Source: Catenulispora sp. EB89
GTDB lineage: Bacteria; Actinomycetota; Actinomycetes; Streptomycetales; Catenulisporaceae
Direction: 5' to 3'
DNA: 64,000 bases
Assembly: GCF_041261445.1 (NCBI RefSeq)
Contig: NZ_JBGCCU010000010.1
Coordinates: 1 to 64,000 of the forward strand
Positions 1 through 64,000 of the stretch are shown here, piece after piece. Position 1 is the first letter of the stretch. Each line of letters starts with the position of its first letter. The translations under genes and the position numbers were made by a program. The notes below the pieces were generated by a model. That model saw only the letters and a list, made by a program, of their open reading frames with translations, was not told the DNA's origin and did not search any database.

Positions 1-105
1 GACCTCGCCGCCGTCGCCGCCCAACTCAACCGCCGACCCCGCAAAACCCTCGGCTGGGACACCCCCGCCGAACGCCTCGCTAAACTCCTGAACACGAATC
101 AGTAG
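1..105 (+). CDS. IS30-family transposase, C-terminal fragment
   Basis: The frame is open from base 1 and ends in TAG at 103-105, giving 34 residues. The motif NRRPRKTLGWDTPAERL is characteristic of the extreme C-terminus of IS30-family DDE transposases, so this is the tail of a gene starting outside the window. Whether the rest is intact cannot be seen. No clear terminal inverted repeat of an IS follows the stop; instead a copy of the dispersed repeat described below begins within about 30 bases. It is the only transposase evidence in the window. Confidence 0.85.
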   Translation, partial: DLAAVAAQLNRRPRKTLGWDTPAERLAKLLNTNQ

Positions 106-500
106 CCGCCGTTGCAACGACCACTGAAATCCGCCCCTCGAGGCGCCCACCAAACGCGGCCGCCAGCCGCCAACATGACGTGTGCGCAGTGACTCGGACC
201 TGTGCGTGGTCGTGGACGCGAAAACCGGCGGCCGCCAGCACACCGCCGCAGAGACCTGAACCGTCGCGTGGTCTTGTCCGCGAAAACCGCTGGCCGCCAG
301 CGCACCGCCGCAGAGACCTAACCGGCGCGCGGTCGTGCCCATGAAAACCGCCAGCCGCCAGCGCAACCCGCGTCGCACAACCGAACTGCGTCCCCCGCGA
401 GGTCACCAAACCTTAGGCGAAGCCGTAAAAAGCCTCTAAAACCACAGACCAGACGCACCCCGCCCCACACCAGCCCCACACATCAAGCAGCAGCGCCTAA
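106..500. repeat. Dispersed intergenic repeat, copy A, with internal ~60 bp tandem units
   Basis: This gene-free stretch lies between the 3' ends of the transposase (+) and the AraC gene (-). It carries the family landmarks GTGTGCGCAGTGACTCGG (180-197) and GGTCACCAAACC (401-412) followed by a GGCGAAGCCGTAAAAA segment. Between them a unit ending GCGAAAACC..GCCGCCAGC is repeated about three times (units begin near 197, 253 and 315, 56-62 bp apart). The same landmarks recur at 12.8-13.0, 13.0-13.2 and 13.8-14.06 kb. Short frames across it are not coding. Confidence 0.8.
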
Positions 501-516
501 AGGCCCTTGAACTCCG

Positions 517-1569
517 TCACCCGCGCACACTCGCCGTCGCCACCCCAAGCGAGTGCCGATAGTTCCGAGGCGAAGTCCCCATAGCGCGCTTGAAAGCGTT
601 GCTGAACGCGCTCTCCGAGCCGTAGCCGACCTCGCGCGCCAGCACTGCGACCGGCGTCCCGTCGTGCCGTAGTGCCCGGGCGGCCAGGTTCATGCGCCAG
701 GTGAGCAGGTATGTCAGGGGTGGAACTCCGACTGTTTCGCGGAACCGTACCGCGAATGCCGTCCGCGACAGTGACGCAGCCCGCGCCAGCTCCTCCAGTT
801 GCCAGGGTCGTGCGGGTTCGCCGTGCATCAGTCGGAGGGCCGGGGCGATGCGTTCGTCGGCGAGGCCGCGGAGCCAGCCGGGTGGGAGGCTCGTGGTGTC
901 GGCGAGGCTGATGCGCAGGACCTGGAGGAACAGCAGTTGGGCGATGTGGTCCATGGCGACCGCTGCGCCGGGGCGGTTGCCGGTCATCTCGTCGAGCAGC
1001 TGCTCGGTGAGGCGGCGGAGGGTTCCGGCTTCGGGCGCGTCGCTGTGGACGTGGACCAGCGGCGGCAGGGCGTCGCGCAGCAGGCTGCCGCCGTCGCGGC
1101 TCAGGTCGACGTGGCCCGCGACGCACATGAGGTCCGCGCCGTCGCCGATGGTCCGCAGGCCGGTGTGCGGGTCGACGGGGAGCTGGCTGCCCGCCATCGG
1201 AGTGACGCCGGCGTCGCTGCACATGACGTACGGCAGCGCGCCGTCGGAGACGATCACGTCGCCCGCCGCCAGCCGCACCTGTTCGCCGGTGTCCTCGCGC
1301 ACCAGCAGGCAGCCGCCGCGCACGACGCAGGTCACCTTCAGCCGGTCCGGAGCGTGCAGCCGCAGGGCCCAGGGGCCGCCGGCGACGAACCCGCCGGACA
1401 TCGCGGCCCGGGCGTCGGCGACCGCGAGGGCGGCGCCGAGGGGGTCTTCGGGGGCGGCCGGCTCGGCGGGCTCGGGGCGCCCGACCGGTTCAGCGACCTC
1501 GACCGGTTCAGGTTCAGCGACCTCGGTCGGCCTCGCCTCTGTACTCTCACGCAAGTTTTGCGAACTCAC
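517..1569 (-). CDS. AraC-family transcriptional regulator with N-terminal cupin domain
   Basis: A 350-residue protein. Residues 1-40 are Glu/Pro/Ala-rich low complexity. Roughly 42-200 form the AraC-binding-like cupin (cupin_6 type, starting DPLGAALAVADARAA and VAGGPWALRLH), and the last ~100 residues hold two helix-turn-helix units ending with the AraC signature (EVGYGSESAFSNAFKRAMGTSPRNYR). The start used is GTG at 1569; a shorter start near 1401 would cut into the cupin. It is transcribed divergently from the SDR gene at 1639. This arrangement usually means the regulator controls the neighbouring dehydrogenase in response to a small hydrophobic ligand; that is inference. Confidence 0.93.
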   Translation of the reverse strand: MSSQNLRESTEARPTEVAEPEPVEVAEPVGRPEPAEPAAPEDPLGAALAVADARAAMSGGFVAGGPWALRLHAPDRLKVTCVVRGGCLLVREDTGEQVRLAAGDVIVSDGALPYVMCSDAGVTPMAGSQLPVDPHTGLRTIGDGADLMCVAGHVDLSRDGGSLLRDALPPLVHVHSDAPEAGTLRRLTEQLLDEMTGNRPGAAVAMDHIAQLLFLQVLRISLADTTSLPPGWLRGLADERIAPALRLMHGEPARPWQLEELARAASLSRTAFAVRFRETVGVPPLTYLLTWRMNLAARALRHDGTPVAVLAREVGYGSESAFSNAFKRAMGTSPRNYRHSLGVATASVRG

Positions 1570-1638
1570 AAGTATTCATCGTACATCCTTGCCGACCTAG
1601 CGTGGTCCTGTAAGCATCACCAGAAGGGACCGCCCGTC

Positions 1639-2658
1639 ATGACCACCACCCCGCAACGCCCCCTCCCGTCCGGCTTCAGCTCCACCTCCACGACCGACGA
1701 AGTGATCAAGGGCATCGACCTCACCGGCAAGACCGCGATCGTCACCGGCGGCTACGGCGGCATCGGCCTGGCCACCGTCCGTACCCTCCACGACGCCGGC
1801 GCGCAGGTCATCGTCCCGGCCCGGAACACCGAGGGTGCCCGCGCCGCGCTGAAGGACCTGGACGGCGTGCGTGTCGAGCAGCTCGACCTCGTCGAGCCCG
1901 CGTCCGTCGACGCCTTCGCCGACCGCTTCCTCGCCGAGGGCCGTCCGCTGCACCTCCTGATCAACAACGCCGGCGTCATGGCCACGCCGCTGACCAGGGA
2001 CGCGCGCGGCAACGAGCTGCAGTTCGCGGTTAACCACCTCGGGCATTTCCGCCTCGCCACCCGGCTGTGGCCAGCGCTCGCCGCAGCCGGTGCGGCCGGT
2101 GCGGCCGGTGCAGCCGACCGGACCGGCGGAGCACGCGTCATCGCGCTGTCCTCCCGCGGCCACCGCTACTCGCCGATCGTCTTCGACGACCTGAACTTCG
2201 AGCACCGCACCTACGAACCGTTCCTCGCCTACGGCCAGTCCAAGACCGCCAACTCCCTGTTCGCCGTCGAGCTCGACCGCCGCGGCCGCGCCGAGGGCAT
2301 CCGCGCCTTCGCCGTGCATCCCGGCGCGATCCTCGACACGGACCTGACCCGCCACCTCAGCGACGACGCCCTGCGCGCCGCCGGCGTCGTGGACGTCGAC
2401 GGCCGCCGCGTGCTGAGCAACGGGCTCCACGTGAAGACAGTCGAGCAGGGCGCCGCGACCACGGTGTGGTGCGCGACCAGCCCGGCGCTGGACGGCCTGG
2501 GCGGCGTCTACTGCGAGGACTGCGACATCAGCCCGGTCATGACCGCCGAGGAACTGGCGGCGTCGGACCGGCCGCTGGACGGCCCCGGCGTGCTGCCGTT
2601 CGCGGTCGATCAGGATGCTGCGACGCGCCTGTGGGACGTCAGCGAGCAGCTGATGTAG
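1639..2658 (+). CDS. SDR-family NAD(P)-dependent oxidoreductase (RDH/WWOX-like)
   Basis: 339 residues. The nucleotide-binding motif TGGYGGIG is at 36-43, followed by NNAG, a catalytic serine in ALSSRGHR and the YxxxK pair in YGQSKTA. The length and the extended C-terminus resemble the retinol-dehydrogenase/WWOX-like SDR group; the substrate is unknown. The ATG at 1639 follows AGAAGGGA at a good distance; the frame is open further upstream but lacks coding logic. A loop after the NADP domain holds an Ala/Gly run encoded by a 9-bp tandem repeat (about 2089-2116). The gene is divergent from the AraC regulator, 69 bp away. Confidence 0.93.
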   Translation: MTTTPQRPLPSGFSSTSTTDEVIKGIDLTGKTAIVTGGYGGIGLATVRTLHDAGAQVIVPARNTEGARAALKDLDGVRVEQLDLVEPASVDAFADRFLAEGRPLHLLINNAGVMATPLTRDARGNELQFAVNHLGHFRLATRLWPALAAAGAAGAAGAADRTGGARVIALSSRGHRYSPIVFDDLNFEHRTYEPFLAYGQSKTANSLFAVELDRRGRAEGIRAFAVHPGAILDTDLTRHLSDDALRAAGVVDVDGRRVLSNGLHVKTVEQGAATTVWCATSPALDGLGGVYCEDCDISPVMTAEELAASDRPLDGPGVLPFAVDQDAATRLWDVSEQLM

Positions 2659-2717
2659 GCGGCCGCAGGTGGCACGGGAGACACGCGAGGCGCGGCCGTC
2701 TGGGTAGATTGATTGCC

Positions 2718-3329
2718 ATGAAAGACCGGCAGCGGGCACAGATCGATCTTGCCCGGTTACCCGACGACATCGCGCACCTCATCGCGGGCCTGGCGCCCGG
2801 CGGCACGCTGGAGATCACGCGCGGTGGCGAGCCGGTCGCGACGATCACCGCCGCCGGGCACGCCCCGTTGGAGGGCACGGTCATCCGGGCCCGCCCCGCC
2901 TCGGACACCGGTGATGACGACAACCGCGGCGCCGCCGGCGAGGGCGTGACCGTCGTCGCCACCGCGATGAAGCTCTCGGACACCGCACGCACCAAGCTCT
3001 CGGAAGAGCTCGGCGGCGACTACATCGTCCTGGACATGTGGGACGCCCCCAAGACCGCGGACGTGCTCCTCATCCCGACGATCAGCCTGAAGCTGCTCGG
3101 CAACCTGCGCGGGATGTTCCCCTCGGCGCGCGTCGTCATCGCCGAACTCGACGATCCGGAGCTCGGCATCAGCTACCCGAGCCCCGTGCGGCGCCTCCTC
3201 GACGCCGGGGCCGACCTCTATCTCGCCACGACGACCGTGCCCAGCCTGGCGCGGCAGCTCGGCGAGGCGGTGGCCGGCGCGCGGGGCGAGCTCGGCGCGG
3301 CCCGGCGGCCGCGGTTGGAACTGGAGTAG
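2718..3329 (+). CDS. Hypothetical protein with N-terminal Phd/YefM-like domain fused to an unknown domain
   Basis: 203 residues. Residues 1-50 (IDLARLPDDIAHLIAGL..LEITRGGEPVATITA) resemble the DNA-binding half of Phd/YefM antitoxins, which typically read 'G..v.ItrrGkPvAvl'. After an acidic linker (about 55-78) comes a ~105-residue domain (MKLSDTARTKLSEELGGDYIVLDMWDAPKTADVLLIP..) that I do not recognise; its alternating hydrophobic strands and helices suggest an alpha/beta fold. Usual Phd antitoxins stop near 80-90 residues and have a toxin next door; no toxin-sized gene follows here. It may be a solitary regulator or a toxin-antitoxin fusion. The ATG at 2718 is chosen because the Phd-like region begins there. 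Confidence 0.75.
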   Translation: MKDRQRAQIDLARLPDDIAHLIAGLAPGGTLEITRGGEPVATITAAGHAPLEGTVIRARPASDTGDDDNRGAAGEGVTVVATAMKLSDTARTKLSEELGGDYIVLDMWDAPKTADVLLIPTISLKLLGNLRGMFPSARVVIAELDDPELGISYPSPVRRLLDAGADLYLATTTVPSLARQLGEAVAGARGELGAARRPRLELE

Positions 3330-3403
3330 CGAAGCCCCGGCTGCGCCCGTTCGGCCGAACGAGGTCGCCAGTTCGGCACCTGACAAGGCCGGGGGCTCGG
3401 CCT

Positions 3404-3477
3404 CACCCGACGCGCCGCCCGCTCGACGCCACCCGACGCGCGGCCCACTCGACGCCACCCAACAAGCGGCCGCCTCG
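3404..3477. repeat. 26-bp tandem repeat in convergent intergenic space
   Basis: Two near-identical 26-bp units beginning CACCCGACGCGC (3404 and 3430) and a third degenerate unit (3456) fill the gap between the Phd-like gene and the antiporter gene, which converge here. No hairpin terminator of good quality is visible. Confidence 0.7.
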
Positions 3478-3480
3478 GCC

Positions 3481-5088
3481 TCACTCCACGATCTGCGTCC
3501 GGCTGAGCCGCACCTCCTCAATATCCAGCCGCGCCTGGATCTGCCGCACCACCGCGTCGTCGATCTGGTGCTCGTGCCGCAGCCGCAGCACCGTGGCGCG
3601 CTTGGAGTCCAGCAGCGCCAGGCGCAGCTCGCGGTACTGGTCGTCGAACTGGCGCAGGCGCTCGGCGGCGTCGTCGTCGATGTCGTCGGAGTCGTCGTCG
3701 GGGTTGCCGGCCTGGCTGACGCGCATGCGCTTCTCGTACTCGCGGCGCGTCATGTCCAGGATCTCCGGCGCGGTGCCCAGGGCCGCGGCGATCTCGGGCA
3801 TCGCCGCCAGTGCCTCCTCGGACGCCGTGCGGTTGGCCATGCGGCGCTCGGAGTCGATGACCGTGTCCTCCGGCAGGTTGACCCAGCGGACCACCGGCGG
3901 CAGCGCGAAGGCCTGGAGCATCAGGGCCGCGATGACGCCGGCCGTGACGAACACGATGACGTCGCGGTCGGGCAGCGGCAGGCCGTTGTTCAGGGTGTTC
4001 GGGACGGCGAGCGCGGCGGCCAGCGAGACCGCGCCGCGGAAGCCGGCCAGGCCGGTGATCACGCGGAAGCCGTGGCTGACGCGGCGGGCCTGCTGGGAGG
4101 GGCGGCGGTCCAGGGCGCGGATGAGGTAGATGACGGTGAACTGGAAGGCCAGGCGGACCGCGATCAGGATCCCGCACACCGCCGCCACCAGGGACAACGC
4201 CCGAGCCAGATCGAAGCTGGTGAGGTTGCGGACCGCGGACTGGGACTGCAGGCCGACCAGGACGAACAGGGCGCCGTTGAGGACGTAGGTGCCGATCGTC
4301 CAGAAACCCTGAGAGAGCAGCCGCACCGCCGGCGTCCCGACCTTCGGCCCGAGCTGGCCCATGATCAGCCCGCACGCCACCACCGCCAGCACGCCGGAGG
4401 CCTGGATCGCCTCGGCGAGGAGGAAGGCGGTGAAGGGGATGAGGAGGATGGCGACGTTCTCCAGCAGCGGGTCCGTCAGGCGCGCGCGGAGCTGTCCGCC
4501 GACGAAGGCGACCGCGACGCCCGCCGCGGCGCCGCCGGCGTAGGAGCGGATCAGGAGCCAGCCGACGTGCACGGCGCTGAAGTGCTCGGTCCCGACCGTG
4601 ACCGACACCGCGACGGCGTAGACGACCAGCGCCGTGCCGTCGTTGATCAGGCTCTCGGCCTGCAGCAGGTTCATCGCCTGCCGCGGCAGCACCCGGCCCA
4701 GCGCCGCGACCGCGGTGGCGTCGGTCGGCGCCAGCGCCGCGCCGAGGATCCAGGCCGGGCCCCACGGGACGCCGAACGCGTGCGCGACCACCGCGACCAT
4801 CGCCGCCGTGACGAACACGAGCAGCGTGGTCATCAGCACCAGGCCGCGCAGGGTGCGCCGGATCCAGCGCAGCGAGGCGTTCAGGCTCTCCCAGTAAAGG
4901 AGTGCCGGCAGGAAGACCAGCAGCACGGTGTCCGGCGGCAGGTTCACCTCCCGCAACCGCGGCACGAACCCGACCAGCACCCCGGCGGCCAGCATCAGCA
5001 CCGGCGGCGCGACGCCGAGGCGGTTGCCCGCGATGCCGCTGGCCAGCACGCAGGCGCCGATCACGACGATGACCGTGAGCGCGAGCAC
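3481..5088 (-). CDS. CPA1-family Na+/H+ antiporter
   Basis: 535 residues with about 12 hydrophobic segments in residues 1-400 and a ~130-residue charged cytoplasmic tail containing an Asp-rich patch (DDDSDDIDDD). The ion-translocation motifs are present: an extended PPDTVLLVFLPALLYWES segment in TM3 and GAALAPTDATAVAALG with the paired Asp of the CPA1 family. It should exchange cytoplasmic Na+ or K+ for protons at the membrane. The start is GTG at 5088, preceded by AGGAGG, so it is well supported. It is upstream-adjacent to the MBL hydrolase (194 bp gap), so the two need not share a transcript. Confidence 0.95.
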   Translation of the reverse strand: MLALTVIVVIGACVLASGIAGNRLGVAPPVLMLAAGVLVGFVPRLREVNLPPDTVLLVFLPALLYWESLNASLRWIRRTLRGLVLMTTLLVFVTAAMVAVVAHAFGVPWGPAWILGAALAPTDATAVAALGRVLPRQAMNLLQAESLINDGTALVVYAVAVSVTVGTEHFSAVHVGWLLIRSYAGGAAAGVAVAFVGGQLRARLTDPLLENVAILLIPFTAFLLAEAIQASGVLAVVACGLIMGQLGPKVGTPAVRLLSQGFWTIGTYVLNGALFVLVGLQSQSAVRNLTSFDLARALSLVAAVCGILIAVRLAFQFTVIYLIRALDRRPSQQARRVSHGFRVITGLAGFRGAVSLAAALAVPNTLNNGLPLPDRDVIVFVTAGVIAALMLQAFALPPVVRWVNLPEDTVIDSERRMANRTASEEALAAMPEIAAALGTAPEILDMTRREYEKRMRVSQAGNPDDDSDDIDDDAAERLRQFDDQYRELRLALLDSKRATVLRLRHEHQIDDAVVRQIQARLDIEEVRLSRTQIVE

Positions 5089-5282
5089 GCGGGCCTCCTG
5101 GCGGTGGGGCGGGCCCGGGCGGGTCCTCGGAAGAGGTGATCTCCATCCCGGGGCGGCTCACACCGCGGCGGCGTACGTTACCAGCGGGGGGAGGGCGGGG
5201 CTCGGCGGCGCGACCGGGACTGTGCGGCAGAACAAGACCCGCCCCGCGAGCGGGACCGGACCGCGCCCAAGACCGCGCGCCC

Positions 5283-6209
5283 TCAGTCCTCCGCCACACC
5301 CCCCGCCGCATGCTCCGCACACAAACACCCCACCCCCCGCTCGATCCACTCCTGCATCCGCCACCCCGGATGCCGCTCCACCATCAGCGCCCTGACCTCG
5401 GCGACCACCGTCTCCTCGGTCACCGCCGTGTCCCGCCGGCGCCACGTCTCGTCGCGCAGCTCCCTGAGGTAGTCGCGTACCTCGGCGAGCAGCGCCGCGT
5501 CGCCGATGGCGCCGTGGCCGGGCACCACCACGCGGTGCTGTTCGGCGGCCAGGCCCTCCATGACGCGCAGCCAGCGCAGGCCGGACACGTCCGTGTCGTG
5601 CGGGGGGAACCAGGGGAAGATCGCGAACTGGCCGGCCTCGGCGAGGTCGCCGGTGAACAGCACGCCGGCGTCCGGGACCGTCACGACCTGGTCGCCGCGG
5701 CTGTGCGCGCGGCCGGTGGGCCGCAGGTGCACGGTGCGGCCGCCGAGGTCCAGGGTGTAGCCGTCGTCGAAGACGACGTCGGGGGTCGGCAGCTCCGTGC
5801 CGTCGAGCTCGCGCGCGACCGGCTCGCCGAGCTGCGTGAACATCGCCAGGTAGCCCGCGCCCTTCTGCGTCAGGTCGTCGGCCTGCGCGCGGTTGACCAC
5901 GTACGTCGCCTCGTCGGCGAACGCCTGCGCGCCGAAGGCGTGCTCCGGGTGGAAGTGCGTGGTGGTCAGGTAGAGCCTGCGGCCCTTGGCGTAGTCGCGG
6001 GCGAAGCCCAGGACGTCGCGCGCGTTGCGCGGCCCGAGCCCGGTGTCCACCACCAGGACCGAGTGCGTGCCGCCGATCACGCCGATGTTCGGCACCAGGT
6101 CCACGTCGTGGTTGGGCAGGACGACCAGGTCGCGGGCGATTTCCTGGGCGCCGGCGGTCTGCACGACCGGGTCGGGGAACGGGTAGGTGCTATCCACGGA
6201 GTCAGCCAT
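5283..6209 (-). CDS. MBL-fold metallohydrolase
   Basis: 308 residues. The metal-binding signature reads THFHPEHAFG, the HxHxEH variant of the HxHxDH motif, followed downstream by the expected GRAHSRGDQ and TGDLAE segments and a late VVPGHG. This is the metallo-beta-lactamase fold; a cyclase/quinoprotein-type or lactonase-type hydrolase is likely, with the substrate unknown. The start is ATG at 6209 (MADSVDSTYPF); the longer frame to 6311 would run through the operator and into the LysR gene. It is divergent from the LysR regulator at 6292, the presumed controller. Confidence 0.9.
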   Translation of the reverse strand: MADSVDSTYPFPDPVVQTAGAQEIARDLVVLPNHDVDLVPNIGVIGGTHSVLVVDTGLGPRNARDVLGFARDYAKGRRLYLTTTHFHPEHAFGAQAFADEATYVVNRAQADDLTQKGAGYLAMFTQLGEPVARELDGTELPTPDVVFDDGYTLDLGGRTVHLRPTGRAHSRGDQVVTVPDAGVLFTGDLAEAGQFAIFPWFPPHDTDVSGLRWLRVMEGLAAEQHRVVVPGHGAIGDAALLAEVRDYLRELRDETWRRRDTAVTEETVVAEVRALMVERHPGWRMQEWIERGVGCLCAEHAAGGVAED

Positions 6210-6263
6210 GCTCCGAGTGCAACACCGGCGCGGGAGGGCCGTCCAAGTCCGATCCCGCAAGGG

Positions 6264-6282
6264 CGATACCGCGCGGGTATCG
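6264..6282. promoter_or_regulatory. LysR-type operator candidate
   Basis: The perfect inverted repeat CGATACC-N5-GGTATCG contains an ATAC-N7-GTAT core with the T-N11-A form of LysR boxes. It lies between the divergent MBL hydrolase and LysR genes, 9 bases before the regulator's ATG. Confidence 0.65.
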
Positions 6283-6291
6283 TCGCCTGTG

Positions 6292-7173
6292 ATGGACATG
6301 GAACTGCGCACGCTCCGCTACTTCGCCGCCGTCGCCGAGGAGCTGCACTTCGGACGTGCGGCGCGACGGCTGCACATGACGCAGCCGCCGCTGAGCCGGG
6401 CCATCCGGCAGCTGGAGACCGACCTCGGCGTCGCGCTGTTCGAGCGCTCGCCGTCCGGCGTCGTGCTTACCGCGACCGGCGCCTGGTTCTACCGCGACGC
6501 CCGCGCGCTGCTCGACCAGGCCGACCGGTTGCAGGCCAAGGTCGCCGCGTCCGCCGGGGCCGCCACCCTGACCGTCGGCATGCTCTCCGACAGCGCCGAT
6601 CCGGCCGCGGCCCAGCTCGTCAAGGCCTTCCGTGAGCGCCATCCGCACGTCGACGTCCACATCCGCGAGGCCGACTTCACCGACCCGACCTCCGGCCTGC
6701 GTGCCGGGCAGGTGGACGTCGTGCTCACCTACACCCCCTTCGACGAGACCGGTATCAGTGTCCGCCGGCTCCGGGTCGATCCGGTCGGGGCCGTGCTGCG
6801 CGCCGACGACCCGCTGGGCGACCGCGAGATCCTGCGGCTGGCCGAGCTCGCCGACCGGCGCTGGTTCCGCTTCCCGGAGACCGCCGACCCGATCTGGCGC
6901 GCCTTCTGGAACGCCACCGCGCCGGCCGGGCCGCCGCGCGAGGGCCCGGTGGTGCGGACCGTGCACGAGTGCTTGCAAGCCGTGCTGTGGAACGGCACGA
7001 TCGGACTGGCGCCGCGGGTCGGGGTGCTGCCGGCCGGCCTCACCTTCGTGCCGCTGGCCGACGCGCCGCCGAGCGCGCTGGTCGTCGCGTGGTCCGACGC
7101 ACGGGACGATCCGCTGGTCCGGTCGTTCGTCCGGGTCGCCGTGCGGACCTACGGCGCTGTGTCAGAGGGCTGA
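6292..7173 (+). CDS. LysR-family transcriptional regulator
   Basis: 293 residues. The winged HTH covers residues 1-62 (MELRTLRYFAAVAEELHFGRAARRLHMTQPPLSRAIRQLE, read in two parts here: MELRTLRYFAAVAEEL then HFGRAARRLHMTQPPLSRA). A periplasmic-binding-like effector domain follows to the end. ATG 6292 and ATG 6298 are both possible; 6292 gives MDMELRT. The dyad at 6264-6282 directly upstream suggests autoregulation and control of the divergent MBL hydrolase. Confidence 0.93.
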   Translation: MDMELRTLRYFAAVAEELHFGRAARRLHMTQPPLSRAIRQLETDLGVALFERSPSGVVLTATGAWFYRDARALLDQADRLQAKVAASAGAATLTVGMLSDSADPAAAQLVKAFRERHPHVDVHIREADFTDPTSGLRAGQVDVVLTYTPFDETGISVRRLRVDPVGAVLRADDPLGDREILRLAELADRRWFRFPETADPIWRAFWNATAPAGPPREGPVVRTVHECLQAVLWNGTIGLAPRVGVLPAGLTFVPLADAPPSALVVAWSDARDDPLVRSFVRVAVRTYGAVSEG

Positions 7174-7268
7174 TGCCCGCGCGCCGCAGATCGATCCCGG
7201 CTGATGTGAGCACCGGCCCCGACAGCTAGGGTGGACGCGGCATGTCCGAAGACTGTCAAGGGGGATGG

Positions 7269-8399
7269 ATGATGATGGGTGGGCGCACACGGCGGTTGGC
7301 CAGAGTGGCCGCGGCCGTCTCGGTTCTGGCACTGGCGACGGGCTCGGCGGCGGCGTGCTCCAGCAGCGGGTCGTCCGGGGGCGGCGGCGCAGGTTCCGGC
7401 GCGTTCGCGGACGCGCTGAAGAACGTCCACGACACCGCGCAGACCAGCGGCTACATCGAGTTCGGCGACACCGCGCAGCTGGCCAAGCTCACCGGCGGCA
7501 CCACCCCGGCCGCGAACGGCCCCTTCACCCGGCTCGTCGGCGCCGGCTCGGACCAGCTGACGCAGTACGAATCGCTCCTGCCGCCGCTGACCGGCTTCGA
7601 CCCGGCCACCGCGACCAGCGCGATCAGCCTGGGCCTGCCGCCGAACGCGATCGGGGTGCTCTACGGGTCCTTCGATCCGGCGGCGATCGGTGCGAAGCTC
7701 GCCGCCTGGGGCTACCACAAGGCGGACCGCGGCGGCGGGGTCACCGCGTGGATCTTCCAGGACAACCACCAGATGGACCTGACCAAGCTGGACGCGAACG
7801 GCGTCGGCCCGGGGATGACCGGCTGGCTGAACGTGGTCTGGGTGTCGAAGTCGAGCATCGCCTACGGCTCCGCGACGTCCGACCTGGCCGCCGCGCTGCC
7901 CGCGCAGTCCAAGTCGTTGTCCGGCGATCCCATGGTGAGTTCGCTGGCCGACTGCCTGGGTTCGCCCCTGATCGCGTACGTGATCACCGACGCCAAGCAG
8001 ATCAACAACAGCGGGATCTCGGCCATCGCCTTCGGCGTCACCGCGACCGGCACGTCCGACATCCGTGAGGAGATCTGCGCCGCCGCGCCCAACGCGTCCG
8101 GCGCGCAGGGGTTCGCGACGGGCTTCACCAAGGCGGTCGGCAGCGGCCTGGACTACGTCCGGAACCAGCCGTGGTCGGCGCTGTTGACGGACCCGCAGAC
8201 GAAGGTGATCGGCGGCTCGCAGAACGTGGTGCGGCTGACTGCCAAGCCAGTGGATCCGCAGGGCGCCGCGCTGGTGGTCAACCTGGTCGCGCAGAACGAC
8301 TTCGCCGGCCTGCTCGGGCTGCCGCAGGTGATCAGCAAGGTGGGGTTGCCGGGCGGGGCGGTCACGCTGTTGCCGACGCAGGCTCCGTCGTCTTCCTGA
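7269..8399 (+). CDS. Secreted lipoprotein of unknown function
   Basis: 376 residues. A cationic N-terminus (GGRTRRLAR) precedes a hydrophobic stretch and the lipobox-like GSAAACSSSG, so it is probably lipid-anchored outside the membrane. A Ser/Gly linker follows. The mature part (from about residue 45) has no enzyme motif I can name; it is rich in GFDP, ISLGLPPNAIGVLYG and similar segments and reads like a monomeric surface protein. The ATG cluster at 7269-7277 is preceded by GGGGATGG; the frame opens earlier at 7242 but would put an implausible Cys/Trp tract before the signal peptide. Confidence 0.82.
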   Translation: MMMGGRTRRLARVAAAVSVLALATGSAAACSSSGSSGGGGAGSGAFADALKNVHDTAQTSGYIEFGDTAQLAKLTGGTTPAANGPFTRLVGAGSDQLTQYESLLPPLTGFDPATATSAISLGLPPNAIGVLYGSFDPAAIGAKLAAWGYHKADRGGGVTAWIFQDNHQMDLTKLDANGVGPGMTGWLNVVWVSKSSIAYGSATSDLAAALPAQSKSLSGDPMVSSLADCLGSPLIAYVITDAKQINNSGISAIAFGVTATGTSDIREEICAAAPNASGAQGFATGFTKAVGSGLDYVRNQPWSALLTDPQTKVIGGSQNVVRLTAKPVDPQGAALVVNLVAQNDFAGLLGLPQVISKVGLPGGAVTLLPTQAPSSS

Positions 8400-8426
8400 C
8401 GGATTCGCGTTCCTGACGGATTCGCG
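8393..8426. repeat. Perfect 17-bp tandem duplication spanning a stop codon
   Basis: TTCCTGACGGATTCGCG occurs twice head to tail; the first copy contains the TGA of the lipoprotein gene (8397-8399). It is one of several such boundary duplications in the window. Confidence 0.8.
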
Positions 8427-8540
8427 CGTCCATGCGGGACCGATGAGTCCGTGCTGGACCGACCGTGCTGGACCGATGAGTTCCGGGGCCGGCCGTCGTC
8501 CAACCTGATGACGACCCGCCCTCCGGAAAGGAACCACCCC

Positions 8541-9356
8541 ATGACCAGCACCGCCAGCAGCACCGCCAGCAGCACCGTGACCTCGGCCGACGGCACCTCC
8601 ATCGCCTACACCAGGACCGGCGACGGCCCGGCCGTGATCATCGTCGACGGCGCGCTGTGCCACCGCGCGTTCGGTCCCAGCGGCGGCATCGCCGAGCAGC
8701 TGGCCCCGGAGTTCACCGTCTACACCTATGACCGCCGCGGCCGGGGCGAGAGCGGCGACGCCGACACCTACTCGCCCGAGCGCGAGGTCGAGGACATCGC
8801 GGCCCTGATCCAGGCCGCCGGGGGACAGGCCCGCCTCGCCGGCTTCTCCTCCGGCGGCGCCCTCACGCTGCGGGCCGCCGCCGCGGGCATCGGCGTGACC
8901 AGGGCGGCCTGCTACGAGGCGCCGTACGTGACCCAGGACTGGCACCGCGACGCCGCGCTGGCGTACACCACCGACCTGCACCAGGCGCTCGACGCGGGCC
9001 GTACCGACGACATGCCGGCCCTGTTCATGGCGCTGGTCGGCATGCCGGAGGACCAGGTCGCCGGGATGCGCCAGGCGCCGGTGTGGCAGGCGTTCACGGC
9101 CGTCGCCAAGTCCCTGACCTACGACAACGCGGTCCTGGGCTACCCCGCGGGCGGTGCGGTGCCGACCGAACTGCTCGCCACGATCACCGTGCCGGTCCTC
9201 GCCATGGACGGCGGCGCCAGCCCGGACCTGCTGCGCGACCCGGCCGGGATCATCGCCGGGGCCTGCCCGGACGCCGAGCGCCTGACGCTCGAGGGCCAGA
9301 CGCACGAGGTCAGCCCGGACGTCGTCGGCCCGGTGCTGGCGAAGTTCTTCGCGTGA
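8541..9356 (+). CDS. Alpha/beta-hydrolase family protein
   Basis: 271 residues. The oxyanion segment (VDGALCHRAFGPSGG), the nucleophile elbow GFSSGGA and a late acid/His pair (AMDGGASPD and GQTHEV) give a complete alpha/beta-hydrolase catalytic layout, so an esterase or lipase-like hydrolase acting in the cytoplasm is likely. The N-terminus carries a short Ser/Thr repeat (TASSTASSTVTS). The ATG at 8541 follows GGAAAGGAA. It is monocistronic, with a hairpin terminator after its stop. Confidence 0.9.
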   Translation: MTSTASSTASSTVTSADGTSIAYTRTGDGPAVIIVDGALCHRAFGPSGGIAEQLAPEFTVYTYDRRGRGESGDADTYSPEREVEDIAALIQAAGGQARLAGFSSGGALTLRAAAAGIGVTRAACYEAPYVTQDWHRDAALAYTTDLHQALDAGRTDDMPALFMALVGMPEDQVAGMRQAPVWQAFTAVAKSLTYDNAVLGYPAGGAVPTELLATITVPVLAMDGGASPDLLRDPAGIIAGACPDAERLTLEGQTHEVSPDVVGPVLAKFFA

Positions 9357-9413
9357 GGCGGCGCTGAAGGCAGAGCACCCAGCGCGGGCAAAGCAAAGCG
9401 GGCAAAAGCAAAA

Positions 9414-9446
9414 GGTGCGGCGCCCTCATGAAGAGGACGCCGCACC
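9414..9446. terminator. Bidirectional hairpin terminator
   Basis: A 14-bp stem (GGTGCGGCGCCCTC paired with its complement, one mismatch) and 5-nt loop sit between the convergent hydrolase and beta-propeller genes. Confidence 0.75.
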
Positions 9447-9514
9447 CTTGCCGCTCTTAGCGCCTACCGTTGTTGATGCCTAGTACAGATACAGATCACT
9501 GCTGATTCGTTCCC

Positions 9515-12139
9515 CTAAGGCGTCCGGATCTTCCAGATCCCGCGTCCGTGCGTGGCCGCGTACAGGTTCCCGTCCGGACCGAGCACCAGCTGCAGCGTGG
9601 CGTTGGTCGGCAGACCGTTGCCCAGGATGCTCCAGCAAGAGGAGTGCGGGCCTTCGTAGAACACGCCGAGGTCGGTGGCCAGCGCGATGCCGCCGTGCGG
9701 CAGGATCTGGATCGAGTCGGCCGGGACGTCCGGCAGGTTCGCCGAGATGTCCTTCCAGGTGGTGCCGCCGTCGTGGCTTTCGAAGATGTGGCCGAAGTCC
9801 GCGCCGGGGCCTTCGGTCCACTTCCGGGAGAAGCCGCTGACCGCGACGTAGACGTGGTTGGCGTTGGCCGGGTCGATGGCGATCGAGGACAGGTAGCGGT
9901 TGGGCAGCGAGGTGCCGTCGGTCGGCAGGTTCAGCTGGTGCCAGCCGGTGCCGTCGGCGTTGCCGACCGCGATGCCGCGGCTGAAGCCGACGCTGTTGCA
10001 GCCGCCGCCGCACCAGGCCGCGTAGATCTTGCCGCCGGAGGCCGCGACGGCGGAAGCGTCGTTGCCCGCACCGAGGTCGTAGACGTCGGTCCAGTCCGAG
10101 GTGGCGCGGATCGCGAAGCCCTTGGTCTGGACGGCGACGTGCTGGCCGCCGGCGACCCAGGTGTTCGGGTTCTTGAGGTCCGCGGTGAACGGCGCGGTGA
10201 AGCGTGCGGTGCCGTTGACGCCGTCGTTCGGCGGCACGTTGTACTCGGTGGCCGTCGAGGGGTCGGTGGAGACGTTCTGGCCGCAGTCGTTGGTGACCCA
10301 GATGTCCTCGTTGGTGTACTCCTGGGCGATGTTGCAGCCGTTGGCCGGGTCGACGAGGGTGTCGCCGCCGTCGCCGCCGAAGTTGGAGCCCATGACCGCG
10401 GGGCCGCTGCGCAGGATCGACTGCCCGTTGTCCTGCAGGCCGCCGGAGACCGCGACGCCCTTGCCGCTGGGGTCCGCGCCGACGCCGACCGAGTAGTACT
10501 GCAGGGTGTCGATGGTGCCGTCGTTGAGCGACTGCCAGTCGGCGGCGTGGCCGCCGGAGTCCAGCACGCCGTTCACCGGGCGCTTGTAGACGCCGCCGTC
10601 GTTGCCGACCACGACGTAGGACTTGCCGCCCATGCTGCCGATCGCGACCGCGTGCTGGTCGGAGTGGGTCGTGGGGGAGCAGGTGCCGGTCTGCTCGGTC
10701 GGGTCGATCGACCAGCAGGGGTAGGTGAAGTTCCAGTACGGGCCCACGGTGTTCCAGGTGGCGCCGGCGTCGTGGGACTCGTAGACCTCTTCCAGGCCCA
10801 TGTAGACGTGGTTCGGGTCGGTGGGGTCGACCTGCAGGAACTGGTTGTACCAGGCCTGCACGCCGGGGTTGTAGGTGGCGCCGGTCTCGGCCGAGCCGGA
10901 GTTCTCCAGCTTCGGCGAGTCCGCCACGAGGTGCCAGGGGCCGAACGGCGTGCCGTTGGAGACGTAGACGCCGCCGAGCGTGGACTGCGCGCTGGTGATC
11001 TTCGTCGGGTCCTGGTTGATGGCGTAGAACTTCGAGCCGTCCGCCGAGTTGGCGAAGGTCACGGCGCCGACGTTCGCCGCCGCGGTCGGCAGGTCGCCGA
11101 GCGAGCTGGTGATCAGCGTCCAGGTACCGCCGGTCTTGGTGTAGAACCCGTTGTAGGTGTCACCGCTGCGCCAGCCGACGGCCGCGATCAGCTTGGTCGG
11201 GTCCTTCGGGTCGGCGGTGATGTCGTTGACGATGTTCTTGTACGGCGCGGCCGGGTCCGCGGCCTGGGAACCGCCGGGCAGGTAGCTGGGGTTCGGGGCG
11301 AACTCCAGCTTCCAGGCGCCGTGCAGGTCGGTCAGGGAGTGCGACCACAGGCCGCGGGTGGTGGCGGCGTAGACCGTGTCGCCGATGAAGCGGATCTTGC
11401 GGATGCTGGTGGACTGCAGCTCGGTGCCGCCGACGCGGTCGTGCGTGGAGAACGTGCCGTGCACCGGGTGTGAGAGCACGTACACGCCGGCGCCGGTGAA
11501 GGTGTCCGAGGCCGTGTTCGCCTCGCCGGTGGCGTACCAGAGCCGGCCGGACGTATCCAGCTCCAGATCGCCGGTCGAGGCCGCGGGCAGCGCCTCGGAG
11601 ATCGGCGTCCACTGCCCGCCGCCGGTGGAGGAGCGCCACACGCCGCCGTTCGCGCCGCCGGCGTAGACGTGCCCGGCGTTGTCCGCGGCCATGCCCGTGA
11701 TCCGGCCGGTCACATTGCCGGCACCGCCGGAGGAGTTGGAGTCGTAGTCGCGGTACAGCGGGTCGTCGGAGTTGTAGGCCGCCGTGGTGACCGACTTCCA
11801 GTCCGGGCCGTAGTGCGGCATCGACTGGATCTGCTGCCACGCCGCGCCATAAGCGCCGGGCGCCACGATCCCGGGCGCGCTGCGCGCCGCGAAGTACTCG
11901 TTGTCGGCGGCGGTCGGATCGTCGACCCCGCCGTCGGGGTTGCCGGGAGGACCGCCGACCGCGGAGGCCCGAATGTGCCCCGTAGAAGCGGTGGTCGAGG
12001 AATTGACCGCGTGCGGCCGGTTGTGGGGTTGGGTGGCTCCGACGTTGTCGGCGGACGCCTGCGGGCCCGCCAGGACCATCGCCAAAGCCGCGCAGGCCGC
12101 TCCGATCGGGAGCAGTCTCAGGCGCGAGGCAGTTCGCAT
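9515..12139 (-). CDS. Secreted BNR/Asp-box beta-propeller protein, glycosidase-like
   Basis: 874 residues with a signal peptide (residues 1 to about 30, ending GPQASA). Asp-box repeats recur along the chain (SSTGGGQWTPI, SHDAGATWNTV, SHDGGTTWKDI), each S/T-x-D/G-G-x-T/Q-W, as in sialidases, sortilin-like proteins and GH74 xyloglucanases. Two or more seven-bladed propellers fit the length. No catalytic pair can be assigned from sequence alone, so a polysaccharide-active or exo-acting hydrolase is only probable. A C-terminal lectin module is absent; the chain ends in a blade (GRGIWKIRTP). The ATG at 12139 is fixed by the signal peptide. Confidence 0.88.
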   Translation of the reverse strand: MRTASRLRLLPIGAACAALAMVLAGPQASADNVGATQPHNRPHAVNSSTTASTGHIRASAVGGPPGNPDGGVDDPTAADNEYFAARSAPGIVAPGAYGAAWQQIQSMPHYGPDWKSVTTAAYNSDDPLYRDYDSNSSGGAGNVTGRITGMAADNAGHVYAGGANGGVWRSSTGGGQWTPISEALPAASTGDLELDTSGRLWYATGEANTASDTFTGAGVYVLSHPVHGTFSTHDRVGGTELQSTSIRKIRFIGDTVYAATTRGLWSHSLTDLHGAWKLEFAPNPSYLPGGSQAADPAAPYKNIVNDITADPKDPTKLIAAVGWRSGDTYNGFYTKTGGTWTLITSSLGDLPTAAANVGAVTFANSADGSKFYAINQDPTKITSAQSTLGGVYVSNGTPFGPWHLVADSPKLENSGSAETGATYNPGVQAWYNQFLQVDPTDPNHVYMGLEEVYESHDAGATWNTVGPYWNFTYPCWSIDPTEQTGTCSPTTHSDQHAVAIGSMGGKSYVVVGNDGGVYKRPVNGVLDSGGHAADWQSLNDGTIDTLQYYSVGVGADPSGKGVAVSGGLQDNGQSILRSGPAVMGSNFGGDGGDTLVDPANGCNIAQEYTNEDIWVTNDCGQNVSTDPSTATEYNVPPNDGVNGTARFTAPFTADLKNPNTWVAGGQHVAVQTKGFAIRATSDWTDVYDLGAGNDASAVAASGGKIYAAWCGGGCNSVGFSRGIAVGNADGTGWHQLNLPTDGTSLPNRYLSSIAIDPANANHVYVAVSGFSRKWTEGPGADFGHIFESHDGGTTWKDISANLPDVPADSIQILPHGGIALATDLGVFYEGPHSSCWSILGNGLPTNATLQLVLGPDGNLYAATHGRGIWKIRTP

Positions 12140-12318
12140 GCCGTGGGATCCCTACTGTCGAGGAATGGTGATGCAGTGCCAGCCCGCAGCGTGCCATGTG
12201 CCATGGCAGCGGTCAGCCCTTCGGGTGGTCAAGATTCGATAAATGTGGGGTTTCACTAGGGGGCTGGTCTGGGCCGACGCCGTGGACCGGGGTCGAAGGG
12301 CGCTGCCATGCTTGGTCC

Positions 12319-12771
12319 ATGTTCTTGTCTTTGCTGCCTTCGGAGTCGTCAGCGCCACGCACCTCCGGGCTGCGAAGGTTCCTGGCGGTCCTCGCCGTCG
12401 ACGCCGTGTGCTTCGTGGTCCTGGTGTGGGGCGCCTTCTCCGACGCGATGCAGGGACTGGGATGGGAGTCCAGGCGCACGCCGGAGCCACCGACGCACTA
12501 TTTCAGCTGGGCCCTGATCCTGGTCGGCGGCACGCTGGCGGTGCACGCGGTTTACGCGTATTGGCGGAACTGGACCCCGGAGGCGGGGATCCAGCTGCTG
12601 CTGGCGATCGTGGCCGGGATCAGCGGACTCAGCACGCTCGGTTCGGGCGGCGACGGGGCGGCGCCTTCGCAGCCGAGTTCTGTGCACGTGACGCAGACGC
12701 CTAATGGGGACTTTTGTTACAGCGGCGGGCAATGCTTCATCAATGGGACGCCGGTCAGCGGGCATCCGTAG
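12319..12771 (+). CDS. Small membrane protein of unknown function
   Basis: 150 residues with three hydrophobic stretches (about 21-36, 62-78 and 90-105), then a Ser/Gly-rich extracytoplasmic tail ending NGDFCYSGGQCFINGTPVSG, whose two cysteines could form a disulfide. I recognise no family. The ATG at 12319 is chosen because the first membrane segment lies just behind it; no strong ribosome site is visible. Codon use is typical for the window. Its 3' end abuts the dispersed-repeat block. Confidence 0.6.
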   Translation: MFLSLLPSESSAPRTSGLRRFLAVLAVDAVCFVVLVWGAFSDAMQGLGWESRRTPEPPTHYFSWALILVGGTLAVHAVYAYWRNWTPEAGIQLLLAIVAGISGLSTLGSGGDGAAPSQPSSVHVTQTPNGDFCYSGGQCFINGTPVSGHP

Positions 12772-12822
12772 GGGCGGGCCGGCCGGCCGGGGCTGCGATC
12801 AGGGTGCTGAGATCCGGGGCCT

Positions 12823-12998
12823 TGGTGCCCACCGAACGCGGCAGGCAGCCGCCCGCACGACGTGTGCGCAGTGACTCGGACCTGTGCGTGGTCGTGATTG
12901 CGAAAATCGGCGGCCGCCAGCGCGACTTGTGGCGCTGAACCGAACTGCGTCCCCCTGCGAGGTCACCAAACCTTGGGCGAAGCCGTAAAAATGGGCGC
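12823..12998. repeat. Dispersed intergenic repeat, copy B
   Basis: Same orientation as copy A. It contains GGTGCCCACCGAACGCGG (12823), GTGTGCGCAGTGACTCGG (12862) and GGTCACCAAACC (12961) with the GGCGAAGCCGTAAAAA segment following. Only one internal unit is present, unlike the three in copy A. Confidence 0.85.
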
Positions 12999-13316
12999 CC
13001 CTGCTTGATGTGTGGGTGCGGTTTGTTGGTGGGTTTTAAGAGCTTTTTACGGCTTCGCCTAAGGTTTGGTGACCTTGCTGGGTGGCGCAGTTCGGTGGTG
13101 CGCCTGGGGACGCGTTGGCGGCCGGCGGTTGTTCGTGTGCACGACCGCGCACCGGTCCGAGTCACTGCGCACACGTTTGGTCTGGCGGCTGGCGGCCGCG
13201 TGTGGTGGGCACCTGAAGTCAAAGACAGGGCCTCCGGCGGCGCCTGCGCGGCGAGCGGCACTCGCTCCGGGGAGGGGGGCCGCGCTGTTGGGTGCCGGTC
13301 GTTGCTTGTGGTCGCC

Positions 13317-13476
13317 TTGTCCCGGGTTCCCCGTCGCGTCGTCGCCTGACGGAAGCAGACCGGTCCGGTGGTATCAAGTCGGACCCCTGCTGCTGTGGTG
13401 CGGTTTCGTGCGACTTGACACCACCGGCCCGGTCAGCTTGGCTACGCCCGCCGACGCGACGGGGAACCCGGGACAA
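13317..13476. repeat. Nested palindrome P1
   Basis: The outer arms 13317-13341 and 13452-13476 are perfect 25-bp complements. The inner arms 13358-13381 and 13411-13434 match at 22 of 24 positions around a ~29-nt centre. It would fold into a ~160-nt hairpin as RNA or single-stranded DNA. Confidence 0.85.
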
Positions 13477-13504
13477 CCCCGGCCTGTGGTGTGGACACGG
13501 TCCA

Positions 13505-13547
13505 CTCGGGCGCGCACACCTGCGGGTGGTGACGTGGCGCGCCCGAG
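13505..13547. repeat. Central hairpin of the giant inverted repeat
   Basis: CTCGGGCGCGC (13505-13515) pairs perfectly with GCGCGCCCGAG (13537-13547). Its centre coincides with the symmetry axis of the whole block. Confidence 0.75.
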
Positions 13548-13576
13548 ATGCGGGAATCCTTCCCACAGTGGGGGTT

Positions 13577-13738
13577 GTCCCGGATCCCTCGTCGCTGTCG
13601 GCGGTGCTTGCACAACCATCCCGGACTGGCGGGGTCAAGCCGGACGAAACCCGACCACAGCAGCGTGTGATGCGGCTTTACCCCGCCAGGCCGGGATGGT
13701 TCCCTTTAGGGCGACGTCAGCGACGAGGGATCCGGGAC
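13577..13738. repeat. Nested palindrome P2 (inverted homologue of P1)
   Basis: The outer arms 13577-13597 and 13718-13738 are perfect 21-bp complements; the inner arms 13614-13642 and 13673-13701 match at 27 of 29 positions. The centre is the reverse complement of P1's centre (GCTGCTGTGG..GGTTTCGT), so P1 and P2 are diverged inverted copies. Differences between them on one arm are compensated on the other. Confidence 0.85.
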
Positions 13739-14090
13739 TCGGCGACCAACACTCGGACCGCCGCCGAGGCGGGGGGTTGGGGATCCCTCAGAGTCTCGAG
13801 TGCCCCCGCCGGAGGCGCCTGCTCTTGATCTTAGGCACCCACCACGCCCGACGATTGCCGCCCACGTAACGTGTGCGCAGTGACTCGGACCCGCGCGCGG
13901 TCGTGTCCACGCACAACCGCCGGCCGCCAACGCATCCCCAGGCACACCACCGAACTGCGCCACCCAGCGGATCCTTCTTAAAACCCTGCGAAGCCGTCAA
14001 AAAAAGCCCTTGACTGTCAACCCACCAACAAACCGCACCCGCCACCAGCACCCACACCACACATAGGTCAGCAGCGCCGAAAACGAAGAC

Positions 14091-15539
14091 TCAGAGAGCG
14101 TCTTCGGCGTCGTCGGCCAGCGTCCCGATCTGCACGACCCGCTCGGGATGCCGCTTCCAGAGCCATAGCAGGATGCCGAGTCCCACCAACAACCAGACCC
14201 CCACCGCCGGGCCGGCGTACGAGGCCGGGGGTGTCAGCTTGCTGACGAAGGAGAAGGCCGGCACGCCGGCCGCCGTCAGCAGCGGCGGCACGAAGGCGGC
14301 GATGCCCAGCAGCGGTACCAGGCCGTGTCGCAGCCAGGAGAATTCCTCGCGGCGGAAGCGGGCGAAGAAGCCGATGCAGGCCAGGTTGGCGATCATGTAG
14401 ATGGCGATGACCACGATGACGATCCCGGTCGCCACCAGGAGGAACGCAGAGGACGGACCCCACTTGAACCCGACCGCCAGTGTCGCGCCGACGGCGATGA
14501 CGAACTGGGCCGCGACCGCCACCACCGGTGACCGGAACCTCGGGTGCAGGACGGCCAGCTGCCGGGGCAGGACGCCGGCTCGCGCCAGGGCGAAGGCCGT
14601 GCGGGTGGAGGCGTTCAATCCGGCGTTGGCGTTCGCGATCGTCGAGTTCACGATGGCGAAGAACACGAGCACCCAGAACAGTCCGTAGGAGGCTTTGGCC
14701 ATGCTGGTCCACGAGTCGGCGCCGAACGCGGAGAACTTGTCGGGGCCGAAGGCCACCGCGGCGGCGTACGTCGTGAACACGTAGAGGGCACCGATCGCGA
14801 GCGTCGCGCCCAGGACCGCTTGGCGGATGGTGCGGCGCGGATCGCGTGCCTCCTCGGCCAATGGCGCGGCGGCCTCGAAGCCCGAGAACGCCAGGATCGT
14901 GTACACGGACCCTGCGATGACACCGGACATCCCGCGGTGCGCCTCGGGGGTGTGGCTCGTGCCGAACACCGACAGTGTGTTGTGATGGCCGGCTTTCACC
15001 ACGAACATCACGGCCAGCACCAGGAACACCGCGATCTCGAAGGCGCCGAGGACGGTGCCGAGCACCGTGCTGGTCTGGATCCCGCGATAGCCGGCGGCGG
15101 CGATCACCAGCGCGCCGACGATGACCCACGGCCACCACAGGTCGGCCGGGTAGGAGTGCCATTCGTCGTGCAGTATCGGCGCCACGGTGAAGCCCAGCTG
15201 GAGCAGCAGCAGCGTGGGCACCAGCGCTTGGACGAACACGTACATCCAGCCGACGACGAAGCCCGCGGCGGGGTGCAACCCGCGCCCGGCGTAGGCGCCG
15301 ACCGAGGCGGCCGCGGGCAGATGCCGCGCCAGCTCGGCGATGGAGTTCGCGGCCAGCAGGCAGGCCGCCATCGCCAGCAGCACCGACAGCGGCAGCGCGC
15401 CGCCGGCGAACGCGGCGCCGGAGGGGATGGAGGCCGCGATGGCGGCGCCGGGCGCCATCGCGGTGATGCTCTGGAACAGTACTTCGCGCAGGCCCACGGC
15501 ATCCCGGGCCAGTCCGGTTCGCTGCTGCACCTCGGTCAC
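14091..15539 (-). CDS. APC-superfamily amino acid permease
   Basis: 482 residues and about 12 membrane segments. The APC hallmark region lies near the N-terminus (LFQSITAMAPGAAIAASI), and the EEARDPRRTIRQAVLGA loop after SGFEAAAPLAEE is typical of the amino acid-polyamine-organocation family. It is probably an importer of an amino acid or amine. The GTG at 15539 is preceded by AGGAGT; the frame runs on to 15662 but those residues (Arg/His-rich) are not permease-like. It ends 31 bases from the repeat block. Confidence 0.92.
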   Translation of the reverse strand: MTEVQQRTGLARDAVGLREVLFQSITAMAPGAAIAASIPSGAAFAGGALPLSVLLAMAACLLAANSIAELARHLPAAASVGAYAGRGLHPAAGFVVGWMYVFVQALVPTLLLLQLGFTVAPILHDEWHSYPADLWWPWVIVGALVIAAAGYRGIQTSTVLGTVLGAFEIAVFLVLAVMFVVKAGHHNTLSVFGTSHTPEAHRGMSGVIAGSVYTILAFSGFEAAAPLAEEARDPRRTIRQAVLGATLAIGALYVFTTYAAAVAFGPDKFSAFGADSWTSMAKASYGLFWVLVFFAIVNSTIANANAGLNASTRTAFALARAGVLPRQLAVLHPRFRSPVVAVAAQFVIAVGATLAVGFKWGPSSAFLLVATGIVIVVIAIYMIANLACIGFFARFRREEFSWLRHGLVPLLGIAAFVPPLLTAAGVPAFSFVSKLTPPASYAGPAVGVWLLVGLGILLWLWKRHPERVVQIGTLADDAEDAL

Positions 15540-15863
15540 GACTGACTCCTGTCGCCGGCGGGGGTCGCGGTGGCGTGTACCTCGGAGTGCTACGAGCATT
15601 GAACGACGATGGAATCCGGCGTGCCCCCAGTCCTGTTCAGGATGAGGTAGCAGCCCGGTCACCCTATACAGTGCTCTGCTTCAATCCCCGAACTCTCACC
15701 ACCCATCAGCTCTTTCCATTCCGATCGGGACGGCAATCGTGAGACGCTCGGGGATAATCTCGGCGACCACCTCAAGCGGCGGCCGATGGCTTTGCGGCGG
15801 TCGCCGACCGCACGCCTCCGGACCTGGGCCGGCTCGCGCGCCGGCCCAGGTCCCGGTTGGCGA
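15540..15863. other. Gene-free region between GH54 gene and APC permease
   Basis: 324 bases. The right end holds the terminator of the arabinofuranosidase gene; the left end holds the AGGAGT ribosome site of the permease. The rest is presumably the permease promoter region; no convincing -35/-10 pair or operator is seen. Confidence 0.5.
15821..15852 (-). terminator. Hairpin terminator of GH54 gene
   Basis: GACCTGGGCCGGC and its perfect 13-bp complement flank a 6-nt loop, starting 12 bases after the stop codon. Confidence 0.8.
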
Positions 15864-17375
15864 TCAGTGGGGTGTGAAGTCCTGGTTGGTGCCGGGGGCG
15901 TTCTTGCACGGCCACTGGTCCAGTTGCTGGCCGTTGGTGGACCCAGCTCCGTAGACGTCCAGGCAGAGTCCGCTGTTCTGGTTCTTGAACTGCCACGAGC
16001 CGTCCGCCTGCTGCGCGGGCAGCCATTGGCCGGCGGCATTGCCGGTGACCGGTTCCTGGACGATGTCGGCCACGCCCTGGGAGGTCGAGCTGTTCGCCAC
16101 GGTCACGTCCTGCCCGGAGTTCTCCACTTGCAGCTCGCCGTAGCCGCCGGAAGTCGGCACGAACTGGAGCTGCTGGTTGGTCTGGCCGTTGCAGGTGTAC
16201 TGGTCGATCGCAGCGCCCGCGGTGGAGGTGTTGCCGTAGGAGTCCAGGCAGAGGCTGTCATTGCCCACGACGAGCCGGTGGTAACCGCTGGGGAAACCCT
16301 GGGTCGGCGGTGTCGCTGCCCCGTAGCCCACTGAGGTCAGTTCGGACTGGATGGCGTTCTCGGTCGCGTCCGACGGGAAGCCGGCGGTGACGGCTCCCTC
16401 GAAGAACTCTCCCGTGTCACCGTGGTCGTTGCCACCACCGGTGCCCAGCAGAACGGAGTTCTCCAGTCGCATCGGTGAGTAGCCGCCACTTGGCAGGGCC
16501 CCGGAGTAGGTCGTGGTGAGGCTGCCGCTGTTGGCATTGCCGTATTTCAGGGTGAAGTTGCTTGTGCCGTTGTTCTTCTCCCACGCCGTGACGAACGGGT
16601 AGCTGATGCCGGGGTTGTCGGGCTTGTTCGGCCCGGTGATGGAGCTGTACATGCCCTGCTCGAGGTCGGCCTCGACCCACGGCCCGGATCCGGTGCATCC
16701 ACCGAACCAGCACGCGCTGCCGAACTCGATCGCGTTCATGGTGCCGTCGCCGTCGTCCCGCCAGCCGTTTTCGGCGCTGCCGAAGTCGAAGCAGCAGGTG
16801 CTGTTGTAGAGCGAGGTCGACGTGACCTCGTAGATCCCCTCCGGCTGGGAACCGGTCGGCACACCCGTGGTGTTGAAGTTGCGGTAGCCGACGGCGCCCG
16901 CGGAGGTGTTGAGGACCTTCACCCCGTAGACGGCGTTCCCGTTCACGGTCACCGGCAGGGCCATCGCGTCGGCACCCACGTCCGACTGTATCCAGGAGAT
17001 AGGCAGGTCGTTGTGCTTCGAGCTCTGGTCGTAGAGCTTGGTTATCGTGCACGTGGTCCCGGAACAGAACGAGACCTGTGCGGCAGCGTTGGCGTAGCCG
17101 CCGGCCGCCGCGACGCCCACGTCGAGATAAGTCTTGTCCGACGAGCGCTGAATTTGGTACAGCGGCCCGCCATACGCGGCGAACAAGGCGCGGGTCGTGC
17201 TGTACGCCGCCACGCACGGCGTGGCGCCTGCCGCGTAGATGTCGCACGGGAGTGAGACAGCCGCTCGCGCGGCCGGCGTCGCCGACACGCTGGTCGTGAT
17301 CGGTACCAGCAGCGAGGTCGCGAGGACGATTACCGAGGTCAGCAGGCCGATGAGGCTGCGGCGACGATACCTCAT
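15864..17375 (-). CDS. Secreted GH54 alpha-L-arabinofuranosidase with ricin-type (CBM13) domain
   Basis: 503 residues. The signal peptide covers about 1-38 (MRYRRRSLIGLLTSV..ATPAARA). The GH54 catalytic domain follows (about 42-355), with LPCDIYAAGATPCVAAYST, the Cys-rich STSLYNSTCCFDFGSAENG, NAIEFGSACWFGG and NDHGDTGEFFEGAV segments typical of this family. The last ~140 residues form a ricin-type beta-trefoil (LCLDSYGNT.., LCLDVYGAGSTNGQQLDQW). Fungal GH54 enzymes carry a CBM42 instead, so the lectin swap is a bacterial feature. It should release arabinose from arabinan or arabinoxylan outside the cell. The start is chosen at the signal peptide; the frame opens earlier. A LacI-type palindrome lies upstream. 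Confidence 0.92.
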   Translation of the reverse strand: MRYRRRSLIGLLTSVIVLATSLLVPITTSVSATPAARAAVSLPCDIYAAGATPCVAAYSTTRALFAAYGGPLYQIQRSSDKTYLDVGVAAAGGYANAAAQVSFCSGTTCTITKLYDQSSKHNDLPISWIQSDVGADAMALPVTVNGNAVYGVKVLNTSAGAVGYRNFNTTGVPTGSQPEGIYEVTSTSLYNSTCCFDFGSAENGWRDDGDGTMNAIEFGSACWFGGCTGSGPWVEADLEQGMYSSITGPNKPDNPGISYPFVTAWEKNNGTSNFTLKYGNANSGSLTTTYSGALPSGGYSPMRLENSVLLGTGGGNDHGDTGEFFEGAVTAGFPSDATENAIQSELTSVGYGAATPPTQGFPSGYHRLVVGNDSLCLDSYGNTSTAGAAIDQYTCNGQTNQQLQFVPTSGGYGELQVENSGQDVTVANSSTSQGVADIVQEPVTGNAAGQWLPAQQADGSWQFKNQNSGLCLDVYGAGSTNGQQLDQWPCKNAPGTNQDFTPH

Positions 17376-17830
17376 CGCCGCCTGCGGATGTCTGCTGTCG
17401 GCCCCGTGGTCGCGTTCTGGGTCCGTCGGCCGCGCGGTTCTCCTTCCGGTGCGGCGGGCTTGACGTACTCGTTCGAACACTAGGATCTTCCCTTCCTTTC
17501 GTCGACCGTGTGTGGCACGCGGAGGCGCAGCAAGTGTTAGCGGTAACACTGGTCTCGCTTGTGGCGGGATGTGCAATCGCCGGGCCTCGTCCACGGAGGG
17601 GCGATACATGGGATGTCTGCCGGGTCACAGTAAACCTGGCTCTAAGGCGGGTCAACAGTCTGTATTGCCGATGCAACGTCGCTGTGACCTTCATCGGTGC
17701 AGCTCACAGGCGCCCTCACCCTTTGCCGCTTCCGTGAAAGCTTCACACTTTTCTCGTGCCGCCATGGTCGTCGGAAATCGCACGAACGCGGTCCGATTCA
17801 TGGGATGTCCGGCGGATGTCAGGGCACGGT
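17376..17830. other. Gene-free region upstream of GH54 gene
   Basis: 455 bases between the GH54 start and the stop of the small secreted protein, both on the minus strand. It holds the LacI-type palindrome at 17533 and, presumably, the GH54 promoter. Short frames here show no coding features. Confidence 0.55.
17533..17550. promoter_or_regulatory. LacI-family operator candidate
   Basis: AGTGTTA-GCGG-TAACACT is a perfect 7-bp dyad with the central CG of LacI-family operators, 158 bases upstream of the arabinofuranosidase start. No LacI gene is in the window, so a distant regulator is implied. Confidence 0.65.
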
Positions 17831-18109
17831 TTACGGCACGGCCGTGCACTCCAGGCCGTTGACGAGCGAGCCGGGCTCGAAGGCCTGGCAGTGGTACGCG
17901 ACAGCGCCCGCGAAGATCACACCGGGGCCCCGACCCGAGCCATAACAGTCCACGCCGACGACACGTCCGCCGCTGATGGGAGCCACCTCGCTGCAGTTCC
18001 AGTGCGATGAGTCCGTTGGCGTCGCGGCGTGCACGGTGGTCGGCACGGCCATCGAGATCAGGCCGGCGACGACCGCCACAGCGGCGCGGCGCCTCGTGGT
18101 AACGAGCAT
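17831..18109 (-). CDS. Small secreted protein of unknown function
   Basis: 92 residues. A signal peptide (MLVTTRRRAAVAVVAGLI..VHA, about 1-28) precedes a ~64-residue mature part with three cysteines (HWNCSEV, GVDCYGSG and LECTAV, plus YHCQAF making a fourth), suggesting one or two disulfides. I recognise no family. The ATG at 18109 is fixed by an AGGAGGGG ribosome site, so the 20 extra upstream residues of the open frame are not used. Confidence 0.7.
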   Translation of the reverse strand: MLVTTRRRAAVAVVAGLISMAVPTTVHAATPTDSSHWNCSEVAPISGGRVVGVDCYGSGRGPGVIFAGAVAYHCQAFEPGSLVNGLECTAVP

Positions 18110-18200
18110 CGAAGCCCCTCCTGTCACGGCGGCGCGCACCTCACCCCGCCGTGAATCAGAGTTCTGCAAACATGCCGCTTCGGCAAGTCGTCGCTGCGTC

Positions 18201-18968
18201 TCAGGTCGACGTGGCTCGGTGTACGGGCATAAGCGTCGGCGTCGGTTGTGTGGTGAGGAATTCGGCGGTCAGGGAGTACACCGCGTCGGGCTTTTCGATG
18301 ACCAGCAGATGCGATGTGCCGGGGACGATGGCCAGTTCGGAATCCGGGATGCCGCGATAGAGCGCGATGGTGTGTTCCAGTGAGACCGTGTCGTCGTCGC
18401 CGACCATGACCAAGGTGCGGGCCGCGACCGTTCGCAGGTCTTCGGGGGTGAGAGTGGGCTCCGTCGCAGCCATGTCGAGGACCTTGCGGGCGATGGCGGG
18501 GAAATGCTCCGCGCCGTCGGGGGACACCTCGCCGTGGCGGGTGCTCATGCGGCTCAGCGTCTCCTCGTCGAACTCGCTGAGGGTGCCGGGCAGGTTGCCG
18601 TCGTGGTGGAAGGTTCCGCTGATGAGCACTAGTTTTCGGACCAGGTCGGGTCGCTTCAGGGCCACCAGCAGGGCGACGTCGGCTCCGTCGCTGTGGCCGA
18701 CCAGGTGGGCGGGCGCGCCCACCACCTTGTCGAGGAAAGCGATGGTGTCATCGGCCATCGCTTCGTAGGTGAGCGGACCTTCGACGTCGGGGGTGCGGCC
18801 GTGGCCGCGCCGGTCGACGGTGTAGACGCGGAAGTCGTCGACGAAAAAGGGCAGAACGGGTGTGAACATCCGCGAATCCACGAAGCCGCTGTGGAGCAGC
18901 AGCAACGGTTCGCCGTCGCCGTGCATGTCGTACCAGGTCGCCACGTCGCGGAGCCGTATATTCGCCAT
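18201..18968 (-). CDS. Alpha/beta-fold hydrolase
   Basis: 255 residues with a complete alpha/beta-hydrolase layout: oxyanion region LLLLHSGFVDSRMF, DRRGHGRT, nucleophile elbow GHSDGAD, acid in MVGDDDTVS and final His in GTSHLL. Close to epoxide-hydrolase/haloperoxidase-like hydrolases; the substrate is unknown. Monocistronic; 101 bp separate its start from the divergent antitoxin-like gene. Confidence 0.92.
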   Translation of the reverse strand: MANIRLRDVATWYDMHGDGEPLLLLHSGFVDSRMFTPVLPFFVDDFRVYTVDRRGHGRTPDVEGPLTYEAMADDTIAFLDKVVGAPAHLVGHSDGADVALLVALKRPDLVRKLVLISGTFHHDGNLPGTLSEFDEETLSRMSTRHGEVSPDGAEHFPAIARKVLDMAATEPTLTPEDLRTVAARTLVMVGDDDTVSLEHTIALYRGIPDSELAIVPGTSHLLVIEKPDAVYSLTAEFLTTQPTPTLMPVHRATST

Positions 18969-19069
18969 GATTCAGTATGGCGCCGGTCTTCGGTGGGACC
19001 GCCCCGGAATGCGGTTCGGCATGAATCGGGTGATCCTGGGACTGCCAGACGATCACGAGGAGGACGGCC

Positions 19070-19258
19070 ATGTCGATACTCGACAAGCTGAAGGGCCTGC
19101 TCAAGGGCCATGAGGATCAGGCTCACCAAGGCATCGAAAAGGCGGGCGACGCTTTCGACGCCAAGACCGGGAACAAGTTCCAGGGCCAGGTCGACACGGT
19201 CCAGCAGAAGCTTGCCGACCAGGTCGGCAACCGTCCTCCGACGGACAACCAACGCTAG
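19070..19258 (+). CDS. Rv0909/MT0933-family antitoxin-like protein
   Basis: 62 residues, highly charged: MSILDKLKGLLKGHEDQAHQ then GIEKAGDAFDAKTGNKFQGQ then a polar tail. The pattern (a short amphipathic helix, 'KGIDKAGDfvDekTggKy..qvD') matches the MT0933 antitoxin family of actinobacteria, paired in mycobacteria with an Rv0910-type toxin. No SRPBCC-type toxin is adjacent here, so it is either an orphan or a stress protein of the same fold. Confidence 0.8.
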   Translation: MSILDKLKGLLKGHEDQAHQGIEKAGDAFDAKTGNKFQGQVDTVQQKLADQVGNRPPTDNQR

Positions 19259-19301
19259 GCACGGCGAGTCACCGGCATTAATGAGCCGAATGCGGCCACC
19301 G

Positions 19302-20006
19302 TCACCCCAATCCAGCAGCACCCGCCGCCGCAGCCCGGATCTCCGCCGGACCGAGCCCGGCCGTTCGCAGCGTCGCCTCGGCCACGACCGCGGGCTCGAT
19401 CTCGACCGTCGCCTCTGCCTCCGCTGACGTCCCACCCCAGCGTCGCAGTGGGATGACCACCTCCACGACCTGGATCAGCAGCGCTCCCAGTACCGTCGGC
19501 GGCACCGCGTTTGCGTCGGCGACCAGGTGGCCGGCCCGGTCGCCGAGCCGGCCGTAGATCTCCTGTAGTTCGTGACGCAGTGCACGGAAGTCGTCGAAGC
19601 GCTCGTCGCGGACCTCGGGGATCAGATACAGGCTGCCGATGTTGTGCGGGGCGCGTGCCAGTAGCTCGGCGTCCGTCGCGGCCAGTGCGTACAGTGCCGC
19701 CGCTGCGGCTGCCGGGTCGGTGCCGGCCTGGTGTTCCAGGTGGCGGGCGAGTTCGGCGCTGGGGCGGACGGAGCGGTCCAGGAGCTCGGCGAGGATGTCG
19801 TCCTTGCCGGCGAAGTGGTAGTACAGCGAGGCCTGGCGGATGCCGACCGCGTCGGCGATGGCGCGGGTCGAGGTGCTGCCGAAGCCCTGCTCGACGAACA
19901 GTGCGGCGGCGGCGAGCAGGATCTGTTCGCGCGGCGGCAGCTGCGGGGCGGTGTCCGGGACCGCGCGCGGCCGGCCTGCGCGTGACGTCTTCTCCACGAT
20001 GGTCAT
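19302..20006 (-). CDS. TetR-family regulator, AmtR-like
   Basis: 234 residues. The HTH (about 28-72: GFGSTSTRAIADAVGIRQAS then LYYHFAGKDDI) and the following LLDRSVRPS and NIGSLYLIPEVRDERFDDFR segments closely track corynebacterial AmtR, the nitrogen-control repressor. It is the last gene of the carboxylase operon, starting in an ATGA overlap with the allophanate hydrolase stop. The expected effect is autoregulation through the palindrome upstream of the permease. The alternative upstream start would run into the preceding gene. Confidence 0.9.
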   Translation of the reverse strand: MTIVEKTSRAGRPRAVPDTAPQLPPREQILLAAAALFVEQGFGSTSTRAIADAVGIRQASLYYHFAGKDDILAELLDRSVRPSAELARHLEHQAGTDPAAAAAALYALAATDAELLARAPHNIGSLYLIPEVRDERFDDFRALRHELQEIYGRLGDRAGHLVADANAVPPTVLGALLIQVVEVVIPLRRWGGTSAEAEATVEIEPAVVAEATLRTAGLGPAEIRAAAAGAAGLG

Positions 20007-21838
20007 TCTCGCCCCTCGGCCAGATGGACGCGCCAGCCGCCGGTCGGGGTGATGTCCTCGGCGTCGTCGAGAGCTGCCGGTTCGCACAGGAAGCCGGGCA
20101 CGGTGCGGCCGTCGGCCAGCGCCACCGGGCCGATCGCCATCGGGGGTGGCAGGGTCGCGACGAGCTCGGCGAACCCGGCTGCGGGCAGGCTCCACAGCTC
20201 GCCGGCGATCGACGCGCCCTGTGCCGTGCCAGGTCCGGTGCTAGCGCTGGTGCTAGCACTAGAACTAGCACTAGAACTAGCGCCAGCGCCGATCCGGACC
20301 AGGCCGGGCTTGGTTGGGACGGTCCGCAGTGCGAACAGCCGGTACTCCGGCGCGGTGCGCACGTCCTCGGCGAACGTGCCGCCGAGCCCGACCAGCTGCC
20401 GGTTGAGCGGCTGGCCGCGCAGGTGCGCCCCGAAGACCGCGACCTGGACCGGCGGTGCGGCGAAGCGTGCGGCGAGTCCGGCCAGCGCGGTGTCGGAGTG
20501 CGGCGCGCCGGTGAGCATGACGCCGAACGGCAGGCCGTCGACCAGCCCGGACGGGACGGCGAGCGCCGCCAGGCCGAACAGGTTTGCGAAGTTCGTGTAG
20601 CGGCCCAGGCGGCTGTTCACGCCGACCGGGTCGGCGGCGACCTCGGCGAGCGTGGGATGGCCGGTGGTGGTCGGGGTGAGCAGGGCGTCGCAGGTGTCGA
20701 AGACGCCCAGCCCCTCGGCGCCGAGCCGTTCCAGGCGCTCGCGGTCGCGGAACAGGTCGGCGGCGGTCGGGGCGGCACCGGCCAGGACGATGGCCGCGAC
20801 CGTCGGGTCCAGGTCGGCGTCGGGATGCTTCTCGATGAACGCGCCGACGGCCGCGTAGCGCTCGGCGACGAAGGCGCCGCCGTAGAGCAGGGTCGCGGCC
20901 TCCAGAAGTGGGGAGATGTCCACTTCGACGATCTCGACGCCGCAGGAGCGCAGCCGGGCCACCGCCGCCGCGAACGCCTCCGACCAGCCCTCGGCCAGGT
21001 CGGTCAGCTGCGCCGCGACCGGAACGGCGACCCGAGGGCGCGCGGGCAGCGCCGGCAACGCGGGCAACACTGGCGAAGCGAGCAACGCGGGCGACACCCG
21101 CGACGTCGACGACGTCGACGAAGCGAGCGGCAACGGCGCCGGGTCGGCCATTGTCTCGGCGACGGCGCGCGCCAGAGCGAGTTCGGGGGCGAACACCGTC
21201 ACGCAGTCCAGCGAGCGGCACGCGGGGACCACCCCCGACGTGGGCACCGAACCCACGGTGGGCTTGACCCCGACGATGCCCTGGAGCGCGGCGGGTACCC
21301 GCCCGGAACCGGCCGTGTCGGTCCCCAGCGCGAAATCGACCTCGCTGAGCGCCACCGCGACGGCCGAGCCCGACGACGAGCCGCCGGAGATCCGCGCCGG
21401 ATCCCAGGCGTTGCGGACCGGGCCGAAGGGGCTGCGGGTGCCGACCAGCCCGGTCGCGAACTGGTCGAGGTTGGTCTTGCCGATGGCGATCGCACCGGCG
21501 GCACGCAGGCGCGCGACGCAGGTGGCGTCCTGGGTCGGCGGGTAGGAATACGCGGCACAGCCTGCTGTCGTGGGCAAGCCGAGTACGTCGATGTTGTCCT
21601 TGACAGCGAAGACCAGCCCTGCCAACGGCAACCGCTCTCCGGCGGCGACCCGCTCATCGATCTGCTCAGCCTCGGCCAGGACCTCTGGCTCCGGACGCAC
21701 GCTGATCCAGACCTCCGGCCGGTCGGCCTCCCGGATTCGCGCGTACGCGGCGCGCACCCGCGAAACAGAACCCTGCGAACCAAGGGCGCTCAAGGGGCTC
21801 AAGGAGTTCAAGGCGCTCAACGAACCCAAGCCGCTCAA
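20003..21838 (-). CDS. atzF: Allophanate hydrolase
   Basis: 611 residues. The amidase-signature domain (to about 450) shows the Lys-cisSer-Ser triad: VFAVKDNID, ISGGSSSGSA and GTDTAGSGRVPAA. The C-terminal AtzF domain ends VPGFLCEPAALDDAEDIT and GGWRVHLAE. It hydrolyses allophanate to ammonia and CO2. The start is TTG at 21838, overlapping the upstream TGA as TTGA like all other junctions in this operon; a later GTG before RAAYARI is possible. The first ~20 codons are TTG-rich degenerate repeats. A low-complexity Ser/Ala/Thr insert (20233-20287) replaces a short loop of the C-terminal domain. Confidence 0.92.
   Translation of the reverse strand: MSGLGSLSALNSLSPLSALGSQGSVSRVRAAYARIREADRPEVWISVRPEPEVLAEAEQIDERVAAGERLPLAGLVFAVKDNIDVLGLPTTAGCAAYSYPPTQDATCVARLRAAGAIAIGKTNLDQFATGLVGTRSPFGPVRNAWDPARISGGSSSGSAVAVALSEVDFALGTDTAGSGRVPAALQGIVGVKPTVGSVPTSGVVPACRSLDCVTVFAPELALARAVAETMADPAPLPLASSTSSTSRVSPALLASPVLPALPALPARPRVAVPVAAQLTDLAEGWSEAFAAAVARLRSCGVEIVEVDISPLLEAATLLYGGAFVAERYAAVGAFIEKHPDADLDPTVAAIVLAGAAPTAADLFRDRERLERLGAEGLGVFDTCDALLTPTTTGHPTLAEVAADPVGVNSRLGRYTNFANLFGLAALAVPSGLVDGLPFGVMLTGAPHSDTALAGLAARFAAPPVQVAVFGAHLRGQPLNRQLVGLGGTFAEDVRTAPEYRLFALRTVPTKPGLVRIGAGASSSASSSASTSASTGPGTAQGASIAGELWSLPAAGFAELVATLPPPMAIGPVALADGRTVPGFLCEPAALDDAEDITPTGGWRVHLAEGRE
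20233..20287. repeat. In-frame simple repeat in allophanate hydrolase
   Basis: The unit CTAGCACTAGAA and variants repeat about four times, encoding SASSSASSSASTSAST. This stretch is unusually AT-rich for the window. Confidence 0.75.
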
Positions 21839-24800
21839 GCCCCCACCCCGATCGCCACCAGCGCCTGCCCCGCAGCCACCTGCTCCCCGGGTCGCGTGTA
21901 CACATCCAGCACCCGCCCCGCGCAGGGGGCCGTCACCACCGACTCCATCTTCATCGCCTCCACCGCCGCGATCCGCTGCCCCGCCGTGACGACCGACCCC
22001 GGCTCGACGTGCAGCTGCCACACCGTCGACAGGAACGGCGCCGCCACGACCACCGCCCCGTCCGGCACCGCGAACCCCGCCTGGTCCGGCGCGGTCGCGG
22101 CGACCGGCTCGGTCTGCCGGTCGAACTCTCCCGACGCGTGCCAGCGCTTCTTCTCCGCATCGAACGCAGTGCTCTGCCGCGCCCGGAACGCGGCGATCGA
22201 ATCCGCCTCCCGCGCCAGGAACCGCTCGTACTCGGCGATCGAGAACGTCCCCTCGACCGTCTCGAAGTCGCCGCGGCCCGCGTCGGTCTCGGCGCGCAGC
22301 TCCAACAGTTCCTCGGCGGACACCGGATACCACTCGATCCGGTCGAAGAATCGCAGGGCCCAGGGATGCTCCCGGAACAGCCCGCCCCGGCGGAAGCGGT
22401 TCCACACCTGCACGGTCCGCCCCACGAACTGGTACCCGCCCGGCCCCTCCATCCCGTAGACGCACAGGTACGCCCCGCCGATCCCGACCGAGTTCTCGGC
22501 GGTCCAGGTGCGGGCCGGGTTGTACTTCGTCGTCACCAGCCGGTGCCGCGGATCCAGCGGGGTCGCGACCGGGGCGCCCAGGTACACGTCGCCGAGCCCG
22601 AGCACCAGATACGAGGCGTCGTAGACGATCCGCTGCACATCCTCGACCGTGTCCAGGCCATTGATCCGCCGGATGAACTCGATGTTCCACGGCGTCCAGG
22701 GCGCGTCGTCGCGCACCCCGGCCATGTAGCGCTCGATCGCCACCCGGGTGGCCGGGTCGTCCCAGGACAGCGGCAGCCGGACCGTCCGGGACGGCACCAC
22801 CAGCTCCGAGGTCGGCGGGATCGTCGCCTCCAGCTCGCGCAGCAGCGCCGCCATGTCGGTCGCGCGCAGCGTCCGCGAGTCGGTGTGGACCTGCAGGGAC
22901 CTGATGCCCGGCGTCACGTCCAGGACGCCGCGCGGCGCGTGCGCGGCCAGCGCCTCCTGTAGCGCGTGGACGCGCATCCGCAGCCCGATGTCGAGCGTCA
23001 TCGGCCCGTACTCGACCAGCACGTTGCCGTCCCCGTCGCGCCGGTAGGTCACCTCCGGGCGGTCGTCGCGGGCCGGCAGCCGGCCCAGTACGCCGTCGTC
23101 CCCGTCGCCGCCGCGCAGCAGCACGGTGTGGCACGCGCGGTCGTCGGTGAGCAGCGCCGCGTCGGCCTCCCGCACCGGCACGAACCGCACGGTGTCGCCG
23201 GGCCGCAGCTGCCCCAGCTTCCACAGGTCGCCGCCGGCCACCACCACCGGGCAGACGAAGCCGCCGAGCGAGGGCCCGTCCGGCCCGAGGATGATCGGGG
23301 TGTCGCCGGTGAAGTCCAGGGCGCCGACGGCGTAGGGCGTGTCGTGGATGTTCGACGGATGCAGCCCGGCCTCGCCGCCGTCCTGCCGGGCCCACGCGGG
23401 CCGGGGCCCCAGCAGCCGCACGCCGGTCCGCGCCGAGTTGTGGTGCACGGTGTAGCAGGACGCGTACAAGGACTCGATGTCCGCGCGGGTGAAGAACTCC
23501 GGCGCGGCGTGCGGGCCCTCGGTGACGGCGATCTCCCAGGCGTCGGTGAACGCCGGGCGCCGGTGCACCGGGGTCGGCGGCCCGACCCGGGTCAGCCGCT
23601 CGCCCGGCGGGAAAGCCGGATGCGGGCGGTCGGAGTCCGGCGAACCGGGGCGCAGCACGTCGCCGGTGACCAGGGCCCGGCCGCCGTGGCCGCCGAACCC
23701 GCCGAGCGTGAAGGTCGAGGCGCTGTCCAGGTGGCGCGGCACGTCGAAACCGCCGCGCACGGCCACGTAGACCCGCAGCCCGGGACCGGCGACCGCACCG
23801 ACCGCCAGCTCCGACCCGGCCGCGACCTCGACCGGCTCCCACATCGGCACCGGCTCCCCGTCCAGCCGGACCTCGCACGGCGCGCCGGCGACCGCGACGA
23901 TCGTCGCCGCCGAGAAGAGCAGCGTCGGCCCCGAGGCGGTGGCCTCCAGCGCCGGTGCCCCGGCCGGGTTGCCGACGGCCAGGTTGGCCTCGGCGAAGGA
24001 CACCGCGTCGAAGGGCCCGCTCGGCGGGACCCCGACCGACCACAGCCCGATGCGGCCCGGCAGGTCCTGGACCGTCGTCTGCAAACCCGGCACCAGCACG
24101 TCCACGCGCGGATCGGGGTCGCCGACGCGTCCGTCCTCGGCCAGCGTCGAGGTCGAATGCGTCACCGAACGCAGTGCCTGGTCGTCGGTCAGGGCCCTGA
24201 GAAGGCCGAGGTTCGTGACGATCCCGTCCACGCGGCAGCCCTGGAGCCCTTCGCGCAGCACATCGAGCGCATCGTCCCGGCTCGGACCGGACGCGATCAC
24301 CTTGGCGAGCATCGGATCGTAGTGCCCTGAGACCTCCATCCCGGTCTCCAGCCAGCCGTCCACCCGCACCCCGGCCAGCGGCGGCGTGCCCTGGCCGGGG
24401 AACGTCGCGGCGGTGACCAGCCCGGAGCTCGGCTGCCCGCCGCGACCCGGGTCCTCGGCGTAGACGCGGGCCTCGACGGCGTGGCCGCGCGGCTCGTGCG
24501 GACCGAAGACGGCGTCGTCGAGCCCTGATCGCCCGTCCCGCGCCAGCCGCAGCATCAGGGCCACCAGATCGATCCCGAACACCTCCTCGGTGACCGGGTG
24601 CTCGACCTGCAGCCGGGTGTTGACCTCCAGGAACGAGGCCTCGGCCCGGACCGGGTCGTAGACGAACTCCACCGTCCCGGCCGACCGGTATCCGACACTC
24701 GCCAGCAGGTTCCGCGCCGAATCGTGCAGCAGGGCCCGTATATCGTCCGGCAGGCCCGGCGCGGGCGCCTCCTCGATCACCTTCTGGTGCCGGCGCTGGA

Positions 24801-25494
24801 GCGAGCAGTCGCGGTCGCCGAACACCGCGACCCGGCCGGCGCCGTCACCGAACAACTGCACCTCGACGTGCCGCGCCGGCCGGACCAGCCGCTCCAGGAA
24901 CACCCCTCCCACCCCGAAGTTCGCCCCGGCCAGCCGACTGACCCGGTCGAACGCCTCGCGCACCTCCTCGGCCGTGGCACACGCCGCCATGCCGATCCCG
25001 CCGCCGCCCGCGGTCGCCTTCAGCATCACCGGGAAGCCGATCCGCACCGCCTCGGCGACCGCCTCGTCCGCCGAGGCCAGCAACCCGGATCCGGCGAGCA
25101 TCGGCACGCCGGCCGCCGCCGCGAGGGCGCGCGCCGTGTGCTTGGTGCCGAAGGCCTCGATCTGGTCGGCGGTGGGGCCGACGAAGGCCAGGCCGGCCTC
25201 TTCGACGGCCCGGGCGAACTCCGCGTTCTCGGACAGGAAGCCGTAGCCGGGGTGCACGGCGGCGCCGTGCTCGACCGCGAGTTCCAGGATCGCCTCGGCG
25301 CGCAGGTAGCTCTCGCGCGCGGGCCCGGGGCCGATCCGGACGGCCGTGTCGGCCTCGCGGACGTGCGGCGCGGCGCGGTCGGCGTCGGAGAACACGGCGA
25401 CGGTCCGCAGCCTGAGCTCCCGCGCCGAGCGGATCACCCGCCTGGCGATCTCGCCGCGGTTGGCGATCAGGACCGTGTCGAAGCGGGGGTTCAC
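21835..25494 (-). CDS. Biotin-dependent urea/guanidine carboxylase
   Basis: 1219 residues. Domains in order: biotin carboxylase (about 1-450: IANRGEIARRVIRSARE, HPGYGFLSEN, ATP-grasp KATAGGGGIGMAA, EVNTRLQVEHPVTE); urea-carboxylase-type carboxyltransferase halves (about 500-1080, KipA/KipI-like, with TVQDLPGR, ARQDGGEAGLHPSN and SWDDPATRVAIERY); and a C-terminal biotinyl domain with EAMKMES. It carboxylates its substrate with ATP and bicarbonate. Families with two DUF1989 partners are known to act on guanidine, producing carboxyguanidine. The GTG start at 25494 overlaps the previous stop as GTGA. Compared with stand-alone urea amidolyases, the hydrolase is a separate gene. Confidence 0.95.
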   Translation of the reverse strand: MNPRFDTVLIANRGEIARRVIRSARELRLRTVAVFSDADRAAPHVREADTAVRIGPGPARESYLRAEAILELAVEHGAAVHPGYGFLSENAEFARAVEEAGLAFVGPTADQIEAFGTKHTARALAAAAGVPMLAGSGLLASADEAVAEAVRIGFPVMLKATAGGGGIGMAACATAEEVREAFDRVSRLAGANFGVGGVFLERLVRPARHVEVQLFGDGAGRVAVFGDRDCSLQRRHQKVIEEAPAPGLPDDIRALLHDSARNLLASVGYRSAGTVEFVYDPVRAEASFLEVNTRLQVEHPVTEEVFGIDLVALMLRLARDGRSGLDDAVFGPHEPRGHAVEARVYAEDPGRGGQPSSGLVTAATFPGQGTPPLAGVRVDGWLETGMEVSGHYDPMLAKVIASGPSRDDALDVLREGLQGCRVDGIVTNLGLLRALTDDQALRSVTHSTSTLAEDGRVGDPDPRVDVLVPGLQTTVQDLPGRIGLWSVGVPPSGPFDAVSFAEANLAVGNPAGAPALEATASGPTLLFSAATIVAVAGAPCEVRLDGEPVPMWEPVEVAAGSELAVGAVAGPGLRVYVAVRGGFDVPRHLDSASTFTLGGFGGHGGRALVTGDVLRPGSPDSDRPHPAFPPGERLTRVGPPTPVHRRPAFTDAWEIAVTEGPHAAPEFFTRADIESLYASCYTVHHNSARTGVRLLGPRPAWARQDGGEAGLHPSNIHDTPYAVGALDFTGDTPIILGPDGPSLGGFVCPVVVAGGDLWKLGQLRPGDTVRFVPVREADAALLTDDRACHTVLLRGGDGDDGVLGRLPARDDRPEVTYRRDGDGNVLVEYGPMTLDIGLRMRVHALQEALAAHAPRGVLDVTPGIRSLQVHTDSRTLRATDMAALLRELEATIPPTSELVVPSRTVRLPLSWDDPATRVAIERYMAGVRDDAPWTPWNIEFIRRINGLDTVEDVQRIVYDASYLVLGLGDVYLGAPVATPLDPRHRLVTTKYNPARTWTAENSVGIGGAYLCVYGMEGPGGYQFVGRTVQVWNRFRRGGLFREHPWALRFFDRIEWYPVSAEELLELRAETDAGRGDFETVEGTFSIAEYERFLAREADSIAAFRARQSTAFDAEKKRWHASGEFDRQTEPVAATAPDQAGFAVPDGAVVVAAPFLSTVWQLHVEPGSVVTAGQRIAAVEAMKMESVVTAPCAGRVLDVYTRPGEQVAAGQALVAIGVGA

Positions 25495-26177
25495 GCGTCC
25501 TCCTGAGCGGTTTGCGGGGCGTTCTGCGGGGCGGCGTCGGCAGCGGTGACGATCATGCGTAGCGGCGTCGGGTCGAAGGCGTTGCAGGGGTTGTTCATCT
25601 GCGGGCAGTTGGACACCACGACCAGCACGTCCCGCTCGGCCCGCACCGCCACGCGCTTGCCCGGCGCGCTCAGACCGTCGACGATGCCCAGCGCCCCGTC
25701 GGCCTCGACCGGGACGTTCATGAACCAGTTCAGGTTCGACACCAGATCCCTGACGCCCAGACCCCACTTGGCGCCCTCGAACAGGAAGTTCTCCCGGCAA
25801 GCGTGGTCGGCGGCGGTGTGGTGGCCGTAGCGAAGGGTGTTGGACTCCTTGGAGCAGGCCCCGCCGATGGTGTCCTGCCGGTCGACCTCGTTGCCGACGA
25901 CCGTCATCAGGGGACTGCCGTGATTGGACCGCAGCACGGTGCCGGTGCGGACGTAGGCGTTGCCCGACCAGGTCAGCGTGTCCGGGACGCTGTAGCGCTC
26001 GGCCGGGTCGGCGGCGTCGAACAGCAGGCAGTCGGCGCTCTGGTTGCCGCCGACGTCCACGATCGTCAGCACCTGCCCGGCCGGCACCACCGCCGACCAC
26101 GAGGCGCGCGCGGCGACCCGGTCGTCGCGCACGACGGTGCCGGGGACCAGGGGATGGGACCAGTCCAGGACGGTCAC
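25491..26177 (-). CDS. DUF1989 protein, carboxyguanidine deiminase subunit (urea carboxylase-associated)
   Basis: 228 residues of the DUF1989 family. Typical segments are VPAGQVLTIVDVGGNQSADC, TIGGACSKESNTLRYG, the HHTAADHACRENFL patch and NWFMNVPV. Members were long annotated as 'urea carboxylase-associated'; established work on this family shows a heteromeric carboxyguanidine deiminase (CgdAB) that converts carboxyguanidine to allophanate. Which of the two adjacent DUF1989 genes is A or B is not decided here. The start is GTG at 26177 in a GTGA overlap with the previous gene. Confidence 0.88.
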   Translation of the reverse strand: MTVLDWSHPLVPGTVVRDDRVAARASWSAVVPAGQVLTIVDVGGNQSADCLLFDAADPAERYSVPDTLTWSGNAYVRTGTVLRSNHGSPLMTVVGNEVDRQDTIGGACSKESNTLRYGHHTAADHACRENFLFEGAKWGLGVRDLVSNLNWFMNVPVEADGALGIVDGLSAPGKRVAVRAERDVLVVVSNCPQMNNPCNAFDPTPLRMIVTAADAAPQNAPQTAQEDA

Positions 26178-27019
26178 GAGCGGGACTCCCAGTCGTCGAG
26201 GGTGTTCAGGTACGCGCGGGTGCGCTCGGGGCTGGCGGCGAAGGACGCGTCGCCGGGCCCGGTCGGGGCGCTCCGCCAGGCGTGGATACGCAGGGGGCCG
26301 ACGCGGTAGTCGGGTCGCGGGTCCAGGGGATGCGGGACGTTGGCGATCAGGACGATGAGCGGGAGCTCGGCGACCAGGTCGACCGAGGTTCCGGGACCGG
26401 CAGAACCCTGCCAGGTCAAGGCGCCGTCCTCGGCGACGCGGACGCCTTGGAAGAAGGACAGGGACGGGCCCAGGTCGCGCGGCGTCAGGCCGTGCTTCGC
26501 GGCGGCGAGGGTGAGGAGCGACTGCCCGGAGGGCGTCGGCCCCTCGGGACGGGCGTCGCCGAACTTGGCGGTGTTCCAGGCGTCGGAGCTGGTGCCACAG
26601 AAGGCGTCGTGGTGCTGCGAGGTGTCGGCGGCGAGGGTGGCCAGGACCCTGCCGTCGCCGGAGAGCAGGGGGTGGCCGGCGCCGAGGTAGGCCTGCCAGG
26701 GGATCTTGAGGGTGTCGGCGATGTTGAGGCGTTCGTACGGTGCGTCGGCCCGCAGGAGGAAGACGTTGGCGCAGGCGTCGCCGGTGGGGTCCTCCAGGCG
26801 GATCCGCGTGCCGCGGGCGACGGTGCGGTGCGTGTAGGCGGCCGGCGGGACGGTCTCGGCCCAGGTGAGGGCGTCCGGAGATACGTCGGACGGAACGTAC
26901 GGAGACGTCGCCGCGGGGATGTAGGGCATGGATTGCGTGGCGGACGCGGTCGCCGATGCGGCCTGCGACCGCGCGTCGCTTCGGGCGGCGGTGATGGTGT
27001 CCGTCTGGCGGGTGGTCAT
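26174..27019 (-). CDS. DUF1989 protein, second carboxyguanidine deiminase subunit
   Basis: 281 residues. The first ~45 are a Ser/Thr/Ala-rich extension (TASATASATQS). The DUF1989 core follows: GTRIRLEDPTGDACANVFLL, TLKIPWQAYLGAGHPLLSGDG, HHDAFCGTSSDAWN and FFQGVRV. It pairs with the next gene as the other deiminase subunit. The ATG at 27019 overlaps the permease stop (ATGA). The open frame continues upstream to 28708 antisense-free but in the wrong frame of the permease, so it is not used. Confidence 0.88.
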   Translation of the reverse strand: MTTRQTDTITAARSDARSQAASATASATQSMPYIPAATSPYVPSDVSPDALTWAETVPPAAYTHRTVARGTRIRLEDPTGDACANVFLLRADAPYERLNIADTLKIPWQAYLGAGHPLLSGDGRVLATLAADTSQHHDAFCGTSSDAWNTAKFGDARPEGPTPSGQSLLTLAAAKHGLTPRDLGPSLSFFQGVRVAEDGALTWQGSAGPGTSVDLVAELPLIVLIANVPHPLDPRPDYRVGPLRIHAWRSAPTGPGDASFAASPERTRAYLNTLDDWESRS

Positions 27020-28659
27020 GACGCCGCCTCGGCCACCGCTCCGGCCGCTCCGCCTGCCCCGGCCGCCGAGACCGCCCCGACCGCGATCACGCTGGGAGCC
27101 CGGTGCCGCCGGTGCGTCGCCGCGTAGTAGAGGCCGCCGACGGCCGTCGCTCCGGCGATGAACAGCACCCCCGACCAGCGCAGCCACCAGGTGTGCCCGG
27201 TCGTGTCGTAGACGGCGGTGCGCGGCCACAGCAGGTTGACCACCATCGCGGCCTGATAGAGCACGGCGATCGCCCCGACGGCGATGCCGAACCGGCCCAG
27301 GCTGAAGGCGGGGCGTCCGTCCTCGTCGTGCTCGCCGTCGAACCGGGCGGTCCATCCCGTCACCCGCCGCCACAACAGCGGGCCGGTCACCCCGAGGTAT
27401 GCCAGATACAGCATCGCGATGCACAGGCTCGACAACGCCGTGAACAGCGCCGTCTGGCCGATGTTCACGACCAGCGCCGCCACCGCCCCGACGCCCACGA
27501 CCAGGCTCGCGGTGATCGGCGTCCCGGTGCGCGGCGACACCTTCGCCAGGGTCCGGGAGAACGGCAAGGCGTTCTCGCGCGCCATCGAGAACACCATCCG
27601 CGACCCGGCCGTCTGGCAGGCCAGCGTGCACGCGAACACCGCCACCGCGACCGTGCACAACAGCAGCCGTCCCAACACCGACCCGAACCGCTGCGAGACC
27701 ACCCAGGCCAGGCCGCCGGAGGCCAGGTTCCCGTCGGTCAGGCTGGGCGCCGCGATCAGCCCGGCCAGGATCAGCAGGCCGCCGCCGAGCCCTGACACGG
27801 CGACGGCGCGCACGATCGTCTTCGGCGTCGTCCGGCGCGGCGCGCGGGTCTCCTCGCTGAGCTCGCCGGCGGCGTCGAAGCCGACCAGGACGTACGCGGC
27901 CATCAAGGCCGAGGCCAGCCACGCGAACAGGTACGAGCCGCCCGAGGCCGCGCCGGTCGTGTGCAGCACGACGGTCGCGGACCGCTTGGGCAGGAAGAAC
28001 AGCAGGGCTATCAGCGCACTGACACCGATCAGCTCGACGACCACGCCGGCGCTCGTGACCAGGGCCATGACCCGCACCGACACGATGGTCACGACCGTGG
28101 TGACGACCAGCAGCACGCAGCCGAGCAGCACCGCGTTCTCCGCGCCGGTCGAGGAGGTCGGCGTGGCGTTGGCGTGCGAGCCGCCGACGATCTGGAAGCC
28201 GTCCCAGATGCTCGGCAGCACCGCCTGCAGGGCGACGGCGGCCACCGCGACCGTGAGGATCTGTCCCACGATCATCGTCCAGCCGGTGAACCAGCCGAAC
28301 ACCTTCCCGGCCAGCCGCGTGGACCACTGGTAGATCGCCCCGGAGACCGGCCACCGCGCGGCCAGCTCCGCGAAGTTCAGCGCCACCAGCATCTGGCCGG
28401 CGAACACCAGCGGCCAGGTCCAGAAGAACGCCGCGCCGCCGAATCCGAAGCCCAGGCCGAACAGCTGGAAGACCGTGGTCAGGATGCTGACGAAGGAGAA
28501 GCCCGCCGCGAAGGAGGAGAAGGAGCCGACTCCGCGGCGCAGCTCCTGGCGGTACCCGAGGGCGGCCAGACTGTGGGCCTCGGCGAGGCCCGTCGCGGCC
28601 TCGCGGCCGGACGGGGACAGGGGTTGAGCGGGTGGCGCAGCGTTCGGGTGCTGACTCAT
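27016..28659 (-). CDS. APC-family permease (guanidine/amine uptake candidate)
   Basis: 547 residues with about 12 membrane segments. APC signatures include GVGSFSSFAAGFSFVSILT, FAELAARWPVSGAIYQWS and FDAAGELSEETRAPRRTTPK, closest to the amino acid/GABA-choline transporter branch. As first gene of the carboxylase operon it probably imports the nitrogen source. ATG 28659 is preferred (GGTGAGG ribosome site); GTG 28671 is in frame. The palindrome at 28684-28705 lies just upstream. Confidence 0.9.
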   Translation of the reverse strand: MSQHPNAAPPAQPLSPSGREAATGLAEAHSLAALGYRQELRRGVGSFSSFAAGFSFVSILTTVFQLFGLGFGFGGAAFFWTWPLVFAGQMLVALNFAELAARWPVSGAIYQWSTRLAGKVFGWFTGWTMIVGQILTVAVAAVALQAVLPSIWDGFQIVGGSHANATPTSSTGAENAVLLGCVLLVVTTVVTIVSVRVMALVTSAGVVVELIGVSALIALLFFLPKRSATVVLHTTGAASGGSYLFAWLASALMAAYVLVGFDAAGELSEETRAPRRTTPKTIVRAVAVSGLGGGLLILAGLIAAPSLTDGNLASGGLAWVVSQRFGSVLGRLLLCTVAVAVFACTLACQTAGSRMVFSMARENALPFSRTLAKVSPRTGTPITASLVVGVGAVAALVVNIGQTALFTALSSLCIAMLYLAYLGVTGPLLWRRVTGWTARFDGEHDEDGRPAFSLGRFGIAVGAIAVLYQAAMVVNLLWPRTAVYDTTGHTWWLRWSGVLFIAGATAVGGLYYAATHRRHRAPSVIAVGAVSAAGAGGAAGAVAEAAS

Positions 28660-28683
28660 CGCGGACCTCACCGGGACTGGCTA

Positions 28684-28705
28684 ATACCTGTCGGTCGACA
28701 GGTAT
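28684..28705. promoter_or_regulatory. Operator of the carboxylase operon, probable AmtR-like site
   Basis: ATACCTGTCG-N2-CGACAGGTAT is a perfect 10-bp dyad 25 bases upstream of the permease ATG. Its symmetry and position fit a TetR-family repressor, and the operon's last gene encodes one. Confidence 0.75.
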
Positions 28706-28788
28706 CACCCAAAGTCATATCGGCTGGTCACCGCTCCATGACGCGGTCGTACCCGCTGTGTTAAATCCGGCGCAGGCGCCTGTGTCTC

Positions 28789-29229
28789 CTACGCCTCGAA
28801 CGGGGTGAGGACGAAGATCGGCATCTTCCTGCTGGTCTTCTTCTGGTACTCGGCGTAGTCCGGCCAGACGGCGACGGCGCGGTCGAACCAGGCCTCGTAC
28901 TCCTCGTCGTGGACTTCCCGGGCCTGGTAGTCCTTCTTCGCCGGGCCGTCCTGGAGCTCCACGTGCGGGTTCGCGGTCACGTTGTAGTACCAGACCGGGT
29001 GCTTGGGCGCGCCGCCGAGCGAGGCGACCACGGCGTACTCGCCGTCGTGCTCGACGCGCATCAGCGGGGTCTTGCGCAGCTTGCCGGACTTGGCGCCCAC
29101 CGAGGTCAGCACGATGACCGGCTTGCCCTGGTTCTCCGTGCCCTCGGTGCCTCCGGAGCTTTCGTAGAGCTCGACCTGGTCGCGGCTGAAGTCGAAGGTG
29201 CTGGGGTCGTACTCGCCGGTGAGAGGCAT
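28789..29229 (-). CDS. DUF385 / F420-dependent nitroreductase-family protein
   Basis: 146 residues of the deazaflavin-dependent nitroreductase (DDN/DUF385) family: [52 protein letters not shown] and the final [10 protein letters not shown]. These split-barrel proteins bind F420 or act as quinone reductases. The start is ATG 29229 ([10 protein letters not shown]); the frame to 29268 would cover the operator side. A copy of the 20-bp operator shared with the FMN reductase gene lies 67 bases upstream. Confidence 0.9.
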
Positions 29230-29295
29230 GGTTTCGTCATCCGATCCGTCGGTCCACCGGCCTGCCACGGGGCGTGGCAGGGCCTCGTCGTGTCG

Positions 29296-29315
29296 AAACG
29301 GACTTTACCCCGGTT
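29296..29315. promoter_or_regulatory. TetR operator, copy 1
   Basis: On the minus strand this reads AACCGGGGTAAAGTCCGTTT, a loose dyad AAnCGG-N8-CCGTTT. The inner 14 bases are identical to the copy at 30030. It lies upstream of the DUF385 gene. Confidence 0.75.
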
Positions 29316-29352
29316 CACCCGGCGAGGCCAGAGGACACGCGGACCGCGGGTA

Positions 29353-30003
29353 CTACGCGCTGCATATGCGCCGGACGAGGTCCTGCCAGGCCTGGCCGAT
29401 CCGGTCCTCGATGCCGGTGGGCTCGGTGAGGTCGGAGGTCGAGAGGTACAGCAGCGGAGGGGCGTCCAGGGCGGCGGTGAGCTGGATGGCCAGCATGTCC
29501 AGGTCGGCGCCGTCGAGCCGCATCTGTCCCAACAGCATGCGGATGTGCGTCCGGGACATCGGTGTCTCCGCGCCGGCCGGGATCGGCTGCCGGCCGTCGA
29601 GCGAGGCCCGGGCGATCTCACGGTTTCTGATCATGAAGGCGATTCTGGCCCGGCCGTAGGCGATCAGGCGGTCCGGCGCGGGGGCGCCGGGGCCCAGCGG
29701 CGGGGGGCCGGCCAGCACCTGCTCCTGGAAGTCACGCTCGTCGCCCTCGAGCAGCGCCTGGAAGATCCCCGCGCGGGTGCCGAACCGGCGGAACACCGTC
29801 CCCTTGCCGAGTCCGGCCCGCTCGGCCAGGCCGTCCATCGTCAGGCCGTCCGCGCCGCACTGTTCGGCCAGCATCTCGCGGGCCGTGGCCAGCAGGTGCT
29901 TGCGGTTGCGGACGGCGTCGGCGCGTTCGGTCGGGGGAGAGCCGACCGACGGTGAACCCAGGGACAGAGCAGGTGAACCCAGAGGCTGAGCGGGGCGGTC
30001 CAT
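29353..30003 (-). CDS. TetR-family transcriptional regulator
   Basis: 216 residues. The N-terminal HTH (about 33-80) contains LTMDGLAERAGLGKGTVFRRF, here seen as LTMDGLAERAGLGKG then TVFRRFGTRAGI. The C-terminal ligand domain is Leu-rich. The N-terminus has a Pro/Ser repeat (LGSPALSLGSPSVGSP). It is flanked by two copies of one operator: one facing the divergent FMN reductase gene, one in front of the DUF385 gene. This makes it the probable repressor of a small reductase regulon, perhaps for quinone or electrophile stress. Confidence 0.93.
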   Translation of the reverse strand: MDRPAQPLGSPALSLGSPSVGSPPTERADAVRNRKHLLATAREMLAEQCGADGLTMDGLAERAGLGKGTVFRRFGTRAGIFQALLEGDERDFQEQVLAGPPPLGPGAPAPDRLIAYGRARIAFMIRNREIARASLDGRQPIPAGAETPMSRTHIRMLLGQMRLDGADLDMLAIQLTAALDAPPLLYLSTSDLTEPTGIEDRIGQAWQDLVRRICSA

Positions 30004-30029
30004 GGGGTCACTCTACCGGCGGGAATGTT

Positions 30030-30049
30030 AATCGGGGTAAAGTCCGTTT
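30030..30049. promoter_or_regulatory. TetR operator, copy 2
   Basis: AATCGGGGTAAAGTCCGTTT, between the TetR gene and the divergent FMN reductase gene. It differs from copy 1 at one position, and lies 26 bases upstream of the regulator's own start. Confidence 0.75.
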
Positions 30050-30143
30050 ATCGTGGAGCGCGCCGACCCCGGCCGCGGACCCGCCCGCACCGGCGGCCGG
30101 CGAAAGCCTCGCCTGTTCAGCACACTCACAGATCGGAAGCACC

Positions 30144-30707
30144 ATGAGCGACTTGAAGATCGCCGTCATCCTCGGCAGCACCCGGCCCGGCCGCAACGGC
30201 AAGGCCGTCGCCGACTGGGTCATGGAGAAGGCCGCGGCGCGCACCGGCGCGAAGTACGAGCTGGTGGACCTGGCCGACTACCCGCTGCCGCACCTGGACG
30301 AGGCCCTGCCGCCGGCCATGGGCCAGTACGCGGGGGAGCACACCAAGGCCTGGGCCGCGACCATCGCCGCGTTCGACGGGTTCATATTCGTCAGCCCCGA
30401 GTACAACCACTCCACGTCCGGCGTGCTGAAGAACGCGATCGACTACCTGCACGCCGAGTGGAACAACAAGGCGGCCGGCTTCGTCTCCTACGGCAGCCTC
30501 GGCGGCGCCCGGGCGATCGAGCACCTGCGGGCGATCTCCAGCGAGCTCCAGATGGCCACGGTGCGCCAGCAGCTGTCGTTCTCGATGTTCACCGACTTCG
30601 AGAACTTCTCCGTCTTCCACCCGGGCCCGCAGCACGACGCCTCCGCCACGGTCCTGTTCGACCAGCTCGAGGCGTGGGCCGGGGCGCTGAAGACCCTGCG
30701 GGTCTGA
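30144..30707 (+). CDS. NADPH-dependent FMN reductase family protein
   Basis: 187 residues with a flavodoxin-like fold: the phosphate-binding GSTRPGRNGKAV near the N-terminus, FVSPEYNHSTSGVLKNAID in the flavin loop, and YGSLGGARAIEHLR. It reduces FMN or quinones with NAD(P)H in the cytoplasm. The start is ATG 30144. It is divergent from the TetR gene and has its operator upstream. It could supply reduced flavin to the distant SsuD, but nothing in the sequence links them. The stop codon lies in a 15-bp tandem duplication (30698-30727). Confidence 0.93.
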   Translation: MSDLKIAVILGSTRPGRNGKAVADWVMEKAAARTGAKYELVDLADYPLPHLDEALPPAMGQYAGEHTKAWAATIAAFDGFIFVSPEYNHSTSGVLKNAIDYLHAEWNNKAAGFVSYGSLGGARAIEHLRAISSELQMATVRQQLSFSMFTDFENFSVFHPGPQHDASATVLFDQLEAWAGALKTLRV

Positions 30708-30727
30708 GCAAAGCGGGTCTGAGCAAA
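30698..30727. repeat. Perfect 15-bp tandem duplication spanning a stop codon
   Basis: GCGGGTCTGAGCAAA is repeated exactly head to tail; the first copy contains the TGA of the FMN reductase gene. Confidence 0.85.
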
Positions 30728-30728
30728 G

Positions 30729-30758
30729 GGGCCAGGCCGCCTCGCGGCGGCCTGGCCC
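30729..30758. terminator. Bidirectional hairpin terminator
   Basis: A perfect 13-bp stem (GGGCCAGGCCGCC) with a TCGC loop lies between two convergent genes. Confidence 0.85.
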
Positions 30759-30775
30759 GGGAAATCAGTACTCTG

Positions 30776-32749
30776 CTACGGGTACGAGACGACGTCGCTC
30801 GGCCCGACGAACGTCGAGCTGACCGGCGCGCCCTGGCCGTTGACGACCGACTGGATCCCGCCGGAGCCGGTGAGGAACACCGTCAGGATGTCGTGGAACT
30901 GGACGCCGGGGCTCGACGGCGCCTGGAACGCCATCGAGTTCTGGATGTCCACCCCCTGGTTGAAGAACGTGTAGCTGCCCATGCCGTAGCCCTGGAAGGT
31001 CTTCACGTGCTTGCCGACCAGGAAGGCGGGATAGCCGTTCTGGGTCGGGCTCGCCATCCACGAGGCCTGGTTCGGCACCTCGTACGGGTTCTCGTTCTGG
31101 AAGAAGATCACCGTGCCCTGCTGTCCGTTCCAGACCGTCTCGTTCTTCTGGAAGTGCTCGACCGCGAGCCCGTAGGCCGTGACGCCGTTCCCGTTGACGG
31201 TCAGACCGGTGTCGGCCTGGTCGGAGGTCCAGGTCCCGGCGCCCGCGCCGTGGTCGGCGCGCCAGATCCAGACGTCGTCGAGGATCGAGCCGTTGCTGTT
31301 GTCCACGAAGGCGTCGCGCACCGTGCCGGCCGTCGCGCCGCCGACCCGGAAGAACACGTCGTCGACGGAGATCGGGTCGTCGGCGTGGCTCACCGGGAAG
31401 GGCAGCGGCGCCACGTCGAGCAGGGCCGGCGACTCGGCGGTTCCGGCGTCGAAGATCAGGCCGGACAGCGTGGTGCCGCCGGTGTCCGCGACGTCCATCG
31501 TCACGTTGCCGTCGGTGGGGACCAGGGTGGGGAAGCCGAGGCCGACGATCTGCGTGTTCGGCCACAGGACGTGGATCGTCCGCGGGACGTTGTAGACGCC
31601 CGGCGTGAACAGCAGGTCGTCGCCGAGCAGCAGCGCCGTGTTGATCTGCGTGACGGTGCTCGCCGGGTTCACGACGTAGAACCTGCTCAGCGGCAGCGAG
31701 GTCCCGGGCGTCTGGCCCGCGGCCCAGCTCGGTCCGCTCGAGTTCTTCTGGAGCGAGGGGACGAAGACCCGGTACTGGCCGGAGTCGTCGAGGTAGAGGT
31801 ACGGCGCCTCCTTGGTCACCGGGCACGTGGCCAGCGTCGTGTAGGGCGCCGGGCCGCCGGGGTCTCCGGAGTTCGCGGCGAAGCTCTGGGCCGGCGCGCT
31901 CGGGTCCCCGCAGAAGACCTGGTTCCAGACGCCGTTGGTCCAGCCGTCGAGGGCGGTGTCGCGGGTGATGTACTGCTGCTGCGAGCCGTTGATGACGGTG
32001 CCGCCGGTGAAGCGGGAGTCGGCGATGAAGCCGCCGCTGGCGTAGTCCGGCGAGCCGTCGCAGTAGTCCATGAGGCTCACGTTGCCGTTGACGACGACCC
32101 GGCGCAGCGGGGAGGCCTGCGAGGCGGCCCAGAACTCGGTGTTGGCCTGGCAGCCGTTCCCGCCGGCGACGTTGATCGTCAGGTTCGTCACCGAGCGCCA
32201 GAAGTTGTCGGTGGCGTTGCAGTTGGTCTGGCTGCCGAGGCACTGGTTGTAGACGTCGAGCGAGCCGTTGATGACCGTGCGGTCCGGGGTCAGGCCCAGG
32301 CCTGCGACGCTGGTGTAGTAGCCGACCTGGAAGACCAGCGGGTTCGCGGCGGAGCCGTAGGTCCCGGGCTTGAACAGCAGGGCGTAGCGCTCGGTGCCGA
32401 ACTGGTTCGGGACCTGCTGGGTGGCGATCGTGTCGAGCGTGGTCTGGATCGAGGCCTGCGACATCGTCGGGTCGAAAACGATCACGTTCGGGCCGAGGGC
32501 GCCGCCGGTGGGCGGGAGCGTCGCAGGGCTCTGGTGGGCGGCGTTCGCGGAGGTGGATGCGGAGGTGGATGCGGTGGTGGTCGCGGAGGTGGATGCGGCC
32601 GCGGACGCCGTGTGCGGCGCGGATGCCGACGCGCTTGACGTGGTGAGGGCGGAGGCGGTCACGAGGCCCAACGCCGCCGCCGTGATCGTCAGAGCCCGGC
32701 CCGCGCGCCCGAGGGTGCGCGGGAAGCGGAAACGTTTACGTTGAATCAC
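30776..32749 (-). CDS. Secreted right-handed beta-helix protein
   Basis: 657 residues. The signal peptide (about 1-43) is followed by a Ser/Thr/Ala linker (TASTSASTSANAA). The rest reads as a pectate-lyase-like beta-helix: recurrent short strands with Asn/Gly turns (GPNVIVFDPTMSQASIQTTL, FKPGTYGS, RTVINGSLDVYNQ, TTLSGLIFDAGT). Relatives in actinobacteria are often annotated 'adenylyl cyclase', but I see no cyclase motif. It is probably a polysaccharide-binding or -cleaving enzyme; a GH55-like beta-1,3-glucanase is possible. Two LacI-type dyads lie upstream. Confidence 0.85.
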   Translation of the reverse strand: MIQRKRFRFPRTLGRAGRALTITAAALGLVTASALTTSSASASAPHTASAAASTSATTTASTSASTSANAAHQSPATLPPTGGALGPNVIVFDPTMSQASIQTTLDTIATQQVPNQFGTERYALLFKPGTYGSAANPLVFQVGYYTSVAGLGLTPDRTVINGSLDVYNQCLGSQTNCNATDNFWRSVTNLTINVAGGNGCQANTEFWAASQASPLRRVVVNGNVSLMDYCDGSPDYASGGFIADSRFTGGTVINGSQQQYITRDTALDGWTNGVWNQVFCGDPSAPAQSFAANSGDPGGPAPYTTLATCPVTKEAPYLYLDDSGQYRVFVPSLQKNSSGPSWAAGQTPGTSLPLSRFYVVNPASTVTQINTALLLGDDLLFTPGVYNVPRTIHVLWPNTQIVGLGFPTLVPTDGNVTMDVADTGGTTLSGLIFDAGTAESPALLDVAPLPFPVSHADDPISVDDVFFRVGGATAGTVRDAFVDNSNGSILDDVWIWRADHGAGAGTWTSDQADTGLTVNGNGVTAYGLAVEHFQKNETVWNGQQGTVIFFQNENPYEVPNQASWMASPTQNGYPAFLVGKHVKTFQGYGMGSYTFFNQGVDIQNSMAFQAPSSPGVQFHDILTVFLTGSGGIQSVVNGQGAPVSSTFVGPSDVVSYP

Positions 32750-32793
32750 ATTCCACCTAGCCTTCGTAGCGGATGTCTGTGATACCTGCGCTG

Positions 32794-32805
32794 GAGAGCG
32801 CTCTC
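32794..32805. promoter_or_regulatory. LacI-type operator candidate
   Basis: GAGAGCGCTCTC is a perfect 12-bp palindrome 44 bases upstream of the beta-helix gene. It resembles the GAGCGCTC core of actinobacterial CebR-type sites. A weaker version, AGAGATGCTCTCT, is at 32844-32856. Confidence 0.6.
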
Positions 32806-32905
32806 AGGGACAGGAGTGAACTCGTGTGCCAGGAGTGCTGTCAAGAGATGCTCTCTAGCTGGTCGAAGGCTCTGGCAGGTCAAACGCTTCAGGTGGTCGT
32901 CGGCC

Positions 32906-34222
32906 CTACTTGTCCGCGGCCGCCCGCACCACCACCCGCGTGCAGGCCACCACGGCGGCGATGACCAGCGCGGCGAACACCACCATGGCGCTGCGGGCGG
33001 AGACGTGCTGGGTCGCGATGCCCAGGCCGACCACCGGCACGGTCAGGCCGACGTAGGCACCGAGGAAGAACCCTGCCAGGACCTCGGCCCGGGATTCCGG
33101 GGCGGCGGTGGAGGCGGCGGCGGTGATCGCGGCGCGGAAGGAGATGCCGGCGCCGGCACCGGCCAGGGCGCCGCCGATCACGAAGGTGGTGAGGTCCGGC
33201 AGCCACATGCCGGCGATCATCAGGGCCAGGCCGGGGATCAGCAGCAGCGGGCCGGTGCGCAGCGCGGTGGGAAGTGCGGCACGGCTCATCGCGATCTGGG
33301 CCAGCGCGCCGGCGGCGAAGGCGGTGAAGGCCACGGCGCCGGCCACCGCGTGCGAGGTCTGGTGCAGGGTGCCGGCCAGGAACGACGGGGCCAGCGAGGT
33401 GAAGACGCCGTAGACGGCGAACGTGGCCGCGCCGGCCGCCGTGGCGGCGAGGAACATGGGGCGGGCGTGCGGCGGCACCGCGATGCGCTGCGGGCGGTAG
33501 CGGGGCATCGGGTCGGGGCGGTCGGTGGTCTCGGGGGAGAGGGCTATGAACAGGGAGAGCACCAGGAGGGTCGCGCCGAAGACGTAGTACGACAGGCGGA
33601 GCGGCTGCGGCGCGTACTGCGCGAGGAGCCCGGCGACCAGCGGGCCGACGCCGATGCCGCCGAGGTTGGCGGCGGTGGCCACGATCTGTGCTGTTTGCGC
33701 GGAGCGTGCCGTTTGGGCGGAGCGTGCGCGCTGCGCGGAGTGCGAGGCGTCCGCGAGCGTCCCGCGGTGCAGCTCGGACAGGTAGGCGGTGGCCGTCGCG
33801 GTGGTCAGGCCGATCGAGACGCCGGAGACGACACGGGCCACGAGCAGGCCGGCCAGGCTCGGCGCGAGGACGAAGATCAGGCCGCTGAGGACGTTGACCA
33901 GCAGCGCCGGGACCAGGACCCGCTTGCGGCCCAGGCGGTCCGACAGGTGGCCGCCGAAGAACAGGCTGGCGACGACCCCGATCGCGTAGGCGCCGAAGAC
34001 GACGGTGAGCGTGATCGTCGAGAAGTGGTCGCGGCGCTGGTAGAGGACGTAGAGCGGGGTGGGCACCGCGGAGAATCCCATGTTCACCAGGAAGGCGGCC
34101 GCGGCGGCCCAGAACCCGAACGAGTGGTGGCGGCGCCGGCGCGCGTGGTCGGGGCCCGCTGTCTTTTCCATCGCCGCCGCCGAACCCGACGGCGCGGAGG
34201 TCCCATTCGAAATCACTGTCAT
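32906..34222 (-). CDS. MFS transporter (drug efflux type)
   Basis: 438 residues with 12 membrane segments. The MFS loop motif GGHLSDRLGRKRVLVP lies after TM2 and a motif-C-like GVSIGLTTATATAYL later. The central loop has a slippage-type repeat, SAQRARSAQTARSAQTAQ. The start is ATG 34222, and the divergent LysR gene begins 48 bp away. The LysR regulator likely controls this exporter. The frame opens further upstream only through the regulator gene. Confidence 0.92.
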   Translation of the reverse strand: MTVISNGTSAPSGSAAAMEKTAGPDHARRRRHHSFGFWAAAAAFLVNMGFSAVPTPLYVLYQRRDHFSTITLTVVFGAYAIGVVASLFFGGHLSDRLGRKRVLVPALLVNVLSGLIFVLAPSLAGLLVARVVSGVSIGLTTATATAYLSELHRGTLADASHSAQRARSAQTARSAQTAQIVATAANLGGIGVGPLVAGLLAQYAPQPLRLSYYVFGATLLVLSLFIALSPETTDRPDPMPRYRPQRIAVPPHARPMFLAATAAGAATFAVYGVFTSLAPSFLAGTLHQTSHAVAGAVAFTAFAAGALAQIAMSRAALPTALRTGPLLLIPGLALMIAGMWLPDLTTFVIGGALAGAGAGISFRAAITAAASTAAPESRAEVLAGFFLGAYVGLTVPVVGLGIATQHVSARSAMVVFAALVIAAVVACTRVVVRAAADK

Positions 34223-34227
34223 GCGAC

Positions 34228-34247
34228 AAGCGTGCGCGCCGACGCTT
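34228..34247. promoter_or_regulatory. LysR-site candidate between MFS and LysR genes
   Basis: AAGCGT-N8-ACGCTT is a perfect 6-bp dyad, followed directly by TATTAT (34247-34252), which could be the -10 of the LysR gene. Confidence 0.5.
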
Positions 34248-34270
34248 ATTATGTACAACGAAAAGAAATC

Positions 34271-35173
34271 ATGACGATCATCGATGAGAGACATAACGTG
34301 GAGCTCAGACACCTGGAGCACTTCGTCGCCGTCGCCGAGGAGCGCAGCTTCACCCGCGCCGGCGCCCGGCTGCACCTGGTCCAGTCGACACTGTCGGTCT
34401 CGATCCGGTCCCTGGAGCGGGAGCTCGGCGGCCGGCTGTTCGACCGCACCACGCACCAGGTGGAGCTCACCGACACCGGCCGCGCCCTGCTGGCCGAGGC
34501 CCGGAACGTCCTGTCCGCCGTCGACGTGGCGCGGGACGCGGTCGCCGCCGCGCAGGGCGGCCTGCGCGGCACGGTCCGGGTCGGCATCATGCACTCGCTG
34601 CACCTGATCGACATGGCCGCGATGCTGACCCGCTACCACCGGGAGCGTCCAGCGGTGCGGATCATCCCCATCACCGCGCAGAGAGGATCGGCCGAACTAG
34701 CCGCCCGCGTCGCCGACGGGGACCTCGACATGGCCTTCGCTGCGCTTCCCGGCGAGTACCCGCCCGGCGTCACCGCGCACCGGCTGGCCTCCGAACCGAT
34801 GCTCCTGGCCTGCCCCGCCGACGACCCACTCGCCGCCCGGGACGTCATCCCGCTCGCCGACCTCGACGGCGCCCGCTTCGTCGACTTCCCAGTCGGCTGG
34901 GGCATCCGGAACGGCGTGGACCGCCTGTTCCTGGGCGCGGGCCTGCACCGCGTGGTCGCCGTCGAGGTGACCGACATCCCAACCGCCGTCGACCTGGTCC
35001 GCGCCGGCTTCGGCTACGGATTCCTCAGCCCGTCGCTGACCGTCGGATCACGTCCGGTGGCGCTGCGCCCGGTGGCGCCGACGCAGGAATTCGAGGTCTC
35101 ACTCCTCACTCCTGCCGAACGCCACTCCTCGGCTGCCGCGCGGGCGCTGATCGACGTGGTGCTCGCGAGCTGA
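34271..35173 (+). CDS. LysR-family transcriptional regulator
   Basis: 300 residues. The HTH is at about 11-70 (ELRHLEHFVAVAEERSF, LVQSTLSVSIRSLERELGG), followed by an effector domain with the usual LACPADDPLA and GFGYGFLS segments. ATG 34271 gives MTIIDERHN; a GTG about 27 bases later would start at the canonical ELRHLEHF and has GAGAG in front, so the start is uncertain. It is divergent from the MFS gene. Confidence 0.92.
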   Translation: MTIIDERHNVELRHLEHFVAVAEERSFTRAGARLHLVQSTLSVSIRSLERELGGRLFDRTTHQVELTDTGRALLAEARNVLSAVDVARDAVAAAQGGLRGTVRVGIMHSLHLIDMAAMLTRYHRERPAVRIIPITAQRGSAELAARVADGDLDMAFAALPGEYPPGVTAHRLASEPMLLACPADDPLAARDVIPLADLDGARFVDFPVGWGIRNGVDRLFLGAGLHRVVAVEVTDIPTAVDLVRAGFGYGFLSPSLTVGSRPVALRPVAPTQEFEVSLLTPAERHSSAAARALIDVVLAS

Positions 35174-35248
35174 GCGTCGCCCGCACGCTCGAGGCTGCCG
35201 CCGACATTCGGAGGCTCGCCTCATCACGGACGCTGCAACGATGGCCAC

Positions 35249-35833
35249 ATGGACGACCGGGATGATGGCAAAGACGAGGTGCTGGTCCGGCGCGCGTACA
35301 CCGCGCTGCAGGGCGGCGACACGCGGCCCGAAGCCGTGTTCGCAACGCTCGCCGAGGAGGCGGGCGACTACCGTGCCGCCGCACTTGCCGTGTGCGCGGC
35401 GGTCGGCGTGCCACGCTCGCAGGCGCACCAGCGGTGGGCCGGTATAGGTGAGGAAGCGCTGTCGCAGATGCTGCCCGGCGACGAGGCGGCCGACCTTGGC
35501 GTGTTTCTGGAACTCGCCGGATTCTTCGACGTGCACCCGGACCTCGCCGAGCCCGAACAGCAGGCTCGCCGCCTGTTGGAACAGGCCTTTGCCGCAGCCG
35601 GCGGGGTACCGAGCGGTTATGCACACAACCTGATCCGCAAGCTACGGACCGGCCGCCTGGCCGAGGCGTTCGTCTCAATGGTCACATACGGGGCGGGGCG
35701 CAGCCGACTTACGCCGCGCGAGTACTGGGAGTACCTGCTTGCCGCTGCCGAACTGCTTCCCGGCGCTGATGTCGATCGATTCGAATCCTGCGTGACGATG
35801 AGCCGTCAACGGCTCGACCAGACCAGCCCCTAG
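35249..35833 (+). CDS. Hypothetical protein
   Basis: 194 residues, acidic N-terminus, almost entirely predicted helical, with no signal peptide or membrane segment. Patterns such as EDAxxYRAAALAVCAAVGV (seen as AGDYRAAALAVCAAVGVPRS) and SGYAHNLIRKLRTGRLAEAF recall small cytoplasmic actinobacterial proteins of unknown role. The frame fits window codon use and ends 22 bases before the convergent SDR gene. I recognise no family. Confidence 0.72.
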   Translation: MDDRDDGKDEVLVRRAYTALQGGDTRPEAVFATLAEEAGDYRAAALAVCAAVGVPRSQAHQRWAGIGEEALSQMLPGDEAADLGVFLELAGFFDVHPDLAEPEQQARRLLEQAFAAAGGVPSGYAHNLIRKLRTGRLAEAFVSMVTYGAGRSRLTPREYWEYLLAAAELLPGADVDRFESCVTMSRQRLDQTSP

Positions 35834-35855
35834 GCATCACACGGGATGCCGCCGC

Positions 35856-36608
35856 TCAGACCTGCACCTGTCCGCCGTCGACGAAGTGCTCGGCGCCGGT
35901 GATGAACGAGCTCTCCGGCCCGGCGAGGAAGGCGGCCAGTGCTGCGACCTCCTCGGGGCGGCCCATGCGGCGCAGCGGGACCTGACCGGCGAGCGCGCTG
36001 TGGAGGTCCTCTGTGCTCTGGCCGAATCGGGTGGCCAGGCCCTCGATCGCGGGGGTGGCGATGGGGCCGGGGGTGATGACGTTGACGCGCACGCCGCGCG
36101 GGGCCAGTTCGGCGGCCCAGGTGCGGCCGAGGCTGCGGACGGCGGCCTTCGATGCGGCGTAGACGCCCATGCGGTCGACGCCCTGGTGGATGGTGGTGGA
36201 GCCGAGGAGGATGACCGATGCGGTCTCTGCGAGCAGGGGCAGGGCTTTCTGCACGGTCAGCAGGCTGCCCTTGGTGTTCACGCCGAAGACGTGGTCGAAC
36301 TGCTCCTCGGTGACGTCGGTCAGGCTCGCGCCGTCGCCCAGGCCGGCGTTGGCGACCACGACGTCGAGCCGCCGGCCGTCGCCGCGGATGACGTCCATGA
36401 CGCGGTCGAGGTCGGCGGCGCGGGAGACGTCCGACTGGACGGGGACCACGTTGGGGCCCATCTCCTTCGCCGCGGCTTCGAGTTCGTCCGCGCGTCGGCC
36501 GGTGATGTAGACGCGGGCGCCGTCGTCGGCGAAGCGCTGGGCGATGGCCTGTCCGATGCCGGCGGAGGCTCCGGTGACCAGGGCTGTCTTTCCGTCCATG
36601 GGGCTCAT
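35856..36608 (-). CDS. SDR-family oxidoreductase
   Basis: 250 residues of classical SDR form: TGASAGIG near the N-terminus, NAG in VANAGLG, catalytic serine in LLGSTTIH, YAASK and the PGPIATP loop. It is probably a ketoreductase-like enzyme using NADPH. The start is ATG 36608; 36599 is also possible. It is divergent from a TetR regulator, with twin operators between them. Confidence 0.94.
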   Translation of the reverse strand: MSPMDGKTALVTGASAGIGQAIAQRFADDGARVYITGRRADELEAAAKEMGPNVVPVQSDVSRAADLDRVMDVIRGDGRRLDVVVANAGLGDGASLTDVTEEQFDHVFGVNTKGSLLTVQKALPLLAETASVILLGSTTIHQGVDRMGVYAASKAAVRSLGRTWAAELAPRGVRVNVITPGPIATPAIEGLATRFGQSTEDLHSALAGQVPLRRMGRPEEVAALAAFLAGPESSFITGAEHFVDGGQVQV

Positions 36609-36627
36609 GACGCCTGTCCTTTCGAGG

Positions 36628-36680
36628 TTCTTGACTGCCTAGTCCAGAACGTAGCCCATTCTGGACCGGGTGGTCAAGAA
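36628..36680. promoter_or_regulatory. Twin TetR operators in inverted arrangement
   Basis: Two 22-bp arms (36628-36649 and 36659-36680) are inverted copies of each other with 4 mismatches, sharing TTCTTGAC and GTCCAGAA ends. Each arm is itself a TTGAC-N6-GTCCA near-dyad, so two dimers could bind. The region overlaps both divergent promoters. Confidence 0.7.
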
Positions 36681-36696
36681 CGGGTATCGTAGGGCC

Positions 36697-37287
36697 ATGG
36701 CGCGTCCCCGGAGCTTTGACGAAGACGAGGTTTTGCGCGTCGCCAGGGACCAGTTCTGGGCGACGGGCTACGCGGCGGCGCGGGTCGACGACATCGCGGC
36801 CGCCACCGGCCTGGGGAAGGGCAGCCTCTACGGCGCTTTCGGCGACAAGCACCAGCTGTTCCTGCGTACGTTCGACGAGCACAGCGCCGCGCTGGTCGAA
36901 GGCGTGCGCCGGCAGCTGGAAGGCCCGGATGCCGGCGCCTACGAGCGCTTGCGCGCACATGTCGCGGCGGTCGCGGACGCCACCGCCTCAGACGTGTGCC
37001 GGCGCGGCTGCCTGCTCGCCAAGGGCACCGCCGAGCTCTCGGGCCAGGACCCGGAAGTCGTGGCCACGGCCCGCCGCACCTTCGCGGCCATCGAGGAGCT
37101 GATCGCCTCCTGCGTCGCCGGGGCGCAGCGGGCCGGCGAGATCGACCCGGACGCCGACCCGGGCCGTCTCGCCGGACTGCTGCTGGCCGTGTTGCGCGGG
37201 ATCGAGGCCCTGGGCAAGGGCGGTAGCAGCCCCGAATCGCTGCGTGCCATCGCCGAAACGGCGATGGCCGTCCTGCCTCGGCCGTAG
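36697..37287 (+). CDS. TetR-family transcriptional regulator
   Basis: 196 residues. The HTH (about 9-55) has FWATGYAAARVDDIAAATGL and GKGSLYGAFGDKHQLF, as in the AcrR/YbiH-type group; the C-terminal domain has the CRRGCLLAKGTAEL segment. It should repress the divergent SDR gene and itself. ATG 36697 (MARPRSF) is the canonical start; the 9 upstream residues of the open frame are in the operator. Confidence 0.94.
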   Translation: MARPRSFDEDEVLRVARDQFWATGYAAARVDDIAAATGLGKGSLYGAFGDKHQLFLRTFDEHSAALVEGVRRQLEGPDAGAYERLRAHVAAVADATASDVCRRGCLLAKGTAELSGQDPEVVATARRTFAAIEELIASCVAGAQRAGEIDPDADPGRLAGLLLAVLRGIEALGKGGSSPESLRAIAETAMAVLPRP

Positions 37288-37329
37288 GACGTATGTCGAA
37301 GGGCCCTGAGATGAGCGTGTGGCCCTGAG

Positions 37330-37671
37330 TCAGGCCCGCTCGGAAGTCGTGATCGGCGCGATCGGCATCGGAACCTCCAGATCGACCAACGGCGCATACA
37401 ACTGCCCGCCGTAGCAGTCGGAGTCGCGCAGGTCGCCCTGGCGCACCGGTCGCGGCATGGAGACCTTCACCGCCTCGGCGCGGTCGTGGTGCACCACCAG
37501 GATGTCGGCGGGGTCGCCTCCGTACAGTGCGGCGAACAGCTCGGGCGTCAGCACGCCGGAGCCTCGCAGCGCCTCGTAGCTCGCGGTGTCGCGGCCCATG
37601 AAGTCGAAGGTCAGGACGAACGGCCCGGCGTTCTTGGAGCGGATCAGGGAGCACAGGTCGAGCAGGCGCAT
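37330..37671 (-). CDS. DUF4387-family protein (AtuA partner)
   Basis: 113 residues: LLDLCSLIRSKNAGPFVLTF, DFMGRDTASYEALR, then DILVVHHDRAEAVKVSMPRP. This is DUF4387, a small family nearly always encoded next to AtuA-like (DUF1446) proteins and probably working as their subunit. The ATG at 37671 overlaps the AtuA-like TGA by one base (TGATG). It is the last gene of the six-gene operon. Confidence 0.9.
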   Translation of the reverse strand: MRLLDLCSLIRSKNAGPFVLTFDFMGRDTASYEALRGSGVLTPELFAALYGGDPADILVVHHDRAEAVKVSMPRPVRQGDLRDSDCYGGQLYAPLVDLEVPMPIAPITTSERA

Positions 37672-39041
37672 CAGGGCTTCACCTCTTCGTGGACGGTGCG
37701 GAACATCTCGTGCGGGTCGGTGGGCTCGACGACGTGGTTCAGCGTGAACTCGTACAGTGGGCCGCGGTCGATCTCCGGCGGTGAGAACGGGAACGCGATG
37801 GTGCTGGCCAGGCCTTCGTACTCCGGGATCGGCAGGTGGGAGCTGGCGTGCGCGACGAAGGTGGCGATCGCGTGCGCGATCGCCTGGGTCGGCGCCGTGA
37901 TCGTGATCAGTACGCCGAGTTCGTGCACGGGCCGGTCGCGGTCGGGGTCGTTGGTGCCGAGCACCGCGTCCTGGCCGTAGAGGCGGTAGTCGATGTCGAC
38001 GTCGTCGGGATCGACGCGGCCGCCGAACACGTCCCGGATCTTGGCCCGGAAGTACTCCTTCGCCATCGGCAGCAGCGTCGGCAGCTGCTCGATGACCACG
38101 CGGTCGCGGATGCCGCCGATCGCGATGGTCTGGTAGCCGGCCAGGCGCGAGCCCTCCAGCTTGATCGTGTAGGTGTCGCTGGGCACGTATTCGGCGCCGG
38201 CGACGCGCACCGTCCACTCGTCGACCGCGGTGTAGGTGGCGTTCGTGGTGTCCAGGACGCCCGACGGCTCCGTGATCAGATACGGGTTGGCGTTCTCGTA
38301 CAGGGTGTGCGCGGCCACCGAATGCGGCGTGAGCCGGACGGACGTGTCGAGCGTCTGGACGTCGAAGTGATCGTCGCGCAGGTGGACGAACAGCCCGTCG
38401 GGTCTCGGGGGCACCGCGCAGGCCGCGCCGCACTCGACGGTCTTGGCCGCGTGCCAGTTCAGGCCGGGGTCGGCGCCCATCGCGTGCGGGAGCGCCGCGA
38501 ACAGGGCGGTGTCGCTGGCGCGCCCGGCCAGCACTACTTCCGCGCCGTCGCGCAGTGCCCGCTGGATCGGCTCGACGCCCATCATGCCAACCACATGGCT
38601 GTCGGTCAGGGTGCTGACGTCGATCGGCGGCGCGGGCTGGAGCGGACGGACGCGGCCCTGGTCGTAGCGCATGGTGAGGTAGCCGGGGTCCTGGTCGGCG
38701 TATATCAGGGCGAGCTTGAACCCCAGCCCTTCCTGCCGGGCGATCTCGCGGGCGATGTCGGCCACCAGATCGACACCCGCATCGCGGCCGCTGGTGCCGC
38801 AGGACCCGATGATCAGCGGCACCCCGAGCGTGTCACGGGCTTTGAGCAGCAGCCGCAGGTCGCGGCCGACGGCCTCCCGCGACAGCTTCGGCTGCCCGGC
38901 GCCCAGGTAGTACGGCCCGCTGTCGGTGGAGCCGGCATCGCACGCGATGACGTGCGGCCGCAGCGCGACTCCGCGTTCCAGCGACGCGGCGGGGAAGCCC
39001 GCGCCGAGGGCCCCGGTGGGGGCCAGGATTCTGATCTCCAT
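37671..39041 (-). CDS. AtuA-like protein (DUF1446, acyclic terpene utilization family)
   Basis: 456 residues. Family segments: ILAPTGALGAGFPAASLERG, VIACDAGSTDSGPYYLGAG, LIIGSCGTSGRDAGVDLV, VEPIQRALRDGAEVVLAGRA and ALFAALPHAMGADPGLNWHA. AtuA is needed for growth on acyclic terpenes in pseudomonads, but no chemistry is firmly assigned to the family and here it sits with an ABC importer instead of terpene genes. ATG 39041 follows GGAGAAC. An operator copy lies 26 bases upstream. Substrate unknown. Confidence 0.9.
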   Translation of the reverse strand: MEIRILAPTGALGAGFPAASLERGVALRPHVIACDAGSTDSGPYYLGAGQPKLSREAVGRDLRLLLKARDTLGVPLIIGSCGTSGRDAGVDLVADIAREIARQEGLGFKLALIYADQDPGYLTMRYDQGRVRPLQPAPPIDVSTLTDSHVVGMMGVEPIQRALRDGAEVVLAGRASDTALFAALPHAMGADPGLNWHAAKTVECGAACAVPPRPDGLFVHLRDDHFDVQTLDTSVRLTPHSVAAHTLYENANPYLITEPSGVLDTTNATYTAVDEWTVRVAGAEYVPSDTYTIKLEGSRLAGYQTIAIGGIRDRVVIEQLPTLLPMAKEYFRAKIRDVFGGRVDPDDVDIDYRLYGQDAVLGTNDPDRDRPVHELGVLITITAPTQAIAHAIATFVAHASSHLPIPEYEGLASTIAFPFSPPEIDRGPLYEFTLNHVVEPTDPHEMFRTVHEEVKP

Positions 39042-39066
39042 GGTGTCGTTCTCCGTTCTTTGCAAT

Positions 39067-39078
39067 TTGCTATAGCAA
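39067..39078. promoter_or_regulatory. GntR operator copy 1 (TTGCTATAGCAA)
   Basis: A perfect 12-bp palindrome in the 90-bp gap between gntR and the AtuA-like gene, so the last two genes may also have a local promoter. Confidence 0.8.
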
Positions 39079-39131
39079 CGGTGCGATGGGAGGCCGCGTC
39101 AGGAGGACGAAGCGGCGCCCCCGGTCCTGGT

Positions 39132-39839
39132 CTAGGCGTCCCAGCCCGCGAGGTCGCCCGCCGAGGACAGGGCATGGACCCGCGCGAGCTGTTCGGCCAG
39201 GTCGCTGTTCCGGTCGCGCAGCGCCGCGAGGAGCTGGTGGTGCTGGCCGTAGCGCTGGATCTGGCTGGTCGCGCCGGCGTTGAGCTGGGCGGCGGCGATC
39301 TTCAGCCGTTCGGAGCGGCTGAACGCGCGGACCTGGGTCAGGGTGCGCGTCAGCTGGATGTTGTCGGCCGCGAGCTCGATCTCGGCGTGGAAGTCGCGGA
39401 CCGCGTTGAAGATCCGCTCCACCTGGTCGGGCGTCAGTTCCCGGCCGGCGTCGCGGTCCTCGCGCAGGATGACGGCGGCGTCGTCGGCGGCGTCGAGGAG
39501 CTGCTGCATCCGTTCGAGCTGCGCTTTCGTGGCCTTCTCGGCGGCGAAGCGCGCGGCCACTCCTTCCAGAGCCGCCTCGATGGTTCCGCTCTCGGATCGC
39601 GCCTGCGGGGAGACGGTCGCCACCCGCAGGGACCGGGGCCCGGTCCGTTCGACGAGTTGTTCCTGCTCCAACCGGCGCAGCGCCTCCCGGACCGGCGTCG
39701 GGCTCACTCCCAGGCTGGCGGCCAGACCGCGCTCGGTGATCTTGTCGCCCCAGGGCAGGTCGCCGTGGACGATCGCCGCCCGCAGCGCCTTGTAGGCCTG
39801 GTCGGCGAGCGACTGCGAGCTGAGTTCCGGGAGCGTCAT
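39132..39839 (-). CDS. GntR-family (FadR/FCD-type) regulator
   Basis: 235 residues. The winged HTH (about 8-75) reads SLADQAYKALRAAIVHGDLP, then LAASLGVSPTPVREALRRLE. The C-terminal FCD domain has the expected His/Asp metal ligands (DFHAEIELAADN, RYGQHHQLL). It is encoded in the middle of the operon it probably controls and is preceded by an operator copy inside the 3' end of the ABC ATPase gene. The start is ATG 39839, 4 bases after the ATPase stop. Confidence 0.93.
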   Translation of the reverse strand: MTLPELSSQSLADQAYKALRAAIVHGDLPWGDKITERGLAASLGVSPTPVREALRRLEQEQLVERTGPRSLRVATVSPQARSESGTIEAALEGVAARFAAEKATKAQLERMQQLLDAADDAAVILREDRDAGRELTPDQVERIFNAVRDFHAEIELAADNIQLTRTLTQVRAFSRSERLKIAAAQLNAGATSQIQRYGQHHQLLAALRDRNSDLAEQLARVHALSSAGDLAGWDA

Positions 39840-39843
39840 GGTC

Positions 39844-40965
39844 CTATTCGATTTCTGCTACAGCAAATTTGTCAAACGCCTCCGGCTCGTCGGTGACCAT
39901 GCTCGCGGCGTCGTCGACCACGCTGACCTGGACGTTTCCGCCGCTCAGCGGCTGAGGACCCAAGACCTGCAGCACCTGCGGTCCGACCTGCACGGTGTGC
40001 AGGAAGTGCTCACCCAGGAAGATGCTCTGCGTGACCTGCCCCGACCAGCCGGGCTCCCCGGCACCCGGCGCGCGCGGCGAGGATGAGACGGACAGCGACT
40101 CGGGCCGCACCGCCAAGGTCACAGCCCCCGGCCCCGGCGCCACATCGCTGCGGAACCGTACGCCTCCGGCCAGCCCCGCCGCGTCCAGCACATAACCGTC
40201 GCCGCCGACATGGCGCGCCGTCCCGGTCACGAAGTTGCACCGGCCCAGGAACGAGGCGACGAACCGACTCCCCGGCCGCCGGTAGACGTCCAGCGGCGCA
40301 CCGGCCCGCACGACCCGGCCGCCGCTCATCACCAGGATCTGGTCGCTCATCGCCAGCGCCTCGGTCTGGTCGTGGGTGACGAACACGGTCGTGATGCCGA
40401 GCTCGCGGTGCAGCGCGCCGAGCCAGTCCCGGGCCCGGTCGCGCAGCTTGGCGTCCAGGTTGGAGAACGGCTCGTCCAGCAGCAGCGCGGTCGGGCCGTG
40501 CGCCAGCGCTCGGGCCAAGGCGACGCGCTGCTGCTGCCCTCCCGACAGCTCATGCGGATGCGCGTCGGCGCGGTGGCTCAGCTCGACGAGTTCCAGGACC
40601 TCCCCGACCCGCTTCTTGATCTCGGCGCGGTCGGTGTGGCGGACCTTGAGCGGGAATCCGACGTTGGCTGCGACCGTCAGATGCGGCCACAGCGCGTAGG
40701 ACTGGAACACCACCCCCAGCTCGCGGCGCTCGGCCGGGACGTTGCGGCGCTGCCGCGCGTCGAACAGCACCTGGTCGCCGTGGCGGATGGTGCCGTGCGA
40801 CGGGGTCTGGAACCCCGCGATGGACATCAGGGTCGTGGTCTTCCCGCAGCCCGACGGCCCGAGCAGGGTGACGAACCGCCCGTCGGGCACGGTGAAGCTG
40901 ACGTCGTCCAGGACCCGGGAGGACCCGAACGTCTGGGTCAGGGAACGTACCGAGATCTCAGGCAT
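39844..40965 (-). CDS. ABC transporter ATP-binding protein (Fe3+/phosphonate-type)
   Basis: 373 residues: Walker A GPSGCGKTTTL (about 36-46), Q-loop VVFQSYALWP, signature LSGGQQQRVALARAL, Walker B LLLDEPFSNLD and switch His VFVTHDQTEAL; a TOBE_2 domain fills the C-terminal third. This architecture belongs to the FbpC/PotA/PhnT group. It powers the fused permease encoded just upstream, overlapping it by 8 bases. Its last codons contain GntR operator copy 2. Confidence 0.95.
   Translation of the reverse strand: MPEISVRSLTQTFGSSRVLDDVSFTVPDGRFVTLLGPSGCGKTTTLMSIAGFQTPSHGTIRHGDQVLFDARQRRNVPAERRELGVVFQSYALWPHLTVAANVGFPLKVRHTDRAEIKKRVGEVLELVELSHRADAHPHELSGGQQQRVALARALAHGPTALLLDEPFSNLDAKLRDRARDWLGALHRELGITTVFVTHDQTEALAMSDQILVMSGGRVVRAGAPLDVYRRPGSRFVASFLGRCNFVTGTARHVGGDGYVLDAAGLAGGVRFRSDVAPGPGAVTLAVRPESLSVSSSPRAPGAGEPGWSGQVTQSIFLGEHFLHTVQVGPQVLQVLGPQPLSGGNVQVSVVDDAASMVTDEPEAFDKFAVAEIE
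39855..39866. promoter_or_regulatory. GntR operator copy 2
   Basis: CTGCTACAGCAA differs from the perfect palindrome at two positions. It lies within the ATPase 3' end, 16 bases upstream of the gntR ATG, suiting autoregulation. Confidence 0.7.
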
Positions 40966-42712
40966 GGCGGGCCTTCCTCCGCACGGACGAGTTGAGGGCG
41001 AGGCCGATCGCGAGCGCGACGGCGACCAGCAGGACCTGGATCAGGGCCAGCGCGGCGACCGGCCCCGGCAGCCCCTTGCCCCAGGTCTGCAACATGGTGG
41101 TGCCGAGCAGTTCGGTACCGGGCTTGGCCAGGAACACCACCGGGTCGTAGTCGCTGACCAGCGTCACGAACATCAGCACCACCGCGCTGAGGATCGCCGG
41201 CCGCAGCAGCGGCAGGGTGATCCGGCGCGTCGTGGTCCACCAGCCCGCGCCGGACGTCGAGGCCGCCTTCGCCAGCTCCGGACTGATCCGGGCCAGCGCC
41301 GGGGCGATGACGATGTACGCCAGGGTCATGTTGCGCACGCTCAGCGCCAGCAGCTCGCCCCACAGGCTGTTGCGCAGCATCGCGCCGGGCCAGTCCACGA
41401 TCAGGAACAGCCAGAAGAATCCGACGCCGAACACGATGCCGGGCGTGGCGCGGGGATAGACCAGCAGCGCGGGCAGCGTGCGGCGCAGCCGGAACCGCGA
41501 CCGGCCGGCGACGACCGTGGCGACCGCGACCAGCGCCACGGTGGCCACGCTGCCGATCACCGCGACGACGAGGCTGTCGGTGATCGCCCGGTGCAGCGTG
41601 GGGTCCGACCAGGTCTGACTCCAGTTGCCGCCGGTCCACAGGTGCCACGGCGCGACCAGCGTCGTCAGCGACGTGACCGAGGACATCAGGCCCAGGCCGA
41701 GCAACGGGATCACGCAGGTGACGGCGACGAATCCGGCCATGAGCAGCGCGGCCGGACGGCGCCAGCGGCCCAGCTCCAGGGCGCGCGCGGGCGGCGTGGC
41801 CCGGGTGCCGGAGGTGTATCGGGCCGAGTGTCGCAGCAGCCTGCCGCGGACGATCAGCAGCGCCGAGGCGACGGCCAGCAGCAGGATCGCGCCGGCCGAG
41901 ACGATCGGCGGGTCCGGGACGGTGCTGTTGGACCAGGTGTCGTAGAGGTAGCTGGCGATGAAGCTGATGTTCGCCGGGCGTCCGAGGAACAGCGGGATGC
42001 CCAGGACCTCCAGGCACAGGGTGAAGATCAGCATTCCGGAGTCCAGCAGCGCGGTGCGCAGCATCGGCACGGTCACGGTGCGCAGGACGCGGATCGTGCC
42101 GCCGCCGGACGCCCGGACCGCGTCCTCCAACGCTCCGTCGGCGCCCTCCAGAACCGCCTTGCACGTCAGATAAGCGATGGGGAGGGTGACGACGGCTCCG
42201 AGTACTGACATGCCGGGGATGGAGGTCAGGTTCCAGACGGGCAGGTGCAGGTTCTTGTGCCACAGCTGCGTGAGGTAGCCGGCCGGCCCATAGAGCGATT
42301 CCCAGCCGACGATCAGCCCGAGCGGCGGGATCAGCAGCGGGGCCAGCAGCGCCGGGCCCAGCCAGCGTCTGCCGGGCAGGTCGGTGCGGGTGATGAGGAC
42401 GGCGAACGCGGCGCCGAGCGTGACCGCGAGCGTGGTGGTGGTGACCGCGAACAGCAGGGTGTTGACGGCGGCGCTGCGGAACGCCGAGTCGGCGAACAGC
42501 TGCCGGTAGGCGTCCGTGCTGAACACGCCGCCGGGCAGGTAGTAGGGCTTGGACCGCAGTGAGGTGATCACCAGCGGGACCAGCGGCGCCAGGGTCAGCA
42601 CGGCGACCGCGGCCCACACCAGGTACTGGCCCGGTGCGGACGGCAGGTGCCGGCGCCGGTTCCGGCCGCGGGCGGCGACCGGGACGGCTTCGTCGAGGGT
42701 GCGGGTTGCCAT
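40958..42712 (-). CDS. ABC transporter permease, two fused units
   Basis: 584 residues and about 12 membrane segments in two homologous halves, each with the BPD-type EAA loop (EGADGALEDAVRASGGG and ELAKAASTSGAGWWTTTRRI). This FbpB/PhnU-like double permease is typical of Fe3+ and 2-aminoethylphosphonate-type importers. The start is ATG 42712, 16 bases after the binding-protein stop. Confidence 0.94.
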   Translation of the reverse strand: MATRTLDEAVPVAARGRNRRRHLPSAPGQYLVWAAVAVLTLAPLVPLVITSLRSKPYYLPGGVFSTDAYRQLFADSAFRSAAVNTLLFAVTTTTLAVTLGAAFAVLITRTDLPGRRWLGPALLAPLLIPPLGLIVGWESLYGPAGYLTQLWHKNLHLPVWNLTSIPGMSVLGAVVTLPIAYLTCKAVLEGADGALEDAVRASGGGTIRVLRTVTVPMLRTALLDSGMLIFTLCLEVLGIPLFLGRPANISFIASYLYDTWSNSTVPDPPIVSAGAILLLAVASALLIVRGRLLRHSARYTSGTRATPPARALELGRWRRPAALLMAGFVAVTCVIPLLGLGLMSSVTSLTTLVAPWHLWTGGNWSQTWSDPTLHRAITDSLVVAVIGSVATVALVAVATVVAGRSRFRLRRTLPALLVYPRATPGIVFGVGFFWLFLIVDWPGAMLRNSLWGELLALSVRNMTLAYIVIAPALARISPELAKAASTSGAGWWTTTRRITLPLLRPAILSAVVLMFVTLVSDYDPVVFLAKPGTELLGTTMLQTWGKGLPGPVAALALIQVLLVAVALAIGLALNSSVRRKARHA

Positions 42713-42728
42713 GGTGGTCGGCGGCCGG

Positions 42729-43871
42729 TCAGTGGCCGAGGGCCTTGTTCCAGCCGGCCGTGATGGCCGTTTGCTGGTTGACCACGTCCTGGGTGACGGG
42801 GACCAGGAACTCGGTGCTCGGGTCGACGTGTGTGGCCAGATCGGTGAGGTCGGCGGTGCAGCCGGTCGCGGGCTTGAAGCCGTTCATCGACGCCTCCATC
42901 CCGGCCGCGCACATGACCTGCTGACCGGGATCGCTGTAGACGAAGTCCAGGAAGAGCTGGGCCGAGGCCGCCGAGGCCGCGCCGGCGGTCTGCGAGATCA
43001 GCCGCGGGGTCAGGGGCGTGGCGTCCGTCATGTAGCCGTACTTGATCAGGCCCTTGTACTGCGGGACGACGGCCTGGGCCAGCCCGCTGGACAGCCAGCC
43101 GAAGGAGGCGCCGCCGCCGGCCAGGTAGGTCAGTCCGTCCAGGCCTTCGTCGAAGGTCTTGGTGTGCGGGCCGTACGTCGCGAGGTAGCCGGCGACGGTG
43201 GCGGCGCCGAGGACGTGGTCGAGGCCGTAGACGGCGTTATAACCGAGCGGGTTGGCGGGGGAGTAGCTGACCAGCGGGTACTTCGCCGGGTCGGCCTTGA
43301 TGTCGGCGGCGAGCTGCGCGTAGCTCGTGGGAACGTCGGCCCCGGACAGGGTCTTGGTGTTCCAGGCGGTCAGCACCGGATCCGGTGACATCACAAAAAC
43401 ACCGTGTCCCTGGTCGATGTAGTGAGGGAAGTTCGCGAGGCCCTGCGGGGTCACGTCGGCGATCAGGCCGTTCTGTTCGGCCTGCAGCGCCTGCGGAATC
43501 GCGTCGGAGATGAGGAGGTCGGCGGTCCGTGCGCCCTGGGCGTGCTCGGACTGGAACTTTGTGTAGACCTGGTTGTCGGACAGCTGCGAGTACGCGGGCT
43601 TGATCCACGGGTACGCCTTGGCGAAGGCGTCCAGCAGCGGCTGCATGACCGCGGTCGGCGTGTTGCCGTACAGGATCAGCCCGGACTCGGTGTGCGACTT
43701 GGTCACGAGGTCGGCGACCGCGGCGGGGGCGGCCGGTGTGGATGCGGCGCTCTGCGGTGGGGTGCTGGTGCTCTTGGAACAGCCGGCTGCGGCGACTCCG
43801 AAGGCGAGGGCGGCGACGGTGATCGTGGTGGCTCTGCGAGCGGCGGCGGAGCGGGAGCGGCGGGGGGACAT
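42729..43871 (-). CDS. ABC transporter substrate-binding lipoprotein
   Basis: 380 residues. A lipoprotein signal (TITVAALAFGVAAAGCSKS, lipid Cys near residue 31) precedes an extracellular solute-binding fold of family 1 type: LILYGNTPTAVMQPLLDAFA, WIKPAYSQLSDNQVYTKFQ and FPLVSYSP-like segments. Related proteins bind Fe3+, phosphonates or small organic acids; the ligand cannot be predicted. It heads the operon; GAGGAGCT precedes the ATG, and operator copy 3 lies 54 bases upstream. Confidence 0.92.
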   Translation of the reverse strand: MSPRRSRSAAARRATTITVAALAFGVAAAGCSKSTSTPPQSAASTPAAPAAVADLVTKSHTESGLILYGNTPTAVMQPLLDAFAKAYPWIKPAYSQLSDNQVYTKFQSEHAQGARTADLLISDAIPQALQAEQNGLIADVTPQGLANFPHYIDQGHGVFVMSPDPVLTAWNTKTLSGADVPTSYAQLAADIKADPAKYPLVSYSPANPLGYNAVYGLDHVLGAATVAGYLATYGPHTKTFDEGLDGLTYLAGGGASFGWLSSGLAQAVVPQYKGLIKYGYMTDATPLTPRLISQTAGAASAASAQLFLDFVYSDPGQQVMCAAGMEASMNGFKPATGCTADLTDLATHVDPSTEFLVPVTQDVVNQQTAITAGWNKALGH

Positions 43872-43888
43872 GACGAGCTCCTCTCGGG

Positions 43889-43916
43889 CTTGAAGGATCG
43901 GACTTGAAGGATCGGC
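43889..43916. repeat. 14-bp tandem duplication upstream of the binding-protein gene
   Basis: CTTGAAGGATCGGA and CTTGAAGGATCGGC lie head to tail in the untranslated leader between the operator and the ribosome site. Confidence 0.8.
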
Positions 43917-43924
43917 TTGGAGAT

Positions 43925-43936
43925 TTGCTATAGCAA
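43925..43936. promoter_or_regulatory. GntR operator copy 3
   Basis: TTGCTATAGCAA, the perfect palindrome, at the head of the ABC operon. Confidence 0.8.
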
Positions 43937-43988
43937 TGTGCCTCTAACGTGCCCGAAACGTTGTCCCTGCACGAGCCCTCGATGTTAG

Positions 43989-44054
43989 GCGAAACGAAAG
44001 GTGCGTCTGCTATAGCAAAGGTCGGCTAGCCGCGCTTAAGCGAAACGAAAGGTG
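43989..44054. promoter_or_regulatory. Direct repeat GCGAAACGAAAGGTG x2 upstream of the MMPL operon
   Basis: Identical 15-mers at 43989-44003 and 44040-44054, 51 bases (about five helical turns) apart, end 71 bases before the MMPL start. Direct repeats are the usual target of OmpR-type response regulators, and one is encoded in this operon. Confidence 0.6.
44007..44018. promoter_or_regulatory. GntR operator copy 4
   Basis: CTGCTATAGCAA, one mismatch from the palindrome, 82 bases upstream of copy 3. The pair could support looping at the ABC operon promoter or touch the divergent MMPL promoter. Confidence 0.7.
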
Positions 44055-44124
44055 TCCCCACCTAGCGTCCGGGACCGTAGCCGGTCCGTGCCCGCGGATC
44101 AGGCGGTTCTAGGAGGTGGAGATC

Positions 44125-46311
44125 GTGGAACGCTTCGGTGCGCTGCTCCTGCGTCACCGGCTGGTGGTGACCCTGGCCTGGGTCGTCGTGACCATCGTCG
44201 GGGTGCTGATGGCGCCGAACGTGGGCGGCCGTCTGCAGAGCGGGACGACCGTCAACACGGCCAGCTATCACGCCAACGTCGCGCTGCAGAAGGAGTACGG
44301 CGGCGTCGGCGCGAACCCCAGCGTGCTGGTGGTCGACCTGCCGCACGGTGTCACCGCCGACAGCCCGGCGGTCAAGGCCGGCCTCACGGCCGCCGACAAG
44401 GTCGCCGCCGGCGTGCCCGGGGTCCGCGACCTGTCCTTCGCCACCACCGGTGACCAGGCGCTGGTCGGTTCCGGCGGGACGTCCACGCTGGTGATGGTCT
44501 ACCCGCCGGTCAGCGGTAACGCGGTGGACGCGCCGGTGCTGGACGCGATGGGCTCGGCGATCACCGGGGACGTCCCGGGCGCCGTCGTGCACCAGACCGG
44601 CATCGAGCAGCTTTCCGCCGGCGGCACCGGCGGCGGGTCCAGCGTGCTGACCGAGCTGCTGGTCGGCGTCGGGCTCGCGCTGATCGTGCTGGCCTGGGTG
44701 TTCGGTTCGGCGCTGGCCCCGCTGCCGCTGCTGTCGGCGCTGGTCTCGGTGCTGACGATGCAGCTGGCCATCTACGGCCTGACTTACGTGACCAGCATCC
44801 ACATCAACCCCTCGGTGCAGTTCATCGTCGCCCTGCTGGGCCTGGGCCTGTCGGTCGACTACTCGCTGCTGCTGGTCAACCGCTGGCGCGAGGAACGGGA
44901 TCGGGGCGCCGACAACCGCCAGGCGGTCGTGCGGGCGGTCAAGCGCGCCGGACACTCGGTGGCGTTCAGCGCGCTCATCGCCTCGCTCGGGCTGTTCGCG
45001 CTGATCGTGGTGCCGGTGTCGTTCCTGCAGGGCGTGGGGCTGTCCGGGCTGTTCATCCCGTCGATCGCCGCGCTGGTGGCGCTCACGACCATCCCGCTGC
45101 TGCTGTCCACGGTCGGGCCGCGGCTGGACAAGATCCGGCTGCGTCGTCGCAAGAGCACCGGACCCGGGGCGATGTGGACCCGGACCGCGAAGGCCATCGT
45201 GGCCCGGCCCAAGACGGCGGCTGTGACCGGGCTGGCGATCCTGGGAACGCTGTGCGCGTTCGGCTTGACCATCAACATCGCATCGCCGGCCTCGACGTCG
45301 CTGGCCGCGAACGGACCCGCGCAGCAGGGCCTGGCCGCGCTGCAACACGACGGCTTCCCGACCGGCGTCCTGACCTCGATCCCGATCGAGCTCCCGGCCG
45401 GCACCGACCCGGCGGCGACCGCCGCGACCCTGCGCGCGCTGCCGTCGATGCACGGCGTCCTGGTCGCCGACAACCCGGCCTGGCAGCACTCCGGCAGCTC
45501 GGTGATCATGGGGCTGCCGACCAGCGAGATCGGCACCTCGCACGCCGGATCGGCGCTGGCCGACCTGCACGCCGCCGTGCCGCACAACGCCATGATCGGC
45601 GGAGACCTGGTGCAGTCGACCGACGTCACGCACATCATGTCCAGCTGGTTCCCGGTGCTGCTCGGTGTGGTCGCGCTGCTGACCTTCGTGCTGCTGGCCC
45701 GGGGCATGCGCTCGCTGCTGCTGCCGGCCAAGGCGGTCGCGCTGAACGTGCTGTCGGTCGGCGCCGCATACGGGGTGCTGGTGCTGATCTGGCAGCTCGG
45801 CTGGGGGTCGAAGAGCCTGTGGGGCATCCCGGCGACAGGGTCGATCAGTCCGTTCGTCCCGATGTTGCTGTTCGCGTTCTTGTTCGGGGTGTCGATGGAC
45901 TACGAGGTGTTCATCCTTGCCAGGGTCCGGGAGGCCTACGACCGCACCGGACGCACGAATGACGCCGTGGTCGAGGGTGTCAGCCGGACCGGACGCCTGG
46001 TCACGAGTGCCGCGCTGATCCTGTTCCTGGCCCTGGCCTCGCTGTCGTCGGCCCCGGACGTGACCATCAAGATGATGGCCACCGGCATGGCCGCCGGAGT
46101 CCTGATCGACGCCGTGGTGGTGCGGACGCTGCTCACCCCGGCGCTGGTGGTGCTGTTCGGCCGTGCCAACTGGTACCTGCCCGCGTGGGCCGCCCGGCTG
46201 TTGCGCGTGAAGCCCTCGGCACCGGGTCACGCGCTGGACGCACAGGACGCAGCCGACGCTGACGACGGCTCGGCGGACGCGCCGACCCCGCACCCGTCCG
46301 TGCATGCTTGA
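44125..46311 (+). CDS. MMPL-family RND transporter
   Basis: 728 residues in two homologous halves. Each has one membrane helix, a periplasmic domain and a cluster of about five helices (for example LLVGVGLALIVLAWVFGSAL; FIVALLGLGLSVDYSLLLVN; and the second-half VSMDYEVFILARVREAYDR, the RND signature). MMPL proteins export lipids, siderophores or drugs using the proton gradient. The start is GTG 44125, eight bases after AGGAGG (44111-44116); an upstream GTG inside that ribosome site is excluded. It is followed 3 bases later by the response-regulator gene, so transporter and two-component system form one operon. Confidence 0.94.
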   Translation: MERFGALLLRHRLVVTLAWVVVTIVGVLMAPNVGGRLQSGTTVNTASYHANVALQKEYGGVGANPSVLVVDLPHGVTADSPAVKAGLTAADKVAAGVPGVRDLSFATTGDQALVGSGGTSTLVMVYPPVSGNAVDAPVLDAMGSAITGDVPGAVVHQTGIEQLSAGGTGGGSSVLTELLVGVGLALIVLAWVFGSALAPLPLLSALVSVLTMQLAIYGLTYVTSIHINPSVQFIVALLGLGLSVDYSLLLVNRWREERDRGADNRQAVVRAVKRAGHSVAFSALIASLGLFALIVVPVSFLQGVGLSGLFIPSIAALVALTTIPLLLSTVGPRLDKIRLRRRKSTGPGAMWTRTAKAIVARPKTAAVTGLAILGTLCAFGLTINIASPASTSLAANGPAQQGLAALQHDGFPTGVLTSIPIELPAGTDPAATAATLRALPSMHGVLVADNPAWQHSGSSVIMGLPTSEIGTSHAGSALADLHAAVPHNAMIGGDLVQSTDVTHIMSSWFPVLLGVVALLTFVLLARGMRSLLLPAKAVALNVLSVGAAYGVLVLIWQLGWGSKSLWGIPATGSISPFVPMLLFAFLFGVSMDYEVFILARVREAYDRTGRTNDAVVEGVSRTGRLVTSAALILFLALASLSSAPDVTIKMMATGMAAGVLIDAVVVRTLLTPALVVLFGRANWYLPAWAARLLRVKPSAPGHALDAQDAADADDGSADAPTPHPSVHA

Positions 46312-46314
46312 GCC

Positions 46315-46992
46315 ATGAGAGTCCTCGTCATCGAAGACGACGAATCCACCGGTGCATCCCTGACCTGGGGACTCCAGGCCGAGGGGTACACCGTCGTGCT
46401 CGCCGTCGACGGTGACGAGGGGCTGTGGCAGGCCACCGAGCACGACTTCGACCTGATCGTCCTCGACGTCATGCTCCCCGGCCTGGACGGCTACCAGATC
46501 TGCGCGCGCCTGCGCGAGGCCGGGAACTGGACGCCGATCCTGATGCTCACCGCGATGGACGCCGACCTCGACCAGGCCGAAGGGCTGGACCTCGGCGCCG
46601 ACGACTACCTCACCAAGCCGTTCGCGTACCCGGTCCTGCTGGCCCGGATGCGGGCCCTGCTGCGGCGCGGCGGCAAGCCGCGCCCGGCGCTGCTGACCGC
46701 CGGCGACCTGACGCTGGACCCGGCGACCCGCGTCGTCCGGCGCGCCGGGCAGACCGTCACGCTGACACCGGGGGAGCTGGCGGTGCTGGAGTACCTGCTG
46801 CGGGCCGAAGGACGTGCGGTGTCGAAGGCGGAGCTGCTGGCGCACTGCTGGGACGAGAACTCCGAATCCGACCCGGCGGTCGTGGAGGTCCGCATCCACC
46901 ATCTGCGCCGGAAGGTGGACGAGCCGTTCGGCTCCCGCCTCATCGAGACGGTACGGGGAGCGGGGTATCGCGTTGAACCGCAGACCTCTTAG
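46315..46992 (+). CDS. OmpR/PhoB-family response regulator
   Basis: 225 residues. The receiver domain has the acidic pocket E7-D8-D9, phosphoacceptor D51 (LIVLDVMLPGLDG) and K101 (TKPFAYP). The C-terminal winged helix ends HHLRRKVDEPFGS and ETVRGAGYRVEP. It partners with the histidine kinase whose gene overlaps by 20 bases. Probable targets are its own operon via the 15-bp direct repeats at 43989-44054. Confidence 0.96.
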   Translation: MRVLVIEDDESTGASLTWGLQAEGYTVVLAVDGDEGLWQATEHDFDLIVLDVMLPGLDGYQICARLREAGNWTPILMLTAMDADLDQAEGLDLGADDYLTKPFAYPVLLARMRALLRRGGKPRPALLTAGDLTLDPATRVVRRAGQTVTLTPGELAVLEYLLRAEGRAVSKAELLAHCWDENSESDPAVVEVRIHHLRRKVDEPFGSRLIETVRGAGYRVEPQTS

Positions 46993-48424
46993 CCGCCTTC
47001 GCAGCCGCGTCCGGCACCGTCCTCGCAGCCGCTCGCTGCGGCTGCGGCTCACCGCGCTGGCCGCGCTGGCGATCACCGTGACCGTCGGGCTGGCGACCGC
47101 CGTGCTGGTCGCCACGCTCGTCAGTTCCGTGCGGTCGAACGAGACCACCACCTTGAACGCCTACGCCGAATCCGTCGCCCGCTCGGCCACCGACGGCCGC
47201 TGGCCCACGCCGCTGCCTCCGGCTCCCGGCGACCCGGGGATGTGGGCGCAGGTCGTCGACTCCTCCTCCGGCCAGGTCGTGGCCGCCACGCAGAACGTCG
47301 CCGGGCGGCCCGCGATGTACACGCTCGCGGCGGGCAGCACGTCGCCCAAGCCGTCACCGAGCCTGGTGGGGCACGAGGACGAACAGGTCGCCGCGCAGCG
47401 GTACGTGGTGGGCTCGACGCCGGTCGTCGTCTACGCCGGCGGCCCGACCCGGCTTCTCAGCATCCTGACCAGCGACATCAGAGGGCACCTTCTCTACGCC
47501 GTACCGGTGGTGCTGCTCGGCGCGATCGGCATCTCCTGGCTGCTGATCGGCCGTACGCTCCGTCCGGTCGAGCGGATGCGGGCCGAAGCCGCCGAGATCA
47601 CCGGCAGCGGCCTGCACCGCCGCATCCCCGAACCGGACGGCGACGACGAGATCGGCCGGCTGGCCCGCACCCTCAACATCATGCTCGGGCGCCTGGAGAC
47701 CTCCGCCGCCCGGCAGCGCCGCTTCGTCTCCGACGCCTCGCACGAGCTGCGGACGCCGGTCACCGCCATCCGCACCTCGATGGAAGTGGGCCTCGCGCAC
47801 CCCGACCGGGCGCCCTGGCCCGAGCTCGCGGCGCGTGCCGTCGCCGAGGCCGCGCGGCTGCAACGCCTGGTCGACGACCTGTTGCTGCATGCCCGCGCCG
47901 ACGACGACACGCTGGTGGCGCGGCACGAGCCGGTTGATCTGCACGGCTTGGCCGTCGCCGCGGTCGCTGCGGTCGAGGCCGTGCCGTCCCGGATCCCCAT
48001 CGCCGTCGAAGTCGAGGCCGGGGCCGGGGCCGAGGACGAGGCCGGCGTGCGGGTCGCCGGCGATCCGGACCAGCTCACGCGCCTGCTGCGCAACCTGCTG
48101 GACAACGCCGAACGGCACGCGACGGCGCAGATTCGCGTGCGGGTCACGATGGACGGGCCCCAGACCGCCGTCGTCGAGGTGATCGACGACGGCCCCGGGA
48201 TCCCCCTCGCGGATCGCGAGCGGATCTTCGACCGGTTCGTCCGGCTCCAGACCGCGCGGGAACGCGGGCCGGGAGCGACTGCGGGTACCGGATTGGGGCT
48301 GTCGATCGCGCGCGACATCGTCACGGCGCACGGCGGGACGATCGACGTCACCGACTCCGATCCCGCGCGGGGCGACGAGCGCGGGGCGACGTTCACCGTG
48401 CGGTTGCCGGCCGTCGATCGGTAG
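46973..48424 (+). CDS. Sensor histidine kinase
   Basis: 483 residues: an Arg-rich N-terminus, TM1 (about 20-45), an extracytoplasmic sensor of ~120 residues, TM2 (HLLYAVPVVLLGAIGISWLL), HAMP, H-box SDASHELRTPVTAI, N-box LLRNLLDNAERH, then DDGPGIP and GTGLGLSIARD. The start is probably TTG 46973 behind GGGGAGCGGGG, overlapping the regulator stop by 20 bases; no ATG or GTG fits better. It presumably senses the compound exported by the MMPL pump. Confidence 0.93.
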   Translation: MNRRPLSRLRSRVRHRPRSRSLRLRLTALAALAITVTVGLATAVLVATLVSSVRSNETTTLNAYAESVARSATDGRWPTPLPPAPGDPGMWAQVVDSSSGQVVAATQNVAGRPAMYTLAAGSTSPKPSPSLVGHEDEQVAAQRYVVGSTPVVVYAGGPTRLLSILTSDIRGHLLYAVPVVLLGAIGISWLLIGRTLRPVERMRAEAAEITGSGLHRRIPEPDGDDEIGRLARTLNIMLGRLETSAARQRRFVSDASHELRTPVTAIRTSMEVGLAHPDRAPWPELAARAVAEAARLQRLVDDLLLHARADDDTLVARHEPVDLHGLAVAAVAAVEAVPSRIPIAVEVEAGAGAEDEAGVRVAGDPDQLTRLLRNLLDNAERHATAQIRVRVTMDGPQTAVVEVIDDGPGIPLADRERIFDRFVRLQTARERGPGATAGTGLGLSIARDIVTAHGGTIDVTDSDPARGDERGATFTVRLPAVDR

Positions 48425-48428
48425 GGCT

Positions 48429-48462
48429 TAGTTACTTCACATTAATTAAGCTAAAGTAACTA
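48429..48462. promoter_or_regulatory. MarR operator / promoter region
   Basis: Perfect 9-bp arms TAGTTACTT and AAGTAACTA flank a central TTAATTAA. It is strikingly AT-rich for this genome and ends 3 bases before the MarR GTG, so it must overlap the promoter or transcript start. Confidence 0.75.
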
Positions 48463-48465
48463 GTT

Positions 48466-48915
48466 GTGGACGAGACGGATCGGCCGGCGGCCGACGCTCA
48501 GGAGCTCGCAGCGGAGTTGCAGCTGGTCGTGGGCCGCACCGCGCGGAGCCTGCGGCAGGCCCACCCCGTGGGGAACGTGGCGCTCTCCGAGATCTCCGTC
48601 CTGTCCCGCCTGGACCGCGAGGGCCCGGATTCCCCCAGCTCGCTGGCCGAGGCCGAGCGGGTACGGCCGCAGGCCATGGCGGTGACTCTGGCGACGCTGG
48701 AGGAGCGGGGCCTGGTGAGCCGTCGTCAGCACCCTGATGACGGCCGTCGCGTGGTCGTCGCGGTGACGGACGCGGGCCGGACCTTGCTCATCGGCCGGCG
48801 GTCCGAATCGGTGCGGCGAATAGCGGCGGTCCTCGACGCCGAGTTCACGCCGACCGAACGCGACGCGATGCTCGCCGTGTTGCCGCTGCTGAACCGACTC
48901 GCGGAGCGACTGTGA
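48466..48915 (+). CDS. MarR-family transcriptional regulator
   Basis: 149 residues with the MarR winged helix (LSEISVLSRLDREGP, RPQAMAVTLATLEERGLVSR, HPDDGRRVVVAVTDAG). The start is GTG 48466, with no ribosome site visible; the transcript may be leaderless. It overlaps the downstream MFS gene by GTGA, so regulator and pump are co-expressed, and the inverted repeat just upstream is its likely operator. Confidence 0.93.
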   Translation: MDETDRPAADAQELAAELQLVVGRTARSLRQAHPVGNVALSEISVLSRLDREGPDSPSSLAEAERVRPQAMAVTLATLEERGLVSRRQHPDDGRRVVVAVTDAGRTLLIGRRSESVRRIAAVLDAEFTPTERDAMLAVLPLLNRLAERL

Positions 48916-50693
48916 GAGCCGTGTCGAAGGACCTGTCCGGCGTCCAGGGCAAGGACGGCCGCTACAAGGACGGCCGCTACAAAGACAGCAAAGACGGCAG
49001 TGACAAAGACGGCCGCTACAAGTGGATCGCGCTGTCGAACACGACCCTCGGCGTGCTGATCTCCGCCGTCGACAGCTCGATCGTGATCATCTCGCTGCCG
49101 GCGATCTTCCGAGGCATCGGCCTGGACCCGCTGGCCCCGGGGAACATCGGCTACCTGCTCTGGATGATCCTGGGCTACCTGCTGGTCTCCGCGGTGCTGG
49201 TGGTCGCCCTGGGCCGCCTCGGCGACATGTTCGGCCGGGTCCGGATGTACAACATGGGCTTCGCGATCTTCGCGTGCGCCTCGCTCGCGCTGTCGGTCGA
49301 CCCTTTGAAAGGCGGCAGCGGCGCGCTGTGGCTGATCGGGTTCCGCGTCGTGCAAGCCGTCGGCGGATCCATGCTGACCGCGAACTCCGCGGCCATCCTC
49401 ACCGACGCCTTCCCGGCGCGGCAGCGCGGCATGGCGCTCGGCGTCAACCAGATCACCGCGCTCGCCGGGATGTTCCTCGGGCTGCTGGCCGGCGGACTGC
49501 TGGCCGCGATCGACTGGCGCGCGGTGTTCTGGGTCAGCGTGCCGATCGGCGTGATCGGCACCATCTGGTCCTACCGCAGCCTGCGCGAGGTCGGCACCCG
49601 CAAACCCGGCCGCATCGACTGGGTCGGCAACATCACCTTCACCGCCGGGGCCGGATCGCTGCTGGCCGCCATCACCTATGGCATCCAGCCCTACGGCGGC
49701 CACTCGACGGGCTGGACGAACCCCTGGGTCCTCGGCGGTCTGAGCGGCGGGTTCCTGCTCCTGGTCGTGTTCTGCGTCGCCGAGACCCGGATCGCCGATC
49801 CGATGTTCAACCTCGGGCTGTTCCGCATCCGGGCCTTCGCCGCCGGGAACCTGGCGGCGCTGCTGATCGCGATCGCCCGCGGCGGGCTGCAATTCATGCT
49901 GATCATCTGGCTCCAGGGCATCTGGCTGCCGCTGCACGGCTACACCTTCGAACGCACCCCGCTGTGGGCCGGCATCTTCATGCTGCCGCTGACCGTCGGG
50001 TTCCTCATCGCCGGACCGCTGTCCGGGTACCTGTCGGACCGGTTCGGCGCGCGCCTGTTCTCCACCAGCGGTCTGATACTGGTCGCGGCCGCGTTCATCG
50101 GCCTGCTGTTGTTGCCGGTGGACTTCCCGTATCCGGCCTTCGCCGCCCTGCTGCTGCTCAGCGGGATCGGCCAGGGGATGTTCTCGGCCCCGAACACGTC
50201 GGCGATCATGGGCAGCGTACCGCCGGACCAGCGCGGGGTGGCCTCCGGGATGCGCGCGACGTTCCAGAACTCGGGCACGGCGCTGTCGATCGGGCTGTTC
50301 TTCTCGCTGATGATCACGGGCCTGGCGAGCACGTTGCCGCACACGCTGAACACCGGCCTCCAGGCGCAGGGCGTGCCGGCCGACACCGCTCAACAGGTCG
50401 CGGGGCTGCCGCCGGTGAGCACGCTGTTCGCCACGTTCCTGGGCAACAACCCGATCTCCCACCTGCTCGCGCCGAGCGGCGTCCTGCACACGCTGCCGGC
50501 GCACAACGTCCAGACCCTGACCGGCAACCGGTTCTTCCCCGAACTCGTCTCCGGGCCCTTCCACCACGGACTGGTCATCGTCTTCAGCGCGGCGGCGGCG
50601 ATGTCGCTGATCGGGGCGCTCGCCTCGGTGCTGCGCGGCCGCCACCGCCAGGCCGGCGCGGACCAGCCGGCTGCTTCGACGAAAGGACAGTGA
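48912..50693 (+). CDS. MFS transporter, DHA2 (EmrB/QacA) family
   Basis: 593 residues with about 14 membrane segments. DHA2 signatures: LSNTTLGVLISAVDSSIVII in TM1, GRLGDMFGRVRMYNMGF in loop 2-3 and WRAVFWVSVPIGVIG in TM5. It exports drugs by proton antiport. The cytoplasmic N-tail is odd: the unit KDGRYKD and variants repeat about five times, encoded by near-identical 12-15 bp DNA repeats (48951-49020). The start is GTG 48912 in a GTGA overlap with marR. Confidence 0.94.
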   Translation: MRAVSKDLSGVQGKDGRYKDGRYKDSKDGSDKDGRYKWIALSNTTLGVLISAVDSSIVIISLPAIFRGIGLDPLAPGNIGYLLWMILGYLLVSAVLVVALGRLGDMFGRVRMYNMGFAIFACASLALSVDPLKGGSGALWLIGFRVVQAVGGSMLTANSAAILTDAFPARQRGMALGVNQITALAGMFLGLLAGGLLAAIDWRAVFWVSVPIGVIGTIWSYRSLREVGTRKPGRIDWVGNITFTAGAGSLLAAITYGIQPYGGHSTGWTNPWVLGGLSGGFLLLVVFCVAETRIADPMFNLGLFRIRAFAAGNLAALLIAIARGGLQFMLIIWLQGIWLPLHGYTFERTPLWAGIFMLPLTVGFLIAGPLSGYLSDRFGARLFSTSGLILVAAAFIGLLLLPVDFPYPAFAALLLLSGIGQGMFSAPNTSAIMGSVPPDQRGVASGMRATFQNSGTALSIGLFFSLMITGLASTLPHTLNTGLQAQGVPADTAQQVAGLPPVSTLFATFLGNNPISHLLAPSGVLHTLPAHNVQTLTGNRFFPELVSGPFHHGLVIVFSAAAAMSLIGALASVLRGRHRQAGADQPAASTKGQ

Positions 50694-50734
50694 GCTGTCG
50701 CCATCCTGAAACAACGGGAATCTAAATCAGAACC

Positions 50735-50746
50735 CTGGTATACCAG
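50735..50746. promoter_or_regulatory. Palindrome CTGGTATACCAG
   Basis: A perfect 12-bp palindrome about 93 bases upstream of the isochorismatase-like gene. The TGGT..ACCA half-sites recall GntR/HutC-type operators, but no adjacent regulator of that type exists. Confidence 0.45.
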
Positions 50747-50838
50747 CCCGACCGGTGCGATGCTGCCAGGAAAATGCATCCTCTGACACCGGCACCCCGC
50801 CGCGCGGGCCGATAACGGATTCAGGAGAAGAACGCTCA

Positions 50839-51402
50839 GTGAACGTGTCAGACACCGCCCTGCTCGTGATGGACGTGCAGCGGGACATCGTGGACCGCTT
50901 CCCGGACGCCGACTACCTGCCGCGCCTGCGCGGTGCGATCGACGCCGCGCGGACGGCCGGCGTCCCGGTCGTCTACGTGGTGGTCGGGTTCCGCCCGGGA
51001 CACCCGGAGGTCAGCCTGCGCAACAAGACCTTCGCCGCCGTGTCGCAGACGGGCCGGTTCGTCGAGGGCGATGCCGGTGCTGAGATCCATCCGGATGTCG
51101 CGCCGCTTCCCGGGGACGTCGTCGTCACCAAGAAGCGGGTGAGCGCGTTCGCGGGCAGCGATCTCGACGTCGTGCTCCGGTCCGGCGACATCCGGCACCT
51201 GGTGCTGAGCGGCATCGCCACCAGCGGGGTCGTGCTGTCCACGTGCACGCAGGCCGCCGATCTGGACTACCAGCTCACCGTGCTGGCCGACGGCTGCCTG
51301 GACGGTAATCCGGAGGTGCATCGGGTGCTGACCGAGAAGCTGTTTCCGCGGCAGGCTGATGTCGTCACTGTTGAGGAGTGGGTGAAGACGCTCGGCGCGT
51401 GA
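50839..51402 (+). CDS. Isochorismatase-family hydrolase
   Basis: 187 residues of the isochorismatase/nicotinamidase fold. The catalytic Asp is D12 (LLVMDVQRDIV) and the Lys is in VVTKKRVSAF near residue 97. The position of the nucleophilic Cys, expected in a G(I/L)ATxxCV motif, reads GIATSGVVLST here, so the Cys is replaced by Val/Gly and the enzyme may not be a cysteine hydrolase; true isochorismatases also lack it. The start is GTG 50839 behind AGGAG. Pathway unknown. Confidence 0.9.
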   Translation: MNVSDTALLVMDVQRDIVDRFPDADYLPRLRGAIDAARTAGVPVVYVVVGFRPGHPEVSLRNKTFAAVSQTGRFVEGDAGAEIHPDVAPLPGDVVVTKKRVSAFAGSDLDVVLRSGDIRHLVLSGIATSGVVLSTCTQAADLDYQLTVLADGCLDGNPEVHRVLTEKLFPRQADVVTVEEWVKTLGA

Positions 51403-51403
51403 G

Positions 51404-51442
51404 CGGCCGGGCCGCCTGCCGAATCGGCAGACGGCCCGGCCG
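51404..51442. terminator. Bidirectional hairpin terminator
   Basis: A long stem built of CGGCCGGGCC plus CTGCC arms around GAATC lies between two convergent genes; two internal mismatches. Confidence 0.8.
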
Positions 51443-51470
51443 GGTCGATCAGGGCCCGATCAGCGTCCGA

Positions 51471-52406
51471 TCACGGAGCGATCAGCACCGTCTTGCCGGA
51501 CAGCCGCCCGGCGCCCGCGTCCTCGTGCACGGCGGCCAGCTCGGCCACGGGGCGCCGGTCGGCGACGTGGATCCGCAGCCGGCCGGCGTCCACCTTGGCG
51601 ACCAGCTCGGCCAGCTGCGCGCCGTCGCTGCGGACCCACAGGCTCGCGCTGCGCACGCCGCGCGCCGGGTCCTCCGGGATCGGGCCGGCCGAGCTGGCGG
51701 CGACCCCGCCGTCGGCGACGTAGCCCGTGAGCTGCGCGAGCTCGTCCGGGGAGACGCGCACGTGGTTCACCACGACCTCGAACGGACCGCCCACGGCGGC
51801 CGGGCCCGCGGCGAGGTCGAGGGGACCGACGACCCGGTCCGCGCCGTAGCCGCGCAGCCGCTCGGCGTGCTCCGGCACGTCCACCGCGGTGACGTGCGCA
51901 CCGGCGTCGACCGCGAGCTGCACCACGAGGCTGCCCACCGCGCCGCCGGCCCCGTTGACCAGGACGGTCTGCCCGGGCTTCAGCTCGGCCAGCTCGAACA
52001 CCGCCTGCCAGGCCGCCAGGCCGGTCAGCGGCAGCGCCGCGGCGTCGGCCAGGTCGATGCTCGTGGGCGCCGGGGCCAGGTCCTGGGCCGAGACGAGCAC
52101 GTACTCGGCGGCGCCGCCGGCCGAGTCCAAAGGCAGCATCGCGACGACCTTGTCGCCGACTTCCAGGCCGGTCACGTCCGCGCCGAGTTCGGCGACGGTG
52201 CCCGCCAGGTCGATGCCCGGCACGTGCGGCAGGGCGATCGGCAGCATCTCGGCCAGGGCGCCGGCGCGGATGTGGTCGTCGACCGGGTTGAACGAGGTGG
52301 CCGCCACCCGCACCAGCACCTGCCCGGCGCCGGGGACCGGCTGCTCGACGTCCTCGAAGCGCAGGACCTCCGTGCCGCCGAACTCGTGGAAACGTATTGC
52401 CTTCAT
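51471..52406 (-). CDS. Quinone oxidoreductase-like medium-chain dehydrogenase
   Basis: 311 residues of the zinc-independent MDR/QOR group: MKAIRFHEFGGTEVLRFEDV, SFNPVDDHIRAG, PHVPGIDLAGTV and the NADPH-binding VLVNGAGGAVGSLVVQLA. It reduces quinones or enones with NADPH. The start is ATG 52406. Upstream lies the dioxygenase gene, 50 bases away on the same strand, so the pair may be co-transcribed and act on aromatic or quinone compounds. Confidence 0.94.
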   Translation of the reverse strand: MKAIRFHEFGGTEVLRFEDVEQPVPGAGQVLVRVAATSFNPVDDHIRAGALAEMLPIALPHVPGIDLAGTVAELGADVTGLEVGDKVVAMLPLDSAGGAAEYVLVSAQDLAPAPTSIDLADAAALPLTGLAAWQAVFELAELKPGQTVLVNGAGGAVGSLVVQLAVDAGAHVTAVDVPEHAERLRGYGADRVVGPLDLAAGPAAVGGPFEVVVNHVRVSPDELAQLTGYVADGGVAASSAGPIPEDPARGVRSASLWVRSDGAQLAELVAKVDAGRLRIHVADRRPVAELAAVHEDAGAGRLSGKTVLIAP

Positions 52407-52420
52407 GGGTTTTCCTCCGG

Positions 52421-52442
52421 GAGGGATTGGTGAGGGATTGGT
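52421..52442. repeat. 11-bp perfect tandem duplication
   Basis: GAGGGATTGGT repeated head to tail between the oxidoreductase and dioxygenase genes. Confidence 0.75.
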
Positions 52443-52456
52443 GATGGATCGATGAG

Positions 52457-53341
52457 TCAGGTCAGCTGCACCGAGCGCGTCGAGTTGCCCATGACCATGC
52501 GGTCGATGGCGCTCACCGCGCTGCCGGGGTCGTCGGCGGCGCCGACGCTGAGCAGCAGCGGGACGAAGTGCTCGGCCGTGGGGTGGGCGATCGCGGCGCC
52601 GGGCGCCTTGGCGCGGTAGTCGGCGAGGGCGTCGACGTCGGCTCGGACGAGAGCGTCCACGGCCCATTCGTCGAACGCTGCGGTGTCGATCGCGAGCTCC
52701 GGTCGCCGGAACACGGCGAAGCTGTGCGTCATGAACCCCGAGCCGAGGACGAGGATGCCTTCGTCACGCAGCGGACGCAGGCGCGCGCCGAGGCCGAGCA
52801 GGGCACCGGGATCCAGGCTGGGCATCGAGAGCTGCACGACCGGGACGTCCGCCGCGGGGTACATGGCCATGAGTGGGATGAACGCGCCGTGGTCGAGGCC
52901 GCGGTCGGTGAACTCGTGCACCGGGGTCCGGCCGAGCAGGCCCGTGAGGCGCCGGGCCAGGTCGGTGGCGTCCGGGGTCGCGTAGGGCAGCGTCTTGTAG
53001 CGGGGGTGGAAGCCGCTGAAGTCGTAGTAGAGCGGGGTCGCCGCCGCGGCTCCCGATATCGCGACCGGCGCCTGTTCCCAGTGGGCTGAGACGACGACGA
53101 TGGCGCGTGGCTTGGGCATCGCCTGGGCCCAGTCGAACAGGTCGCCGAGCCAGCGCGGGTCGTCGAGGGTGAACGGGGCGCCGTGGCTGACGAACAGGCT
53201 CGGCAGCGGGCCGTCGGCGGGAGTCCACACGCGCTGTTCCCGCGCCCGGGGCAGGACCCTGGCGAGGTGGTCGTCGTACGCCCCGGCCGGTGTCTGCGAT
53301 CGGGAATGCGACGTCGAGCGGTCTGCTCCGGTCATCGCCAT
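52457..53341 (-). CDS. LigB/DODA-type extradiol dioxygenase
   Basis: 294 residues of the class III extradiol ring-cleavage (DODA-type) family. Metal-site His are in VSHGAPF and VSAHWEQ, followed by the PLYYDFSGFHPRYK, DHGAFIPL and GSGFMTHSF segments. It opens catechols or DOPA-like rings using Fe2+ or Zn2+. The start is ATG 53341. It is divergent from a MarR regulator with three operator copies in the gap, so expression is probably induced by an aromatic ligand. Confidence 0.93.
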   Translation of the reverse strand: MAMTGADRSTSHSRSQTPAGAYDDHLARVLPRAREQRVWTPADGPLPSLFVSHGAPFTLDDPRWLGDLFDWAQAMPKPRAIVVVSAHWEQAPVAISGAAAATPLYYDFSGFHPRYKTLPYATPDATDLARRLTGLLGRTPVHEFTDRGLDHGAFIPLMAMYPAADVPVVQLSMPSLDPGALLGLGARLRPLRDEGILVLGSGFMTHSFAVFRRPELAIDTAAFDEWAVDALVRADVDALADYRAKAPGAAIAHPTAEHFVPLLLSVGAADDPGSAVSAIDRMVMGNSTRSVQLT

Positions 53342-53395
53342 CGGCTCCTTCAGCGTCGTCCAGCGTCGTCACGAGCCTGGCCAAACTCGGTTCTC

Positions 53396-53467
53396 ACTTG
53401 CCCAGGCAAGTCAGAACTTACGCCTCGGGACTTGCCTTGGCAAGTCACGTGAGTTGACCAGGCAAGT
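53396..53467. promoter_or_regulatory. Three MarR operators (ACTTGCC-N2-GGCAAGT)
   Basis: Sites at 53396-53411 and 53430-53445 are perfect 7-bp dyads; the one at 53452-53467 (AGTTGACCAGGCAAGT) has two mismatches and abuts the regulator's first ATG. Spacings are 34 and 22 bases, so dimers may sit on related helix faces. Confidence 0.85.
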
Positions 53468-53953
53468 ATGATGGGGCGCATGGACCAACCCTCGCCCTGG
53501 CTCGACGACGACCAGCAGGCCCTGTGGCAGGACCTGCTCACCGTCGTCATCGCCCTCCCGGCAGCCCTCGACCGCCAGCTGCAACGAGACGCCGGCATCT
53601 CCAACTTCGAGTACGGCGTTCTGGCCCGGCTCTCCATGGCCGACGACGTCACGATCCGGCTGAGCGATCTGGCCCGGGGCTCCGACAGCACCCTGCCGCG
53701 CATGTCGAAGACGATGGACCGGTTCGAGGCCCGCGAGTGGGTCGTCCGGCGTCCCGACCCCGCCAACGGTCGCTACACGCTCGCGACGTTGACCGAAGCC
53801 GGGCAACAGAAGCTCGTGGAAAGCGCGCCGGAGCACGTCGCGCAGGTGAGGCGGCTCGTGTTCGATCCGCTCAGCGCGGCCCAGCGGCGTCAGCTCGGCG
53901 TGGCGCTCTCGCGTGTCGCGGCGACCGTGCGCGGCGAACTCGAAGGGGGGTAG
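53468..53953 (+). CDS. MarR-family transcriptional regulator
   Basis: 161 residues, winged helix with ISNFEYGVLARLSMADDVTI, RLSDLARGSDSTLPRMSKTM and RRPDPANGRYTLATLTEAG. The start could be ATG 53468, which touches the third operator and lacks a ribosome site, or ATG 53480 (MDQPSPWLDD). It should repress the divergent dioxygenase (and perhaps the reductase) and itself. Confidence 0.92.
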   Translation: MMGRMDQPSPWLDDDQQALWQDLLTVVIALPAALDRQLQRDAGISNFEYGVLARLSMADDVTIRLSDLARGSDSTLPRMSKTMDRFEAREWVVRRPDPANGRYTLATLTEAGQQKLVESAPEHVAQVRRLVFDPLSAAQRRQLGVALSRVAATVRGELEGG

Positions 53954-54107
53954 CGCCCCTCCCCGCGCCGCGCGCCACCGCTCGGCAGCGAAACCGTCGG
54001 CCAGCCGTAACCGCCTCGTCACTACTATGTGGCGTCGTAGCAGTGCGCTGCGACCAGGCTCGGCGAGGGCGTTTCGCCCCGACCGCCACGGCGAAGGAGG
54101 ACCCTCG

Positions 54108-55547
54108 ATGCCCGATATCTCCCGACGCAGGTTGCTGACCTCGGCTGGAGCGCTGAGCGGGGCGGCTTTGGCGGCGGAGTTCCTGCCGCAGAACGTGCAG
54201 CGCGCGTTGGCCGCGGCTCCGTCGCGGACCGGGCGGCCGAACCGGCTGTCCGACATCAAGCACGTGGTGATCCTGATGCAGGAGAACCGGTCGTTCGACC
54301 ACTACTTCGGGACGCTGCCGGGGGTGCGGGGGTTCGGCGACCCGGCCGCGATCACCCTCGGGACCGGCAAGTCCGTGTTCCACCAGCCGGATCCGCAGAA
54401 CCCTGACGGGTACACGCTGCCGTTCCACCTGAACACCTCGGCCAGCAGTGCGCAGGCCATCCCGTCCACCAGCCACGCGTGGAGCGTGCAGCACAGCGCG
54501 TGGAACAACGGGAAGATGGACAACTGGCTGCCGGCGCACCGTGCGGCCGACGGCGTGAACGGCCCGTACACGATGGGCTACTACACCGAGGACGACATCC
54601 CGTTCCACTTCGCGCTGGCGAAGAACTTCACCATCCTCGACAACTATCACTGCTCGTTGCTCGGCCCGACGTGGCCGAACCGGCTCTACCTGATGAGCGC
54701 GTGGATCGACCCCGCGGGGGTGGACGGCGGTCCGATCATCAGCAACCAGCACAACCAGCTCTACCGCTGGAAGTCGTACCCGGAGGCGCTGACCGAGGCC
54801 GGCGTGTCGTGGCGGGTCTACCAGGAGGTGGACAACTACGGCACCAACGTCCTGGAGTACTTCGACAAGATCGCGAACGCGCCGGTCTCCTCGCCGCTGT
54901 ACCAGAACGCGCTGCGCACGTACTCCGCCGACCGGTTCGAGCACGACGCCGCGCACGACAAGCTGCCCACGGTCTCCTGGATCCTGCCGACCAGCTGGCA
55001 GTCCGAGCACCCCGACTACACCCCGGCGGCCGGCGCGGACTTCGTCGCCGGCAAGATCGACGCCATCGCGTCCAACCCGGATGTGTGGGCCAAGACCGTG
55101 TTCATCCTGAACTACGACGAGAACGACGGCCTGTTCGACCACGTCCCGCCGCCCACCCCGCCGGCCGGGACCGCGGGCGAGTTCGTCGACGGCGTGCCGA
55201 TCGGCGGCGGCTTCCGGGTGCCGTGCGTCATCGTCTCCCCGTGGACGGCCGGCGGCTGGATCAGCAGCGCCACCTCCGACCACACCTCCACCCTGCAGTT
55301 CCTGGAGCGGCTGACCGGGGTCGGGATCCCGAACATCACGCAGTGGCGCCGCGACACCTTCAGCGACCTGACCTCGGCGCTCGGCTTCCCGACCCGGCAG
55401 GCCCCGCAGCTGCCGGACACCAAGCGCCCGCTGGCCCGCGCGGTCCGCGAGATCGCGACGCTGCCCGCGCCGACGCTGCCCGGCGTGGAGCAGTCGATGC
55501 CCGGACAGCAGCACGGCAGCCGTCCGCGTCCCCGTCCCGGCGCCTGA
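54108..55547 (+). CDS. Tat-exported phosphoesterase (phospholipase C/acid phosphatase family)
   Basis: 479 residues. Twin-arginine signal SRRRLLTSAGALSGAAL at about 4-30. The phosphoesterase family core shows VVILMQENRSFDHYFGTLPG and, near the C-terminus, ILNYDENDGLFDHVPPPTP, both typical of bacterial non-haemolytic phospholipase C / AcpA-type enzymes. It hydrolyses phospho-mono- or diesters outside the cell. The ATG 54108 follows GGAGGAC. The beta-propeller gene follows 35 bases after its stop, so the two probably form an operon. Confidence 0.93.
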   Translation: MPDISRRRLLTSAGALSGAALAAEFLPQNVQRALAAAPSRTGRPNRLSDIKHVVILMQENRSFDHYFGTLPGVRGFGDPAAITLGTGKSVFHQPDPQNPDGYTLPFHLNTSASSAQAIPSTSHAWSVQHSAWNNGKMDNWLPAHRAADGVNGPYTMGYYTEDDIPFHFALAKNFTILDNYHCSLLGPTWPNRLYLMSAWIDPAGVDGGPIISNQHNQLYRWKSYPEALTEAGVSWRVYQEVDNYGTNVLEYFDKIANAPVSSPLYQNALRTYSADRFEHDAAHDKLPTVSWILPTSWQSEHPDYTPAAGADFVAGKIDAIASNPDVWAKTVFILNYDENDGLFDHVPPPTPPAGTAGEFVDGVPIGGGFRVPCVIVSPWTAGGWISSATSDHTSTLQFLERLTGVGIPNITQWRRDTFSDLTSALGFPTRQAPQLPDTKRPLARAVREIATLPAPTLPGVEQSMPGQQHGSRPRPRPGA

Positions 55548-55582
55548 GCGCGCGACTCGAAGAACTGACAGGAGGATCCTTC

Positions 55583-56761
55583 ATGTCCAACGACAGTTCG
55601 CAGTCCTTCGACGGCGACCTTGGTGTGCTTGAGCCCGCTGCCCGGCCTGCGTCTCGGGGCCGAGGCCGGGGTCGGGGTCGGGGTCCGCGGGTGGCGGCGT
55701 CCGTCGCGGCGGTCGCCGTCGTCGCGGTCGGCGCCATCGCGATCGCGGCCGGATCGTCGACGACGGCCTCGTCGAAGGCGCACCCCGTTGCGGCGGCGCA
55801 GGTCCCGGTCGCGGCCGTGCCGGCCGCCGCAGCCGGCTCGCCGGGCTACCAGGTCTACGTCGCGGCGGCCGGCGGCTACGCCGTCGCCACCTTCAACACC
55901 CGCACCGGCGCCCAGGGCCCGACCTACGGCAACGACTCGGCCATGGGCATCGCCCTGTCGCCGGACCACAAGAAGCTGTACGTCGCGAACACCGGCCAGT
56001 ACGGCGTGCTCGTCTACGACGTCGCGTCGAAGCAGAGCACGACGATCCAGGTCGGGGCCTACCCGCAGGACGTCGCGGTCTCGCCCGACGGCAAGACCGT
56101 CTACGCCACGGTCACCGGCGGCGACACCGGCCCCGGCGGCTCGAACAAGGTCGCGGTGATCGACACCGCCTCGCTGAAGGTCACCGGCCAGATCACCGTC
56201 GGCACCGCGCCCCGCCGGATCGTCCTGAGCGCCGACGGCAGCCGGGCCTACGTCGGGACCGAGCAGGGCGTCTCCGTCATCGACACCAAGTCGCGGCGGA
56301 CCGTCGGTGTCGTGCCGACGCCCGCCGACGTCCAGGGCCTGGCGCTCAGCCCCGACGGCGCCGAACTGTACGCGACCGCCCCGGACGAGGACCAGGTCCT
56401 GGCCATCTCCACCCGGACCCGGTCGGTCCAGCACACGTTCCCGGCCGGCGCCGAGCCCTGGTCGGTCGGCGTGCTGCCGGACGGTTCGAAGCTCTACGTC
56501 GCGGACATCAACTCCAACAGCGTCTCGGTGCTCGACGCGCACAGCGGCCGCACCACCGCGACGATCACTGTCGGTTCGCTGCCCACGGCCATCGGCGTGA
56601 CGCCTGACGGCACGCAGGTGTGGGTGGGGAACACGCTGTCCGGCAGCGTGTCGGTGATCGACACCGCCTCGGGCAAGGTGGTCGCGCAGATTCCGGGCGG
56701 GCCCGGTACCTCCGCGCTGGACTCCGCGCCGGTGGACATCGTGTTCGCTCCCGCGTCCTGA
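55583..56761 (+). CDS. YVTN/NHL-type beta-propeller protein, membrane-anchored
   Basis: 392 residues. The N-tail holds a Gly-Arg run (SRGRGRGRGRGPR) and one membrane helix (VAASVAAVAVVAVGAIAIAA), so the propeller is probably outside the cell. From residue ~85 about seven YVTN repeats follow (ALSPDHKKLYVANTGQYG, AVSPDGKTVYATVTGGDTG, VLPDGSKLYVADINSNSVSV). These proteins serve as scaffolds or partners; here the partner may be the co-transcribed phosphoesterase. The ATG 55583 is behind AGGAGG. Confidence 0.9.
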   Translation: MSNDSSQSFDGDLGVLEPAARPASRGRGRGRGRGPRVAASVAAVAVVAVGAIAIAAGSSTTASSKAHPVAAAQVPVAAVPAAAAGSPGYQVYVAAAGGYAVATFNTRTGAQGPTYGNDSAMGIALSPDHKKLYVANTGQYGVLVYDVASKQSTTIQVGAYPQDVAVSPDGKTVYATVTGGDTGPGGSNKVAVIDTASLKVTGQITVGTAPRRIVLSADGSRAYVGTEQGVSVIDTKSRRTVGVVPTPADVQGLALSPDGAELYATAPDEDQVLAISTRTRSVQHTFPAGAEPWSVGVLPDGSKLYVADINSNSVSVLDAHSGRTTATITVGSLPTAIGVTPDGTQVWVGNTLSGSVSVIDTASGKVVAQIPGGPGTSALDSAPVDIVFAPAS

Positions 56762-56784
56762 CGCCTGATGTCAGAGGCCTGACG

Positions 56785-56826
56785 CCCGTTCCCGCAGCTC
56801 CGTTGTCGGAAAGCTGCGGGAACGGG
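56785..56826. terminator. Bidirectional hairpin terminator
   Basis: CCCGTTCCCGCAGCT and its perfect 15-bp complement around a 12-nt loop, between convergent genes. Confidence 0.85.
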
Positions 56827-56854
56827 TGTCGATCAGCTGATCAGTACCCTGCGA

Positions 56855-57454
56855 TCACGGCGCGGGCGGCGGGAAGCCGATGACCCAGCGCTGTGCGAGC
56901 GTCCCGTTGCAGTTGAACAGCTGCAGCTGGAGCCCGGTGTTGGTCGAGGCGCCGGGGACGTCCATGCAGAACCCGGTGTCGCTGAAGCCGATCTTCGACT
57001 CCAGCACGCTGACGTTCGGCAGCGTGGTGTGCGCGTCGAACTCCTCGTTGCTGACGTTGCGGCAGGTGTCCAGGCCCATCGGCGCACCGTTGTGGGCGCT
57101 GGTGAACGCGAACAGGCAGGCGCCGCTCCCGTTGTTGATGAACTTGTACGTGCTGCCGCTGAGCTGGATGGTCTGCCAGCCCTGCAGGATGAAATCGTTG
57201 CCGGGGGTGCCAGGCTGTGCGCAGGGCTCCTGCAGGACCGGCGAGTTCGGCCCGGCCGGCTGGGTAGGCTCCAGACACAGGTTGTTGCCGACGTTCCGGA
57301 TCGGCTCGAAGACGCCGTCGAAGGGCTTGACGACGTGCGAGCCGGCGTGCGAGGCGGGGGCCGGCGCGGCCTGGGCCGCGGCCGCCCCGGTGCCCGCGAC
57401 CGCGGCGGCGGTGAGCGCCACCGCGGGGGCGAGCAGCCCGAAGATCTTGTTCAT
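56855..57454 (-). CDS. Secreted ricin-like lectin-domain protein
   Basis: 199 residues. The signal peptide is about 1-32 (NKIFGLLAPAVALTAAAVAG..AQA). The mature part is one beta-trefoil-like domain with six cysteines, repeated Q-W/F-type turns (LCLEPTQPAG, FCMDVPGASTNTG, LAQRWVIG), resembling RICIN/CBM13 domains but with few QxW motifs. It probably binds a polysaccharide. ATG 57454 is preferred; ATG 57469 adds five residues. Confidence 0.8.
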   Translation of the reverse strand: MNKIFGLLAPAVALTAAAVAGTGAAAAQAAPAPASHAGSHVVKPFDGVFEPIRNVGNNLCLEPTQPAGPNSPVLQEPCAQPGTPGNDFILQGWQTIQLSGSTYKFINNGSGACLFAFTSAHNGAPMGLDTCRNVSNEEFDAHTTLPNVSVLESKIGFSDTGFCMDVPGASTNTGLQLQLFNCNGTLAQRWVIGFPPPAP

Positions 57455-57613
57455 GGGACTTGTGTCCATTCGATCGGGAGACAGTGGACGACCGGCCGGT
57501 CACTGACAAGTTATGGCCGGCGGCACGTCACCCGGATCGGGAGCGGTTCCCCATGTTCAAGCATCGGGCTCCCCATATTCGCTACGAGGGCCACCCTGCG
57601 GTCTGCGGGAGGC

Positions 57614-58147
57614 TCAGCCGGTCGGCAGCCCGGCGGCGTGCCAGTACTGGTTGTTGCCGTTGTTGCAGTCCCAGATCTGCAGCGGGGTCCCTGAGTTGCC
57701 GTATGCGGTGTCGTCGAGGCACTTTCCGGACTTCACGTTGACCCAGGCCCCGGCGTACTCCAGGGTCCATGCCTGGTCGGAGGCGCCAGTGCAGGTCGAC
57801 AGGACGACGGGAGTGCCGTCCGAGGTACCGCCGCCCTGGGCGTCGAGGCACTTGCCGTAGACGGTGAGCGTGGTGTTCTGGCCGAACTGCGGGTTGGTGA
57901 GCGTCCACTGCTGGTTGCTGCCGTTGTTGCACTGGTAGATCTGGACCGGGGTGCCGTCCGCCGTGCCGAAGGCCGTGTCGTCGATGCAGAGTCCGTGCAG
58001 GCCGTAGACGGGCCCGGTGATCGGAGCGACGGCGGCGGAGCTGGTCCCCGCGCCGGTCACCACGGCACCGAGCGACAGGGCCGCGATGATCGCGAACCGC
58101 GAGCGGTGTGCGGGCTGAAGCGCGGATCGAATGCGTCCACTGGTCAT
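57614..58147 (-). CDS. Secreted ricin-type beta-trefoil lectin
   Basis: 177 residues with a signal peptide (about 1-39) and a full ricin-B beta-trefoil: three repeats with LCIDDTAFGTADGTPVQIYQ, KCLDAQGGGTSDGTPVVLST and KCLDDTAYGNSGTPLQIWD, each with QQW/QAW/QYW-type ends. It is a stand-alone CBM13 lectin, probably a carbohydrate-binding partner of secreted hydrolases. ATG 58147 follows GGAG. It and the gene at 56855 are separated by 159 bases and may be independent. Confidence 0.9.
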   Translation of the reverse strand: MTSGRIRSALQPAHRSRFAIIAALSLGAVVTGAGTSSAAVAPITGPVYGLHGLCIDDTAFGTADGTPVQIYQCNNGSNQQWTLTNPQFGQNTTLTVYGKCLDAQGGGTSDGTPVVLSTCTGASDQAWTLEYAGAWVNVKSGKCLDDTAYGNSGTPLQIWDCNNGNNQYWHAAGLPTG

Positions 58148-58379
58148 CGAGGTGACTCCTTCGAAATGGATGTCGACGCCGACAATATGCGCCGTAGTCA
58201 GGCATACGGACCCTGGTTCAGGATTGTCAACGACGGCTGGGAGTCGGCGCGGGGGTGAATCTTGTGGAGGAGCTGCCGTTTTGCCGGCTTGACGCGACAG
58301 GCGGTGCTTTTGCGCGCCTGCGGCTGCGCTGCGGCTAGGAGTCAGGACTCTGAGATTTTGAGGATTTCGGGAAGCGCAG

Positions 58380-59419
58380 TCACGCCCCGGCGTCCAACGC
58401 GGCCGTCCCCAGCTGCCGCAGCACGATGTCGTCCTGCGGCGCGTGGACCGCGGCGAACTGGATATCGCGCAGGTGCCGCTCCAGCGGCAACCCCCGGCTG
58501 AGCCCGGGGTTGCCGAGCAACCGCACCGCCAGCGCCACGGCCGCGTTCGCCTGACGCACGGCCAGGATCCGCGCGGACTGCGCGGCCTTCGGCTCCGGGT
58601 CCTCCCCGCGGTCGTACTGGTCGGCGACCGAGTAGAGCAGCTGCCGTGCCCCGGCCAGGTTCACCTCGATCTCGCTGGCCGCGTCGCGGAAGCGGTCGGT
58701 GCGCGCGATCGGGTGCCCCAGGTTCGCGGGGATGCGCTCATGCGCGAAGCGGTGGAAAGCCTTCTGCGCCGCGTGCGCGACGCCCAGGTAGATCGCCGCG
58801 ACGGTCAGCCCGAGCGCGGCCAGGCCCTTGTTGTCCTGCTCGGCTCCGGCCCCGCGCTCGACCGGGTCCAGGATGTGCCCGGCCGGGATCTCGACGTCAA
58901 CGAAGCTCACGTCGTGGCTGCCGCTGGCGCGCAGGCCGAGCTGGTCCCAGTCGTGGTGGACCGTGATGCCGGGCGGTCCGCGGGCACCGCGAACGTCGCG
59001 ATGCGCGGCGCCGGCTCGTCGGTCCCGGCCCAGACGAGATAGTTGGACAGCCCGTCGGCTCCGGTGACGAACCGCTCGCGGCCGCTGACCGACCAGCCCT
59101 CGGCGGTGCGCCTGGCGACGGTCGCCGGCAGTCCGCCGCGCGCCGCGGTGAGCAGCGTCGGACGTTCTGCTGAGCTCTTCAGCACTTGCTGGTAAAGCTC
59201 CTGCGGCAAATGCGGACGCTGTGCCTGCCGCAGGTGCGTGAGCAGCGTCATCGCGGAGACGAGCGCGACGGAGGGGTCGCCTTCGCCGAGCGCGGTCAGC
59301 AGCCCGGCCTTGTGCACGGCCTCGATACCGGTGGCGGGGAACTCGCCCGAGCGGTCGTAGTGGTCCGCGTCGGCGGCCAGTGCGGCCGTGACCGGGTTCA
59401 GGTCGTCCAGAATGCTCAT
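58380..59419 (-). pseudogene. SfnB/DszC-like acyl-CoA dehydrogenase-family monooxygenase, frameshifted
   Basis: Two frames together give one ~347-residue flavoprotein. The N-terminal part (from ATG 59419: MSILDDLNPVTAALAADADH to RIATFAVPADRP) ends prematurely near 58907. The rest continues in another frame from GITVHHDWDQLGLRASGSHD to the stop at 58380. One missing base in the C/G run at about 58965-58976 explains it: adding one G restores VPADRPGITVHH. The family includes sulfur-source monooxygenases (SfnB, DszC), apt for the last gene of an ssu operon. It may be a real mutation or an assembly error. Its start overlaps the SsuA-like stop (ATGA). Confidence 0.85.
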
Positions 59420-60489
59420 GACGTCGGCTCCCCGGCGGCGTCGAGGGCCTTGGCGAACGCGGCGTCCAGGTCGGTGGACCAGAAGGACGGCACCGTGACC
59501 GTCTTCGGCAGAGCATTGATACCGCTGAAGACGTCCGAGACGGCCTGCTCCGAGGCGATCGCGGCGGTACTGGTCGGCACGATGCGGGTCTGCTGCTGGG
59601 CCTCGTCCGCGGTGAGCTGGCTCAGCGCCTCGCTCACCGGCTCGTTGGTGGCGGTCGCCGTGGCCTGCGCGAAAGGCTGCTGATGGCCGTCGCGGATATA
59701 GGCGTAGGCCTTGTTGATCCGGACGAGCAGGTCCACGAGCGCCGCCTTCTGCCCGGCGTCGCCGAGCAGAGAGTTCGACACCTCCCACGGGAAGTTGCCG
59801 GACAGGATCTGCTCGCCGGAGCCGATGGTGGTGGCGCCGCCGGCGTGCGCGGTGATGATCGAGTTGCCGTAGCTGGCGAAAGCCGCGATGGAGCCCGAGC
59901 TGAGCGCCGCGACGCCCTGATTCGGTGTCAGCGGTACCGGAGTGATGTCCTTCCAGGACAGCCCCGCCTGCACGAGCAGCTTGTCCAAGAAGTACTGCGC
60001 CGTGGTGTTCTGCACGTAGCCGACCTTGCGGCCCTTGAGCCCGGCCACGCTCGTGACGGCCGATCCCTTGCCCACGACCAGTTCCTGCAGCAGCGTGTTT
60101 GCCTTCTGCACGGCCACGACCTTGAAGTTCACCGTGCCGCCCGCGGCCGCGAAGACCGGCGGTATCTCGCTGCTGTCGGCGACGTCGAGCGCGCCGGACT
60201 GGATGGCCTGGAGCTGGAGGTTGCCGCCGCTGAACACGGACCAGCTGACGTGGTAGGGGGTGTCGTCCAGGCCCGCGACCTTCAGCGCGGCCTCGAAGTT
60301 GTTCCAGCCGGTCACGCCGACGCGCAGCGTGACCGAGGACGGGTCGGCGCCCTGCGCGTCGGCGGCTTTGGCGGTGCCGGCCGGGGAGGTGGAACTCGCG
60401 CAGGCCGACGCGGCCAGGGCGGTCGCGGCGGTGGCGGCGGTGGCGGCGATCAGGGCGGCCAGGCGTGACGGCCTGCGCAGCGCGGACAT
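59416..60489 (-). CDS. ssuA: Aliphatic sulfonate ABC transporter, substrate-binding protein
   Basis: 357 residues. Lipoprotein-type signal (LAASACASSTS). SsuA/TauA fold: LRVGVTGWNNFEAALKVAGL, LQAIQSGALDVADSSEIPPV, ELVVGKGSAVTSVAGLKGRK and VGYVQNTTAQYFLDKLLVQA. It captures alkanesulfonates or related organosulfur compounds outside the membrane. It lies between ssuD and the frameshifted SfnB-like gene. Confidence 0.9.
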   Translation of the reverse strand: MSALRRPSRLAALIAATAATAATALAASACASSTSPAGTAKAADAQGADPSSVTLRVGVTGWNNFEAALKVAGLDDTPYHVSWSVFSGGNLQLQAIQSGALDVADSSEIPPVFAAAGGTVNFKVVAVQKANTLLQELVVGKGSAVTSVAGLKGRKVGYVQNTTAQYFLDKLLVQAGLSWKDITPVPLTPNQGVAALSSGSIAAFASYGNSIITAHAGGATTIGSGEQILSGNFPWEVSNSLLGDAGQKAALVDLLVRINKAYAYIRDGHQQPFAQATATATNEPVSEALSQLTADEAQQQTRIVPTSTAAIASEQAVSDVFSGINALPKTVTVPSFWSTDLDAAFAKALDAAGEPTS

Positions 60490-60552
60490 ATATGGCTCCT
60501 GATTTCTGATGGGTCGGACAGATGTCGGAACAGAGGGACGGGGGATCTGGGA

Positions 60553-61650
60553 TCAGACAGCGGCGGGCCGGCGGTGCGCGAGCTCCTGGCGCACCAGCGG
60601 CAGGACGTGCTTGGCGTAGCCGATCGCGTCGTCGAAGGGGTCGAAGCCGCGGATCGAGAGCAGCTCGCAGCCGATGTCGACGTAGTCCAGCAGCGCGGCC
60701 GCGACCGTCTCGGGGCTGCCGACCAGGGCGGTGGAGCTGCCGGCGGCGTTGGTCGCCTTGGCCGGCGCGGTCCACAGCGCGCGATCGTGCAGCTCGCCGC
60801 GCGCGGCGAGGGCGAGCAGCCGCTGCGAGCCGACGTTCTGCGGCACGGCCGTCCCGGCCCTCGGGTAGTGGCGCTGGGCGGCGCGGTCGGCGTACCCGGT
60901 CTCGATCCGGCCGAGCAGTTCGTGGGCCCGCTCCCAGGCCAGGTCGTCGGTGGCGGCGACGATCGGGCGGAAGGAGACCCAGATGCGCGGATGCGGACGG
61001 CCCGCCGCGTCGGCCTGCGCGTTGACCGAATCGATCTGCTGCTTGGTCTCCGCCAGCGGCTCGCCCCACAGACCGAAGATGTCGCCCTGCCGGCCGCCGA
61101 CCCGGTACGCCTCCTCGGAGGAACCGCCGACCGAGACCGGGATCGCGTCCTGATACGGCCGGATCTCGGAGCGGAAGCCCTCGAACTGGTAGTACGGGCC
61201 CTCGTGGTCGAACGGCTCGGTCTCGGTCCAGGCACGCCGCAGGATCTGGATGTACTCGTCGGCGCGCGCGTACCGTTCGGCTTTGGACAGGTAGTCGCCC
61301 TCGCGCCGCTGCTCGACGTCCTGGCCGCCGGCGATGATGTGGATCGCCAGCCGGCCCCGGCCGATCTGGTCGAGGGTGGCGAAGGCGCGCGCGGCGTGCG
61401 TCGGGAAGATCACGCCGGGCCGGTGCGCGAGCATCGGCTTGAGGCGTTCGGTGTGGTTGACCACGAACTGCGCGAACTGGTTGGCGTCGATCCAGCTGGA
61501 GCTGTACGGGACCAGGGTGTAGTCGAACCCTCCTTCGTCCAGCACGCGTGCGTATTCGAGGGCGAACTCGTGGTCGAACCCGTTGCCGGCGCCGGGGTCG
61601 ACGTCGGAGGCGCGGTTGGCGTTGATGGCACTGATGAACTCGACGGGCAT
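60553..61650 (-). CDS. ssuD: FMNH2-dependent alkanesulfonate monooxygenase
   Basis: 365 residues, LLM class. SsuD-type segments: FISAINANRASDVDPG, FDYTLVPYSSSWIDANQFA, RLAIHIIAGGQDVEQRREGD, YLSKAERYARADEYI and YQFEGFRSEIRPYQ. It splits the C-S bond of alkanesulfonates to aldehyde and sulfite using FMNH2 and O2. No SsuE reductase is in the operon, so flavin must come from elsewhere. ATG 61650. Confidence 0.94.
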   Translation of the reverse strand: MPVEFISAINANRASDVDPGAGNGFDHEFALEYARVLDEGGFDYTLVPYSSSWIDANQFAQFVVNHTERLKPMLAHRPGVIFPTHAARAFATLDQIGRGRLAIHIIAGGQDVEQRREGDYLSKAERYARADEYIQILRRAWTETEPFDHEGPYYQFEGFRSEIRPYQDAIPVSVGGSSEEAYRVGGRQGDIFGLWGEPLAETKQQIDSVNAQADAAGRPHPRIWVSFRPIVAATDDLAWERAHELLGRIETGYADRAAQRHYPRAGTAVPQNVGSQRLLALAARGELHDRALWTAPAKATNAAGSSTALVGSPETVAAALLDYVDIGCELLSIRGFDPFDDAIGYAKHVLPLVRQELAHRRPAAV

Positions 61651-61679
61651 GGCCCGCTCCCTTCAGCTCGAATACGTGG

Positions 61680-62489
61680 TCAGTGGCCGGTCTCGACGCC
61701 GAGTTCGGCGAGCAGCCGGGCGCGCAGCCGGACGAAGCGGGGGTCGGTGATGTCGCGGGGGCGCGGCAGATCGACGGGGCCGGCGTGCGCGATCACGCCG
61801 TCGCGCATCACGAGGACGCGGTCGGCGAGCCGGACCGCCTCCTCGACGTCGTGCGTGACCAGAAGTACCGCGCAGCCGTGGCGCTGCCACAGGTCCGCGA
61901 CCAGGTGCTGGGCCTTGACGCGGGTCAGCGCGTCGAGGGCGCCGAAGGGCTCGTCGAGCAGCAACAGCGCCGGCTCGCGCACGAGCGCCCGGGCCAGCGC
62001 GACTCGTTGGGCCTCGCCGCCGGACAGCGTCTTGGGCCAGTCCCCGGCGCGCGCGGCGATGCCGACCTCGTCGAGGTAGCGGGTGGCGAGTCCGCGGTCG
62101 GGGCGGCCGGGCAGGCCGAGCACGACGTTGCGCCACACCCGCTTCCACGGCAGCAGCCGCGGCGCCTGGAACGCCACGGCCCGCTCGCGTGGCACGGTGA
62201 CCTCGCCGGAGATCTCCGTGTCGAGGCCGCTGAGCACGCGCAGCAGGGTGGATTTGCCGCAGCCGCTGTGGCCGAGCAGGGCCACGAACTCCCCGGGGGC
62301 GATGGTGAGGTCGAGCCCGTCGATGACGACGCGGCCGTCGAAGGCGCGAGTCAGGCCTCTGACGGTCACGGCGTTCGGCGCGGTGGCGGTGGTATTGGCG
62401 TCGTTGGGGGCGGCGGCATTGGTGGCGGCGTCGGCGTCGGCGTCGCGGGTGTCGGGGGCGAGGATTTCGGCGCCGGTCACGGCGATCAC
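61680..62489 (-). CDS. ssuB: Sulfonate ABC transporter, ATP-binding protein
   Basis: 269 residues: Walker A GHSGCGKSTLL, signature LSGGEAQRVALARAL, Walker B LLLDEPFGALD and switch LVTHDVEEAVRLADR. The first ~40 residues are an Asp/Ala/Asn/Thr low-complexity extension not seen in usual SsuB. The start is GTG 62489 in a GTGA overlap with the permease. Confidence 0.93.
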   Translation of the reverse strand: MIAVTGAEILAPDTRDADADAATNAAAPNDANTTATAPNAVTVRGLTRAFDGRVVIDGLDLTIAPGEFVALLGHSGCGKSTLLRVLSGLDTEISGEVTVPRERAVAFQAPRLLPWKRVWRNVVLGLPGRPDRGLATRYLDEVGIAARAGDWPKTLSGGEAQRVALARALVREPALLLLDEPFGALDALTRVKAQHLVADLWQRHGCAVLLVTHDVEEAVRLADRVLVMRDGVIAHAGPVDLPRPRDITDPRFVRLRARLLAELGVETGH

Positions 62490-63406
62490 GCCCCCTCGAA
62501 CGACGGGCGCCACGCCAGCACCTTGCCGCTGAGGACGCGCACGACCAGGTCGCACAGCAGCCCCAGGACCGCGTACGTCACGAGGCAGACCACGATGACG
62601 TCGGTCTGGAAGAACTCCTCGGCGTTGTTCATCAGGTAGCCGATGCCGTTGGTGGCGTTGATCTGCTCGCCGAACACCAGCGCGAGCCACGCGCTGCCCA
62701 GCGCGTAGCGCAGGCCGACCATCGCACCGGGCAGGGCGCCGGGCAGGATGACGTGCCGGACCAGGCCCCAGCGGTTCAGTCCCAGCGTCGAGCCCGCCTC
62801 GACGAGCTGCGGGTCGACGGAGCGGATCCCGCCGTGGAGGTTGAAGTAGAGCGGGATCGCCACGCCGAGGGCGACGAGGGCGATCTTCGGGGCCTCGTCG
62901 ATGCCGAACCAGATGATGAACAGCGGGATCAGCCCGACCCACGGGATGGTGCGGACCATGCCGACCGTCGCGTCCACGAGGTCTTCGCCGAGCCGGAACA
63001 GCCCGGCGACGAGCGCCAGGGCGACGGCGATGACCGCGCCGATCGCGAAGCCGATCACGACGCGCTGCCCGGAGGCGTAGATCGCGGAGGGCAGCTGGCC
63101 TTTCCGGACCAGTTCCCAGCCCTGCTTGAGCACGTCTTCCGGCGAGGCGAGGGTGGTGGCGGACAGCACGCCGGTCGCGCCGGCGACGTACCAGCCGAAC
63201 AGCACCAGCAGCGGCCCGAGCGCGCGGCGTGCGGGGCGGGGGACGCGCGGGCCGGGGCGGTGGCGGGCCGGGCGGATGGTGACCAGGTCACGCGCGGCCA
63301 GTGCGAGTGCTGGCGCCGGTGCCGGCACCAGTGCGTGTGCCAGTCCCGGCGCCGGTGCCGCGGTGGCTGCTTCGAGCTCTGCGATGTGCGGTGGGGCAGC
63401 GGTCAC
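62486..63406 (-). CDS. ssuC: Sulfonate ABC transporter, permease
   Basis: 306 residues with 6-7 membrane segments and the BPD loop (EAGSTLGLNRWGLVRHVILP). An Ala/Pro-rich N-terminus (PAPGLAHALVPAPAPALALA) precedes the first helix. GTG 63406 follows AGGAGGT at the right distance, so the longer open frame to 63706 is excluded. First structural gene of the operon. Confidence 0.93.
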   Translation of the reverse strand: MTAAPPHIAELEAATAAPAPGLAHALVPAPAPALALAARDLVTIRPARHRPGPRVPRPARRALGPLLVLFGWYVAGATGVLSATTLASPEDVLKQGWELVRKGQLPSAIYASGQRVVIGFAIGAVIAVALALVAGLFRLGEDLVDATVGMVRTIPWVGLIPLFIIWFGIDEAPKIALVALGVAIPLYFNLHGGIRSVDPQLVEAGSTLGLNRWGLVRHVILPGALPGAMVGLRYALGSAWLALVFGEQINATNGIGYLMNNAEEFFQTDVIVVCLVTYAVLGLLCDLVVRVLSGKVLAWRPSFEGA

Positions 63407-63579
63407 GGTTCTACCTCCTGGGGATCGGATGCGCGTCGTCGTCGCCGACGGGCAGGGTGCACGGTCCCGCGCGGCGTGCTGCCGGGCGGTTTCGGTCAGA
63501 CCGATGCGGACGTCGCGGACGCCGTGGGAGGTCGCGAGAGAAGTCGCAGAAAAGAGGAAGGGAGCGCGGAAAGCGAAGA

Positions 63580-63660
63580 TCAGCGCATACAGGTGCTGCC
63601 GGTGTACGTCATGTTGTCCACGACGTGCCGGCGGACCAGACGCCGGGTCCGATGCCTCAT
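63580..63660 (-). CDS. Putative leader peptide of the ssu operon
   Basis: 26 residues beginning MRHRTRRLVRRHVVDNMTYT and ending CMR. It matches the form of the short Arg-rich 'putative leader peptides' with a late Cys found upstream of sulfur-assimilation genes in actinobacteria, where translation of Cys codons is thought to gauge cysteine supply. It lies 173 bases upstream of ssuC with no ribosome site, so it may be read from a leaderless start near the promoter at 63668-63697. Confidence 0.6.
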   Translation of the reverse strand: MRHRTRRLVRRHVVDNMTYTGSTCMR

Positions 63661-63667
63661 GGTGCGT

Positions 63668-63697
63668 TAGTTTCACGGCGCTCGCGTGAGTTGTCAA
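63668..63697 (-). promoter_or_regulatory. Promoter of the ssu operon
   Basis: On the minus strand, TTGACA (63692-63697) is a consensus -35, with AAACTA (63668-63673) 18 bases on as a weak -10, just before the leader-peptide ATG. Confidence 0.6.
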
Positions 63698-63708
63698 ACC
63701 ACTCACGC
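63684..63708. promoter_or_regulatory. Operator overlapping the ssu promoter -35
   Basis: GCGTGAGT-N9-ACTCACGC, a perfect 8-bp inverted repeat whose spacer holds the -35 hexamer. A repressor here would block RNA polymerase; the divergent CGNR gene is one candidate. Confidence 0.7.
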
Positions 63709-63789
63709 ATGCTGAGATGCAGCGCTAACCTGGATGTTCACCACGAGAACGGTTCGCCGTTCGACGGAATCAGGGGGCGGACAGGCTCG

Positions 63790-64000
63790 ATGAGCGAAGC
63801 ATTCGTCACGCAGACGCGCAGCGGTGTGCGGGTGGGCGGCGAGGTGACCACCAAGGACTTGCGCCGGGCTGGATTCCCGTTCCGCTCCGGCCGGATCTGC
63901 CTGGACTTCGTCGCCACCGTGGCCAAGCGGCGCCTCGGCGACCGCGAACTCCTGCCGGGGCCGGACGAACTGCGCACCTGGTGCCGCGTCGCGGGACTGC
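63790..64000 (+). CDS. CGNR/ABATE-family regulator, N-terminal part
   Basis: 70 residues are visible before the window ends. The segment RSGRICLDFVATVAKRRLGD followed by ELLPGPDELRTWC fits the ABATE N-terminal domain of CGNR zinc-finger proteins, putative stress or metabolic regulators; the zinc finger itself would lie outside the window. ATG 63790. It is divergent from the ssu operon, with the promoter-overlapping inverted repeat in the gap. Confidence 0.75.
   Translation, partial: MSEAFVTQTRSGVRVGGEVTTKDLRRAGFPFRSGRICLDFVATVAKRRLGDRELLPGPDELRTWCRVAGL

Follow-up and report, generated by a model that had tools for sequence, protein, structure and literature searches.

The closest described counterparts of the locus studied here are the ERIC, YPAL/RU-2, Correia/NEMIS, and QMITE2 repeats, with which it shares a non-autonomous nature, an intergenic position, target duplications, and a long stable hairpin (PMC2229807, PMC10969869). 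ERIC has an effect on upstream mRNA that varies with its orientation, and YPAL, 168 bp long, contains internal inverted repeats, is not rich in A+T, and has its targets at or adjacent to regions of dyad symmetry (PMC2229807). Bacterial hairpin repeats have usually been described from single folds. The locus lies in the window, i.e., the first 64,000 nucleotides of contig NZ_JBGCCU010000010.1 of Catenulispora sp. EB89 (an assembly of 11.9 Mb in 70 contigs). We found no description of this Catenulispora repeat in the literature and regard it as a bacterial foldback transposon with two divergent, structurally conserved 160-nt hairpins.

An earlier note on this DNA had described an imperfect palindrome of ~1.06 kb centered near 13,525. 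The palindrome is real, and same-genome copies sharpened its borders to 12994-14078, i.e., 1085 bp, with the center at about 13536. A repeat search of the window recovered outer arms of 101 nt at 13077-13177 and 13868-13968 (93% complementary) and of 22 nt at 13014-13035 and 14019-14040 (100% complementary). It also recovered the two hairpins, P1 and P2, which the note had taken to be inverted homologues and which both fold strongly. The features of the locus are as follows:

12824-12991, plus strand: arm remnant of another copy, directly adjoining the element on its left (81% identity to the inverted arm)
12994-14078, no strand: whole non-autonomous foldback element, 1085 bp (both ends fit the element-end consensus; same-genome copies)
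12994-13018, plus strand: left terminal repeat GGCGCCCCTGCTTGATGTGTGGGTG (end-pattern scan)
13014-13318, no strand: left arm, pairing with the right arm, at 93% over the outer-arm stretches given above (repeat search)
13319-13474, structure-bearing strand minus, outward from the axis: hairpin P1 (covariance model, fold)
13475-13576, no strand: axis separating P1 and P2 (no match in a sigma-70-type promoter scan)
13577-13738, structure-bearing strand plus: hairpin P2, inverted homologue of P1 (covariance model, fold)
13739-14054, no strand: right arm (repeat search)
14055-14078, minus strand: right terminal repeat GGCGCTGCTGACCTATGTGTGGTG in minus-strand reading (end consensus)
14084-14106, minus strand: terminator-like hairpin CGAAGAC..GTCTTCG, then TTTTC (read from the sequence)

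The block at 12824-12991 does not belong to this palindrome but is an arm remnant left by another copy. On the right side, the terminator-like hairpin sits at the 3' end of an amino-acid permease gene (14091-15662; permease by Pfam), and the element begins directly beyond the T-run of this hairpin. A second fragment of the same element family, without a hairpin, occupies 141-497 at the contig start, its end lying at 497. Pfam gave no match in the ORFs of the palindrome and its copies differ by many frame-breaking indels of 1-2 nt, which rules out a coding function and agrees with the earlier judgment that no coding frame is believable.

The earlier note was right about the structure of the giant palindrome but did not recognize its mobile nature, visible in 8-bp duplications and ISL3-type ends: the palindrome is a mobile element. 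Its terminal repeats have the form GGCGCYNCTG..TGTGTGGGTG, and aligned copies have the common ends GGCGCYNCTG[AC][CT]TKATGTGTGGGTG. An end-pattern scan of four genomes gave 116 matches, versus 1 for a reversed-pattern control, and the exact end pattern had no match in 84,980 species genomes, a set that may omit near relatives. Target duplications of 8 bp flanked 9 of 28 two-ended elements (eight palindromes and the ISL3 element L051), where the chance expectation for identical octamers, taken from mismatched end pairs, was 0.25; duplications of 4-7 or 9-12 bp flanked none of the 28. Two loci proved to be empty in relatives, where the target, or a sequence closely matching it, is present once: the site of L012 is empty in both G004 and G001, the latter being a finished genome of the genus (a single contig of 10,467,782 bp), and the site of L010 is empty in G004, where one CATTTTGT is present. 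The flanks of the window copy itself, TAAAAATG and GAAAACGA, agree at just 4 of their 8 bases, so this copy is an older or rearranged insertion.

Target sites were AT-rich, with an A+T content of 84-89% at flank positions -6 to -3 versus about 20-40% further out. Among the genes flanking the 28 elements, as called with a simple rule based on ORFs and GC3 and no gene caller, 34 had their 3' end towards the element versus 7 with the 5' end, and 11 of the 28 elements had a tail-to-tail gene setting by the same rule. Insertion into terminator stems was considered and rejected, as the 34 nt adjoining the target did not fold significantly better than flank farther away (Mann-Whitney p 0.14), and our claim is therefore limited to a bias towards gene 3' ends. 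The target CTAACAAAATGCC, found in the flanks of L004, L005, L010, and L012, is part of a ~60-bp sequence, TATAAATGCGTATAAGGGGCGA..CCCTAACAAAATGCC, which is repeated many times across several genomes of the genus; it is an insertion hot spot and may in itself constitute a repeat or a regulatory site.

A nucleotide search of the strain's own genome gave 114-117 matches to the element, comprising about 11 full-length copies (84-93% identity, the window copy itself aside) and dozens of partial ones. The element was present in 10 of 10 Catenulispora genomes and in none of 50 other genomes of the order, and an order-wide search with the hairpin covariance model likewise gave matches in 10/10 genomes of the genus and 0/40 outside it. 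G001 holds full inverted pairs together with copies that internal deletion has shortened to as little as about 240 bp. The hairpin also occurs singly, 2 to >100 times per genome, in half-elements made of one hairpin and one arm, which were among the many further matches of the covariance model. In half-elements L207-L222, the hairpin is preceded by a conserved leader, GGTGACGGGC...GGGGTGTTG, and the arm ends read GCCGTAAAAATCGCCTGTAAA; in L209, a single-hairpin element lies at 1591-2007, and its arm holds a 62-bp unit repeated 6.6 times in tandem. In copies L001-L011 of genome G000, P1-type and P2-type segments and two kinds of arm end occur in varying left-right orders, as if inverted arms recombine. 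Terminal inverted repeats, a fixed-length duplication, and a high copy number without a transposase are features of MITEs, but the 1085 bp of the window copy exceed the MITE size of about 50-600 bp, and we therefore call the element MITE-like or foldback and not a canonical MITE.

The element's ends are held in common with an ISL3-family insertion sequence, and its 8-bp duplications lie at AT-rich sites. The insertion sequence, L051 in G001, is an intact element of 1403 bp encoding a 425-aa transposase with DDE_Tnp_ISL3 (E 6.8e-71), HTH, and zinc-ribbon domains; its ends, GGCGCCCCTGACTTATCCGTGGGTT and GGCGCCTCTGACTCATCCGTGGGTT, and its 8-bp duplication, CATTTTTC, are as in the palindromes. G009 carries a remnant of an ISL3 transposase with 88% protein identity to that of L051, and the associated end, GGCGCCTCTGACCTATGTGTGGGTG, differs from the palindrome ends by only a couple of bases. 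The strain's own genome yielded no close ISL3 transposase homologue, only three distant PF01610 matches, which makes present mobility in this strain doubtful; the helper transposase may have been lost, be hidden in a gap of the assembly, or be more distantly related. Since the element codes for no protein and its own assembly is without a close transposase, we infer from the sequences that an ISL3-family transposase acts in trans, and the element is a non-autonomous foldback or MITE-like one, probably mobilized by ISL3. One palindrome, L044 (G009:C9:278800-282500), is interrupted at its axis (1115-2633) by an insertion sequence of the IS256 family, which has 24-bp inverted repeats of its own; L044 was considered as an autonomous copy and rejected, its central transposase belonging to this later insertion.

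We then turn to the hairpins. P1 (13317-13476) has a folding energy of -117.4 kcal/mol (z -11.3) and P2 (13577-13738) one of -112.5 kcal/mol (z -10.1). As the earlier note had reported, four arm positions distinguish their outer stems, namely 10 (G/A), 12 (T/C), 15 (C/T), and 22 (inserted T), and each stem is perfectly paired; the four compensated differences are present, but they are not fresh events at this locus and mark two old hairpin lineages found genus-wide. The note had named a lack of homologues with compensatory changes as refuting its reading; this outcome did not arise, as 31 diverse homologues show such changes. We gathered 110 distinct hairpins, of which 31 sequences less than 93% identical formed the first alignment, and all of the hairpins gathered face outward from the axis, the left one on the minus and the right one on the plus strand. 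RNAalifold predicted 49 pairs from the 31 sequences, 21 of them compensated on both sides; once the side hairpins were included, 96.2% of stem-pair cells were paired and 27 of 57 pairs had changed on both sides. None of 500 shuffles equaled this first set in pairing and covariation, and slid structures were at most 45% paired, so the compensatory changes exceed those of shuffled controls, as looked for in a structured RNA. A second set, drawn mostly from hairpins found by the covariance model and with a few members overlapping the first, was 95.6% paired, with both-side change in 26 pairs. Because hairpin copies are related by descent, the cells of these alignments are not independent events.

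A 5' mini-hairpin was present in 134 of 134 hairpins, with a GNA loop in 63 (N being C in 25, A in 19, and T in 19) and a CTTG loop in 43, and the loop of the 3' mini-hairpin was GUNA in 40. The mini-hairpin stems covary inside a single arm and independently of the opposite one, and a purine-purine mismatch at alignment columns 49/116 is A.G or G.A in most copies. The element's own arms folded no better than shuffles on the left (13014-13318; z -0.7) and with no excess on the right (13739-14069; z +1.0), and a larger structured RNA taking in the arms was rejected on this ground. An additional conserved hairpin immediately upstream of P1/P2 was likewise dropped, its predicted folds being inconsistent among copies. 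A known RNA family was rejected since Rfam gave no family at gathering score in the window, the hairpins producing only sub-threshold matches of microRNA type.

The two strands of the hairpins are not equivalent. The covariance model scored P1 at 163.6 bits on the minus versus 119.3 on the plus strand, and P2 at 157.6 bits on the plus versus 118.5 on the minus strand. When read on the outward strand, the first set held 169 G.U cells in 17 pairs versus 7 A.C cells in 6 pairs, and the second set 47 G.U versus 5 A.C cells; thus, G.U is tolerated and A.C is not on one strand, as in a structured RNA. In our own tally, which involves small numbers, the state occurred in more than one copy for 11 G.T versus 1 A.C pairs and in a single copy for 6 G.T versus 5 A.C, as if mutation supplied G.T and A.C equally and A.C were then removed. 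In 124 outward arms, C>T (3.5% per base) was no commoner than G>A (4.8%), which indicates no mutational bias towards G.T. A G.U excess without such a bias in the arms favors selection on one folded strand, whether RNA or single-stranded DNA, over palindrome correction. Together, the covariation among 31 homologues and the strand asymmetry support the earlier proposal that the folded form, be it RNA or an extruded single strand, has been under selection and that mere duplication is not the explanation.

Strand bias fails to separate RNA from single-stranded DNA, since G.T beats A.C in DNA too. The selected form could thus be an outward DNA strand that is extruded or exposed in replication or transposition and recognized by a protein, as for REP/IS200-IS605 or integron attC, a reading that we consider unlikely. 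It would account for a strand-specific fold within a mobile element. In addition, neither the element nor its immediate surroundings gave a sigma-70-type match in the promoter scan, so that any outward transcripts may arise by read-through or from another promoter type. Triloops of the GNA type have a very high stability in DNA, and the GNA loops of 63 of the 134 5' mini-hairpins would suit that molecule. However, the element's ends and its duplications of 8 bp are consistent with a DDE cut-and-paste enzyme (ISL3), which needs no internal hairpin, and hairpins that are internal, 160 nt long, and situated mid-element also argue against it; in searches of a general kind, no HUH or tyrosine transposase was linked to the element.

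We regard as improbable the explanation that the same mobile element keeps its pairing only by DNA-level correction of its arms (hairpin template switching or gene conversion), the folded strand being functionless. Arm correction yields compensated changes in any inverted repeat, and the left-right shuffling of P1-/P2-type segments and arm ends among copies implies that recombination between arms does occur. Yet correction treats both strands alike and predicts as many G.T as A.C, in contrast to the 169 to 7 and 47 to 5 observed with unbiased arms; it should erase mismatches, whereas the one at columns 49/116 persists in most copies; and the covariation of mini-hairpin stems within a single arm speaks against it as well. 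A static duplication, a telomere-like palindrome, or an assembly artifact has next to no chance of being correct: many draft contigs of the strain's assembly do end inside the element, and large palindromes often confuse assemblers, but this is refuted by the empty sites in relatives, the 8-bp duplications, and the same structure in the finished 10.47-Mb chromosome of the genus, which excludes the artifact that the earlier note had named beforehand.

We therefore return to the reading that we prefer and think likely to be right, i.e., a non-autonomous foldback/MITE-type DNA transposon with an ISL3 helper, whose two outward hairpins are kept by one-strand selection, likeliest as RNA. An ISL3-family transposase would move the element in trans, producing 8-bp duplications at AT-rich targets that lie mostly beside gene 3' ends. 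Outward or read-through transcription across the element would then give a hairpin RNA, in which a basal stem of ~19 bp leads through a junction bearing two mini-hairpins to a long apical stem whose mismatches are conserved; we infer RNA rather than single-stranded DNA as the likeliest form. Owing to the inverted placement of the hairpins, transcription from either side would carry one of them in the structured sense. By analogy with ERIC, YPAL, or Correia-like repeats, the probable effect would be on the processing, stabilization, or ending of transcripts at gene 3' ends, or else the benefit may be to the element itself. A wider reading, which we offer tentatively, is that of a genus-restricted family of structured functional RNAs, with up to >100 copies per genome, carried as cargo by ISL3-type foldback transposons, whose divergent pairs would give one folded copy from either side. 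With >100 copies and about ten species providing a stranded covariation signal, the choice among RNA, single-stranded DNA, and no function becomes directly testable.

The known systems set the element in context. It matches the intact ISL3-family element of the genus in its ends and 8-bp duplications, but has no transposase, and beyond the end sequence we saw nothing in common. With REP/BIME it shares high-copy extragenic palindromes and single-strand folding; REP/BIME units, however, measure 20-40 bp and bear GTAG/CGTC tags (PMC3733652), whereas the Catenulispora hairpins of 160 nt lie inside a transposon with 8-bp duplications, and on inspection of the sequence the stems of P1 and P2 were far longer and no GTAG/CGTC tag was found at the stem end. 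Foldback and Galileo resemble it in very long inverted arms that fill most of the element, internally deleted variants, and arm shuffling, but are eukaryotic, belong with other transposase superfamilies, and have no known structured hairpin pair (PMC2775673, PMC4168063); the long-armed foldback transposon type is here shown in a bacterium, with the likely helper transposase found in a relative. The ERIC, YPAL, Correia, and QMITE2 repeats, to which we found no sequence relation, are about 100-190 bp long with one hairpin, whereas the Catenulispora element is a 1.1-kb palindrome with two divergent 160-nt hairpins and ISL3-type ends, and, unlike for those repeats, the covariation and strand asymmetry of its hairpins have been measured across species.
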